Assembly (NCBI GenBank): GCA_023818655.1
Contig: JAMWCI010000002.1
Span: forward strand, 8,437 to 43,624
Length of the DNA: 35,188 nucleotides
Reading direction: 5' to 3'
Source: Candidatus Omnitrophota bacterium
Lineage (GTDB): Bacteria; Omnitrophota; Gorgyraeia; Gygaellales; Profunditerraquicolaceae
The position numbers and the translations under genes are program-made. Under the pieces are notes generated by a model that worked only from the letters and a program-made list of their open reading frames with translations, was not told where the DNA came from and did no database searches. Below are positions 1-35,188 of this stretch, piece after piece. The stretch's first letter is position 1, and the number at the start of each line of letters is the position of its first letter.

Positions 1-2
1 CA

Positions 3-1145
3 GGCGCAGGTTTGGTGTTTTATCATCCTAAGGGTGCGCTCCTGCGCAGGATTATTGAGGATTACGAAAAGACAGAGCACTTAAAGCGCGGGTATGAAAT
101 TGTGCTTACCCCACACATCATGGAGGCTGGACTCTGGAAGACTAGCGGCCACTACGACTATTATAAAGAGAATATGTACACCTTTAAGATAGAAGACAGG
201 GAGTTTGTGCTCAAACCGATGAATTGTCCTGGGCATATCCTGATTTATAAATCTAAAATCAGAAGCTACAGGGAATTACCTTTAAGATTTTTTGAGTTGG
301 GCACAGTGTACCGTCATGAGAAAGCAGGTGTTTTGCACGGGCTTTTACGCGTACGCGGCTTTACGCAGGACGATGCTCATATTTTTTGTCTTCCAGAGCA
401 GCTGAAATCCGAAATAAAGTCCGTCATAGATTTTGTGTTTGATACCATGCGGGCATTTGGTTTTGACGATGTAGGCATTGAATTAAGCACGCGGCCGGCA
501 AAATATATCGGCTCTGACGAAGATTGGCAGATGGCTACTATTGCCTTGGAAGAATCCCTGAAAGAGAAAAACCTAACCTATGAGATAAATGAGGGCGAGG
601 GCGCATTTTACGGGCCGAAGATAGATATAAAACTAAAGGATGCGCTTAAAAGGTCTTGGCAATGCGCTACTATTCAATGTGATTTTGCCTTGCCCAAAAG
701 ATTTAATCTTTCCTATATAGATGAACAGGGCAAAGAACAACAGCCAATTATGCTGCATCGGGTTTTACTGGGCAGTCTGGAGCGGTTTATCGGTGCGTTA
801 GTAGAGCATTATAACGGAGAATTTCCTCTTTGGTTGGCGCCTGCGCAGGTCAGAATAATCGCTATTAAAGACGAATTGAATGCGTATGCCCAGCAGCTAA
901 AAAATACTTTAGAAGATAACTCCCTGCGCGTTGAGCTGGATATGCGCAATGAAACCCTGAATAAAAAAATACGCGATGCCGAGGTGGATAAGATACCTTA
1001 CTGTTTAGTTGTGGGTGAACGCGAGGCAGACTCCCATACAGTCTCAGTGCGCAGAAAAGGCAAGGGTAACTTGGGGACTATGCCCTTTGAGGAGTTCATC
1101 AAAAAGATAAAAGAGGAAGTAGGACAAAAGGTTAAAGTCCCCTAA
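3..1145 (+). CDS. thrS: Threonyl-tRNA synthetase, C-terminal part (5' end outside window)
   Basis: Class II aminoacyl-tRNA synthetase that charges tRNA-Thr in the cytoplasm. The frame is already open at base 3, so the N-terminal TGS and editing domains and the beginning of the catalytic domain lie upstream; about 380 codons are present, against roughly 640 in full-length enzymes. Visible catalytic motifs are FYHPKGA near the window edge, the zinc-ligand segment MNCPGH, the motif 2 pair YRHE with [10 protein letters not shown], and motif 3 ending in the run [10 protein letters not shown]. The C-terminal anticodon-binding domain follows, starting near [10 protein letters not shown] and ending with [11 protein letters not shown]. 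It is followed at 23 bases by infC, the usual thrS-infC-rpmI-rplT order. Confidence 0.97.
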
Positions 1146-1154
1146 CTTATAAAA

Positions 1155-1162
1155 GGGAGGTG
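1155..1162 (+). promoter_or_regulatory. infC ribosome binding site that argues for an ATA start
   Basis: The bases GGGAGGTG form a near-perfect Shine-Dalgarno. The first canonical start in the infC frame, GTG at 1160, lies inside this element and could not be used with it. The next codons are GTT, ACT and ATA; ATA at 1169 sits 6 bases after the element, the ideal distance. This site therefore decides the infC start. Confidence 0.65.
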
Positions 1163-1168
1163 GTTACT

Positions 1169-1675
1169 ATAAAAAAGTTTATCCGCATTAACGAGAGAAT
1201 CAGGGTACCTCAAGTGCGGCTTATTGGTCCAGAGGGTAATCAGCTGGGGATTGTGTCAATACAAAAGGCTTTGGAGATAGCCAATCAATACGAGCTGGAT
1301 TTAGTAGAGGTTGCGCCCAATGCCAGCCCGCCAGTATGCCGGATAATCGATTTCAGTAAATTCAAATACGATCAGGAGAAGAAAGAGCGGGAAGCTAAGA
1401 AACATCAAAAACAGGGTCGCTTAAAGGAGATACGCCTAAAGCCCAATATTGACGAACATGATTATATTACTAAGGTAAAACAGGCATCGGCATTCCTGAA
1501 AAGAAAAGATAAGGTCAAGGTGAATCTTTTCTTCCGCGGCAGACAGATGGAACATGTCGATTTAGGGAGAAAAGTTGTGGATAGATTTATTCTGGATACC
1601 CAGGATAGCGGAATAGTCGAAAGAGAGCCAAGCATAGAAGGAAGAATTTTGAGCTTTGTGCTTACTCCGAAATAG
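1169..1675 (+). CDS. infC: Translation initiation factor IF-3, probably starting at ATA
   Basis: IF-3 binds the 30S subunit, keeps it apart from 50S and proofreads start-codon pairing. The protein has the usual layout: N-terminal domain (RINERIR, then VRLIGPEG), a lysine/glutamate-rich linker, and the C-terminal domain beginning around RLKEIRLKPNI with the FFRGRQM motif. From ATA at 1169 it would be 168 residues, a normal IF-3 length, beginning IKKFIRINERIR as in typical family members. The only canonical in-frame start, GTG at 1160, falls within the Shine-Dalgarno. Known infC genes commonly use rare AUU, AUC or AUA starts, so that IF-3 represses its own translation; the same autoregulation is inferred here. 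If GTG were used, the protein gains three residues. Confidence 0.95.
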   Translation: MKKFIRINERIRVPQVRLIGPEGNQLGIVSIQKALEIANQYELDLVEVAPNASPPVCRIIDFSKFKYDQEKKEREAKKHQKQGRLKEIRLKPNIDEHDYITKVKQASAFLKRKDKVKVNLFFRGRQMEHVDLGRKVVDRFILDTQDSGIVEREPSIEGRILSFVLTPK

Positions 1676-1683
1676 TATATAAT
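1656..1683 (+). promoter_or_regulatory. Possible internal promoter ahead of rpmI
   Basis: A perfect TATAAT at 1678-1683 lies in an AT-rich stretch directly after the infC stop codon, with a weak -35 match TTGTGC at 1656-1661 and a 16-base spacer. It could give extra transcription of rpmI and rplT. The AT-rich context makes chance matches likely. Confidence 0.3.
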
Positions 1684-1713
1684 ATAATAAACTAAGAGGA
1701 GCGATAATTATAT

Positions 1714-1914
1714 ATGGGCAAGCTAAAGACGAAAAAGGGTATAGCCAAGAGGTTTAAATTAACCAAGAAAGGCAAGGTTAAATATTATCACTGCGGCAAG
1801 AGCCACTTGAACTCAAGCAAGAAATCCAGCCGCATACGCAAGTTGCGCAGACCGGATATTATCGGAGAGAGAAAAACACGACAATTTTTAAAAAGTATGT
1901 TGCCGTACGGTTAA
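1714..1914 (+). CDS. rpmI: 50S ribosomal protein L35
   Basis: A 66-residue, very basic protein of the large ribosomal subunit. It has the L35 signature: the opening KLKTKKGIAKRFKLTKKGK, followed by a Lys/Ser/Arg-rich centre and the ending FLKSMLPYG. The size is typical of the family. AGAGGAG at 1695-1701 is the likely ribosome binding site, 12 bases from the ATG, a little distant. The gene lies between infC and rplT, the conserved order in which IF-3, L35 and L20 are co-expressed and L20 often represses the operon. No L20 operator structure could be identified by eye. Confidence 0.97.
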   Translation: MGKLKTKKGIAKRFKLTKKGKVKYYHCGKSHLNSSKKSSRIRKLRRPDIIGERKTRQFLKSMLPYG

Positions 1915-1929
1915 ATAAGAGGAGTACTT

Positions 1930-2280
1930 ATGGCAAAGGTAAAACACAGTGCTGCTACACGCAGAAGAAAGAAAAGGGTATTAAGAAAAGCGAAGGGTTT
2001 CTGGGGGGACAGAAGCAAGCAATTCCAGCAGGCCCGCCGCGCATTGATGCACGCTTTAGCTTACGCCTATCGCGACAGACGCGTAAAGAAAAGAGAAATG
2101 CGCAGACTTTGGGTTGCGCGGATAAATGCCGCCTGCAGACAAGCCGGCATTACCTATAGCGCTTTTATAAAAGGATTAAAACAGGCGCGGGTAAATCTGG
2201 ATAGAAAAATCTTGGCAGAGCTGGCAGCAACCGATCAATCAGCGTTTAAGAAACTGGTGGAGCTGGCAAAAGGAAAGTAA
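1930..2280 (+). CDS. rplT: 50S ribosomal protein L20
   Basis: A 116-residue primary 23S-rRNA-binding protein needed for early 50S assembly. The N-terminus is a long basic extension (RRRKKRVLRKAKGFWG), followed by the family stretch YAYRDRRVKKREMR and RLWVARINAACR, and then the globular C-terminal part with YSAFIKGL. Length and motifs are those of a normal L20. AGAGGAG lies just before the ATG, 15 bases after the rpmI stop. In many bacteria L20 is also the autogenous repressor of this operon. Confidence 0.98.
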   Translation: MAKVKHSAATRRRKKRVLRKAKGFWGDRSKQFQQARRALMHALAYAYRDRRVKKREMRRLWVARINAACRQAGITYSAFIKGLKQARVNLDRKILAELAATDQSAFKKLVELAKGK

Positions 2281-2289
2281 GACAGGGCT

Positions 2290-2934
2290 ATGTATGTAAT
2301 CATCGTGGGTTGCGGCAGGGTGGGGTCGGAACTGGCGAAACTACTTTCTGCCGAAGGTCATAATGTGGTGGTTATTGATAAGAGTCGCGATTCTTTTGAA
2401 CGTCTAGGAGGAGTTTTTAACGGTCTGACTTTAGCGGGAGAAGGTTTTGATTTAGAGTTGCTCAGACAGGCTGGTGCGGAAAAGGCAGACGCCTTTTGCG
2501 CTCTTACCGACGGCGATAACACTAATCTTATCTCAGCGCAGGTAGCTAAGAAGATTTTTAATGTGCCCAAGGTCTTTGCGCGTGTGTATGACCCTCAGCG
2601 GGCACATATCTACTCTGCTTTGGGATTGAATATCATTAGTGGCACCATTCTTTTCGCCGCTATGCTCAGGGATAAAATCATTGAGAGCCGTTTTTCCAGC
2701 TATCTCATTGAAACAAAAGAATTAGGGGTTATAGAGATAGAGGTTAGTGGTGCCCTGATTGGCAAGAAGGTACAGGAGATAAATATGCCCGGAGAACTGA
2801 TGGTGGTAACAATCCGAAGGATTGATGGCGTAGTGATACCGGAGGCCGACACGACACTAAAGGCAAAAGATACCCTGATGGCAGTAGTTAAGGTATCAAG
2901 CCTTAAGAAGATAAAACAGAGACTTAATATTTAA
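2290..2934 (+). CDS. trkA: TrkA-type potassium uptake regulator, first copy (RCK_N + RCK_C)
   Basis: Cytoplasmic nucleotide-binding regulator of a Trk/Ktr potassium channel. The 214 residues form one Rossmann RCK_N domain with the dinucleotide motif GCGRVG at residues 7-12 and an acidic residue at the end of the second strand (VVVIDKS), then an RCK_C (TrkA_C) domain from about residue 140, with GALIGKKVQEINMPG. E. coli TrkA carries two such units in one chain of about 458 residues; here each unit is a separate gene, and the second follows after 5 bases. The trkH channel gene lies just downstream. The start follows the rplT stop by 9 bases. Confidence 0.9.
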   Translation: MYVIIVGCGRVGSELAKLLSAEGHNVVVIDKSRDSFERLGGVFNGLTLAGEGFDLELLRQAGAEKADAFCALTDGDNTNLISAQVAKKIFNVPKVFARVYDPQRAHIYSALGLNIISGTILFAAMLRDKIIESRFSSYLIETKELGVIEIEVSGALIGKKVQEINMPGELMVVTIRRIDGVVIPEADTTLKAKDTLMAVVKVSSLKKIKQRLNI

Positions 2935-2939
2935 AAAAG

Positions 2940-3602
2940 ATGTATATTCTTATTATCGGCGCGGGAAAAATAGGTTATTTTTTGGCTAGGCAACTTTCTT
3001 TTGAGAAACATACGGTAGTTATAGTAGATAAAGACAAAGATCTTTGCGAACAGTTGGCAAAAGAACTGGACGTGTTGGTTATTCATGGCGACGGATGCGA
3101 CCCGGACATTCTTGAGGAAGCAGGTATCTTGCGCGCGGATGTTGTGGCCGCGGTTACCGGAGACGACGAGGATAACCTTGTTATCTGTCAACTGGCAAAA
3201 GAGAGATTTAATGTGCGACGCACGGTAGGCAGGGTTAATAATCCACGTAATGAGCATACATTTGCCGAACTGGGGATAGATGTACCTGTAGATTCCACCA
3301 AGATAATTGCCAAGATTATTGAAGAAGAGGTCTCTTTTTCTGATTTCGTAAATCTTATGAGCTTCAAACGCGGGAAGATGGCGATTGTGCGCGTGGACCT
3401 GCCGGCAGATTCTCCGGTGATTAACAAAAGCGTGCAGGAGATTGCTTTGCCGGAAAGCTCGGTACTCGTATCTATTCTGCGTCAGGAAGAAGTTATTATT
3501 CCCAGGGGTAACACCGTCCTTAAGCCCGGAGACGATATAATTGCCTTGACCCTTATTGGCAATGAATCACAGTTGCTGAACGCGCTGGTAGGTAAGCTTT
3601 AA
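2940..3602 (+). CDS. trkA: TrkA-type potassium uptake regulator, second copy (RCK_N + RCK_C)
   Basis: A 220-residue paralogue of the preceding gene with the same layout: GAGKIG dinucleotide motif near the N-terminus, VDKDKD after the second strand, HGDGCDPDIL and TGDDEDNL in the nucleotide-binding fold, and an RCK_C domain from about residue 140 (PADSPVINKSVQEIALPESS). The two copies are divergent enough that they may form a hetero-oligomeric gating ring or bind different nucleotides; this is inference. A weak ribosome site suggests translation coupled to the upstream copy. It is followed after two bases by a small membrane ORF and then trkH. Confidence 0.9.
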   Translation: MYILIIGAGKIGYFLARQLSFEKHTVVIVDKDKDLCEQLAKELDVLVIHGDGCDPDILEEAGILRADVVAAVTGDDEDNLVICQLAKERFNVRRTVGRVNNPRNEHTFAELGIDVPVDSTKIIAKIIEEEVSFSDFVNLMSFKRGKMAIVRVDLPADSPVINKSVQEIALPESSVLVSILRQEEVIIPRGNTVLKPGDDIIALTLIGNESQLLNALVGKL

Positions 3603-3604
3603 CG

Positions 3605-3721
3605 ATGAAGAACAGAATATTTGTCAATGCCGTATTGGGGATTGCCTCGGAATTAATATACGCCCTCAGCATTATTCTTTGTGCCTTTGTAATTTGCCTC
3701 GCGATTACTTTGAAAATATGA
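3605..3721 (+). CDS. Small hydrophobic membrane protein (38 aa) between trkA and trkH
   Basis: ATG at 3605 opens 38 codons ending in TGA at 3719-3721. The product starts with a short polar basic head (MKNRIF) and then is almost wholly hydrophobic, with one clear transmembrane stretch (residues about 17-36, ELIYALSIILCAFVICLAIT). The ORF starts two bases after the trkA stop, and its stop codon overlaps the trkH start as ATGA. The same overlap style is used by the neighbouring genes, and trkH has no Shine-Dalgarno of its own, which suggests translational coupling. No family was recognised. An accessory peptide comparable to KdpF of the Kdp potassium pump is a possibility by position only. It is too short to prove coding without homologues. 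Confidence 0.5.
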   Translation: MKNRIFVNAVLGIASELIYALSIILCAFVICLAITLKI

Positions 3722-5223
3722 TTCTTAAACCCCACCTAGAAGATGTTAAAATAGTAGGTTATTATTTAGGCAGGGTAATCTTGGGCCTAACGATTGCTAT
3801 GGCCATACCCTTTGTATTTGGTTTAGTGACAAGAGAGATAAATCCGGCATTAGATTTTTTTATCGCCTTGGAGATATCCCTCTTTTTTGGTTTAATCCTC
3901 ACTAAGTTATGTTATACCGAGAAAGACCCAAACTGGATGCATGGTATGATTGTAGTGTCTTTATCTTGGATAGCTGCTACCCTTTTGGGCGCAGTTCCTT
4001 TATACCGCAGCGGTCACTGGAATTCGTATTTAGATTCTTGCTTTGAGGCTATGTCTGGTTTTGCCACCACTGGCCTTACCCTAGTGCAAGACCTGAACCA
4101 TCTTTCTTACACGCATAATCTCTGGCGGCATCTTACGATGTTTATAGGCGGTCAGGGGATTATTATCGTAGCGCTATCTTTTTTTGTGAAAGGCTTATCC
4201 GGGGCATTTAAAATGTATGTAGGAGAGGCGCGAGATGAGAGAATATTGCCAAACGTCATTCATACCGCACGTTTTATTTGGCTGGTGAGCATTGTCTATC
4301 TTATAATCGGAACTTTGACATTGGGCGTCATTGGAATTTTAAGCGGGATGAAGCCGCTCAATGCCTTCTTTCACGGGATTTGCATTTTTATGGCTGCCTT
4401 TGATACCGGAGGGTTTGCCCCGCAGTCGCAAAACATACTTTACTACCATAGCTTACCGCTTGAGATTGTTACCATGATACTTATGATTCTGGGCGCCATT
4501 AACTTTAAATTGCATTATCATATCTGGGCAGGTAACCGCAAAGAGCTGCTAAAGAATATTGAGACCACCTCGTTCTTTATTACTATCCTGCTTACTTTCG
4601 TTATTACCGCGATTGGGTTAGCCCAAACTAACATCTATCCCAAGGCCTTTATCTTGTTCCGCAAAGGTTTTTACCAGCTTATTTCAGGACATACCGGCAC
4701 AGGATATCAAACATTATACGCGGTGCAATTTATTTATGAATGGAATCATTTAGGTCTGGCGGGAATAATTTTTGCTATGGCCCTGGGAGGCGCGGTTTGC
4801 TCTACTACGGGCGCAATAAAAATGTTGCGCGTCGGTATTATCTTTAAAGCCTTGTTAGAAGATATCAAAAGAATAATCCTGCCGGAACGGGCTATTGTGG
4901 TACAAAAATTTCACCACATAAAAGAGATATTCTTGGAGGATAAACAGGTCAGAAGCGCCTTGTTTATTACTGTTTCTTACCTTTTTATATACGTCTTGGG
5001 TGCAATGGTTGGTATGTTTTTTGGCTACCCTTTTCTTAACTCTTTATTTGAATCCACCTCTGCAGCGGCAAATGTGGGTTTATCCTGCGGTATCACCTCT
5101 GCCGCCATGCCTACGCTGCTAAAATTCACTTATATAATCCAGATGTGGGCAGGCAGGTTAGAGTTTATGTCAGTCTTTACCCTGCTCGGATTTTTGATAG
5201 CGACAATAAAGGGGAAAAGATGA
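3718..5223 (+). CDS. trkH: Trk/Ktr potassium uptake channel subunit (TrkH family)
   Basis: Integral membrane, K+-translocating subunit of 501 residues. The family fold is four membrane-pore-membrane units, each with a filter glycine; candidate filter loops are SGFATTGLTL, FDTGGFAP, SGHTGTGYQT and AAANVGLSCG. Long hydrophobic helices separate them, and the cytoplasmic loop around EDIKRIILPERAIVV fits the TrkH rather than the KtrB pattern. The ATG at 3718 is chosen over upstream in-frame starts because it overlaps the stop of the small ORF as ATGA and gives a normal TrkH N-terminus (ILKPHLEDVKIVGYYLGRV). Two TrkA-type regulators sit upstream, so the operon encodes channel plus gating ring. It overlaps the next gene by ATGA. 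Confidence 0.93.
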   Translation: MILKPHLEDVKIVGYYLGRVILGLTIAMAIPFVFGLVTREINPALDFFIALEISLFFGLILTKLCYTEKDPNWMHGMIVVSLSWIAATLLGAVPLYRSGHWNSYLDSCFEAMSGFATTGLTLVQDLNHLSYTHNLWRHLTMFIGGQGIIIVALSFFVKGLSGAFKMYVGEARDERILPNVIHTARFIWLVSIVYLIIGTLTLGVIGILSGMKPLNAFFHGICIFMAAFDTGGFAPQSQNILYYHSLPLEIVTMILMILGAINFKLHYHIWAGNRKELLKNIETTSFFITILLTFVITAIGLAQTNIYPKAFILFRKGFYQLISGHTGTGYQTLYAVQFIYEWNHLGLAGIIFAMALGGAVCSTTGAIKMLRVGIIFKALLEDIKRIILPERAIVVQKFHHIKEIFLEDKQVRSALFITVSYLFIYVLGAMVGMFFGYPFLNSLFESTSAAANVGLSCGITSAAMPTLLKFTYIIQMWAGRLEFMSVFTLLGFLIATIKGKR

Positions 5224-5705
5224 AGAGGTTTATGCGGGTTACCTGCGGCATAGTTTGTAGTTTACTTTTCTGGAGGATTTTTTGTTATGCCCAGCCAATT
5301 TCTAGCGCAGACCTTATTAATAACGCCAAGGAATATGACGGGAAAAGGGTGGTTTATAGGGGAGAGGTTATCGGCGATATAATGAAACGCGGAAATTTTA
5401 GTTGGCTGAATATTAATGATGGGGTCAATGCTATAGGGGTTTGGACAGAGTCCACCCAGATTAAAGATGTGACGATTACCGGCGGCTACAAGAGACTGGG
5501 AGATAACATAGAGGTCATCGGTATATTTCATCGCGCCTGCCTAGAGCACGGAGGAGATTTGGATATCCATGCCGAGACCGTCATAAAAATATCCTCTGGT
5601 AGGCGGATGCAGGAACGACTGAATATCAGCGCAGTCAGATTTGCGGCAATCTTATTGGGTATATTAGGAGCGGTATGGATATTTACTCTATTAGGACGCA
5701 GATAG
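5220..5705 (+). CDS. Secreted, membrane-anchored OB-fold domain protein of unknown function
   Basis: A 161-residue protein with a signal peptide (basic start MKRFMR, hydrophobic core to about residue 22, cleavage likely after CYAQ), one compact beta-rich domain, and a C-terminal transmembrane helix (residues about 140-158, ending in LLGRR). The central part (LINNAKEYDGKRVVYRGEV, INDGVNAIGVW, then DNIEVIGIFHRAC and GGDLDIHAE) resembles OB-fold proteins of unknown role found in anaerobes. The positive-inside rule puts the domain outside the membrane. The start overlaps the trkH stop as ATGA, and the end overlaps pheS by 31 bases. Function is unknown; the link to potassium transport rests on operon position only. 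Confidence 0.8.
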   Translation: MKRFMRVTCGIVCSLLFWRIFCYAQPISSADLINNAKEYDGKRVVYRGEVIGDIMKRGNFSWLNINDGVNAIGVWTESTQIKDVTITGGYKRLGDNIEVIGIFHRACLEHGGDLDIHAETVIKISSGRRMQERLNISAVRFAAILLGILGAVWIFTLLGRR

Positions 5706-6733
5706 AACTGGAAGTCAATCAGCTGAATTCACGGGAGGCGCTAGAGGCATTCCGGAACAAGTACTTGGCGAGAAAAGGAATAATTAGCCAATTAACCGGC
5801 TCTATTCCTAGCCTTGCTGTAGAAGAACGCGCTGCCTTTGGCAAAGAAGTTAATCTTCTAAAAAGTCAGATACTCGCCATAATTGCCGAAAAAGAAAAGA
5901 CGCTGGCTGCAGAAAAACCGTCCACGCCTGCACCTGGCGGCGGGATAGATATAGGTATGCCTGGAATTGCCCAGGAGATAGGGCGTCTGCACCCAATCAC
6001 GCAGACTATTGATGAGATAACCAGTATTTTCGTACAGATGGGCTTTTCGGTAGTGGAAGGACCAGAGATAGAAACAGAATACAATAATTTTACCGGCTTA
6101 AATATACCTTTAGACCATCCTTCCCGCGATGCCTTTGATACCTTTTATATAAAGTCGCCAGCAAAAAATAGATTGCTATTGCGCAGTCACACTTCTCCTG
6201 TGCAGATTCGTGTTATGAAAAGTCGCAGGCCTCCCTTGGCTATAATCGTGCCTGGCCGGGTATACAGGCCGGATGCAGTAGATGCCAGCCACCTGTTTAT
6301 GTTTCATCAGATAGAAGGGTTTATGGTGGATGAAGGGATTAGATTCTCGGATTTAAAAGGGGTGCTAGAAGTATTTGCCAAAGCCGTTTTTGGCAAGGAG
6401 ATTAAGATGCGTTTCCGGCCGCATTTTTTTCCTTTTACAGAACCCTCTGCAGAAGTGGATATCTCCTGTATTATTTGTCAAGGTCGCCAACTTTCTGATG
6501 TACTGACTTCCCAAGGGAAACGTTGTAGCGTCTGTGGTGGCAAGGGGTGGCTGGAGATTTTGGGTTCAGGGATGATTCATCCCAATGTTTTTAAGCATGT
6601 CGGCTATGACCCTACCAAATATACGGGTTTTGCCTTTGGGATGGGGATAGAGAGAATCGCTATGCTGAAATACGGTATTAGCGATATACGTTTATTTTTT
6701 GAGAACGACCTGAGATTTTTAAGGCAATTTTAG
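5675..6733 (+). CDS. pheS: Phenylalanyl-tRNA synthetase alpha subunit
   Basis: Catalytic subunit (352 residues) of the alpha2-beta2 enzyme that charges tRNA-Phe. It has an N-terminal coiled-coil arm for tRNA binding (about residues 1-90, with the motif KYLARKGIISQLT), then the class II core: GRLHPITQTIDEI, motif 2 around FMFHQIEGFMVDE, FTEPSAEVDISC, and motif 3 GFAFGMGIERIAMLKYGI. Two CxxC pairs (CIIC and CSVC) precede GWLEILGSGMIHPNV and may bind a metal, as in many bacterial PheS. AGGAG at 5666-5670 sits 4 bases before the ATG, supporting this start inside the previous gene. pheT follows after 16 bases. Confidence 0.97.
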   Translation: MDIYSIRTQIELEVNQLNSREALEAFRNKYLARKGIISQLTGSIPSLAVEERAAFGKEVNLLKSQILAIIAEKEKTLAAEKPSTPAPGGGIDIGMPGIAQEIGRLHPITQTIDEITSIFVQMGFSVVEGPEIETEYNNFTGLNIPLDHPSRDAFDTFYIKSPAKNRLLLRSHTSPVQIRVMKSRRPPLAIIVPGRVYRPDAVDASHLFMFHQIEGFMVDEGIRFSDLKGVLEVFAKAVFGKEIKMRFRPHFFPFTEPSAEVDISCIICQGRQLSDVLTSQGKRCSVCGGKGWLEILGSGMIHPNVFKHVGYDPTKYTGFAFGMGIERIAMLKYGISDIRLFFENDLRFLRQF

Positions 6734-6749
6734 GGCGTAAATTTTTCTG

Positions 6750-8780
6750 ATGAAAATTACTTATTATTGGTTAAAGGATTTTGTGGAAATTAAAATATCT
6801 CCTCGACAGCTTGCGGATAAGCTGACTATGGCTGGCATTGAGGTAAAAGGACTGGAGGAAAAAGACGGAGATTTTGTTTTGGATATAGAGACCACCTCCA
6901 ACCGCCCGGACTTATTAAGTGTATACGGAATTGCCAGAGAAGTCGCTGTTATTACCGGTAAGAGCTTTAAAGAACCCAAGCCTCCCAAGATTGCCACGGC
7001 GCAAAATAAAACAGATTTCGACATCAAGATAAACAGTCCAAAAGACTGTCCGTTGTATACCGCAAAGATTATCCGCGGGGTAAAAATAGGACCGTCTCCG
7101 GGATGGTTAAAGAAAAGATTAGAATTAGTGGGTTGCCGCAGTATAAATAATGTGGTGGATATCACTAACTACATTCTTTTTACCTATGGCGAGCCGCTAC
7201 ACGCCTTTGACTTCGATAGAATATCCTCAGAGGGGATATTTGTGCGTCGGGCAAGAAGAGGGGAGCGGTTGATGACCATTGACGCAGGAGAGTGCCTGCT
7301 TGATGAAGATATGTTGGTAATCGCCGATAATAATAGAATTTTGGCTTTGGCCGGCATCATTGGCGGCAAGGAAAGTGAAGTCTCTGGGGATACAAAAAAT
7401 ATACTGCTGGAAGCAGCGATATTTGCGCCGGTGTTAATCAGGCGCGCGCGACAGAAACTCGGGATAGAGACAAACTCCTCTTACCGCTTTGAAAGGGGAA
7501 TAGATTCGGAAACAGTGCAAAAAGCCTCTGCTTGCGCTTGCGCGTTGATTTTGGAGCTGGCAAGCGGAAAGATGACTCTAAAAAAAGAGACCGGGCTTTT
7601 AAAAACCCGCCCTAGGAGCATACTGACAGAGGTTGCCTCCGCGGAGAAAATATTGGGCAGCCATATTTTGCCCAAAGAAACAATAAAAATCCTTAACCGT
7701 CTCGGGCTGAAGACAAAAAGAGCGAGCAAGAAGATGTTGCGCCTGACTATACCGCCATATCGCAACGACCTGTTTACCCAGATAGATATTGTTGAGGAGT
7801 TAGCCAGGATTCATGGCTACGATGCCATACCCAATACCCTGCCCAAAATAACCCCTCAGCCGCCTTCCCTGCAGAAAAGAGATTTGGTAAGTTTAACCAA
7901 GCAAACCCTGGTAGCGTTAGGGCTCAACGAAGTAATCACCTATAGTCTGATTAGCCGGAGCCTGTGGGGTATGTTTAGCGAAGGGCAAGACGTCTCTGTT
8001 ATAGAAGTAGAGAATCCTTTAAGCAGCGAACAGGAAATATTGAGACCATCGTTAATACCCAGTCTGGTAAAATGCGTAGCCCATAATTATAACCAAAGAC
8101 AGCAATATGTTTATCTCTTTGAAATTGCTCATGTTTTTTCCCAGAAAGAAGGCAATCTACGAGAGGAGCTACAACTGGCGATTGCCTTAAGCGGCAGCCG
8201 AGCGATTTTTCTTGAAGATATGGTAGTTAAGGATACAGCAGGATTATTACACCTGAAAGGTATTATAGAGACGCTCTGCGCAAGGTTAGGTGTAGAGCGC
8301 TATGAATTTGTTAACCGCAACCATAATCAGATAATTGATATATGCATTTCCGGAGAGGGCGCGGGGTCGCTGTATCAGATTCCCCGTCGTATTTTAAATT
8401 ATTTTGATATCAAGAATCGTCAGGTAATTGTTGCCCAGCTTTCTTTGGATAGGCTTTTTGCAGGCGCTGTTCTTACCAAACAATTTTTCGCCCTCCCTAA
8501 ATTTCCGGCTATCACCAGAGACATAAGCTTTATTTTAAAAGAAGAAATCCCTGTGCAGGAACTTTTGGCTGCTCTAAAGGAACAAGGAGGATCCCTCTTG
8601 GCGGCAGTGACTATTACAGATTATTATCGAGGCAAACAAATACCTGCAGGTTACAGGGGAATTACTGTTTCCTGCGTATACAGGGCTGGCGAGCGGACAT
8701 TAAGGGAGGAAGAGGTCAATCCTATTGATGCCACCTTGCGCGCTTTGTTGGAGAAGCGTTTTCAGGCCAAGATGCGCTAG
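6750..8780 (+). CDS. pheT: Phenylalanyl-tRNA synthetase beta subunit, short form without the tRNA-binding (B2) domain
   Basis: Non-catalytic and editing subunit of PheRS, 676 residues against about 790-800 in typical bacterial PheT. The N-terminus MKITYYWLKDFVEI is normal, but at about residue 35 the chain passes directly from MAGIEVKGLEE to VLDIETTSNRPDLLSVYGIA; this leaves out the roughly 110-residue OB-fold B2 (EMAP-type) tRNA-binding domain. The B3/B4 editing region (GEPLHAFDFD, then IGGKESEVSG) and B5 (PPYRNDLFTQIDIVEELARI) are present, as is the C-terminal FDX-ACB anticodon-binding domain (FPAITRDISF to the end). Reading is continuous, so this looks like domain loss and not a frameshift. 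The core PheRS function should remain. Confidence 0.95.
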   Translation: MKITYYWLKDFVEIKISPRQLADKLTMAGIEVKGLEEKDGDFVLDIETTSNRPDLLSVYGIAREVAVITGKSFKEPKPPKIATAQNKTDFDIKINSPKDCPLYTAKIIRGVKIGPSPGWLKKRLELVGCRSINNVVDITNYILFTYGEPLHAFDFDRISSEGIFVRRARRGERLMTIDAGECLLDEDMLVIADNNRILALAGIIGGKESEVSGDTKNILLEAAIFAPVLIRRARQKLGIETNSSYRFERGIDSETVQKASACACALILELASGKMTLKKETGLLKTRPRSILTEVASAEKILGSHILPKETIKILNRLGLKTKRASKKMLRLTIPPYRNDLFTQIDIVEELARIHGYDAIPNTLPKITPQPPSLQKRDLVSLTKQTLVALGLNEVITYSLISRSLWGMFSEGQDVSVIEVENPLSSEQEILRPSLIPSLVKCVAHNYNQRQQYVYLFEIAHVFSQKEGNLREELQLAIALSGSRAIFLEDMVVKDTAGLLHLKGIIETLCARLGVERYEFVNRNHNQIIDICISGEGAGSLYQIPRRILNYFDIKNRQVIVAQLSLDRLFAGAVLTKQFFALPKFPAITRDISFILKEEIPVQELLAALKEQGGSLLAAVTITDYYRGKQIPAGYRGITVSCVYRAGERTLREEEVNPIDATLRALLEKRFQAKMR

Positions 8781-8794
8781 CCAGAAAAAAGACA

Positions 8795-8822
8795 TTGATT
8801 TTTTTCTCAGATGTGCTATACT
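8795..8822 (+). promoter_or_regulatory. Strong sigma-70-type promoter for the 6S-like RNA
   Basis: TTGATT at 8795-8800 and TATACT at 8817-8822 are separated by 16 bases. A TG dinucleotide one base upstream of the -10 (TGC-TATACT) makes an extended -10. Transcription would start near 8829, just after the pheT stop codon, and lead into a highly structured region with no ORF. Confidence 0.65.
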
Positions 8823-8828
8823 TATTAT

Positions 8829-9004
8829 AAAAGAAGCTCTTTTAAATCCCTGCTGTGCGCGTTGGAAATTGGAAGATGTTGAACCAACATCAACTCACAG
8901 GGAGCCTGCGTTCTCTGACGCCTTGGCGCCAAAGATAGGGCACCCACCTGTAACCTATGCGGTTCAGACTATCATTCCAACGGCACAAGGCGGGGATTTT
9001 TTTT
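8829..9004 (+). ncRNA. ssrS: Probable 6S RNA (SsrS-type regulator of RNA polymerase)
   Basis: The gap between pheT and rarA carries a strong promoter, about 176 bases of structured sequence and a terminator. A long closing helix can be drawn by hand: 8848-8853 with 8990-8995, 8854-8858 with 8983-8987, and 8860-8867 with 8975-8982, about 19 pairs with small bulges. Inside lie a 7-bp hairpin at 8879-8895 (GATGTTG/CAACATC), a TTGGCGCCAA palindrome and an AACC/GGTT hairpin. A long rod closed by an end helix with internal loops, about 180 nt long, fits 6S RNA, and rarA is, as I recall, a frequent 6S neighbour outside the proteobacteria. No diagnostic primary sequence was matched, so another structured RNA is possible. 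Confidence 0.6.
8975..9004 (+). terminator. Intrinsic terminator formed by the closing helix of the RNA
   Basis: The 3' arm of the long helix (TTCCAACGGCACA and the following G-rich stretch) is followed by A and then eight T residues at 8997-9004. The terminal helix of the RNA and the U tract together make a rho-independent terminator, 14 bases before the rarA start. Some read-through may supply rarA, since no separate rarA promoter is evident. Confidence 0.65.
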
Positions 9005-9018
9005 AGACAGATAATCCT

Positions 9019-10320
9019 ATGGAACTATTTGCAGAGAAGAAAACGGATGATAAAACTCTGCCTTTGGCTGTGCGTATGCGACCAACCTGTCTGGATGAGT
9101 TCTCAGGTCAAGGCCATCTTCTGGGCAAGGGTAAGCTTTTACGCCGCGCCATTGAAGCTGACCGTTTAAGTTCAGTTATTCTCTATGGTCCTCCTGGCAC
9201 AGGCAAAACTTCCTTGGCTTGGTGTATTGCAAACATCACTAAGTCTTACTATGTAGCCATTAACGCCACCACCTCTAACGTAGAGGAACTGCGCAAGGTG
9301 ATTGCCCAGGCAAAATTAAAACTGGCAAACACCGCCCAAAAAACCATCCTTTTTATTGATGAAATCCACCGTTTTAACAAAGCGCAACAAGATGTCCTAT
9401 TGCCGGATGTGGAAGATGGCAATCCCATTCTTATCGGCGCCACTGTGCACAATCCATTTTTTTCTCTTGCCTCGCCGTTGCTGTCTCGCTCTTTGGTTTG
9501 CGAATTAAAACCCCTTAAAGATAATGAGATTCAGCAGATTTTGCAACACGCTTTAGAAGATAAAGAGAAGGGGCTGGGTAATTTCAAGGTCAAGGCAGAT
9601 AAAAAAGCGCTATCTTTTTTAAGTAAGATGTGCGCTGGCGATGCCCGACGGGCTTTAAACGCCTTAGAGATTGGGGTGTTGACTACTCCGCAATCCAAAG
9701 ATGGCAGCATCAATTTTACCTTAGAGGTGGCATCCGAATCCATTCAGAAAAAAGCTATCCTTTACGATAAAGATGAAGATGCGCATTATGATACTGCTTC
9801 GGCATTTATCAAGTCTATGCGCGGCTCTGATCCGGATAGCGCACTTTACTGGATGGCTAAGATGCTTTCTGCCGGAGAAGACCCGCGTTTTATTGCCCGC
9901 AGGATTTGTATTTTAGCTGCTGAGGATGTAGGCAATGCCGACCCTCTGGCGTTAGTGTTGGCTAATGCTGCTCTGCAGATTGCAGAATTTATTGGTATGC
10001 CTGAGGCGCGCATACCGCTAGCGCAGGCGGTAATTTATGTTTCCTGCGCCCCCAAGTCCAATGCCAGTTATCTGGCTATAGAAAAAGCTTATCAGGATAT
10101 TGAGAATAAGAAAGCGCAGGAGGTACCCGAGCACCTTAAAGACGGCACCTTGGATGCAGAGACTTTAGGTCATGGCAAGGGTTATAAATACATCCATGAC
10201 TACCCCGGGCATTATGTTAAACAGAAATATACGCGGCGCAAAGTGAGGTATTACGAGCCCACTAATATGGGCTATGAAGCTAAGATAAAACAGCGGTTAG
10301 ACAAACTGCGCAAAGAATAG
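9019..10320 (+). CDS. rarA: Replication-associated recombination protein A (RarA/MgsA AAA+ ATPase)
   Basis: AAA+ ATPase of the clamp-loader clade that acts at stalled replication forks. The 433-residue chain opens with the family segment PLAVRMRP and SGQGHLLGKGK, and carries Walker A GPPGTGKT at 57-64, Walker B FIDEIHRFNKAQQD near 112-125, and the sensor region IGATVHNPFF (usually IGATTENP). The MgsA C-terminal tetramerisation domain follows, with SMRGSDPDSALYWMAKML, AAEDVGNADPLAL, and the end segment YPGHYVKQKY. Length is normal. The gene lies 14 bases after the terminator of the 6S-like RNA; the ribosome site before the ATG is weak. The next gene starts 3 bases after its stop. Confidence 0.96.
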   Translation: MELFAEKKTDDKTLPLAVRMRPTCLDEFSGQGHLLGKGKLLRRAIEADRLSSVILYGPPGTGKTSLAWCIANITKSYYVAINATTSNVEELRKVIAQAKLKLANTAQKTILFIDEIHRFNKAQQDVLLPDVEDGNPILIGATVHNPFFSLASPLLSRSLVCELKPLKDNEIQQILQHALEDKEKGLGNFKVKADKKALSFLSKMCAGDARRALNALEIGVLTTPQSKDGSINFTLEVASESIQKKAILYDKDEDAHYDTASAFIKSMRGSDPDSALYWMAKMLSAGEDPRFIARRICILAAEDVGNADPLALVLANAALQIAEFIGMPEARIPLAQAVIYVSCAPKSNASYLAIEKAYQDIENKKAQEVPEHLKDGTLDAETLGHGKGYKYIHDYPGHYVKQKYTRRKVRYYEPTNMGYEAKIKQRLDKLRKE

Positions 10321-10323
10321 GCA

Positions 10324-13300
10324 ATGATTATATTTTTCCAGGTATTGGTGGTTGTTGGAGTGTTAATGGTACTTCACGGCTTGGGAGGTGTTATCTTTCA
10401 TCTCGAATCCTCCAATAAAACCAAGTCAACGAAGGCAAAAGGGTTTTTTGGTTTTCGGAAAGCAAGGGTTGACCCTAAAGAACAGAAGCTGCAACAGTTG
10501 GAAGCACAGGCAGCTGCTTACGCGTCAGAATTGGCCAAATTAAAGGGTGAGTACAGCAGGATGGAAGGAGAGTTGACACTTCTTAAGGCTAGCCAAGCGT
10601 CATTACAAGAAGAGTTGAAGCGCAGAGAGAAATGGGTGGCAAGATCGGAAAACTCTGTGGCCAAAATAAAAGAAGAAAACACCGCCTTAAGACAGGATTA
10701 TCTGGCAAAAGAAAAAGAGTTGCAGGAGGCATACACTCAAAAGGTTGGTCTCCGGCAGGAAATACGACAATTGCAGATGCAGATGAAGGCGCTTGAAGAT
10801 GATGTGAAAGAGAAAACAGACAAGATTGAAGCCCAGAGACGTCTTTTAGAAAAAGCAACAGCAGAGATAAAGTCGCATTTAGCTACCATTGCAGATTATA
10901 AACGGCGCGAGGAGCAAAGCGAATGGGTACCGAAGACAGAATTTAATAAATTGAACGAGGAGTATTCTGAATTAGAGAAGGAATTGGAGGAAAAAGAAGG
11001 CAGGTTGGATGCCGCTTTACAGGAGATTGCCCAGTTAAAAAGTCAGCTTATCCAGAAGGAGTTTTGGAAGGAAGATATCCGGCAGGAAATCGACATTGAG
11101 ACACAACAGGAAGTTGTGTCTGTATCTCCCGATATCCTGACAGAGCAGGTTGCAGAAGAAAAAATACCCGAGCCGGCAAAAGAAGAAAACATAACCAAAC
11201 AAGAAGAATTACCACCTGTCCAGCGGGAAGAAAAAGCAGATAGGAAAGAGGAGAGAAAACATCCTGATCCGCCGATAGAGATAAATCTTATACGCAATAT
11301 TGGCATTATGGCGCATATTGATGCAGGTAAAACCACTCTTTCCGAACGTATACTTTTCTATACGGGCAAAACACATAAAATAGGAGAGGTGCATGAAGGT
11401 CAGGCTACCCTGGATTGGATGAAGCAGGAGCGGGAACGCGGTATTACTATTACCGCCGCTGCTACTACTTGTTTTTGGAAGGGGCATCGGATTAATCTGA
11501 TTGATACGCCTGGGCATGTGGATTTTACCGTAGAAGTAGAAAGAAGCCTGCGCGTGCTGGATGGCGCGGTGGCGGTGTTCTGTGCGGTTGGTGGCGTTGA
11601 ACCACAGTCAGAGACTGTTTGGCATCAGTCCAATAAATACAATGTGCCAAAAATCGCCTTTATAAATAAAATGGACAGGACTGGCGCGGATTTCTTTGCC
11701 GTTGTCAAAGGCATTGCTGAAATTCTTTCCGCAAATCCCGTCTGTGTAGAAATCCCTCTCGGACAGGAGGAGAATTTCAAAGGCGTAATTGATTTATTAG
11801 AGATGAAGGCCTATTTTTATGATGATGCATCTCAAGGCAAGGATATACGTATAGAGGATATACCCGCTGAATATCTGGATGAGGCAAAAAAATACCGGCA
11901 TATCTTGATTGAAAAAGCCGTCTCCATAGATGATGGGTTAATGAAAAAATATATGGAGCAGGAATCGGCGATTACAGAAGAAGAGCTGAAGAAAGCATTG
12001 CGGCAGGGAACTATTGCCAATAAACTTGTGCCTGTTCTTTGTGGCGCGGCCTTGAAGAATAAAGGGGTGCAGAAGTTACTGGATGCGATAACGTTTTATC
12101 TGCCTTCGCCGCAAGACCTGCCTCCGATAAAAGGCCATCTGCCAGAAAATCCAGATACTCTGCTGGAAAGAAAAGCCGATGTCCACGAATCTTTTACTGC
12201 CCTTGCTTTTAAAGTGCAGGCAGACCCGCATATGGGCAAGCTTGTTTATGTCCGGGTTTATTCTGGGGCCTTAGAGACAGGCAGCTATGTTTTAAACAGT
12301 AGCAGAAATAAAAAAGAGCGGGTAGGTCGCATCGTGCTTATGCATGCTAACCAGCGAGAGAATATAGAGTGGGCATTTGCCGGAGATATCGTGGCTTTAA
12401 TCGGTTTGGACAACACGATAACAGGTCATACCCTTTGCGCTCCCGATAACCCCATTGTATTAGAGGCAATGCGGTTTCCTACCCCAGTAGTTTCTTTAAG
12501 CATTGCGCCCAAGAACCGCAGCGACCAGGATAAATTAGGAAAGGCGTTAAATAGACTTGCAGAGGAAGACCCCACCTTTCAGATTACTAGTGACGAAGAG
12601 ACAAAGGAAACTGTGCTTACCGGTATGGGTGAATTACATCTTGAGATTATCGTGGACCGTCTTAAGAGCGAATTTGGCGTAGAGGCAATTGTCGGACAGC
12701 CAAAGGTAGCGTTCCGAGAGACGATTCTGCAACCCTCCAGCGCAGAAGGTAAATATATCCGTCAGACCGGCGGTCGCGGACAATACGGACACGTCATCAT
12801 TGAGATTGCGCCAGCGCAACCAGGAGAGGGATTCCAATTTACTAATAGTATCAAAGGAGGCGCTATCCCCGCTTCCTTTATTCCCGCGGTTGAGAAAGGG
12901 ATTATTGAAGCCATGGAGAAAGGTGTTTTGGCCGGATACCCCGTGGTGGACATAAAAGTCAATCTTGTTGACGGCTCTTTTCATGAAGTGGATTCATCGG
13001 AGTTAGCCTTTAAGATTGCCGCCAGTATAGCTTTTAAAGAAGCGTTTTTGAAAGCGCAGCCAGTATTACTTGAACCCTATATGTCCCTTGAAGTGACCTC
13101 GCCCGAAGAATTTGTTAACAGTATTGTTGGATACATCTGTTCGCGCCGCGGCAAGATTCTGAATATAGACTCAAGCAGGATTAAGCAAAAGGTAATCTCG
13201 GCAGAGGTGCCGCTTTCGGAGATGTTTGGATATGCCACCAGTATCCGTTCCCTAAGCAGCGGCAGGGCGAATGCATCCATGGAGTTTAATAAATACCTGC

Positions 13301-13371
13301 AGGTTCCCCAAGAGATAGCCCAGAAGATTATTGAAGAAAAAATGGTCAAAGAGGAGAAAAAACAGTCTTGA
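10324..13371 (+). CDS. Membrane-anchored coiled-coil protein fused to complete elongation factor G
   Basis: One uninterrupted 1015-residue frame. Residues 2-25 form a transmembrane anchor, followed by a basic patch ([10 protein letters not shown]) that places the rest in the cytoplasm. Residues about 46-250 are a long Glu/Lys/Gln-rich coiled coil, and residues 250-318 a Pro/Glu/Lys linker. From 319 to the end comes a whole [11 protein letters not shown] (330-337), the switch I segment [14 protein letters not shown] (394-398), NKMD (448-451), the domain IV markers GGRGQYGH and [15 protein letters not shown], and a domain V ending [13 protein letters not shown]. All GTPase and translocation motifs look intact. 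No ATG, GTG or TTG start with a ribosome site precedes the EF-G part, so the fusion appears obligatory. It lies away from any str operon, so a separate fusA may exist. It could be a second EF-G acting near membrane-bound ribosomes; that role is inference. Confidence 0.9.
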
Positions 13372-13396
13372 GCTAAAAATTAAAATATGCTACAAT
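13368..13396 (+). promoter_or_regulatory. Promoter for the metV group, giving a nearly leaderless mRNA
   Basis: TTGAGC at 13368-13373 and TACAAT at 13391-13396 are 17 bases apart, with an extended -10 TG at 13388-13389. The start point would be near 13403, only about three bases before the metV ATG at 13406. No Shine-Dalgarno is visible in front of that ATG, which agrees with a leaderless or nearly leaderless transcript. Confidence 0.55.
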
Positions 13397-13405
13397 CTCT
13401 CTGCC

Positions 13406-14116
13406 ATGATTATTACTGAACAGAAACCATTATCAGAAATTATAGAGCAACTAAAGGGATATCAGGATATATTCTTGGTAGGTTGCGGTGAATGCGCAAC
13501 TACCTGCAAAACCGGCGGGCAAGCAGAGCTGGACAAACTAAAGATTTTGTTAGAACAAGAGGGCAAGAAAATTACAGGCAGCTGTATTCCGCCGGCGCCC
13601 TGTGTGGCCAGCCAGATAAAGACAGAATTCGCAAAAAATATTAAAGCATTGCGCCAGACGAAGGCGATTCTGGTTTTGGCCTGCGGGCTGGGAGCGCAGT
13701 CGGTTAAGGATAACGACAGGATGGGTTTGGCGGTCATACCCGGCCTGAACACTTTATGCGGTGCGGTGATGGACGCCCAGGGGGATTTTTACGAAAAATG
13801 TTCTATGTGCGGAGAGTGTGTTTTGTCTGCCACCGCCGCTATCTGTCCGATTACGCTCTGCCCCAAGGGCCTACTTAACGGCCCCTGTGGCGGTATGGAT
13901 AAAGGTAAATGCGAGGTGAACAAGGATAGAGATTGCGCCTGGGTTTGTATTTATCAAGAGTTGAAGAAAAATGATAGGTTGGCTGAATTTAAGAAGGTCC
14001 ATAGCCCGAAAGATTATAAAAGAGCGCTTAAGCCGCACAAAATAGCAATGACAAGAAAAGAAGGATGGAATAGATGGCAAGAGAAAAAGAACCGGGGTTA
14101 TATTCAGAAAAGGTAA
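13406..14116 (+). CDS. metV: Methylene-THF reductase C-terminal-domain protein (MetV type)
   Basis: A 236-residue, cysteine-rich protein of the MTHFR_C family. In acetogens MetV partners MetF and carries an iron-sulfur centre for electron transfer to methylene-tetrahydrofolate. The N-terminal half holds GCGECATTCKTGG (residues 26-38), SCIPPAPC and ACGLGAQ; the C-terminal half holds CSMCGECV, CPITLCPKGLLNGPCGG and a CEVNKDRDCAWVC segment, about 16 cysteines in all. The start at 13406 is chosen because upstream codons overlap the fusion gene and the promoter. No metF is adjacent; the next genes are an IscU-like scaffold (43-base overlap) and a folate enzyme, consistent with one-carbon metabolism. 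Wood-Ljungdahl use is inferred. Confidence 0.88.
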   Translation: MIITEQKPLSEIIEQLKGYQDIFLVGCGECATTCKTGGQAELDKLKILLEQEGKKITGSCIPPAPCVASQIKTEFAKNIKALRQTKAILVLACGLGAQSVKDNDRMGLAVIPGLNTLCGAVMDAQGDFYEKCSMCGECVLSATAAICPITLCPKGLLNGPCGGMDKGKCEVNKDRDCAWVCIYQELKKNDRLAEFKKVHSPKDYKRALKPHKIAMTRKEGWNRWQEKKNRGYIQKR

Positions 14117-14517
14117 TGGATCATTTTATGCATCCCAGGAATTGCGGAGAAATACCGGATGCCAGCGGCATTGGCACTGTTGGAAATCCCATTTGCGGGG
14201 ACGTGATGAAGATGTTTTTAAAGATAGAAAATAATGTTATAGTGGATGTGAAGTTTAAGACTTTCGGATGCGGGGCGGCAGTGGCAACCAGTTCTATGGT
14301 TACAGAAATGGTTAAGGGCAAGACCATAGAAGAGGCATTGAGGATTTCCAATAAGGCGGTTGCCGAGGCCTTAGGGGGTTTGCCTCCGGTGAAGATGCAC
14401 TGTTCTGTCTTGGCTGAAGAAGCGCTACGTTCAGCCTTGAGTGACTACTATCGCAGACAAGGAAAAGAGCCGCCTTTTGAAGAGAAGTCATCTAATCACG
14501 AAGGACACGCACATTAG
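14074..14517 (+). CDS. iscU: IscU/NifU-N-type iron-sulfur cluster assembly scaffold
   Basis: A 147-residue scaffold on which [2Fe-2S] or [4Fe-4S] clusters are built. The three ligand cysteines are C41 in NPICGD (with the conserved Asp43), C66 in FGCGAA and C110 in VKMHCS. The N-terminus YSEKVMDHFMHPRNCG is the family signature. The C-terminal tail is polar and ends in EGHAH, absent from standard IscU and possibly a metal-binding extra. AAGGATGG just upstream supports the ATG inside the end of metV. No cysteine desulfurase is next to it, so sulfur must come from a distant IscS/NifS. Its position suggests it serves MetV and other Fe-S proteins of the cell. Confidence 0.93.
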   Translation: MAREKEPGLYSEKVMDHFMHPRNCGEIPDASGIGTVGNPICGDVMKMFLKIENNVIVDVKFKTFGCGAAVATSSMVTEMVKGKTIEEALRISNKAVAEALGGLPPVKMHCSVLAEEALRSALSDYYRRQGKEPPFEEKSSNHEGHAH

Positions 14518-14526
14518 GATTTGGCA

Positions 14527-15069
14527 ATGTTGACAAAAGAAGAAATACGTAGTAAAATTCTGTTAAGATTAAAAACACAGAAGGAGGACGACCGAGACCG
14601 AAAAAGCAGAATTATAAAAGATAAACTTTTCAGGAACCCGGTTTTTAAAAAGGCAGAAATTGTGATGTTTTACATCTCTATAGGTGGAGAGGTAGATACA
14701 AGGGTAATGATTAAGGAAGCGCAAGAACTAGGCAAGATAATTACTGTGCCTGTATGTGAAAAAGATAGAATAATCAAGGCTTGTTTGCTCGGTGGTCGCC
14801 ATGAATTTAAAAGGGGACCCTACGGAATATGGGAGCCTGCCATTAAACAAAGCGTAAATCTGAATTCTTTGGATTTGGTGATTGTCCCGGGATTGGCATT
14901 TACAAAAAGAGGACAGCGCCTGGGACGAGGCAGGGGTTATTATGACCGTTTCTTAGCCATGCTTTCCAATAAAACTAGAACAATAGGCCTTGCATTTGAC
15001 TTCCAAATCTTACCCTACCTTCCTACCGCCAAGACTGATGTAAACGTCGACAAAGTAATATACAACTAA
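14527..15069 (+). CDS. 5-formyltetrahydrofolate cyclo-ligase (MTHFS/YgfA)
   Basis: Converts 5-formyl-THF to 5,10-methenyl-THF using ATP, returning stored folate to the one-carbon pool. The 180-residue chain shows the family marks: VMFYISIGGEVDTRVMI near residue 50, the nucleotide/phosphate region RGPYGIWEP, DLVIVPGLAFTKRGQRLGRGRGYYDRFL, and the final DVNVDKVIYN. ATG at 14527 is preferred over TTG at 14521 because AGGA at 14517-14520 is 6 bases away. It follows the IscU-like gene by 9 bases and completes a small folate/Fe-S group. In proteobacteria this gene often sits next to 6S RNA; here the RNA is elsewhere. Confidence 0.93.
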   Translation: MLTKEEIRSKILLRLKTQKEDDRDRKSRIIKDKLFRNPVFKKAEIVMFYISIGGEVDTRVMIKEAQELGKIITVPVCEKDRIIKACLLGGRHEFKRGPYGIWEPAIKQSVNLNSLDLVIVPGLAFTKRGQRLGRGRGYYDRFLAMLSNKTRTIGLAFDFQILPYLPTAKTDVNVDKVIYN

Positions 15070-15194
15070 ACCACAGAAAATCAGTCCCGCTTAGGCTATA
15101 ACCAGAATTATGCGGGGTGATGGTAAAACGCAGGACATCCTGAATCAGCATAGAGGATTTTAGTTTTTGCCATCTTCAAGAGGAGGTTAGAATT
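15070..15194 (+). other. Intergenic region before rny with a weak hairpin
   Basis: 125 bases with no ORF. A modest hairpin can be drawn: CCCGC 15086-15090 with GCGGG 15112-15116, and ATAA 15098-15101 with TTAT 15108-15111, with a 7-base bulge between the two stems. There is no clear U-tract terminator and no confident promoter. The end holds the rny ribosome site GAGGAGG. It could be the rny 5' leader. Confidence 0.3.
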
Positions 15195-16748
15195 ATGCTT
15201 AACATTGCAATATGGATAATTACTGCCCTGACGGCAGGGTTCATTGGTTACTTTATCCGCAAACATGTTGCGGAAAAAAAGGTGCAAAGCGCTGAATTGC
15301 AGGCGCAGCGTATTTTGGAACAGGCCAAAAAAGAAGTACAGGATAAGCGCAGGGAGATGGAGCTGGAGGCCAAAGACCTCCTTTACCGGATGCGCCAGGA
15401 TTTTGAAAATGAGACCAAAGAAAGAAGGCAGGAGATTGCCAGCTTAGAAAAAAGATTAGTCCAGAAAGAGGAGAATATAGACAGGAGACTGGATCTTTTG
15501 GAGAAGAAAGAAAAAGAAATAACAATATTAACCGAAAATGCGCGCAAACAGGAAGAAGCGGCTAAAGCAAAAGAAGCGCAGTTGCATAACCTCATTGCTG
15601 AAGAGAAAGAGAGGCTGCAGAAGATATCTTCTCTTTCTGCAGAAGAGGCCAAACAAATACTTTTGAATCGTCTCAATGAAGAGCTGAACAATGAGAAGGC
15701 CGTCTTTATAAAAAAACAAGAGGAGGAGTTGCGCAGCATAGCGGATAAAAAAGCCAAAGAGATATTGAGTCTGGCCATAGAGAGATGCGCGGCGGAACAT
15801 ACGGTAGACTCTACCGTAAGCGTCGTCACCTTGCCTAACGATGAAATGAAGGGGCGCGTTATCGGCCGCGAGGGCAGAAACATCCGCGCCCTGGAAATGG
15901 CCACAGGCGTAGATGTGATTATTGACGACACCCCGGAGGCAGTGACAATTTCTGCTTTTGATGCTGTCCGTAGAGAGATTGCGCGCTTAAGTCTGGAAAA
16001 GCTCATCGCTGACGGAAGGATTCATCCAGGCAGGATAGAGGAAGTGGTAGAGAAAACTAAAAAGGAGATGGATGAGAAAATACGTGAAGAAGGAGAACGC
16101 GTTGCCTTTGAGGTTGGCGTTAACGGATTGCATCCTGAGCTAATTAAATTGCTGGGCAGACTTAAATACCGTACCAGCTTTGGCCAAAACGCCTTGCAGC
16201 ATTCCAGAGAGACCGCCTTTATTTTAGGCGCTATGGCCTCTGAGATGGGTTTAGATTTTAAATTAGCCAGAAGAATAGGGTTGTTGCATGATATAGGCAA
16301 AGCTGTTGACCATCAGGTAGAGGGTACGCATGCAAAGATAGGGGCGGAATTAGCCAAGAAATACAATGAGTCGTCAGAGGTAGTCAGCGCTATTGAGGCG
16401 CATCATGAAGAAACAGTTCCTCAAAGTATTTATGCAGTGCTTGCTGTAGCTGCGGATGCCATAAGCGCTGCCAGGCCCGGAGCGCGCAGAGAAACATTAG
16501 AGACCTATGTCAAGCGTCTGGAGAAATTGGAATCCATAGCCAATCTTTTTAAAGGAGTAGAGAAGTCCTTTGCCATCCAGGCTGGCCGCGAGATACGCGT
16601 AATCGTGCAGCCGGAGAAAATTTCGGATGCCGAGGCAATAAATCTTGCGCGCGAGATTCGTAAGAAAATAGAAGAAGGCATGGAGTATCCTGGACAGATA
16701 AAGGTAACCGTGATTAGGGAAATGCGGGCGATTGAGTATGCAAAATAA
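15195..16748 (+). CDS. rny: Ribonuclease Y
   Basis: Membrane-anchored endoribonuclease that starts mRNA decay. The 517 residues read as an N-terminal transmembrane helix (about 3-20), a long charged coiled coil (about 25-190), a KH RNA-binding domain with [15 protein letters not shown] near residue 220, and an HD domain with the metal-binding pair in [10 protein letters not shown] near residue 365 and AIEAHHEE further on. Length and domain order are standard. GAGGAGGT lies 9 bases before the ATG. ymdB follows directly, the usual rny-ymdB pairing. Confidence 0.97.
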
Positions 16749-16771
16749 AAATCATAACCTTGCCACCAAAG

Positions 16772-17563
16772 ATGAAGATATTATTTATCGGAGATATAGT
16801 AGGTAGCCCTGGCAGAGAGGCGGTGGCAGCCCTATTGCCGGAATTAAAAAAAGAACTTGGTCTGCATTTTATCATCGCCAATGCCGAGAATGCCGCCGGT
16901 GGTTCAGGTATAACCTTAAAGGTAACCCAAGAACTATTTGCCTCAGGCGTAGATGTGCTTACTTCCGGAGACCATATCTGGAAGAAAAGGGAGATACTTG
17001 ATTTTATTGATAATCAAGAAAGGATATTGCGGCCGGCTAATTTTCCCTTTGGTGCGCCAGGTAGGGGTAGTAAGGTTTATGTTACGCCGGACGGTTTTAA
17101 GATAGGGGTGATTAATATAAATGGCCGGGTATTTATGGAGGCGTTAGAATGCCCTTTTAAAACCGCACTTTCCTGCGTCAGGGAGTTGTCAGGAGAAACA
17201 AAAATAATTATTGTGGATATGCACGCAGAGGCGACTTCGGAAAAGGTGGCTTTGGGCTGGTATTTGGATGGGAAGGTATCTGCAGTAATCGGTACGCATA
17301 CCCACATTCAGACTGCGGATGAGAAGATACTGCCTCAGGGCACAGCATATCTTACTGATGCGGGGATGACCGGTCCGTATGATTCTGTAATCGGCAGAAG
17401 AAAAGAGGATGTGCTGGAGCGGTTTTTGACCGCAGTACCAGTAAGATTTGCAGTGGCTAAGGATAATGTGCAATTACACGGAGCGTTTCTGGAAATAGAT
17501 GAGGCAACTGGAAGAGCGAAAGCGATTAGCAGGATTCAGAGGAAGATGCATGCGCAGATTTAA
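16772..17563 (+). CDS. ymdB: YmdB-family metallophosphoesterase (TIGR00282)
   Basis: Dimetal cyclic-nucleotide phosphodiesterase family whose members in Bacillus influence RNase Y-related regulation. Motifs in order: FIGDIVGSPGREA at the N-terminus, NAENAAGGSGIT, SGDHIWKKREIL, DMHAEATSEK and GTHTHIQTADEKILP, which give the metal-binding Asp, Glu, Asn and His residues. ATG at 16772 makes a 263-residue protein beginning MKILFIGDIVG, the family norm; a TTG four codons upstream is less likely. Neither start has a clear ribosome site, and coupling to rny (23-base gap) is plausible. Its end overlaps the next gene by 14 bases. Confidence 0.93.
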   Translation: MKILFIGDIVGSPGREAVAALLPELKKELGLHFIIANAENAAGGSGITLKVTQELFASGVDVLTSGDHIWKKREILDFIDNQERILRPANFPFGAPGRGSKVYVTPDGFKIGVININGRVFMEALECPFKTALSCVRELSGETKIIIVDMHAEATSEKVALGWYLDGKVSAVIGTHTHIQTADEKILPQGTAYLTDAGMTGPYDSVIGRRKEDVLERFLTAVPVRFAVAKDNVQLHGAFLEIDEATGRAKAISRIQRKMHAQI

Positions 17564-19316
17564 AATCAGTATATTGGTCACGCTGTGCCTCCTGATTTAT
17601 CTGTCTCTGCCAAAAGCCCAAGAGGAAGAGCTGGAGTTTAATATAGACGCCTCCTCTCCCACAGTAGCACTGCCTGCCATTTTTAAACCCAACCTTGATT
17701 TAAGTGGTCGGGGATTTCACCGTGAGTCCCTCTGGCCGCAGACTTTAGCTGTAAAAGAGGCGCTGGATGCTTGGCAAAAAGAGATGGGGTTTAGCGGGCT
17801 CTACCGTATTCAATACAACCTCTGGGAGATTGCTCAGCTTTCCAAAGACAAGAATCTGCAGAGAAGGTTATTAGCCAATTATGAAGATATTTTTAAGAGG
17901 ATTACCGATAGCGGAGGGACGGTCATTCTGGATTTATTTGGGACGCCTGCCGGCCTGGGCAAGATCTTAGATAAAAAGAGTCCGCCTTGGGATATGCAGG
18001 CCTTTAAGGCATTTGTGAAAGGCAGGATCTACGATTTAAGCTGTGTAAAGAAATATAATATCTGGTATGAGGTCTGGAGCGCCCCTGATTTAGACGATTT
18101 CTTTCTCGGCAGGAAGCAGGAGTATCTTTTGTTATACAAGGTTATTGCTGAAAGCATAAAGGAATTAGAGGCAGAGACAAAGCTGCACATACCTGTGGGA
18201 GGTCCAAGTGCCAGCTGGTGGTTTCAAAATGTGGATGGCAATACGATTAACTCTCCCGAAAAGAGTCTGATTTATGAACTAATCAGATTCTGCTACAGTA
18301 ATCGTCTCCCCTTGGATTTTATTAGCTGGCACAGTTATACCAGCGACCCCTATGCGGACAAGGAGAATACCGTTTACAGAAAGACAGCAGTTGTGCTTAT
18401 TCGCGATTGGCTGGGCTATTTTGGTTTTGACAGAAACACGCCTTTGTTAATTACGGAATGGAATTACGACCGGGATGCTAATTTATTGGCAGAGCGAGAC
18501 GAGAAATCTTATATTAACTCCAGTTACATATTTAGCCGGCTGAAAAATATGTGGGAGGCAGGGATAGATAATCAGATATTTTTCTGTCTGGAAGATTTTA
18601 AAAACAATAGCGAAGGTATAGTGAGGAATATTGGTGTATTTTCCTTTGACCAGGAATACTCAGAATACAAAGGGGGACCAAAACCGCTCTGTAAGGCCTT
18701 TCGCCTGCTTAGCTTACTGGGTAAGGATATGTTTATGGTTAAGACAGAGGATGTCTTTGCAGGGATAATCGCCACCAAGAGCCAGGAGGGTATAAATATT
18801 CTCGTATATAATTACATAGACCCAGAAATCGCCATGAGCTATATTGCTAGAAACATCGCCCTGCTTTCTGCATCGCAACGACAGGCGGTGATTACCTTGA
18901 TTAAAACAGGCAAATTATCAAATGACTCGGTGAGCACGCAAAACCTTGGACTATTGCGGGTAAGCGGTCCGGTGAAATCTATGTTGAAGAAGGCGCAGGA
19001 TTTTGCGAATAAGGCCTTGCAATTTCAGAGCGCAGACCGCAAACTCGCTATAAATATCAAGAATTTCAATGGAGAGTATCTCCGAGAACACTATATCATC
19101 GATGCCTCTTCATCTGCAGGGTGCGACTTGGTGCCTCTTGAAAAAACAGAGCTTACTGTCAATGATACGTTGCAGGAAAAGCTGGTCTTGGCGCCTTATT
19201 CTGTTCATCTGCTTCTTTTTAAGAAGAAACCGCCTGAGCCAAAACCAGCTGCAATCCCAGAAAACAGAGATGAGAAGGCAAATCTCTCACCGCAAAATGG
19301 AACAGTTGAATTGTAA
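17550..19316 (+). CDS. Secreted GH39-like glycosidase-fold protein lacking the usual acid/base Glu
   Basis: A 588-residue exported protein with a signal peptide (MRRFK, hydrophobic core ILVTLCLLIYLSL, cleavage near PKAQ). The body resembles the (beta/alpha)8 fold of GH39 beta-xylosidase relatives: FDLFGTP-like strand (VILDLFGTP), KYNIWYEVW followed by SAPD (residues 177-180), FISWHSYTSDPY, and LLITEWNYDRD with the candidate nucleophile Glu303. In GH39 the segment after EVW is normally NEP, whose Glu is the acid/base; here it is SAP, so that residue is missing. A C-terminal beta-sandwich-like part follows, then a Pro/Glu tail. ATG at 17550 has AGAGGAAG before it. Substrate unknown; it may be a pseudo-enzyme or use another acid. 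Confidence 0.7.
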   Translation: MRRFKISILVTLCLLIYLSLPKAQEEELEFNIDASSPTVALPAIFKPNLDLSGRGFHRESLWPQTLAVKEALDAWQKEMGFSGLYRIQYNLWEIAQLSKDKNLQRRLLANYEDIFKRITDSGGTVILDLFGTPAGLGKILDKKSPPWDMQAFKAFVKGRIYDLSCVKKYNIWYEVWSAPDLDDFFLGRKQEYLLLYKVIAESIKELEAETKLHIPVGGPSASWWFQNVDGNTINSPEKSLIYELIRFCYSNRLPLDFISWHSYTSDPYADKENTVYRKTAVVLIRDWLGYFGFDRNTPLLITEWNYDRDANLLAERDEKSYINSSYIFSRLKNMWEAGIDNQIFFCLEDFKNNSEGIVRNIGVFSFDQEYSEYKGGPKPLCKAFRLLSLLGKDMFMVKTEDVFAGIIATKSQEGINILVYNYIDPEIAMSYIARNIALLSASQRQAVITLIKTGKLSNDSVSTQNLGLLRVSGPVKSMLKKAQDFANKALQFQSADRKLAINIKNFNGEYLREHYIIDASSSAGCDLVPLEKTELTVNDTLQEKLVLAPYSVHLLLFKKKPPEPKPAAIPENRDEKANLSPQNGTVEL

Positions 19317-20556
19317 TTCTCTTAAAGAAAAGACCAGGCATGTCTATACAGTTTCCGAAATTACCCAAGAGATAAAAATTATTTTAGAATCTGGCTTTGC
19401 GCAGGTCTGGGTAGAAGGAGAGGTTTCTAATTATCGCGAACATCCCTCAGGACATCTCTACTTTTCTTTAAAAGACAAAACGGCAGTCCTCTCCGCCGCC
19501 ATATTCAATTATCGCAGCAAAGGTATAAAATTTAAGATTGAGAATGGATTAAAGGTGGTTTGTTTTGGCAGAATTGATGTGTATCCGCCTCACGGTGGTT
19601 ATAAAATGGTAGTGGAAAAAATCGAGCCGCAAGGGATAGGCAGTTTGCAATTGGCCTTAGAGCAGCTGAAGCAGAAGCTGGAAAAAGAAGGTTTATTTGC
19701 CATTGAGAATAAAAGACCCCTGCCGTATCTACCATCAAAAATAGGAATAATTACCTCTTTATCCGGAGCGGCAATAAAAGACATTTTGAAAGTTTTGGAC
19801 AGGCGCTTCGCTGATATACACGTTATTATTCATCCGGCGCAGGTGCAGGGAGAGACTGCAAAATTTGAGATTGCCCAGGCGATAAACCAAGTCAACCGTT
19901 TTAATGAAACCTTGCCCGCAAAACAGCGGATTGAAGCCCTGATTGTCGGACGAGGAGGCGGCAGCGCAGAGGACCTTTGGGCATTCAACGAGGAGATCGT
20001 TGCCAGGGCGATATACCATTCTAAAATCCCGGTAATCTCTGCTGTAGGGCATGAACGTGACGTAACTATAGCGGATTTGGTAGCGGATAAACGCGCAGCT
20101 ACTCCTTCGCAAGCAGCGGAACTTATTGTTCCGGAAAAAGAAGAGATACGTCAAGAAATTAATGATTATATCAATAGACTCTATAGCGCTATCAGTCATA
20201 TCTTGCAACTATGGCAAAGCAGGTTGGAAGCTAACGAGAAGAAATTAAGCCTGCTTAATCCTTTGAGTCTCTTAATACAGCATAAGGCAAGGATTCTGGA
20301 TTTAGCCAGGCAGATTTATATCCGCGCCGAACATTTTTTAAAATTAAAAGAAGCCAGATTTAAGGCGGCAGCGGAAAAACTTTCTAGTCTCAGCCCATTA
20401 AACATCTTAAGCCGCGGATACAGCATAACCTTTAGGGCAGAAGACGGCGCAATCATAAAGGAGGCAAAAGAACTAAGGACTGACCAGATAATCAGAACCA
20501 AGCTCTATAAGGGAGAGATTTTGAGTCGGGTAACCGAGTTGGCCAAAAATGGTTGA
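19297..20556 (+). CDS. xseA: Exodeoxyribonuclease VII large subunit
   Basis: Large subunit of the single-strand-specific exonuclease VII. An N-terminal OB-fold domain (YTVSEITQEIKIILESGF, VWVEGEVSNYREHPSGHLYFSLKD) is followed by the catalytic domain with GIITSLSGAAIKDIL, the glycine-rich VGRGGGSAEDLWAFNEE and SAVGHERDVTIADLVADKRAATPSQAAEL, and then a helical C-terminal region that binds small subunits, ending with LSRGYSI. The long upstream extension of the frame overlaps the preceding gene; ATG at 19297 gives 419 residues and a normal N-terminus. ATG at 19270 is also possible; neither has a good ribosome site. xseB lies 95 bases downstream. Confidence 0.95.
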   Translation: MEQLNCNSLKEKTRHVYTVSEITQEIKIILESGFAQVWVEGEVSNYREHPSGHLYFSLKDKTAVLSAAIFNYRSKGIKFKIENGLKVVCFGRIDVYPPHGGYKMVVEKIEPQGIGSLQLALEQLKQKLEKEGLFAIENKRPLPYLPSKIGIITSLSGAAIKDILKVLDRRFADIHVIIHPAQVQGETAKFEIAQAINQVNRFNETLPAKQRIEALIVGRGGGSAEDLWAFNEEIVARAIYHSKIPVISAVGHERDVTIADLVADKRAATPSQAAELIVPEKEEIRQEINDYINRLYSAISHILQLWQSRLEANEKKLSLLNPLSLLIQHKARILDLARQIYIRAEHFLKLKEARFKAAAEKLSSLSPLNILSRGYSITFRAEDGAIIKEAKELRTDQIIRTKLYKGEILSRVTELAKNG

Positions 20557-20651
20557 GGCAAAATTCTGATAGTTTTGTTTAAGGTGCCTATCGACATTGG
20601 GAGAGCGGGCGGGTGGTTTGCGAGATTAGAATTTTATCGGAGGAGATATAA

Positions 20652-20885
20652 ATGGCGGAGATAAAATTTGAGGAAGCGCTGAAGAGGTTGGAGAAGATAA
20701 TTGCGGAACTGGAAGAAGGGAATCTATCTCTTGATGAGGCGTTAAAAAAATACCAAGAGGGCATAGAACTTTCTAGGGTTTGCCACGGCAGATTAGAGAA
20801 CGCAAAGAAAAAGATAGATATACTGGTGAAAAACAGAAAGGGCGAATTTGAATTAAAGCCATTTGATGAGGGCAAAGAGGGATGA
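20652..20885 (+). CDS. xseB: Exodeoxyribonuclease VII small subunit
   Basis: A 77-residue helical subunit, several copies of which bind XseA. Signature sequence KFEEALKRLEKIIAELEEG with LSLDEALKKYQEGIEL, then a short coiled tail (CHGRLENAKKKIDIL). GGAGGAG is placed well before the ATG. Its stop overlaps the dxs start as ATGA, the common xseA-xseB-dxs linkage. The 95-base gap upstream shows no ORF or convincing terminator. Confidence 0.95.
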   Translation: MAEIKFEEALKRLEKIIAELEEGNLSLDEALKKYQEGIELSRVCHGRLENAKKKIDILVKNRKGEFELKPFDEGKEG

Positions 20886-22741
20886 GCCTGTTGGAAATAA
20901 TACTGAAGCCGCAGGATTTAAAGAGGCTTACGCCAGAGCAGTTACCTCTGTTGGCTACGGAGGTAAGGCAACGGATTATAGAAATAGTTTCTAAGAATGG
21001 AGGACATCTGGCTTCCAGTCTTGGCGCCGTAGACTTAATTATCGCGCTGCATTATTGCCTGGATATGGAGAAGGATAAAGTCATCTTTGATGTCGGTCAC
21101 CAGGCATACGCGCATAAGATATTAACCGGAAGAAACAAAGACTTTGCCCTGTTGCGGCAGTATGGAGGCATAAGCGGTTTTCCATGTAAAGAGGAATCGG
21201 TACATGACCCTTTTACTACAGGGCATTCCTCTACGGCAGTATCCCTGGCCTTGGGTTTGTCCTGCGCACAGGATTATTTGCCTAATGAAGAACGTTTTAA
21301 GGTAGTGGCAGTAATCGGGGACGGCTCATTAAGCGGGGGTCTTTGTTTTGAAGGCCTGAATAATGCCGGGCATCTGAAAAGAGATTTGTTGATTGTTCTA
21401 AATACAAATGAATTGAGTATCGCTGCCAACGCCGGCGCATTAAGCACTTATATAAACAAGATTATCTCTCTTCCGATTTATAATCGCTTCAAGAGTTCAT
21501 TAGAGAATTTTGTGACTAGCCGTCTACCCAAGGGGAGCCGTCTGATAAAGATTGCCAATAAGTTTGAAGAGCAGTTAAAAGGCCTGTTTGTTCCGGGGAT
21601 TTTGTTTGAAGAACTGGGGTTTCGTTACTTTGGTCCATTTAACGGCCATGATTTATCTTCATTGATAAAAGTGCTGAAGAATATTCTTTCCATAAACGGA
21701 CCAAAGCTTTTTCATGTAATAACCCAGAAAGGCAGAGGTTATCCTCCGGCGGAAAAAGAACCGGTGAGGTTCCATGGCACAGGACCTTTTGATATCGCTA
21801 CTGGCAGGGTAAGTTCTCTTTCCACAGGCAGTAAAACATTTACAGAGATATTCAGTTCTGCATTGCTGGAGGAGGCAGAGAAGGATAGGCGGATAGTCGC
21901 TATAACCGCGGCTATGCCTGATGGCACAGGTTTGGATAAATTCCGCGATAAGTATCCAGAGAGATTTTTTGATGTTGGTATCGCTGAGGCGCACGCTGTA
22001 TGTTTTGCTGCCGGGCTTGCCAAAGGGTCTCTGCGGCCGGTGGTGGCTATCTACTCCACATTTTTACAAAGGGCATATGACCAGGTTGCCCAGGACTTGG
22101 CTTTGCAGGATCTGCCCGTAGTCTTAGCCATTGACCGCGCCGGTATCGTTGGAGAAGACGGCGCGACGCACCAGGGGATTTTTGATATCGCATATCTAAG
22201 GAGTGTGCCTAATATATGTATTATGGCGCCTAAGAACGGTCAGGAGTTAAAACTAATGTTAAAATTTGCCATAGATTTTAACAGACCCGTGGCGCTGCGT
22301 TATCCCAAGGCCTCTGTTTATGCAGAAGACTTGCCTATCTTGCCTATTGAATTGGGCAAAGGAGAGTTGTTGTCTACAGGCAATGATTTCTGCGTGCTGG
22401 CGTTAGGCAGTATGGTGCCTGTAGCGTTAGAGGCGATAGGATTGTTGCAGAAAGAGGGGATTTCTGGAACATTGGTTAATGCGCGTTTTGTCAAGCCCCT
22501 GGATGAGAATTTTATCAAGAGCGTCTGCGCAGGGAAAAAATATATTTTTACCATAGAGGAGGGCATCTTAGAAGGAGGTTTTGGCAGCGCAGTGGCGGAT
22601 TTATTAAACCGACCCGTAGTAAAAATTGGCCTACCCTGCGCATTTATCCCTCATGGAAAAAGGGATATCCTGCTGGATAAATACGGATTGAGCGCTCAGG
22701 CAATATGCAGTAAGATAAAGGCAAGGTTATGGGCAAGATAA
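20882..22741 (+). CDS. dxs: 1-deoxy-D-xylulose-5-phosphate synthase
   Basis: Thiamine-diphosphate enzyme joining pyruvate and glyceraldehyde-3-phosphate, the first step of the MEP isoprenoid pathway. The 619 residues show GGHLASSLGAVDL, FDVGHQAYAHKILTGR, the cofactor-binding GDGSLSGG followed by LNNAGHLKRD and LNTNELSI (the usual form is LNDNEMSI, with the Mg-binding second Asn kept), then the transketolase central domain DVGIAEAHAV, DRAGIVGEDGATHQG, and the C-terminal transketolase domain. Length is typical. Because Dxs is present the cell should make isoprenoids by the MEP route. The 3' end overlaps the ferredoxin gene by 13 bases. Confidence 0.97.
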   Translation: MSLLEIILKPQDLKRLTPEQLPLLATEVRQRIIEIVSKNGGHLASSLGAVDLIIALHYCLDMEKDKVIFDVGHQAYAHKILTGRNKDFALLRQYGGISGFPCKEESVHDPFTTGHSSTAVSLALGLSCAQDYLPNEERFKVVAVIGDGSLSGGLCFEGLNNAGHLKRDLLIVLNTNELSIAANAGALSTYINKIISLPIYNRFKSSLENFVTSRLPKGSRLIKIANKFEEQLKGLFVPGILFEELGFRYFGPFNGHDLSSLIKVLKNILSINGPKLFHVITQKGRGYPPAEKEPVRFHGTGPFDIATGRVSSLSTGSKTFTEIFSSALLEEAEKDRRIVAITAAMPDGTGLDKFRDKYPERFFDVGIAEAHAVCFAAGLAKGSLRPVVAIYSTFLQRAYDQVAQDLALQDLPVVLAIDRAGIVGEDGATHQGIFDIAYLRSVPNICIMAPKNGQELKLMLKFAIDFNRPVALRYPKASVYAEDLPILPIELGKGELLSTGNDFCVLALGSMVPVALEAIGLLQKEGISGTLVNARFVKPLDENFIKSVCAGKKYIFTIEEGILEGGFGSAVADLLNRPVVKIGLPCAFIPHGKRDILLDKYGLSAQAICSKIKARLWAR

Positions 22742-22932
22742 AGATTGACGCAGAAAAATGCAAGGGCTGTTTGCTGTGTATAAATGTCTGCCCTAAGAGG
22801 CTGATTAGGGAAAGCAAGGGCTTGAATAGTTATGGTGCTAAACCCGCAGAGTTTAAGGAAGATTCATCTTGTTTAGGGTGCGGGCTATGTGCAATAATTT
22901 GCCCTGATTGTTGTATAGAAGTATATAAATAG
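22729..22932 (+). CDS. korD: 2[4Fe-4S] ferredoxin, delta subunit of 2-oxoacid:ferredoxin oxidoreductase
   Basis: A 67-residue ferredoxin-like electron carrier. Two clusters are indicated by CKGCLLCINVCP (Cys 11, 14, 17, 21) and CLGCGLCAIICP (Cys 48, 51, 54, 58); two more cysteines, C61 and C62, follow. It heads a D-A-B-C gene set, and its start lies within the end of dxs. It should pass electrons between the TPP-containing beta subunit and soluble ferredoxin. The substrate class of the complex cannot be read from this subunit. Confidence 0.92.
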   Translation: MGKIKIDAEKCKGCLLCINVCPKRLIRESKGLNSYGAKPAEFKEDSSCLGCGLCAIICPDCCIEVYK

Positions 22933-22948
22933 GTATAGCAGGGGATTG

Positions 22949-24016
22949 ATGCGGCAAGAAAAAATAACTAAAGAAAAGGTTTTAATGACTGGAAATGAAG
23001 CTATGGCGCGCGGAGCGATTGAAGCAGGGTGCTCTTTCTATGCCGGATATCCTATTACGCCCCAGAATGAGATTCCTGCCTATATGGCGATACAGATGCC
23101 TGCATCAGGAGGCGTATTCATTCAGGCGGAATCGGAGATAGCGGCGATAAATATGGTCTTTGGCGCAGCTGCTGCCGGAACAAGGGCGATGACTTCTTCT
23201 TCCAGCCCCGGTGTCAGTCTTATGCAAGAGGGGATTTCCTATATTGCCGGAGCGGCTTTGCCGGCGGTCATTTTAAATGTTATGCGCGGAGGGCCGGGAT
23301 TAGGCAACATCGCTCCCAGCCAGTCGGATTATTTCCAGGCTACCCGCTCAGGCGGTCATGGAGATTATCGCTGTATCGTGCTGGCGCCGGGTTCTGTTCA
23401 GGAGGCCTATGATATTATGCCTATTGCTTTTGATTTGGCAGATAAATACCGTAATCCGGTGATGGTGCTTAGCGATGGGATGCTCGGGCAGATGATGGAG
23501 CCAATACAAATCACCAAGTCGCCACGCCATCAGCCTGCCAGGTATAAAAAACCTTGGGCCCTGACTGGATGCAGAAATAGAAAGCCAAATGTAGTGAAAT
23601 CTTTTTATATCGCCGAAGGGGAGTTAGAGAGGTGGAATTTAGAGCTGCAGAAAAAATACCAAGCCATAGAGAAAAATGAGCAGCGGTTAGAGAGTATGTT
23701 TAGCCACGAAGCAGAGACAATAATTGTCTCTTACGGCACGATGGCGCGGATTGCCAAGAGTCTGGTAATGAAATTACGCAGCCGCGGCAAAAAGATAGGC
23801 CTGATTAGACCTATAACTCTATGGCCATTTCCTAAAAAGGGATTTAACTCCTTGAAGAGAAACCAAAAAATCTTAGTGGTAGAGATGTCCTATGGTCAGA
23901 TGTTGGAAGACGTAAGGATGGCAGTAGGCGATAAGTTTAAAGTTGGGTTTCTGGGGCGTAGCGGCGGAGGCATACCGAAAGAAACAGAAATAGTCAGGGC
24001 ATTAGAAAGACTATAA
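22949..24016 (+). CDS. korA: 2-oxoacid:ferredoxin oxidoreductase alpha subunit (KorA/VorB type)
   Basis: Alpha chain (355 residues) of a CoA-dependent oxidoreductase that splits a 2-oxoacid to acyl-CoA and CO2 with reduction of ferredoxin, or runs in reverse for CO2 fixation. Marks include GNEAMARGAIEAGCSFYAGYPITPQNEI, FIQAESEIAAINMVFGAAAAG, TSSSSPGVSLMQEGISY and the C-terminal domain end VVEMSYGQML with FLGRSGGG. ATG at 22949 with AGGGG before it is preferred over the TTG three bases upstream. The sequence resembles VorB/KorA-type enzymes more than pyruvate oxidoreductase; 2-oxoglutarate or branched-chain 2-oxoacids are the likely substrates. Confidence 0.92.
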   Translation: MRQEKITKEKVLMTGNEAMARGAIEAGCSFYAGYPITPQNEIPAYMAIQMPASGGVFIQAESEIAAINMVFGAAAAGTRAMTSSSSPGVSLMQEGISYIAGAALPAVILNVMRGGPGLGNIAPSQSDYFQATRSGGHGDYRCIVLAPGSVQEAYDIMPIAFDLADKYRNPVMVLSDGMLGQMMEPIQITKSPRHQPARYKKPWALTGCRNRKPNVVKSFYIAEGELERWNLELQKKYQAIEKNEQRLESMFSHEAETIIVSYGTMARIAKSLVMKLRSRGKKIGLIRPITLWPFPKKGFNSLKRNQKILVVEMSYGQMLEDVRMAVGDKFKVGFLGRSGGGIPKETEIVRALERL

Positions 24017-24021
24017 TCGTT

Positions 24022-24747
24022 ATGGAAAGAACAATCAGCAGAACATTTTCTTTGAAGAACGTACGCACGCATTACTGCCCCGGATGCGGCCATGGTATAG
24101 CCCATCGGTTGGTGGCAGAGGTAGTGGATGAGTTGAATATACGCGATAGGGTCATCGGTATTGCGCCGGTAGGTTGCGCGGTTATTGCTTACGACTACTG
24201 GAATTTTGATTGCGCTGAGGCTGCTCATGGCCGGGCTTTGGCCGTAGCCACAGCTATCAAACGTGTCCGTCCGGAAAATATTGTTTTTACTTATCAGGGA
24301 GACGGAGACCTTGCTGCCATAGGCACCAATGAGACTATTCATGCCGCAAACCGGGGAGAGAATCTTACTGTGCTATTCATCAATAACGCTATTTACGGCA
24401 TGACCGGCGGTCAGATGGCTCCCACTACGCTTATCGGTCAAAAGACCGCCACTACGCCGGAAGGCCGCGATAACCATCAGGGATATCCGCTGAAAATCAG
24501 TGAGATGCTGGGTATCCTTCCAGCAGTAAAATACGTAGAGCGCACAGCGGTGTATTCACCGCAGCAGATTATGCAAACCAAACAGGCGATAAAACAGGCT
24601 TTTATTAATCAGTTAGAAAATAAAGGATTCTCTCTGGTAGAGATTCTCTCTCCCTGTCCTACATACTGGGGTATGTCTGCGCAAGAAGCGATGGAGTGGA
24701 TTAGGGATGTGATGAGCAAGGAATATCCACTGGGTAAGATAAAATGA
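24022..24747 (+). CDS. korB: 2-oxoacid:ferredoxin oxidoreductase beta subunit (TPP-binding)
   Basis: A 241-residue thiamine-diphosphate subunit. THYCPGCGHGIAHRL at the N-terminus, APVGCAVIAYDYW, AHGRALAVATAIKRV, the TPP/Mg motif YQGDGDLAAIGTNE with FINNAIYGMTGGQMAPTT, and CPTYWGMS near the end are all characteristic of KorB/VorA-type chains. It begins 5 bases after korA and overlaps korC by ATGA. Together the four subunits link 2-oxoacid metabolism to ferredoxin, consistent with an anaerobic lifestyle. Confidence 0.94.
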   Translation: MERTISRTFSLKNVRTHYCPGCGHGIAHRLVAEVVDELNIRDRVIGIAPVGCAVIAYDYWNFDCAEAAHGRALAVATAIKRVRPENIVFTYQGDGDLAAIGTNETIHAANRGENLTVLFINNAIYGMTGGQMAPTTLIGQKTATTPEGRDNHQGYPLKISEMLGILPAVKYVERTAVYSPQQIMQTKQAIKQAFINQLENKGFSLVEILSPCPTYWGMSAQEAMEWIRDVMSKEYPLGKIK

Positions 24748-25271
24748 ATGAAGAGATAATTATTGCCGGCGCCGGAGGTCAAGGCGTGATGCTACTGGGT
24801 AAGATTCTGGCTGAGGCGGCTATGCGCGAAGATAAATTTACCAGCATGCTGCCTGCTTATGGCGCAGAGGTGCGCGGAGGAACAGCGCATTGCATGGTAG
24901 TTATCTCGGACAGAGAGATCGGCTCTCCTTATATAGAAAAGGCAAGTATCCTTGTAGTCTTAAACGGTCCATCGCTAGAAAGGTTTAAAAATAGAATCCG
25001 CAAAAAAGGGCTTTTGATTATAAACAGTTCGCTTGCCTCCTCCTATAGTTGTCCAGGCATAGTTACAGTGCAGGCGCCTTTTACTGACAAGGCCAAGGAA
25101 CTGGGGAATATCAAGGTTGCCAATATTATGGCATTGGGGTGCTTATTATCTCATCGGCCTGTTGTGGGCGTGGATACGGTTGAGAGTTTAATTTCAGATT
25201 TTGCGCCAGCGGATAAAAAATATTTAGCTGAGATTAATATTGCCGCTTTAAAAGAAGGAGGCCGGATTTAG
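24744..25271 (+). CDS. korC: 2-oxoacid:ferredoxin oxidoreductase gamma subunit
   Basis: Gamma chain of 175 residues. Family marks are IIIAGAGGQGVMLLGKILAEAA at the N-terminus, SMLPAYGAEVRGGTAHCMVV, and the late segment KVANIMALG. It overlaps korB as ATGA and ends immediately before gltX, with no spacer, so gltX is probably cotranscribed. Gamma completes the D-A-B-C complex. Confidence 0.94.
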   Translation: MNEEIIIAGAGGQGVMLLGKILAEAAMREDKFTSMLPAYGAEVRGGTAHCMVVISDREIGSPYIEKASILVVLNGPSLERFKNRIRKKGLLIINSSLASSYSCPGIVTVQAPFTDKAKELGNIKVANIMALGCLLSHRPVVGVDTVESLISDFAPADKKYLAEINIAALKEGGRI

Positions 25272-26579
25272 ATGGTCAGAGTGCGTTTTGCGCCTTCGCC
25301 AACAGGTAAGCTACATATCGGCGGTGCGCGTACTGCCCTGTTTAACTGGCTTTATGCCCAAGCTACAGGCGGTAAGTTTATCTTAAGGATTGAAGATACG
25401 GATAAGTTGCGCTCAAGGCAGGAGTTCGTGGATGAGATTTTAGAGAGTCTCTGCTGGCTGGGGTTTTTGCACGATGAAATCTATTATCAAAGCCAGCGGA
25501 CCGATATCTATCTTGAGTATGCCCAGCGTCTCTTGCGTCAGGGAAAGGCATATACCGAAAAATCTCCCGCAGGTTCTGGAGAGGCGATTATTTATAAGGT
25601 TGTCCCGCAGAAGATAAAGATAGATGATTTGATTCGCGGGACAATAGAGTTTGATGCAACGACTATCAAAGACCAGGTGCTGGTCAAGTCAGACGGCACA
25701 GCTACCTATAATTTTGCCTGCGTGGTAGATGACGCCCTTTTGAGTATTACCCATGTCATCCGCGGAGATGACCATATCTCCAACACTCCCAAGCAGGTGC
25801 TTTTGTATCAGGCCTTGGGTTTTAAGGTGCCTGCCTTTGCGCATCTTCCTTTGATCTTGAGAAAAGAGGGAGGCAGGCTTTCCAAAAGGACCGGGGCTAC
25901 TGCTATTTCAGATTACCGCCGTGCAGGATATTTAGCCAGTGCCTTGGTAAACTACCTTTTGCTTTTAAGTTGGTCTCCGGGAGCAGACCGCGAGATTATC
26001 GATATAAAAGAAGCGATAAAGTTGTTTGATATACGAGATGTCAATAAAACCGCAGCTACCTTTGACCTTAAAAAGTTAGACTGGATGAATAATCAGTATA
26101 TAAAAACATCCGATTCCCATTGGCTTTTAGAACAGCTGATTCCTGTTCTGAAAGAAAAGGGGTTAATCCGAGAGGGCGATTTTGACGCGAATTACCTGCT
26201 CTCTCTGGTGAAGTTGTTTCAACCGCGCCTGGCCCGGCTGAATGATTTTGCGGAATGGGCAGATTTCTTTCTTCTGCCAGAGATAACCATAGATGAAGCT
26301 GCCCAGGACAAATTCTTAAAAAACGACCTGTCTCGGGAATTCCAGCTTTTTAGCGAAAAGATAGATGGATTAAAGGATTTTAATGTGGAAAGCATAGAAC
26401 GGTGTTTCCGAGAACTAATCAAAGAACTAAATATTGAATCCAGGGTTTTAATACATCCAATAAGAGTTGCGCTGACCGGCAAGACCGTCGGTCCCGGACT
26501 CTTTGAGATTATATATTATTTGGGCAAAGAGCGCACCAAGGAGAGGTTAGCTAATTTTATAAGACAAGAGCGGAGATAA
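25272..26579 (+). CDS. gltX: Glutamyl-tRNA synthetase
   Basis: Class I synthetase, 435 residues, charging tRNA-Glu and, in cells with GatCAB, also tRNA-Gln. HIGH motif in FAPSPTGKLHIGGARTALF, IEDTDK, VIRGDDHISNTPKQ, KMSKS-equivalent RLSKRTGATAISDYR, and a C-terminal helical anticodon-binding domain ending with FEIIYYLGKERTKERL. It is shorter than many bacterial forms (about 470-490) but contains all catalytic parts. GGAGG precedes the start at a suitable distance within the korC end. After it comes a 126-base gap with a probable new promoter. Confidence 0.96.
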   Translation: MVRVRFAPSPTGKLHIGGARTALFNWLYAQATGGKFILRIEDTDKLRSRQEFVDEILESLCWLGFLHDEIYYQSQRTDIYLEYAQRLLRQGKAYTEKSPAGSGEAIIYKVVPQKIKIDDLIRGTIEFDATTIKDQVLVKSDGTATYNFACVVDDALLSITHVIRGDDHISNTPKQVLLYQALGFKVPAFAHLPLILRKEGGRLSKRTGATAISDYRRAGYLASALVNYLLLLSWSPGADREIIDIKEAIKLFDIRDVNKTAATFDLKKLDWMNNQYIKTSDSHWLLEQLIPVLKEKGLIREGDFDANYLLSLVKLFQPRLARLNDFAEWADFFLLPEITIDEAAQDKFLKNDLSREFQLFSEKIDGLKDFNVESIERCFRELIKELNIESRVLIHPIRVALTGKTVGPGLFEIIYYLGKERTKERLANFIRQERR

Positions 26580-26644
26580 TCCTTTGTTGCAAGCGGCGTT
26601 ATCTTTCTTGTGCCTGCGTAATAAGGATTTTGAGCATTTTGGCG

Positions 26645-26674
26645 TGGATAATCTCTACTTGTCGAATATATAAT
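26645..26674 (+). promoter_or_regulatory. Likely promoter for the downstream overlapping gene chain
   Basis: A perfect TATAAT at 26669-26674 with a partial -35 TGGATA at 26645-26650 and an 18-base spacer. The start point would be near 26681, followed by the strong ribosome site AGGAGGGGG at 26692-26700 and ATG at 26706. This is the only clear gap before the run of overlapping genes to the end of the window. Confidence 0.45.
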
Positions 26675-26705
26675 ACGGGTAAGAATATTTTAGGAGGGGG
26701 AATAA

Positions 26706-27026
26706 ATGATTACTATTGGCGAATTCAAGAAGATGGAGCTGAGGGTAGGAGAGATTAAGGAGGTGCAAGACCATCCTGCTGCCGATCGGCTGTATGTGCT
26801 GAAGGTGGATATGGGAGATAAAATCAAACAATTGGTTGCGGGTATAAAGGGTTCTTACTCCAAAGAGGAGCTTTTGGGCAAACAGGTGGTAGTAATAGAT
26901 AATCTGGAGAGCGCATTCTTGCGCGGGGTGGAAAGTCAGGGGATGCTCCTGGCTTCTTCTGATGATACCGGTGTGGCGATTATCACTCCTGAGCGCATGA
27001 TGAAATTAGGGAGTCCGGTCACATGA
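26706..27026 (+). CDS. Stand-alone tRNA-binding domain protein (MetRS C-terminal/beta type)
   Basis: A 106-residue OB-fold protein matching the tRNA-binding domain that normally forms the C-terminus of methionyl-tRNA synthetase. Marks are ITIGEFKKMELRVGEI, DHPAADRLYVLKVDMGD, QLVAGIKGSYSKEELLGKQVVVIDNL and LRGVESQGMLLAS. The gene is complete, with a strong ribosome site. No MetRS catalytic domain is attached or adjacent. It may act in trans on a MetRS without this domain, or be a CsaA-like chaperone; the MetRS-tail type is the better fit. It overlaps the next gene as ATGA. The pheT in this window lacks a comparable domain, but a link between the two is speculative. Confidence 0.9.
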   Translation: MITIGEFKKMELRVGEIKEVQDHPAADRLYVLKVDMGDKIKQLVAGIKGSYSKEELLGKQVVVIDNLESAFLRGVESQGMLLASSDDTGVAIITPERMMKLGSPVT

Positions 27027-27529
27027 TAAGACAGTTCGTACCTCAAGAGGTATGCCTTAGTTGTCGGGGTTGTTGTCGTTTTAGCGCGGTAGACTCTGTC
27101 TGGGTCCCCTGTCTTCTGGAAGAAGACATTCAGGAGCTTTTAGATAGAGATATACCGCCGGCGCTTCTCTCTTTAAATAAAAAAATCCGTCCCGTACCTA
27201 ATCCTCAACAGGAGGGTTTTATCTGCGCTTTTTTCGATATCGAGACGAATAAATGCAAGATTTATGATTTTCGGCCATTTGAATGTCAGCTGTATCCGTT
27301 TCTGATTAACCTCCGGAACAATAAGGTGCTTTTAACGGTAGACTTGAACTGTCCCTACGCAAAAGACAAATTAAATACCCCTGAATTCAAGCAGTATAGC
27401 GATTATTTAATCGCCTATCTTAATACCCCTCGGCAGTTGCGGATGCTTAAGGATAATCCGCAGGTAATCCAGGCCTACGAGGAGGTTAGCGAGATTATCG
27501 AGTTCAAGTTGGACAATGAGGATGCGTAG
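27023..27529 (+). CDS. YkgJ-family cysteine cluster protein
   Basis: A 168-residue protein of the zinc- or iron-binding YkgJ (CxxCxxCC) family. Cys11, Cys14, Cys17 and Cys18 form the cluster CLSCRGCC; Cys30, CAFFD, NKCKIYDFRPFECQLYPF and DLNCPYA supply further conserved ligands. Biochemical role is not established for most members. It overlaps the tRNA-binding protein as ATGA and the DUF2156 gene by 14 bases, so the three genes appear translationally coupled. No membrane segment or signal peptide is seen. Confidence 0.88.
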   Translation: MIRQFVPQEVCLSCRGCCRFSAVDSVWVPCLLEEDIQELLDRDIPPALLSLNKKIRPVPNPQQEGFICAFFDIETNKCKIYDFRPFECQLYPFLINLRNNKVLLTVDLNCPYAKDKLNTPEFKQYSDYLIAYLNTPRQLRMLKDNPQVIQAYEEVSEIIEFKLDNEDA

Positions 27530-28424
27530 ACTCTCCCTCGCTGATAAGCTGTTGTTCAGCAAGTATCTCAATGCGCAACCGCACGATTTGTCGGTTTATG
27601 CCTTTGAAAATATTTATATCTGGAAGAACCTCTTTGAAGTCAACTGGCGGATTATAGAAGGACGCCTGTGTATTTTCTTCCGCGACCAACTGGGTTGTTT
27701 TTTGTATCTTCCTCCGCTGGGAGACCGGATAACCCCTGATGTGTTAAACGAGAGCTTTAAGATAATGGACAGGGTAAATAAAAAAAACAGGGACGCCTCA
27801 CGGATAGAAAATATTGAAGAAAAAGAAATCTCTGCCTATACAGCCTTAGGATTAAATTGCGCGTGGAAATCTCGGGATTACGTCTATCGCCGCAGTTGCC
27901 TGGTTAATTTGAAGGGAGATAAATTTAAATCCAAAAGAGCCTCTTACAACTATTTTCTCAAACACAACAAATTTGAATATCGGGCCTTTGGCAAAGAGGA
28001 TAGCGATGAATGCCTGGCGATTTATTTGGCGTGGATAAAGCAAAGGACAACCGGCAGAGACAAATTGTATGACGGGATGCTTAAGGATAGTCTGAATTCT
28101 TTTATTGCTATGTTAGAAGGATTCGGCCGCCTAGATTTAACCGGTCGCGTGGTAACAATAGATGGCAAGATAAAGGCATTTACCTTTGGATACAAGTTGA
28201 ATGCGTCTACGTTCTGTGTCCTTTATGAAATAGCGGACTTGGAGATTAAGGGCTTGGCGCAGTTTATCTTCAGGGCTTTTTGCGCAGAGTTGAAAGAATA
28301 TTCATATATCAACGTTATGGATGATTCTGGCTTGGAGAATCTAGCGCGGGTAAAACTATCATACCGGCCGCTAAGATTGTTGAACTCTTATATTGCCACA
28401 AGGAAAGAATGCCTCATACAATAA
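27516..28424 (+). CDS. DUF2156-family GNAT-like protein (phosphatidylglycerol lysyltransferase C-domain type)
   Basis: A 302-residue protein similar to the LPG_synthase_C/DUF2156 fold, two tandem GNAT-like halves. Visible marks are LSVYAFENIYIWKNLF near residue 30, a central block GDKFKSKRASYNYFLKHNKF, and the acyltransferase-like end with RVVTIDGKIKAFTFGYKLN and FIFRAFCAEL. It lacks the membrane flippase part of MprF and any signal peptide, so it should be a soluble cytoplasmic transferase; the acceptor is unknown. ATG at 27516 overlaps YkgJ; ATG at 27522 is an alternative. Its end overlaps the exonuclease gene by 16 bases. Confidence 0.8.
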   Translation: MRMRRLSLADKLLFSKYLNAQPHDLSVYAFENIYIWKNLFEVNWRIIEGRLCIFFRDQLGCFLYLPPLGDRITPDVLNESFKIMDRVNKKNRDASRIENIEEKEISAYTALGLNCAWKSRDYVYRRSCLVNLKGDKFKSKRASYNYFLKHNKFEYRAFGKEDSDECLAIYLAWIKQRTTGRDKLYDGMLKDSLNSFIAMLEGFGRLDLTGRVVTIDGKIKAFTFGYKLNASTFCVLYEIADLEIKGLAQFIFRAFCAELKEYSYINVMDDSGLENLARVKLSYRPLRLLNSYIATRKECLIQ

Positions 28425-29230
28425 ACGAGATAGAATTTACTATATTTGATACCGAAACCACCGGTCTTGATCCCCAGGCCCAAGACCGGATTGTAGAGAT
28501 TGCCGCTGTCCGTTTTCGCGGCCAAGAGAGACTTGCCAGATTACATATGCTTATAAACCCCGGACGCCCCATCTCCGAGGCAGCTTTTAATATAAACAGG
28601 ATTACCGATAAGATGCTTATAGACGCCCCTCGTGCAGATGAGGTAATTCCAGACTTCTTGCGTTTTATAGAGGGTAGTTGTCTATGTTCATACAACGCCG
28701 GTTTTGACATCGAGTTTCTGAACCACGAATTGACTATTATGGGCAGGGGTGCCTTGTCTGCCTTAAACATAGTAGATATCCTTAAGATGGCTAAGAGGCT
28801 GCTTCCAGGCTTGCCCAGTTATGCACTTATACGGGTGGCTGAGGCAGTAGGGGTAAAGAGACAACAGAGGCACAGGGCTATGGCTGATGTTGAACTTACG
28901 CTGGAGGTATTTTATAGATTAAAACAGATGCTCTTGGAAAAAGGAGTTGATGATTTTAATAATTTCTTAAGCCTTTTTGCCATAAAGAGCGGTTTATTAG
29001 AGACCATAGTCGCCCAGAAGTTGGCTTCTATTCAAGAAGCGATTGATTTGGGGGCGAAGCTGAAGATAAAATATATCTCTGGAGCGGGGGCGCAGGTTTC
29101 GGAAAGGGAAGTCTTGCCCCAGGAGATTAAAGAGGAGAATAACCGCAGTTATCTGGTTGGTTACTGTTTGCTGAGAAACGAAAAACGCACTTTCCGTATT
29201 GATGGCATATTACACCTTGAACTCGTATAA
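28409..29230 (+). CDS. DnaQ-like DEDDh 3'-5' exonuclease fused to a WYL domain
   Basis: A 273-residue two-domain protein. Residues 8-175 are a DnaQ/epsilon-type exonuclease: FDTETTG (Asp14, Glu16), SYNAGFDIEFLNHEL for ExoII, and QRHRAMADVE for ExoIII with the DEDDh His and Asp. Residues about 203-273 match a WYL domain: IQEAIDLGAKLKIKYIS, then SEREVLPQEI, YLVGYCLLRNEKRTFRIDGI. WYL domains are ligand- or nucleic-acid-sensing modules best known in transcription regulators and phage-defence proteins. All exonuclease catalytic residues are kept. It overlaps the gene before it and pabB after it, so it sits inside a metabolic operon and not with replication genes. The biological role is unknown. 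Confidence 0.88.
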   Translation: MPHTINEIEFTIFDTETTGLDPQAQDRIVEIAAVRFRGQERLARLHMLINPGRPISEAAFNINRITDKMLIDAPRADEVIPDFLRFIEGSCLCSYNAGFDIEFLNHELTIMGRGALSALNIVDILKMAKRLLPGLPSYALIRVAEAVGVKRQQRHRAMADVELTLEVFYRLKQMLLEKGVDDFNNFLSLFAIKSGLLETIVAQKLASIQEAIDLGAKLKIKYISGAGAQVSEREVLPQEIKEENNRSYLVGYCLLRNEKRTFRIDGILHLELV

Positions 29231-30566
29231 AGCAAAGATTGACCCCTTGCTCATCCTGTCTGTGTTAAAAGAAGAAAAAAACTGTTTTTTTCTGGATACA
29301 GGGATAAAAAGGCGCTGGTCATTGGGCCGTTATTCATTCTTGGGGGCTAATCCGTTTTATGTGCTCTCCACCGAGCAGAAAGATCCCTTCCCTAAGCTTA
29401 AGGCGATGTTGGAGAAATACCGTTTATCTGCAGCCAAAGGTTTTCCGCCCTTACTGGGCGGCGCAGTGGGATATTTTAGCTACGATTTAGGTTTTCTTTT
29501 AGAAGATAAATTAAAACCAGTCAAGCCGCCGGATATCCGGATACCAGAATGTTTCCTGGGGTTTTACAATACCGTAATTATCATTGATAATCTACAACAA
29601 AGACTATATCTGTGCGCATTGGGTTTTCCGGAGAGAAACTACTTATCTAGCCGCGCCCTCTGTCGCCAGAATCTGGATAAGATACGTCGTCTGCTTGCGC
29701 GCGCCGCAGATAAAAAAATAGCGAATTTACGCAATCCCTGTGCGGTTAGGCCAACATTGAAATCAAACTTTACTAAAAAGGCTTATCTCTCGGCAATAAG
29801 AAAGGCCAAGGATTACATCAGGGCCGGAGACATATATCAGGTTAATCTTTCACAGAGATTTCAGACGCAGACAAATTTTACCGCTTTTGATATTTACCGG
29901 AGATTGCGCCTAAAGAGCCCTTCCTATTTTAGCGCTTATTTTGACTGCCATGCCTTTCAGATTTTAAGTTCCTCTCCAGAGAGATTCTTGAAGGTGGATG
30001 GGGATAAGGTAGTGACGCGGCCGATGAAAGGCACGCGGAAACGTGGCAGAAATAGGAGCGAAGACAATTATCTGAGAAAAGAGCTGTTGTATAGCGGCAA
30101 GGATAAGGCAGAGTTGATTATGATTGTGGACTTGGAGAGAAATGACTTAGGAAGAGTCTGTAGTTACAACTCTATCCGCGTGGATGTCCTAAGAGAGATA
30201 GAAAGATACCGCACGGTATGGCAGACTACAGCTTCCATAAGCGGAAAGCTCAGAAAGGGAAAAGATAGACTAGATTTATTGCGCGCCTGTTTTCCCGGCG
30301 GTTCAGTCACCGGCTGCCCCAAGATACGCGCTATGGAGATTATTGAAGAGCTGGAGCCGACAAGACGCGTCGTATATACCGGTTCGCTCGGTTATCTCAG
30401 TTTCTCTGGAGAGATGGAGTTAAATATTTTAATCCGCACTATCCTGAAGAAAGGCAACAACGTCTATTTTGGGGTTGGCGGGGGAATTGTTTCTGATTCT
30501 CAGCCGGAAGAGGAATATCAGGAGACCTTGGTCAAGGCGCAGGCTATGGTAGAGGCATTGATATGA
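29202..30566 (+). CDS. pabB: Aminodeoxychorismate synthase component I
   Basis: Makes 4-amino-4-deoxychorismate from chorismate, the first p-aminobenzoate step for folate. The 454-residue chain has the anthranilate-synthase-like N-terminal domain, then the chorismate-binding core: RAGDIYQVNLSQRF, LSSSPERFL, PMKGTRKRG, DLERNDLGRVC and CFPGGSVTGCPKIRAMEIIEELE. Lys276 in PMKGT is the residue that distinguishes PabB from TrpE, which has Ala there. ATG at 29202 is chosen over TTG at 29199 and lies in the end of the exonuclease gene. The glutamine amidotransferase PabA is not in the window. It overlaps pabC as ATGA. Confidence 0.94.
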   Translation: MAYYTLNSYKAKIDPLLILSVLKEEKNCFFLDTGIKRRWSLGRYSFLGANPFYVLSTEQKDPFPKLKAMLEKYRLSAAKGFPPLLGGAVGYFSYDLGFLLEDKLKPVKPPDIRIPECFLGFYNTVIIIDNLQQRLYLCALGFPERNYLSSRALCRQNLDKIRRLLARAADKKIANLRNPCAVRPTLKSNFTKKAYLSAIRKAKDYIRAGDIYQVNLSQRFQTQTNFTAFDIYRRLRLKSPSYFSAYFDCHAFQILSSSPERFLKVDGDKVVTRPMKGTRKRGRNRSEDNYLRKELLYSGKDKAELIMIVDLERNDLGRVCSYNSIRVDVLREIERYRTVWQTTASISGKLRKGKDRLDLLRACFPGGSVTGCPKIRAMEIIEELEPTRRVVYTGSLGYLSFSGEMELNILIRTILKKGNNVYFGVGGGIVSDSQPEEEYQETLVKAQAMVEALI

Positions 30567-31387
30567 AAGAGATAGTTTTTCTGAATGGCAAGTTCCTTCC
30601 GGCAAAAGAGGCCCGGCTTTGCGTTTTAACCCCCGGTTTCCTACAGGGCTTAGGAGTTTTTGAAACCCTGCGCTGGCGCAATAATAAATCGGTTTATCTT
30701 AATGCGCATTTAGCGAGGTTAGAAAAATCCGCGCTCTCTCTTGAAATGAAGTTATCTTACGGGACAAAACAGTTAAAAGAGACCTTGGCGGAGATAGTTT
30801 CCGTTAACGGTTTTAGCGACGCTGTTCTGAGGATTGCTCTCTGGAAAACCGCCAAAGAAGCGGATTTGTTAATTACCGCCAAAAAACACATCCCTTGCCC
30901 TTCTTCTAAATACAGAGAAGGTTTTTCAGTCTGCGTATCCAGATACCGACAAAACGAGAATTCTCCGCTTAGCCGGATAAAATCAACCAGCAGGTTTTTC
31001 TATGAGTTAAGTTTTTCAGAGGCCAGAAACAATGGCTTTGATGAGGCGATTATGCTGAATAACCGCGGATACATTGCCGAAGCCACAAGGAGCAATATTT
31101 TTATCGTTGCCAAAGGCGTAATTTTTACCCCCGCTATAACCTGTGGCTGCCTTCCTGGCATTACCCGTCAGGCAGTTTTGGATTTAGCGAGAATTTACCG
31201 GATAGAAACAGGTGAGGCAGCCTTGACTATTCAAGATTTAGCTGAGGCAGAAGAGGCATTTCTCACTAATTCGGTAATGGGTATAATGCCGCTTACCTCC
31301 GTAGATAATAAATATATAATAGGTAAAGGCCGATGCGCAAGGATAACGCAATTTCTTATCTCAAAATACAACTCCCTTTTAAAGTAA
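30563..31387 (+). CDS. pabC: Class IV aminotransferase-fold enzyme, probably aminodeoxychorismate lyase
   Basis: PLP enzyme of 274 residues. Catalytic Lys140 lies in SRIKSTSRFFYEL; further marks are GVFETLRWRN near residue 32, GYIAEATRSNIF, CLPGITRQAVLDLA and EEAFLTNSVMGIMPL. These fit the PabC/IlvE/D-alanine aminotransferase family. The ATGA overlap with pabB makes aminodeoxychorismate lyase, giving p-aminobenzoate and pyruvate, the best call; sequence alone does not exclude a branched-chain aminotransferase. Its last 55 bases overlap the HypF-like gene. Confidence 0.88.
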   Translation: MKEIVFLNGKFLPAKEARLCVLTPGFLQGLGVFETLRWRNNKSVYLNAHLARLEKSALSLEMKLSYGTKQLKETLAEIVSVNGFSDAVLRIALWKTAKEADLLITAKKHIPCPSSKYREGFSVCVSRYRQNENSPLSRIKSTSRFFYELSFSEARNNGFDEAIMLNNRGYIAEATRSNIFIVAKGVIFTPAITCGCLPGITRQAVLDLARIYRIETGEAALTIQDLAEAEEAFLTNSVMGIMPLTSVDNKYIIGKGRCARITQFLISKYNSLLK

Positions 31388-32469
31388 GCTGTCCTGTATT
31401 AGCCTTGGGTAGTCAGACAAAGAATACTCTTTGCTTATTGAAAGGAAGGTCCGCCTACATCAGCCCTATACATCCATCTTTGGATGAACTAACCGACCTT
31501 CTTTCCTTTGAAAGAGACGCTAGAAGACTTTTAAGGTTCCATCCCAAGATTATCGCCTGCGACCTACATCCGGGATATCAATCTACCAGATTTGCAGCGT
31601 TGTTTAATTCAAGATATAAAATAGTACCGGTTCAACACCACCATGCGCACATCGCATCCTGCATGTTAGAAAACAACTTAAAGAACCAAAAGGTAATCGG
31701 AGTAGCTTTTGATGGAACCGGTTTAGGCCAGGATAATAGAGTCTGGGGCGCGGAATTCCTTCTTTGCGATTACCGTAGTTATCTAAGGCAGGCCTATCTT
31801 AAGGAGATGCCTCTTTTGGGAGGAGAAAAAGCCATATTAGAACCATGGCGCCTGGCCTGTTTTTGGCTTTATCAGATATACGGGGAAGATACGCTTGGAT
31901 TAAAAATTGATTTTATCAAGAAGATACCGCAAAAAAAATGGGAGACATTAAGAAAACTATATCGCTCTGGTTTTGATTTTCCCCTTGCCAGCAGCATGGG
32001 GCGTCTCTTTGATGCGGCGGCTGCCCTTGTTTTAAGCTTGACCACTGCCCGCTTTGAAGCAGAGTTGGCAGTAAGGCTTGAGCAGACGGCAGGACGCTGG
32101 AAAGGAAAAGCTCGTTCATATCCCTTCCGGATTCTAAATTCAAAAGGAAGATTGGTTATCGACCCTTCTTATACAATACAAGAGATAGTCTCGGATTTAA
32201 AAGCGCGCCGGCAGAAGGAGGAAATCGCATATCAATTTCATCTGACGCTGGCAGAAATAATACTGAAGATTTGCCTTAAACTAAAGAGAAAATATGGTAT
32301 AAATAAGGTGGTTCTTTCAGGAGGAGTTTTTCAGAATAGTCTCCTTTTAACAAACACCATAAAACGCCTGACAGACAAAGGATTCTTGGTATTTAACCAC
32401 AAAAAATTAGTCTGCAGCGATTCCTCGCTTTCTCTTGGTCAGGCAGTAGTTGCTTATTTTGGGAGTTAA
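31333..32469 (+). CDS. hypF: HypF-like carbamoyltransferase reduced to the Kae1-like domain
   Basis: HypF (about 750 residues) normally has acylphosphatase, zinc-finger, YrdC-like and Kae1-like domains, and makes the thiocarboxamide on HypE for NiFe-hydrogenase cyanide ligands. This 378-residue protein is only the last part: the first 20 residues look like the YrdC/Kae1 linker (QLPFKVSCPVLALG), then KNTLCLLKG, CDLHPGYQSTRFA, the metal site VQHHHAHIASCMLENN, AFDGTGLGQD, GGVFQNSLL and CSDSSLSLGQAVVAY. The activation domains that form carbamoyl-AMP are missing and no remnant is seen upstream, where pabC occupies the sequence. They may be encoded elsewhere. hypC follows after 3 bases. Confidence 0.88.
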   Translation: MRKDNAISYLKIQLPFKVSCPVLALGSQTKNTLCLLKGRSAYISPIHPSLDELTDLLSFERDARRLLRFHPKIIACDLHPGYQSTRFAALFNSRYKIVPVQHHHAHIASCMLENNLKNQKVIGVAFDGTGLGQDNRVWGAEFLLCDYRSYLRQAYLKEMPLLGGEKAILEPWRLACFWLYQIYGEDTLGLKIDFIKKIPQKKWETLRKLYRSGFDFPLASSMGRLFDAAAALVLSLTTARFEAELAVRLEQTAGRWKGKARSYPFRILNSKGRLVIDPSYTIQEIVSDLKARRQKEEIAYQFHLTLAEIILKICLKLKRKYGINKVVLSGGVFQNSLLLTNTIKRLTDKGFLVFNHKKLVCSDSSLSLGQAVVAYFGS

Positions 32470-32472
32470 GAT

Positions 32473-32682
32473 ATGTGTTTGGGTATACCTATGAAAGTAA
32501 AAAAAATAAAAGAGGGGTTTGCTCAGGTTGAATCCGGCCGGCTAACCCGCACCGTCAATATTCAGATGTTGCCCCATATCTCTATAGGTGACTATGTTAT
32601 TGTGCACGCCGGTTTTGCCATAGAAAGAGTAGACCCGGAAAAGGCCAGAGAAACCTTAAGGATGCTGGATGAGATACATTGA
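32473..32682 (+). CDS. hypC: Hydrogenase maturation chaperone HypC
   Basis: A 69-residue chaperone that carries the Fe(CN)2CO unit with HypD and binds the hydrogenase large-subunit precursor. The essential Cys2 is present in MCLGIPMKV; GDYVIVHAGFAIERVD is the other family block. It lies between the HypF-like gene and hypD, and overlaps hypD by 14 bases. No hydrogenase structural gene lies in the window. Confidence 0.95.
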   Translation: MCLGIPMKVKKIKEGFAQVESGRLTRTVNIQMLPHISIGDYVIVHAGFAIERVDPEKARETLRMLDEIH

Positions 32683-33790
32683 CGAATATAGAAACAAAGG
32701 ATTGATTCAAGCCATAGCCGAAAGAATCAAAATGAGCCTGCCCGGTTATCCGATAAAGATTATGGAGGTTTGCGGCACGCATACCCATAACTTCTACCGT
32801 TTCGGACTGGATAAACTTATCCCTCCCAATCTAAAGCTTATTTCTGGACCGGGGTGTCCGGTGTGCGTAAGCACGCAGGATTATATTGACAGCTGTATAA
32901 ATCTTGCTGGGTATAAAGATGTTATCTTGACTACCTTCGGAGATATGCTGGCTGTTCCGGGCAGTAATTCTTCGCTGGAGAAGGCAAGGGCAAGGTTAGG
33001 GAATATACAGGTTATCTACTCTCCTCTGGATAGCCTTGCCATAGCACAGAACAATCCGGGAAAAAAAATTGTATTTTTGGCTGTGGGGTTTGAGACTACC
33101 GCGCCTGGTATCGCCATTACAATTTTAAAGGCTAAGAGAGAAAAAATAAGAAACTTTTTTATTTTTTCCTCCCTCAAGCTTATGCCGCCGACAATGGAGT
33201 TTCTTCTTAAGGATAAACAACTGCATCTGCATGGCTTTCTCTGCCCGGGGCATGTCTCGGCAATAATCGGAATAAATGCCTATCTGCCTTTGAGTAGAAA
33301 ATATAAAATATGTTGCTGCGTTGCCGGATTTGAACCAGTGGATATCTTGGATGGGATTTATCTTATTTTGCGCCAAATCGCTGAGAAGAGAACAGGGGTG
33401 GAAAATCAATATTCTCGCGTAGTCACGGCAGCCGGCAATAGAAAAGCCCAGAGTATAATCAGGCAGGTTTTTGAAGTAGAAGACGCCTGTTGGCGGGGAT
33501 TGGGTGTTATACCGGCAAGCGGTTTGCGCATAAAGAGAGAATTTTCCGGTTTTGATGCCCGGGTAAACTTTTCTTTAAATCTAGACCATGGCTCTGAGAG
33601 TAGACTGGCAGCGGCGCGAGTTAAATCCGCCAATCTCCAGAAGAGATGCCGATGCGACGACGTGTTGAGAGGGATCATTCAACCAGACCAGTGCAGTCTG
33701 TTTAAAAAGATTTGCACCCCAGACCAACCTTATGGTCCATGCATGGTTTCTATAGAAGGAGCATGCCATGCCTATTATAAATACCTTTAG
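32669..33790 (+). CDS. hypD: Hydrogenase maturation protein HypD
   Basis: A 373-residue iron-sulfur scaffold for assembly of the Fe(CN)2CO group. Marks are MEVCGTHTHNFYRFGLDKL, SGPGCPVCVSTQDYID, FLAVGFETTAPGIA, LCPGHVSAIIG, CVAGFEPVDILDGIYLI, and the C-terminal [4Fe-4S] site containing CSLFKKIC, PYGPC and EGACHAYYKY. All conserved cysteines appear to be there. It overlaps hypC at its start and the lipoprotein gene at its end. HypE, HypA and HypB are not seen in this window. Confidence 0.97.
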   Translation: MRYIDEYRNKGLIQAIAERIKMSLPGYPIKIMEVCGTHTHNFYRFGLDKLIPPNLKLISGPGCPVCVSTQDYIDSCINLAGYKDVILTTFGDMLAVPGSNSSLEKARARLGNIQVIYSPLDSLAIAQNNPGKKIVFLAVGFETTAPGIAITILKAKREKIRNFFIFSSLKLMPPTMEFLLKDKQLHLHGFLCPGHVSAIIGINAYLPLSRKYKICCCVAGFEPVDILDGIYLILRQIAEKRTGVENQYSRVVTAAGNRKAQSIIRQVFEVEDACWRGLGVIPASGLRIKREFSGFDARVNFSLNLDHGSESRLAAARVKSANLQKRCRCDDVLRGIIQPDQCSLFKKICTPDQPYGPCMVSIEGACHAYYKYL

Positions 33791-35188
33791 AGGGAAAGCG
33801 TTGCTTGTGAACTTATTGGGACTGGTATTGATAATTTTCGCCTCAGGTTGCAGTAGACACACTTCGGAATCAACGCCGGCGGAGTTAGCCAAGAAATCAG
33901 GGGATTATTATAGAGAGGCCTTAGCGGCATATAATAACGCCCTTGCCAGAAGCCGCGATGCCGAGAAGCTGCGTTTTGAACTGGGCAGACTTTATTTTGA
34001 ACACGGGGATTTTACTTCAGCCATCGCAGAGTTTAAAAAGACGGATAGTCCGCAGGCAAAGAAATTGTTGGCTATCTCTCTGTACAAAAAAGGGGATTTT
34101 GCAGATGCGCTGGAGGCGTTCAGCCATAATGAACTGAAGGATGATGAATCTCTCTATTTTTATGGCCTGACTGCTGAGAAATTGAATCTTTTTGACGAGG
34201 CGCTGAAGGCCTACCTGAAAATTAATTCCGCCAGCCTTAAACAGGACGTTCGTGTGCGGATAGAAGCCATAGAAAAAGAGGCAGGCATTTTACATATCAA
34301 GGAAGCTGACCCTAAGGTTTATGCTATCATAAAGGATGCCCCGACACTGGCCGAATATCCCCAGGCAGGCGCGCTTATACTTTATTGCGATGAGACTATA
34401 GAAATAACCCCGGACAACAGACAGATATCAGTTTTGCATTACCTCGTCAAGATTCTTAATGAACGGGGAAAGGAAAAATTTTCCGAGACCCATGTGGATT
34501 ATGATTCCACATACGAGAAAGTTAAGCTGGTATATGCCAGGACAATCAGACCAGATGGCAGGGTGGTAGATGTGGGCGCGCGGCATATCCGCGATGTCTC
34601 CAGATATCTGAATTTTCCTCTCTATAGCAACGCCCGCGCCTATATTATTTCTTTTCCAGAGATTGCAGAAGGCTCTATCATAGAGTACAAGGTAATACTC
34701 CATAATAACCGGCTAATAAATGAAAAGGATTTTATGACCGCCTATATGTTGCAGGATGATGAGCCGATTATCGCCGCCAACTTCACACTGCGCCTGCCTA
34801 TAGACAGAGGCATACATCTCAAGACTGTTAATGAACGCTACAACGATTTTGACGCGACATTGAGTCCTGTCGTAAAACAAGAAGGCAACTTTATGGTGTA
34901 TAAGTGGCAATTTAAAAATATACCCCAGATTATCCCTGAGCCAAGTATGCCGCCAATGGCAGAGGTAAACCCTACATTTTTTGTATCTACATTCAATTCT
35001 TGGGATGATATTTATAAGTGGTGGTGGGGTCTTGCCTCTGGGAAAATGAATCTCGATTCACAGATAAGGGATAAAGTCAGGGAGCTGACCAGAAACAAGA
35101 AGACAGAAAAAGAAAAGGCAGCCGCGCTATACAATTTCTGCGCCCAGAAGATTCGCTATGTGGCTGTGGAGTATGGTCAGGCAGGATA
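33768..35188 (+). CDS. Lipoprotein with TPR repeats, DUF3857 and a transglutaminase-like domain (3' end outside window)
   Basis: An open frame of 473 codons runs off the window end. ATG at 33768 has AAGGAG 6 bases before it. The start MPIINTFRGK, a hydrophobic core and FASG-Cys28 make a plausible, slightly atypical lipobox. Residues about 45-150 have TPR-like helix pairs (LRFELGRLYFEHGDFTSAI, LLAISLYKKGDFADALEAF). Residues about 205-370 match DUF3857 (HYLVKILNERGKEKF, RTIRPDGRVVDV, FPEIAEGSIIEYKV). From about 410 a transglutaminase-like region begins (YNFCAQKIRYVAVEYG), incomplete here. Probably anchored to a membrane with the domains in the periplasm. Function unknown; the overlap with hypD indicates cotranscription. 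Confidence 0.85.
   Translation, partial: MPIINTFRGKALLVNLLGLVLIIFASGCSRHTSESTPAELAKKSGDYYREALAAYNNALARSRDAEKLRFELGRLYFEHGDFTSAIAEFKKTDSPQAKKLLAISLYKKGDFADALEAFSHNELKDDESLYFYGLTAEKLNLFDEALKAYLKINSASLKQDVRVRIEAIEKEAGILHIKEADPKVYAIIKDAPTLAEYPQAGALILYCDETIEITPDNRQISVLHYLVKILNERGKEKFSETHVDYDSTYEKVKLVYARTIRPDGRVVDVGARHIRDVSRYLNFPLYSNARAYIISFPEIAEGSIIEYKVILHNNRLINEKDFMTAYMLQDDEPIIAANFTLRLPIDRGIHLKTVNERYNDFDATLSPVVKQEGNFMVYKWQFKNIPQIIPEPSMPPMAEVNPTFFVSTFNSWDDIYKWWWGLASGKMNLDSQIRDKVRELTRNKKTEKEKAAALYNFCAQKIRYVAVEYGQAG

Follow-up and report, generated by a model that had tools for sequence, protein, structure and literature searches.

The Kae1-like domain alone makes up the normal HypF of a whole lineage of uncultured Omnitrophota, where it is encoded in otherwise intact hydrogenase gene sets and is neither a local peculiarity nor an artefact. 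HypF starts the synthesis of the cyanide ligands of nickel-iron hydrogenases, and the first reactions of canonical HypF convert carbamoyl phosphate to carbamate, and carbamate with ATP to carbamoyl-AMP. The short protein, here called HypF', is probably a HypE S-carbamoyltransferase that is fed carbamoyl-AMP in trans, and the explanation that we favour as a whole, with modest confidence, adds the housekeeping protein TsaC as the most likely source of this carbamoyl-AMP. In canonical HypF, the YrdC domain forms carbamoyl-AMP, which is passed on by internal channelling to the Kae1-like domain for transfer to a cysteine of HypE (PMC9654439; PMC3814370; PMC12134894). Of the intermediates, carbamate is shielded by a tunnel in the canonical protein (PMC12134894), and both it and carbamoyl-AMP are labile; this lability and the internal channelling of both are thought to be why canonical HypF keeps its domains joined. 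A lineage whose sole HypF is without the N-terminal half and which has kept the rest of the pathway makes carbamoyl-AMP supply in trans directly testable, and also allows tests of TsaC as supplier and of the role of the acylphosphatase domain and the zinc fingers.

A short hypF gene encodes the Kae1-like half of HypF

The window, which is the whole stretch of 35,188 nucleotides that was analysed, belongs to contig C129; the genome measures 1.57 Mb, is 91% complete and is assembled in 147 contigs. The following features were assigned around the short gene:

28409..29230, + strand: DnaQ-like exonuclease with WYL domain, upstream (Pfam RNase_T and WYL); synteny kept in the family
29199..30566, + strand: pabB/trpE-like chorismate-binding enzyme, upstream (Pfam Chorismate_bind); synteny kept in the family
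30563..31387, + strand: pabC-like aminotransferase class IV, upstream (Pfam Aminotran_4); synteny kept in the family
31333..32469, + strand: hypF', Kae1-like carbamoyltransferase half of HypF, 378 aa, ATG start (Pfam, alignment to 3vth, AlphaFold)
31333..31387, + strand: overlap of the hypF' start with the pabC end, 55 bases, encoding the linker-derived N-terminus MRKDNAISYLKIQLPF
32473..32682, + strand: hypC, 69 aa (Pfam HupF_HypC, E 2e-26)
32669..33790, + strand: hypD, 373 aa (Pfam HypD, E 7e-143)

A preliminary description of this DNA had reported that the start of hypF' overlaps pabC by 55 bases and that intact hypC and hypD genes follow it directly; the overlap is exact, with pabC ending at 31387, and both downstream genes are supported by their Pfam matches. 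Directly after hypD, at 33768-35186 of the window, a protein with TPR and DUF3857 is encoded, a position that is kept in most of the family.

The open reading frame 31333-32469 is, as judged from profile and structure comparisons, a complete Kae1-like domain of HypF without acylphosphatase domain, zinc fingers or YrdC domain. HypF_C (PF17788) matches residues 21-113 of its product (E 7e-26, 91.2 bits) and HypF_C_2 (PF22521) residues 123-370 (E 3e-72, 244 bits), both above cut-off, and no Pfam match to Acylphosphatase, zf-HYPF or YrdC was found in the 378 residues. The full-length HypF model TIGR00143 is covered only from position 366 to 740 of 741, with a score of 264.8 bits that stays below the full-length cut-off of 466.1 bits, and the product aligns to residues 392-745 of HypF from C. 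subterraneus (3vth) with an E-value of 1e-69. The Pfam score for TsaD was below cut-off, whereas the HypF families scored far above theirs. These matches bear out the earlier claim that no more than the Kae1-like half of HypF is encoded and that the domains for carbamoyl-AMP synthesis are absent, so that by known chemistry it cannot make its own carbamoyl-AMP. The scar of the linker, which had also been claimed, is indeed retained: the N-terminus 'KIQLPFKVSCPVLALG' fits the YrdC/Kae1 linker '(RGYAP)xPIxLPF...VLAxG' of full-length HypF.

The metal- and nucleotide-site residues (HxxxH, DGxGxG, GRxFD, GGxxxN and D363) are all present in the product encoded in the window. An AlphaFold model, for which the alignment was built from relatives in public genomes, reached a pLDDT of 94.7 and superimposed on the Kae1 domains of the HypF structures 3vth, 3vti, 3tsp and 4g9i with TM scores of 0.83-0.90, ranked ahead of any TsaD; the score was 0.90 both for 3vth (rmsd 1.6-1.9) and for 3vti.

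The short form is widespread in Omnitrophota

Among 58 related genomes, 35 belong to the family of the window, and 20 of these 35 carry a short HypF (the window's genome included; two cases are cut by contig ends) while two carry a full-length HypF. The gene order dnaQ-pabB-pabC-hypF'-hypC-hypD-TPR protein is common to most same-family genomes with the short gene. Full-length HypF at the same locus in relatives had been named in the preliminary description as a sign of a local error; none was found there, and G002 and G014 carry their full-length hypF in a hypF-C-D-E operon of its own, next to another large subunit.

When the survey was extended to 384 Omnitrophota genomes, 140 had a HypF match (E ≤ 1e-20), of which 35 scored above the full-length cut-off, about 100 were Kae1-only, some of them truncated by a contig end, and a handful were fragments or degenerate. 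Score cut-offs for full-length hypF thus overlook most Omnitrophota copies. In the approximately 100 Kae1-only genomes the match begins at about model position 381, and among 80 HypF loci from named public genomes, short forms with an upstream stop codon were found only in Omnitrophota. Two genomes encode a degenerate full-length HypF of 707-712 aa (L180:6296-8416 and L181:6144-8279), with good acylphosphatase and zinc-finger domains, a weak YrdC domain and a Kae1 domain without its middle part.

Most of the genomes are incomplete MAGs, that of the window with its 147 contigs and 91% completeness among them, and a short hypF' might accordingly reflect an assembly or frameshift artefact or have its N-terminal half on an unassembled contig. 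However, the same boundary recurs in about 100 independent genomes, three of which (G127, G254 and G327) are assembled as single contigs and agree with the rest, and other intact genes lie upstream of hypF'. An artefact is thereby ruled out, its probability being practically nil. The preliminary description had further suggested that the N-terminal half was lost when operons were fused at pabC. This suggestion did not hold, as the truncation is phylum-wide and most short forms outside the family lie without a pabC neighbour, mostly in hypF'-hypC-hypD-hypE operons; the pabC overlap as cause of the truncation is ruled out, since only the window and a few relatives show this minor feature.

HypF' is conserved together with the remaining maturation genes

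In the genome of the window, contig C98 encodes a full-length HypE whose C-terminus reads PRIC, with the substrate cysteine kept. Its location on a separate contig is expected because relatives have several kb between hypD and the hypE downstream of it, and C129 stops about 2 kb past hypD. Contig C11 encodes a [NiFe] large subunit with a Complex1_49kDa match and all four cysteine ligands (RICGIC and DPCYCC), adjoined by 30-kDa-like and 20-kDa-like subunits; it is group-4-like, a subgroup name that, like group-3b-like below, is a reading of the sequences. Thus both HypE and a hydrogenase large subunit, which the preliminary description had proposed to look for, are present. A carbamoyl phosphate synthase is encoded as well, as it is in 39 of 40 Kae1-only genomes.

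At 25 catalytic and ligand positions, including HHHAH, DGxGxG, GRxFD, GGxxxN and D363, 49 short forms from Omnitrophota are conserved like 108 full-length Kae1 domains. The P-x-N-D-G-G loop hardly varies among full-length HypF proteins of bacteria, but the short forms of Omnitrophota and of betaproteobacteria have it relaxed. As a marker of lost channelling the relaxed loop is weakened by the full-length archaeal HypF of T. kodakarensis, in which it reads 'DNG'.

The genes hypC and hypD, with or without hypE, follow hypF' throughout, and HypE has a PRIC C-terminus at 54 of the 56 loci compared, a few of which overlap one another or stem from full-length genomes. At about ten loci of other families, the hypF' operon continues an Mrp/group-4 hydrogenase operon that also encodes a ferredoxin-like subunit, the protease HycI and often HypA, and in three genomes of another family it contains HypA and a cysteine-complete group-3b-like large subunit, one of these subunits being cut by the end of the stretch. 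Within the window's family, HypE was detected above cut-off in 18 of 20 Kae1-only genomes versus 3 of 13 genomes without HypF.

It is very improbable that HypF' is decayed or repurposed and that the hydrogenases are matured without it. In its favour, several relatives (among them G037, G004, G028 and G040; loci L093, L095, L092 and L293) encode group-4-like large subunits with four cysteine ligands and gave no HypE or HypF match, one of these genomes being assembled in two contigs; as relatives without Hyp proteins have them too, the cysteines of a large subunit are weakened as proof of maturation and do not suffice on their own. HypF1 of C. necator, moreover, looked inactive in E. coli. Against decay, the catalytic residues are conserved across about 50 deep-branching sequences, hypF'CDE operons are conserved inside hydrogenase operons, the PRIC termini of HypE are intact, and no other HypF is present in the genomes.

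A second, diverged Kae1-only HypF paralogue was noted in four genomes of one Omnitrophota family (L177:6586-7548, L178:1324-2292, L179:1344-2300 and L187:6556-7668). It lies beside genes for a NUDIX hydrolase and a MATE-like transporter, and several otherwise invariant residues are changed.

No separate N-terminal half accompanies HypF'

A full-length hypF elsewhere in the genome, which would make hypF' a paralogue, was searched for and none was found in the genome of the window; zf-HYPF likewise gave no match above cut-off there. The possibility of a split HypF with a separate half that makes carbamoyl-AMP, raised in the preliminary description, is ruled out by the zf-HYPF and YrdC searches. 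Matches to zf-HYPF occurred in 0 of 41 Kae1-only genomes versus 15 of 15 genomes with full-length HypF, and no protein combining acylphosphatase, zinc fingers and YrdC was found in the window's genome or in another 40 Kae1-only genomes, of which three are single-contig. YrdC above cut-off was present exactly once in 37 of 40 Kae1-only genomes (none in one, two in two), and this single YrdC is a TsaC-like ORF of 200-470 aa; nearly all genomes with full-length HypF have an extra YrdC inside HypF besides TsaC. A free acylphosphatase on contig C82 was rejected as a HypF piece: no hyp genes surround it, and most relatives encode such a stand-alone protein whether or not they have HypF. On a plasmid of Sulfurovum mangrovi (L197:1348-3586), HypF is encoded in two ORFs with the break between the zinc fingers, being either naturally split or frameshifted.

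The sole YrdC protein of the window's genome is a fusion of YrdC with a low-molecular-weight phosphatase (LMW-PTP) on contig C56 (L067:9303-10361, genome G000). Judged by ORF length, this fusion is common across the phylum with or without HypF. It was rejected as a special source of carbamoyl-AMP, since the TsaC ORFs of G127, G254 and G193 comprise only 204-238 aa and are too short for it, and since the long form is also found in most genomes with full-length HypF.

Proposed supply of carbamoyl-AMP in trans

According to the explanation that we favour, the first HypF reactions would be carried out by no dedicated HypF fragment; carbamoyl-AMP would be made in trans, most likely by the housekeeping TsaC, as the cell has no other enzyme with a YrdC fold, and HypF' would transfer the carbamoyl group to the HypE cysteine, which is the only step, the last one, that can be assigned from known chemistry. 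We infer the catalytic activity of HypF', carbamoyl-AMP as its donor and TsaC as the source of this donor. TsaC would be the simplest supplier because it is the only YrdC enzyme left and because t6A synthesis relies on TsaC and TsaD as two separate proteins. Several points count against this explanation: carbamoyl-AMP is, to our knowledge, not among the known products of TsaC, the genomes examined showed no linkage of tsaC with hypF', and the intermediates carbamate and carbamoyl-AMP are labile. A wider reading, which is possible and is put forward only tentatively, is that in most HypF-bearing Omnitrophota TsaC, the one YrdC enzyme, would serve two transferases, making TC-AMP for TsaD as well as carbamoyl-AMP for a free HypF of the Kae1 type, which would couple cyanide-ligand synthesis to tRNA t6A metabolism.

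Since neither an N-terminal half nor a further YrdC is present, an active HypF' might formally receive its carbamoyl-AMP from another enzyme, either one without the YrdC fold or a divergent YrdC missed by the searches. The essential nature of t6A, which may restrict the sharing of TsaC, would also speak for such a synthase. However, no conserved extra gene lies beside hypF' across families, the neighbours being hydrogenase, Mrp, protease and hypA genes or lineage-specific ones, and we regard this alternative as rather unlikely.

It also appears quite improbable that HypF' uses a simpler donor, namely carbamoyl phosphate taken directly, together with ATP bound at the Kae1 nucleotide site, or else cyanate derived from carbamoyl phosphate. 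Carbamoyl phosphate synthase is present, and the relaxed loop of the short forms could mean that the active site has adapted. Yet that loop, altered in the full-length protein of T. kodakarensis too, is no clean marker, and the remaining catalytic positions are unchanged. HypF and TobZ, furthermore, share the two-step chemistry, and in the solved structures of both the adenylate is formed in the YrdC domain (PMC3814370; PMC9654439).

The short form probably arose more than twice

An unrooted maximum-likelihood tree was built from 125 Kae1 domains; in it, 53 of 54 short forms from Omnitrophota fall on one side of a branch with SH-aLRT 97, apart from all full-length HypF of Omnitrophota and other phyla. 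HypF1 of C. necator and of A. temperans group elsewhere, that of C. necator among full-length HypFs, and the Kae1-only HypF of G047 (L042:4054-5430) groups with full-length HypF of the candidate phyla Ratteibacteria and Stahlbacteria, which makes it a probable third independent truncation. From these tree positions, the short form arose at least twice and probably three times. The Kae1-only HypF of G047 sits in an Mrp-hydrogenase operon. A TsaD-rooted tree had a branch length of about 5, was saturated and thus carried no information on the root.

The short forms nearest to that of the window begin with IxLPF before VLALG, like the full-length linker RGYxPxPIxLPF, and a linker remnant was detected with a loose pattern in 23 of 56 short forms. 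This remnant favours a loss of the N-terminal half over an unfused ancestor. It speaks against a stronger form of the t6A-coupling reading, by which the free HypF may descend from an unfused ancestor.

Comparison with known Kae1-type transferases

Canonical full-length HypF (3tsp from E. coli, 3vth and 3vti from C. subterraneus, 4g9i from T. kodakarensis) shares with HypF' the Kae1-like fold, the catalytic residues and the hyp context, whereas HypF' is without the N-terminal stretch of about 380 residues that holds the acylphosphatase domain, two zinc fingers and YrdC. TsaD/Kae1 with TsaC/Sua5 provides the precedent of a stand-alone Kae1-fold transferase that obtains its adenylate from a separate YrdC protein, and YrdC and Kae1 are separate proteins in t6A synthesis (PMC9654439). 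Sequence similarity of HypF' to TsaD/Kae1 is weak although fold similarity is clear, and in contrast to HypF', TsaD/Kae1 transfers threonylcarbamoyl to tRNA. The O-carbamoyltransferase TobZ, a distant fold match to the HypF' model, is likewise Kae1-like and uses carbamoyl-AMP, but its YrdC-like domain is fused at the C-terminus and its acceptor is a small molecule (PMC9654439).

The architecture of the short form is already known from HypF1 of C. necator H16 (394 aa, plasmid pHG1), the nearest known parallel, which also comprises only HypF_C and HypF_C_2, without acylphosphatase, zinc fingers or YrdC, and is encoded in the operon hypA1B1F1CDEX; what it has in common with HypF' is a Kae1-only HypF in a hyp operon. 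HypF1 was described as having one of the three HypF domains and as likely to need carbamoyl adenylate, and was inactive under O2 limitation (PMC9100943); it was also inactive in E. coli, where its expression was unverified (PMC5350229). As HypF1 is the only studied relative by architecture, its inactivity counts against the supply in trans that we favour. In contrast to the Kae1-only Omnitrophota, where the short form is the only HypF, pHG1 carries two further HypF copies, at least one of them full-length (819 aa), and the distant positions in the unrooted Kae1-domain tree give the two short forms separate origins. The HypF' proteins of Omnitrophota are cleaner test proteins than HypF1, which coexists with full-length copies. 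No report of an organism whose sole HypF is Kae1-only, or of any such protein serving as HypF in Omnitrophota, was found in the literature searched, most subscription literature lying outside that search. A further Kae1-only HypF of the HypF1 kind, annotated as a hypothetical protein, is encoded between hypB and hypC on plasmid pEP1 of Acidovorax temperans (L200:2480-3658).
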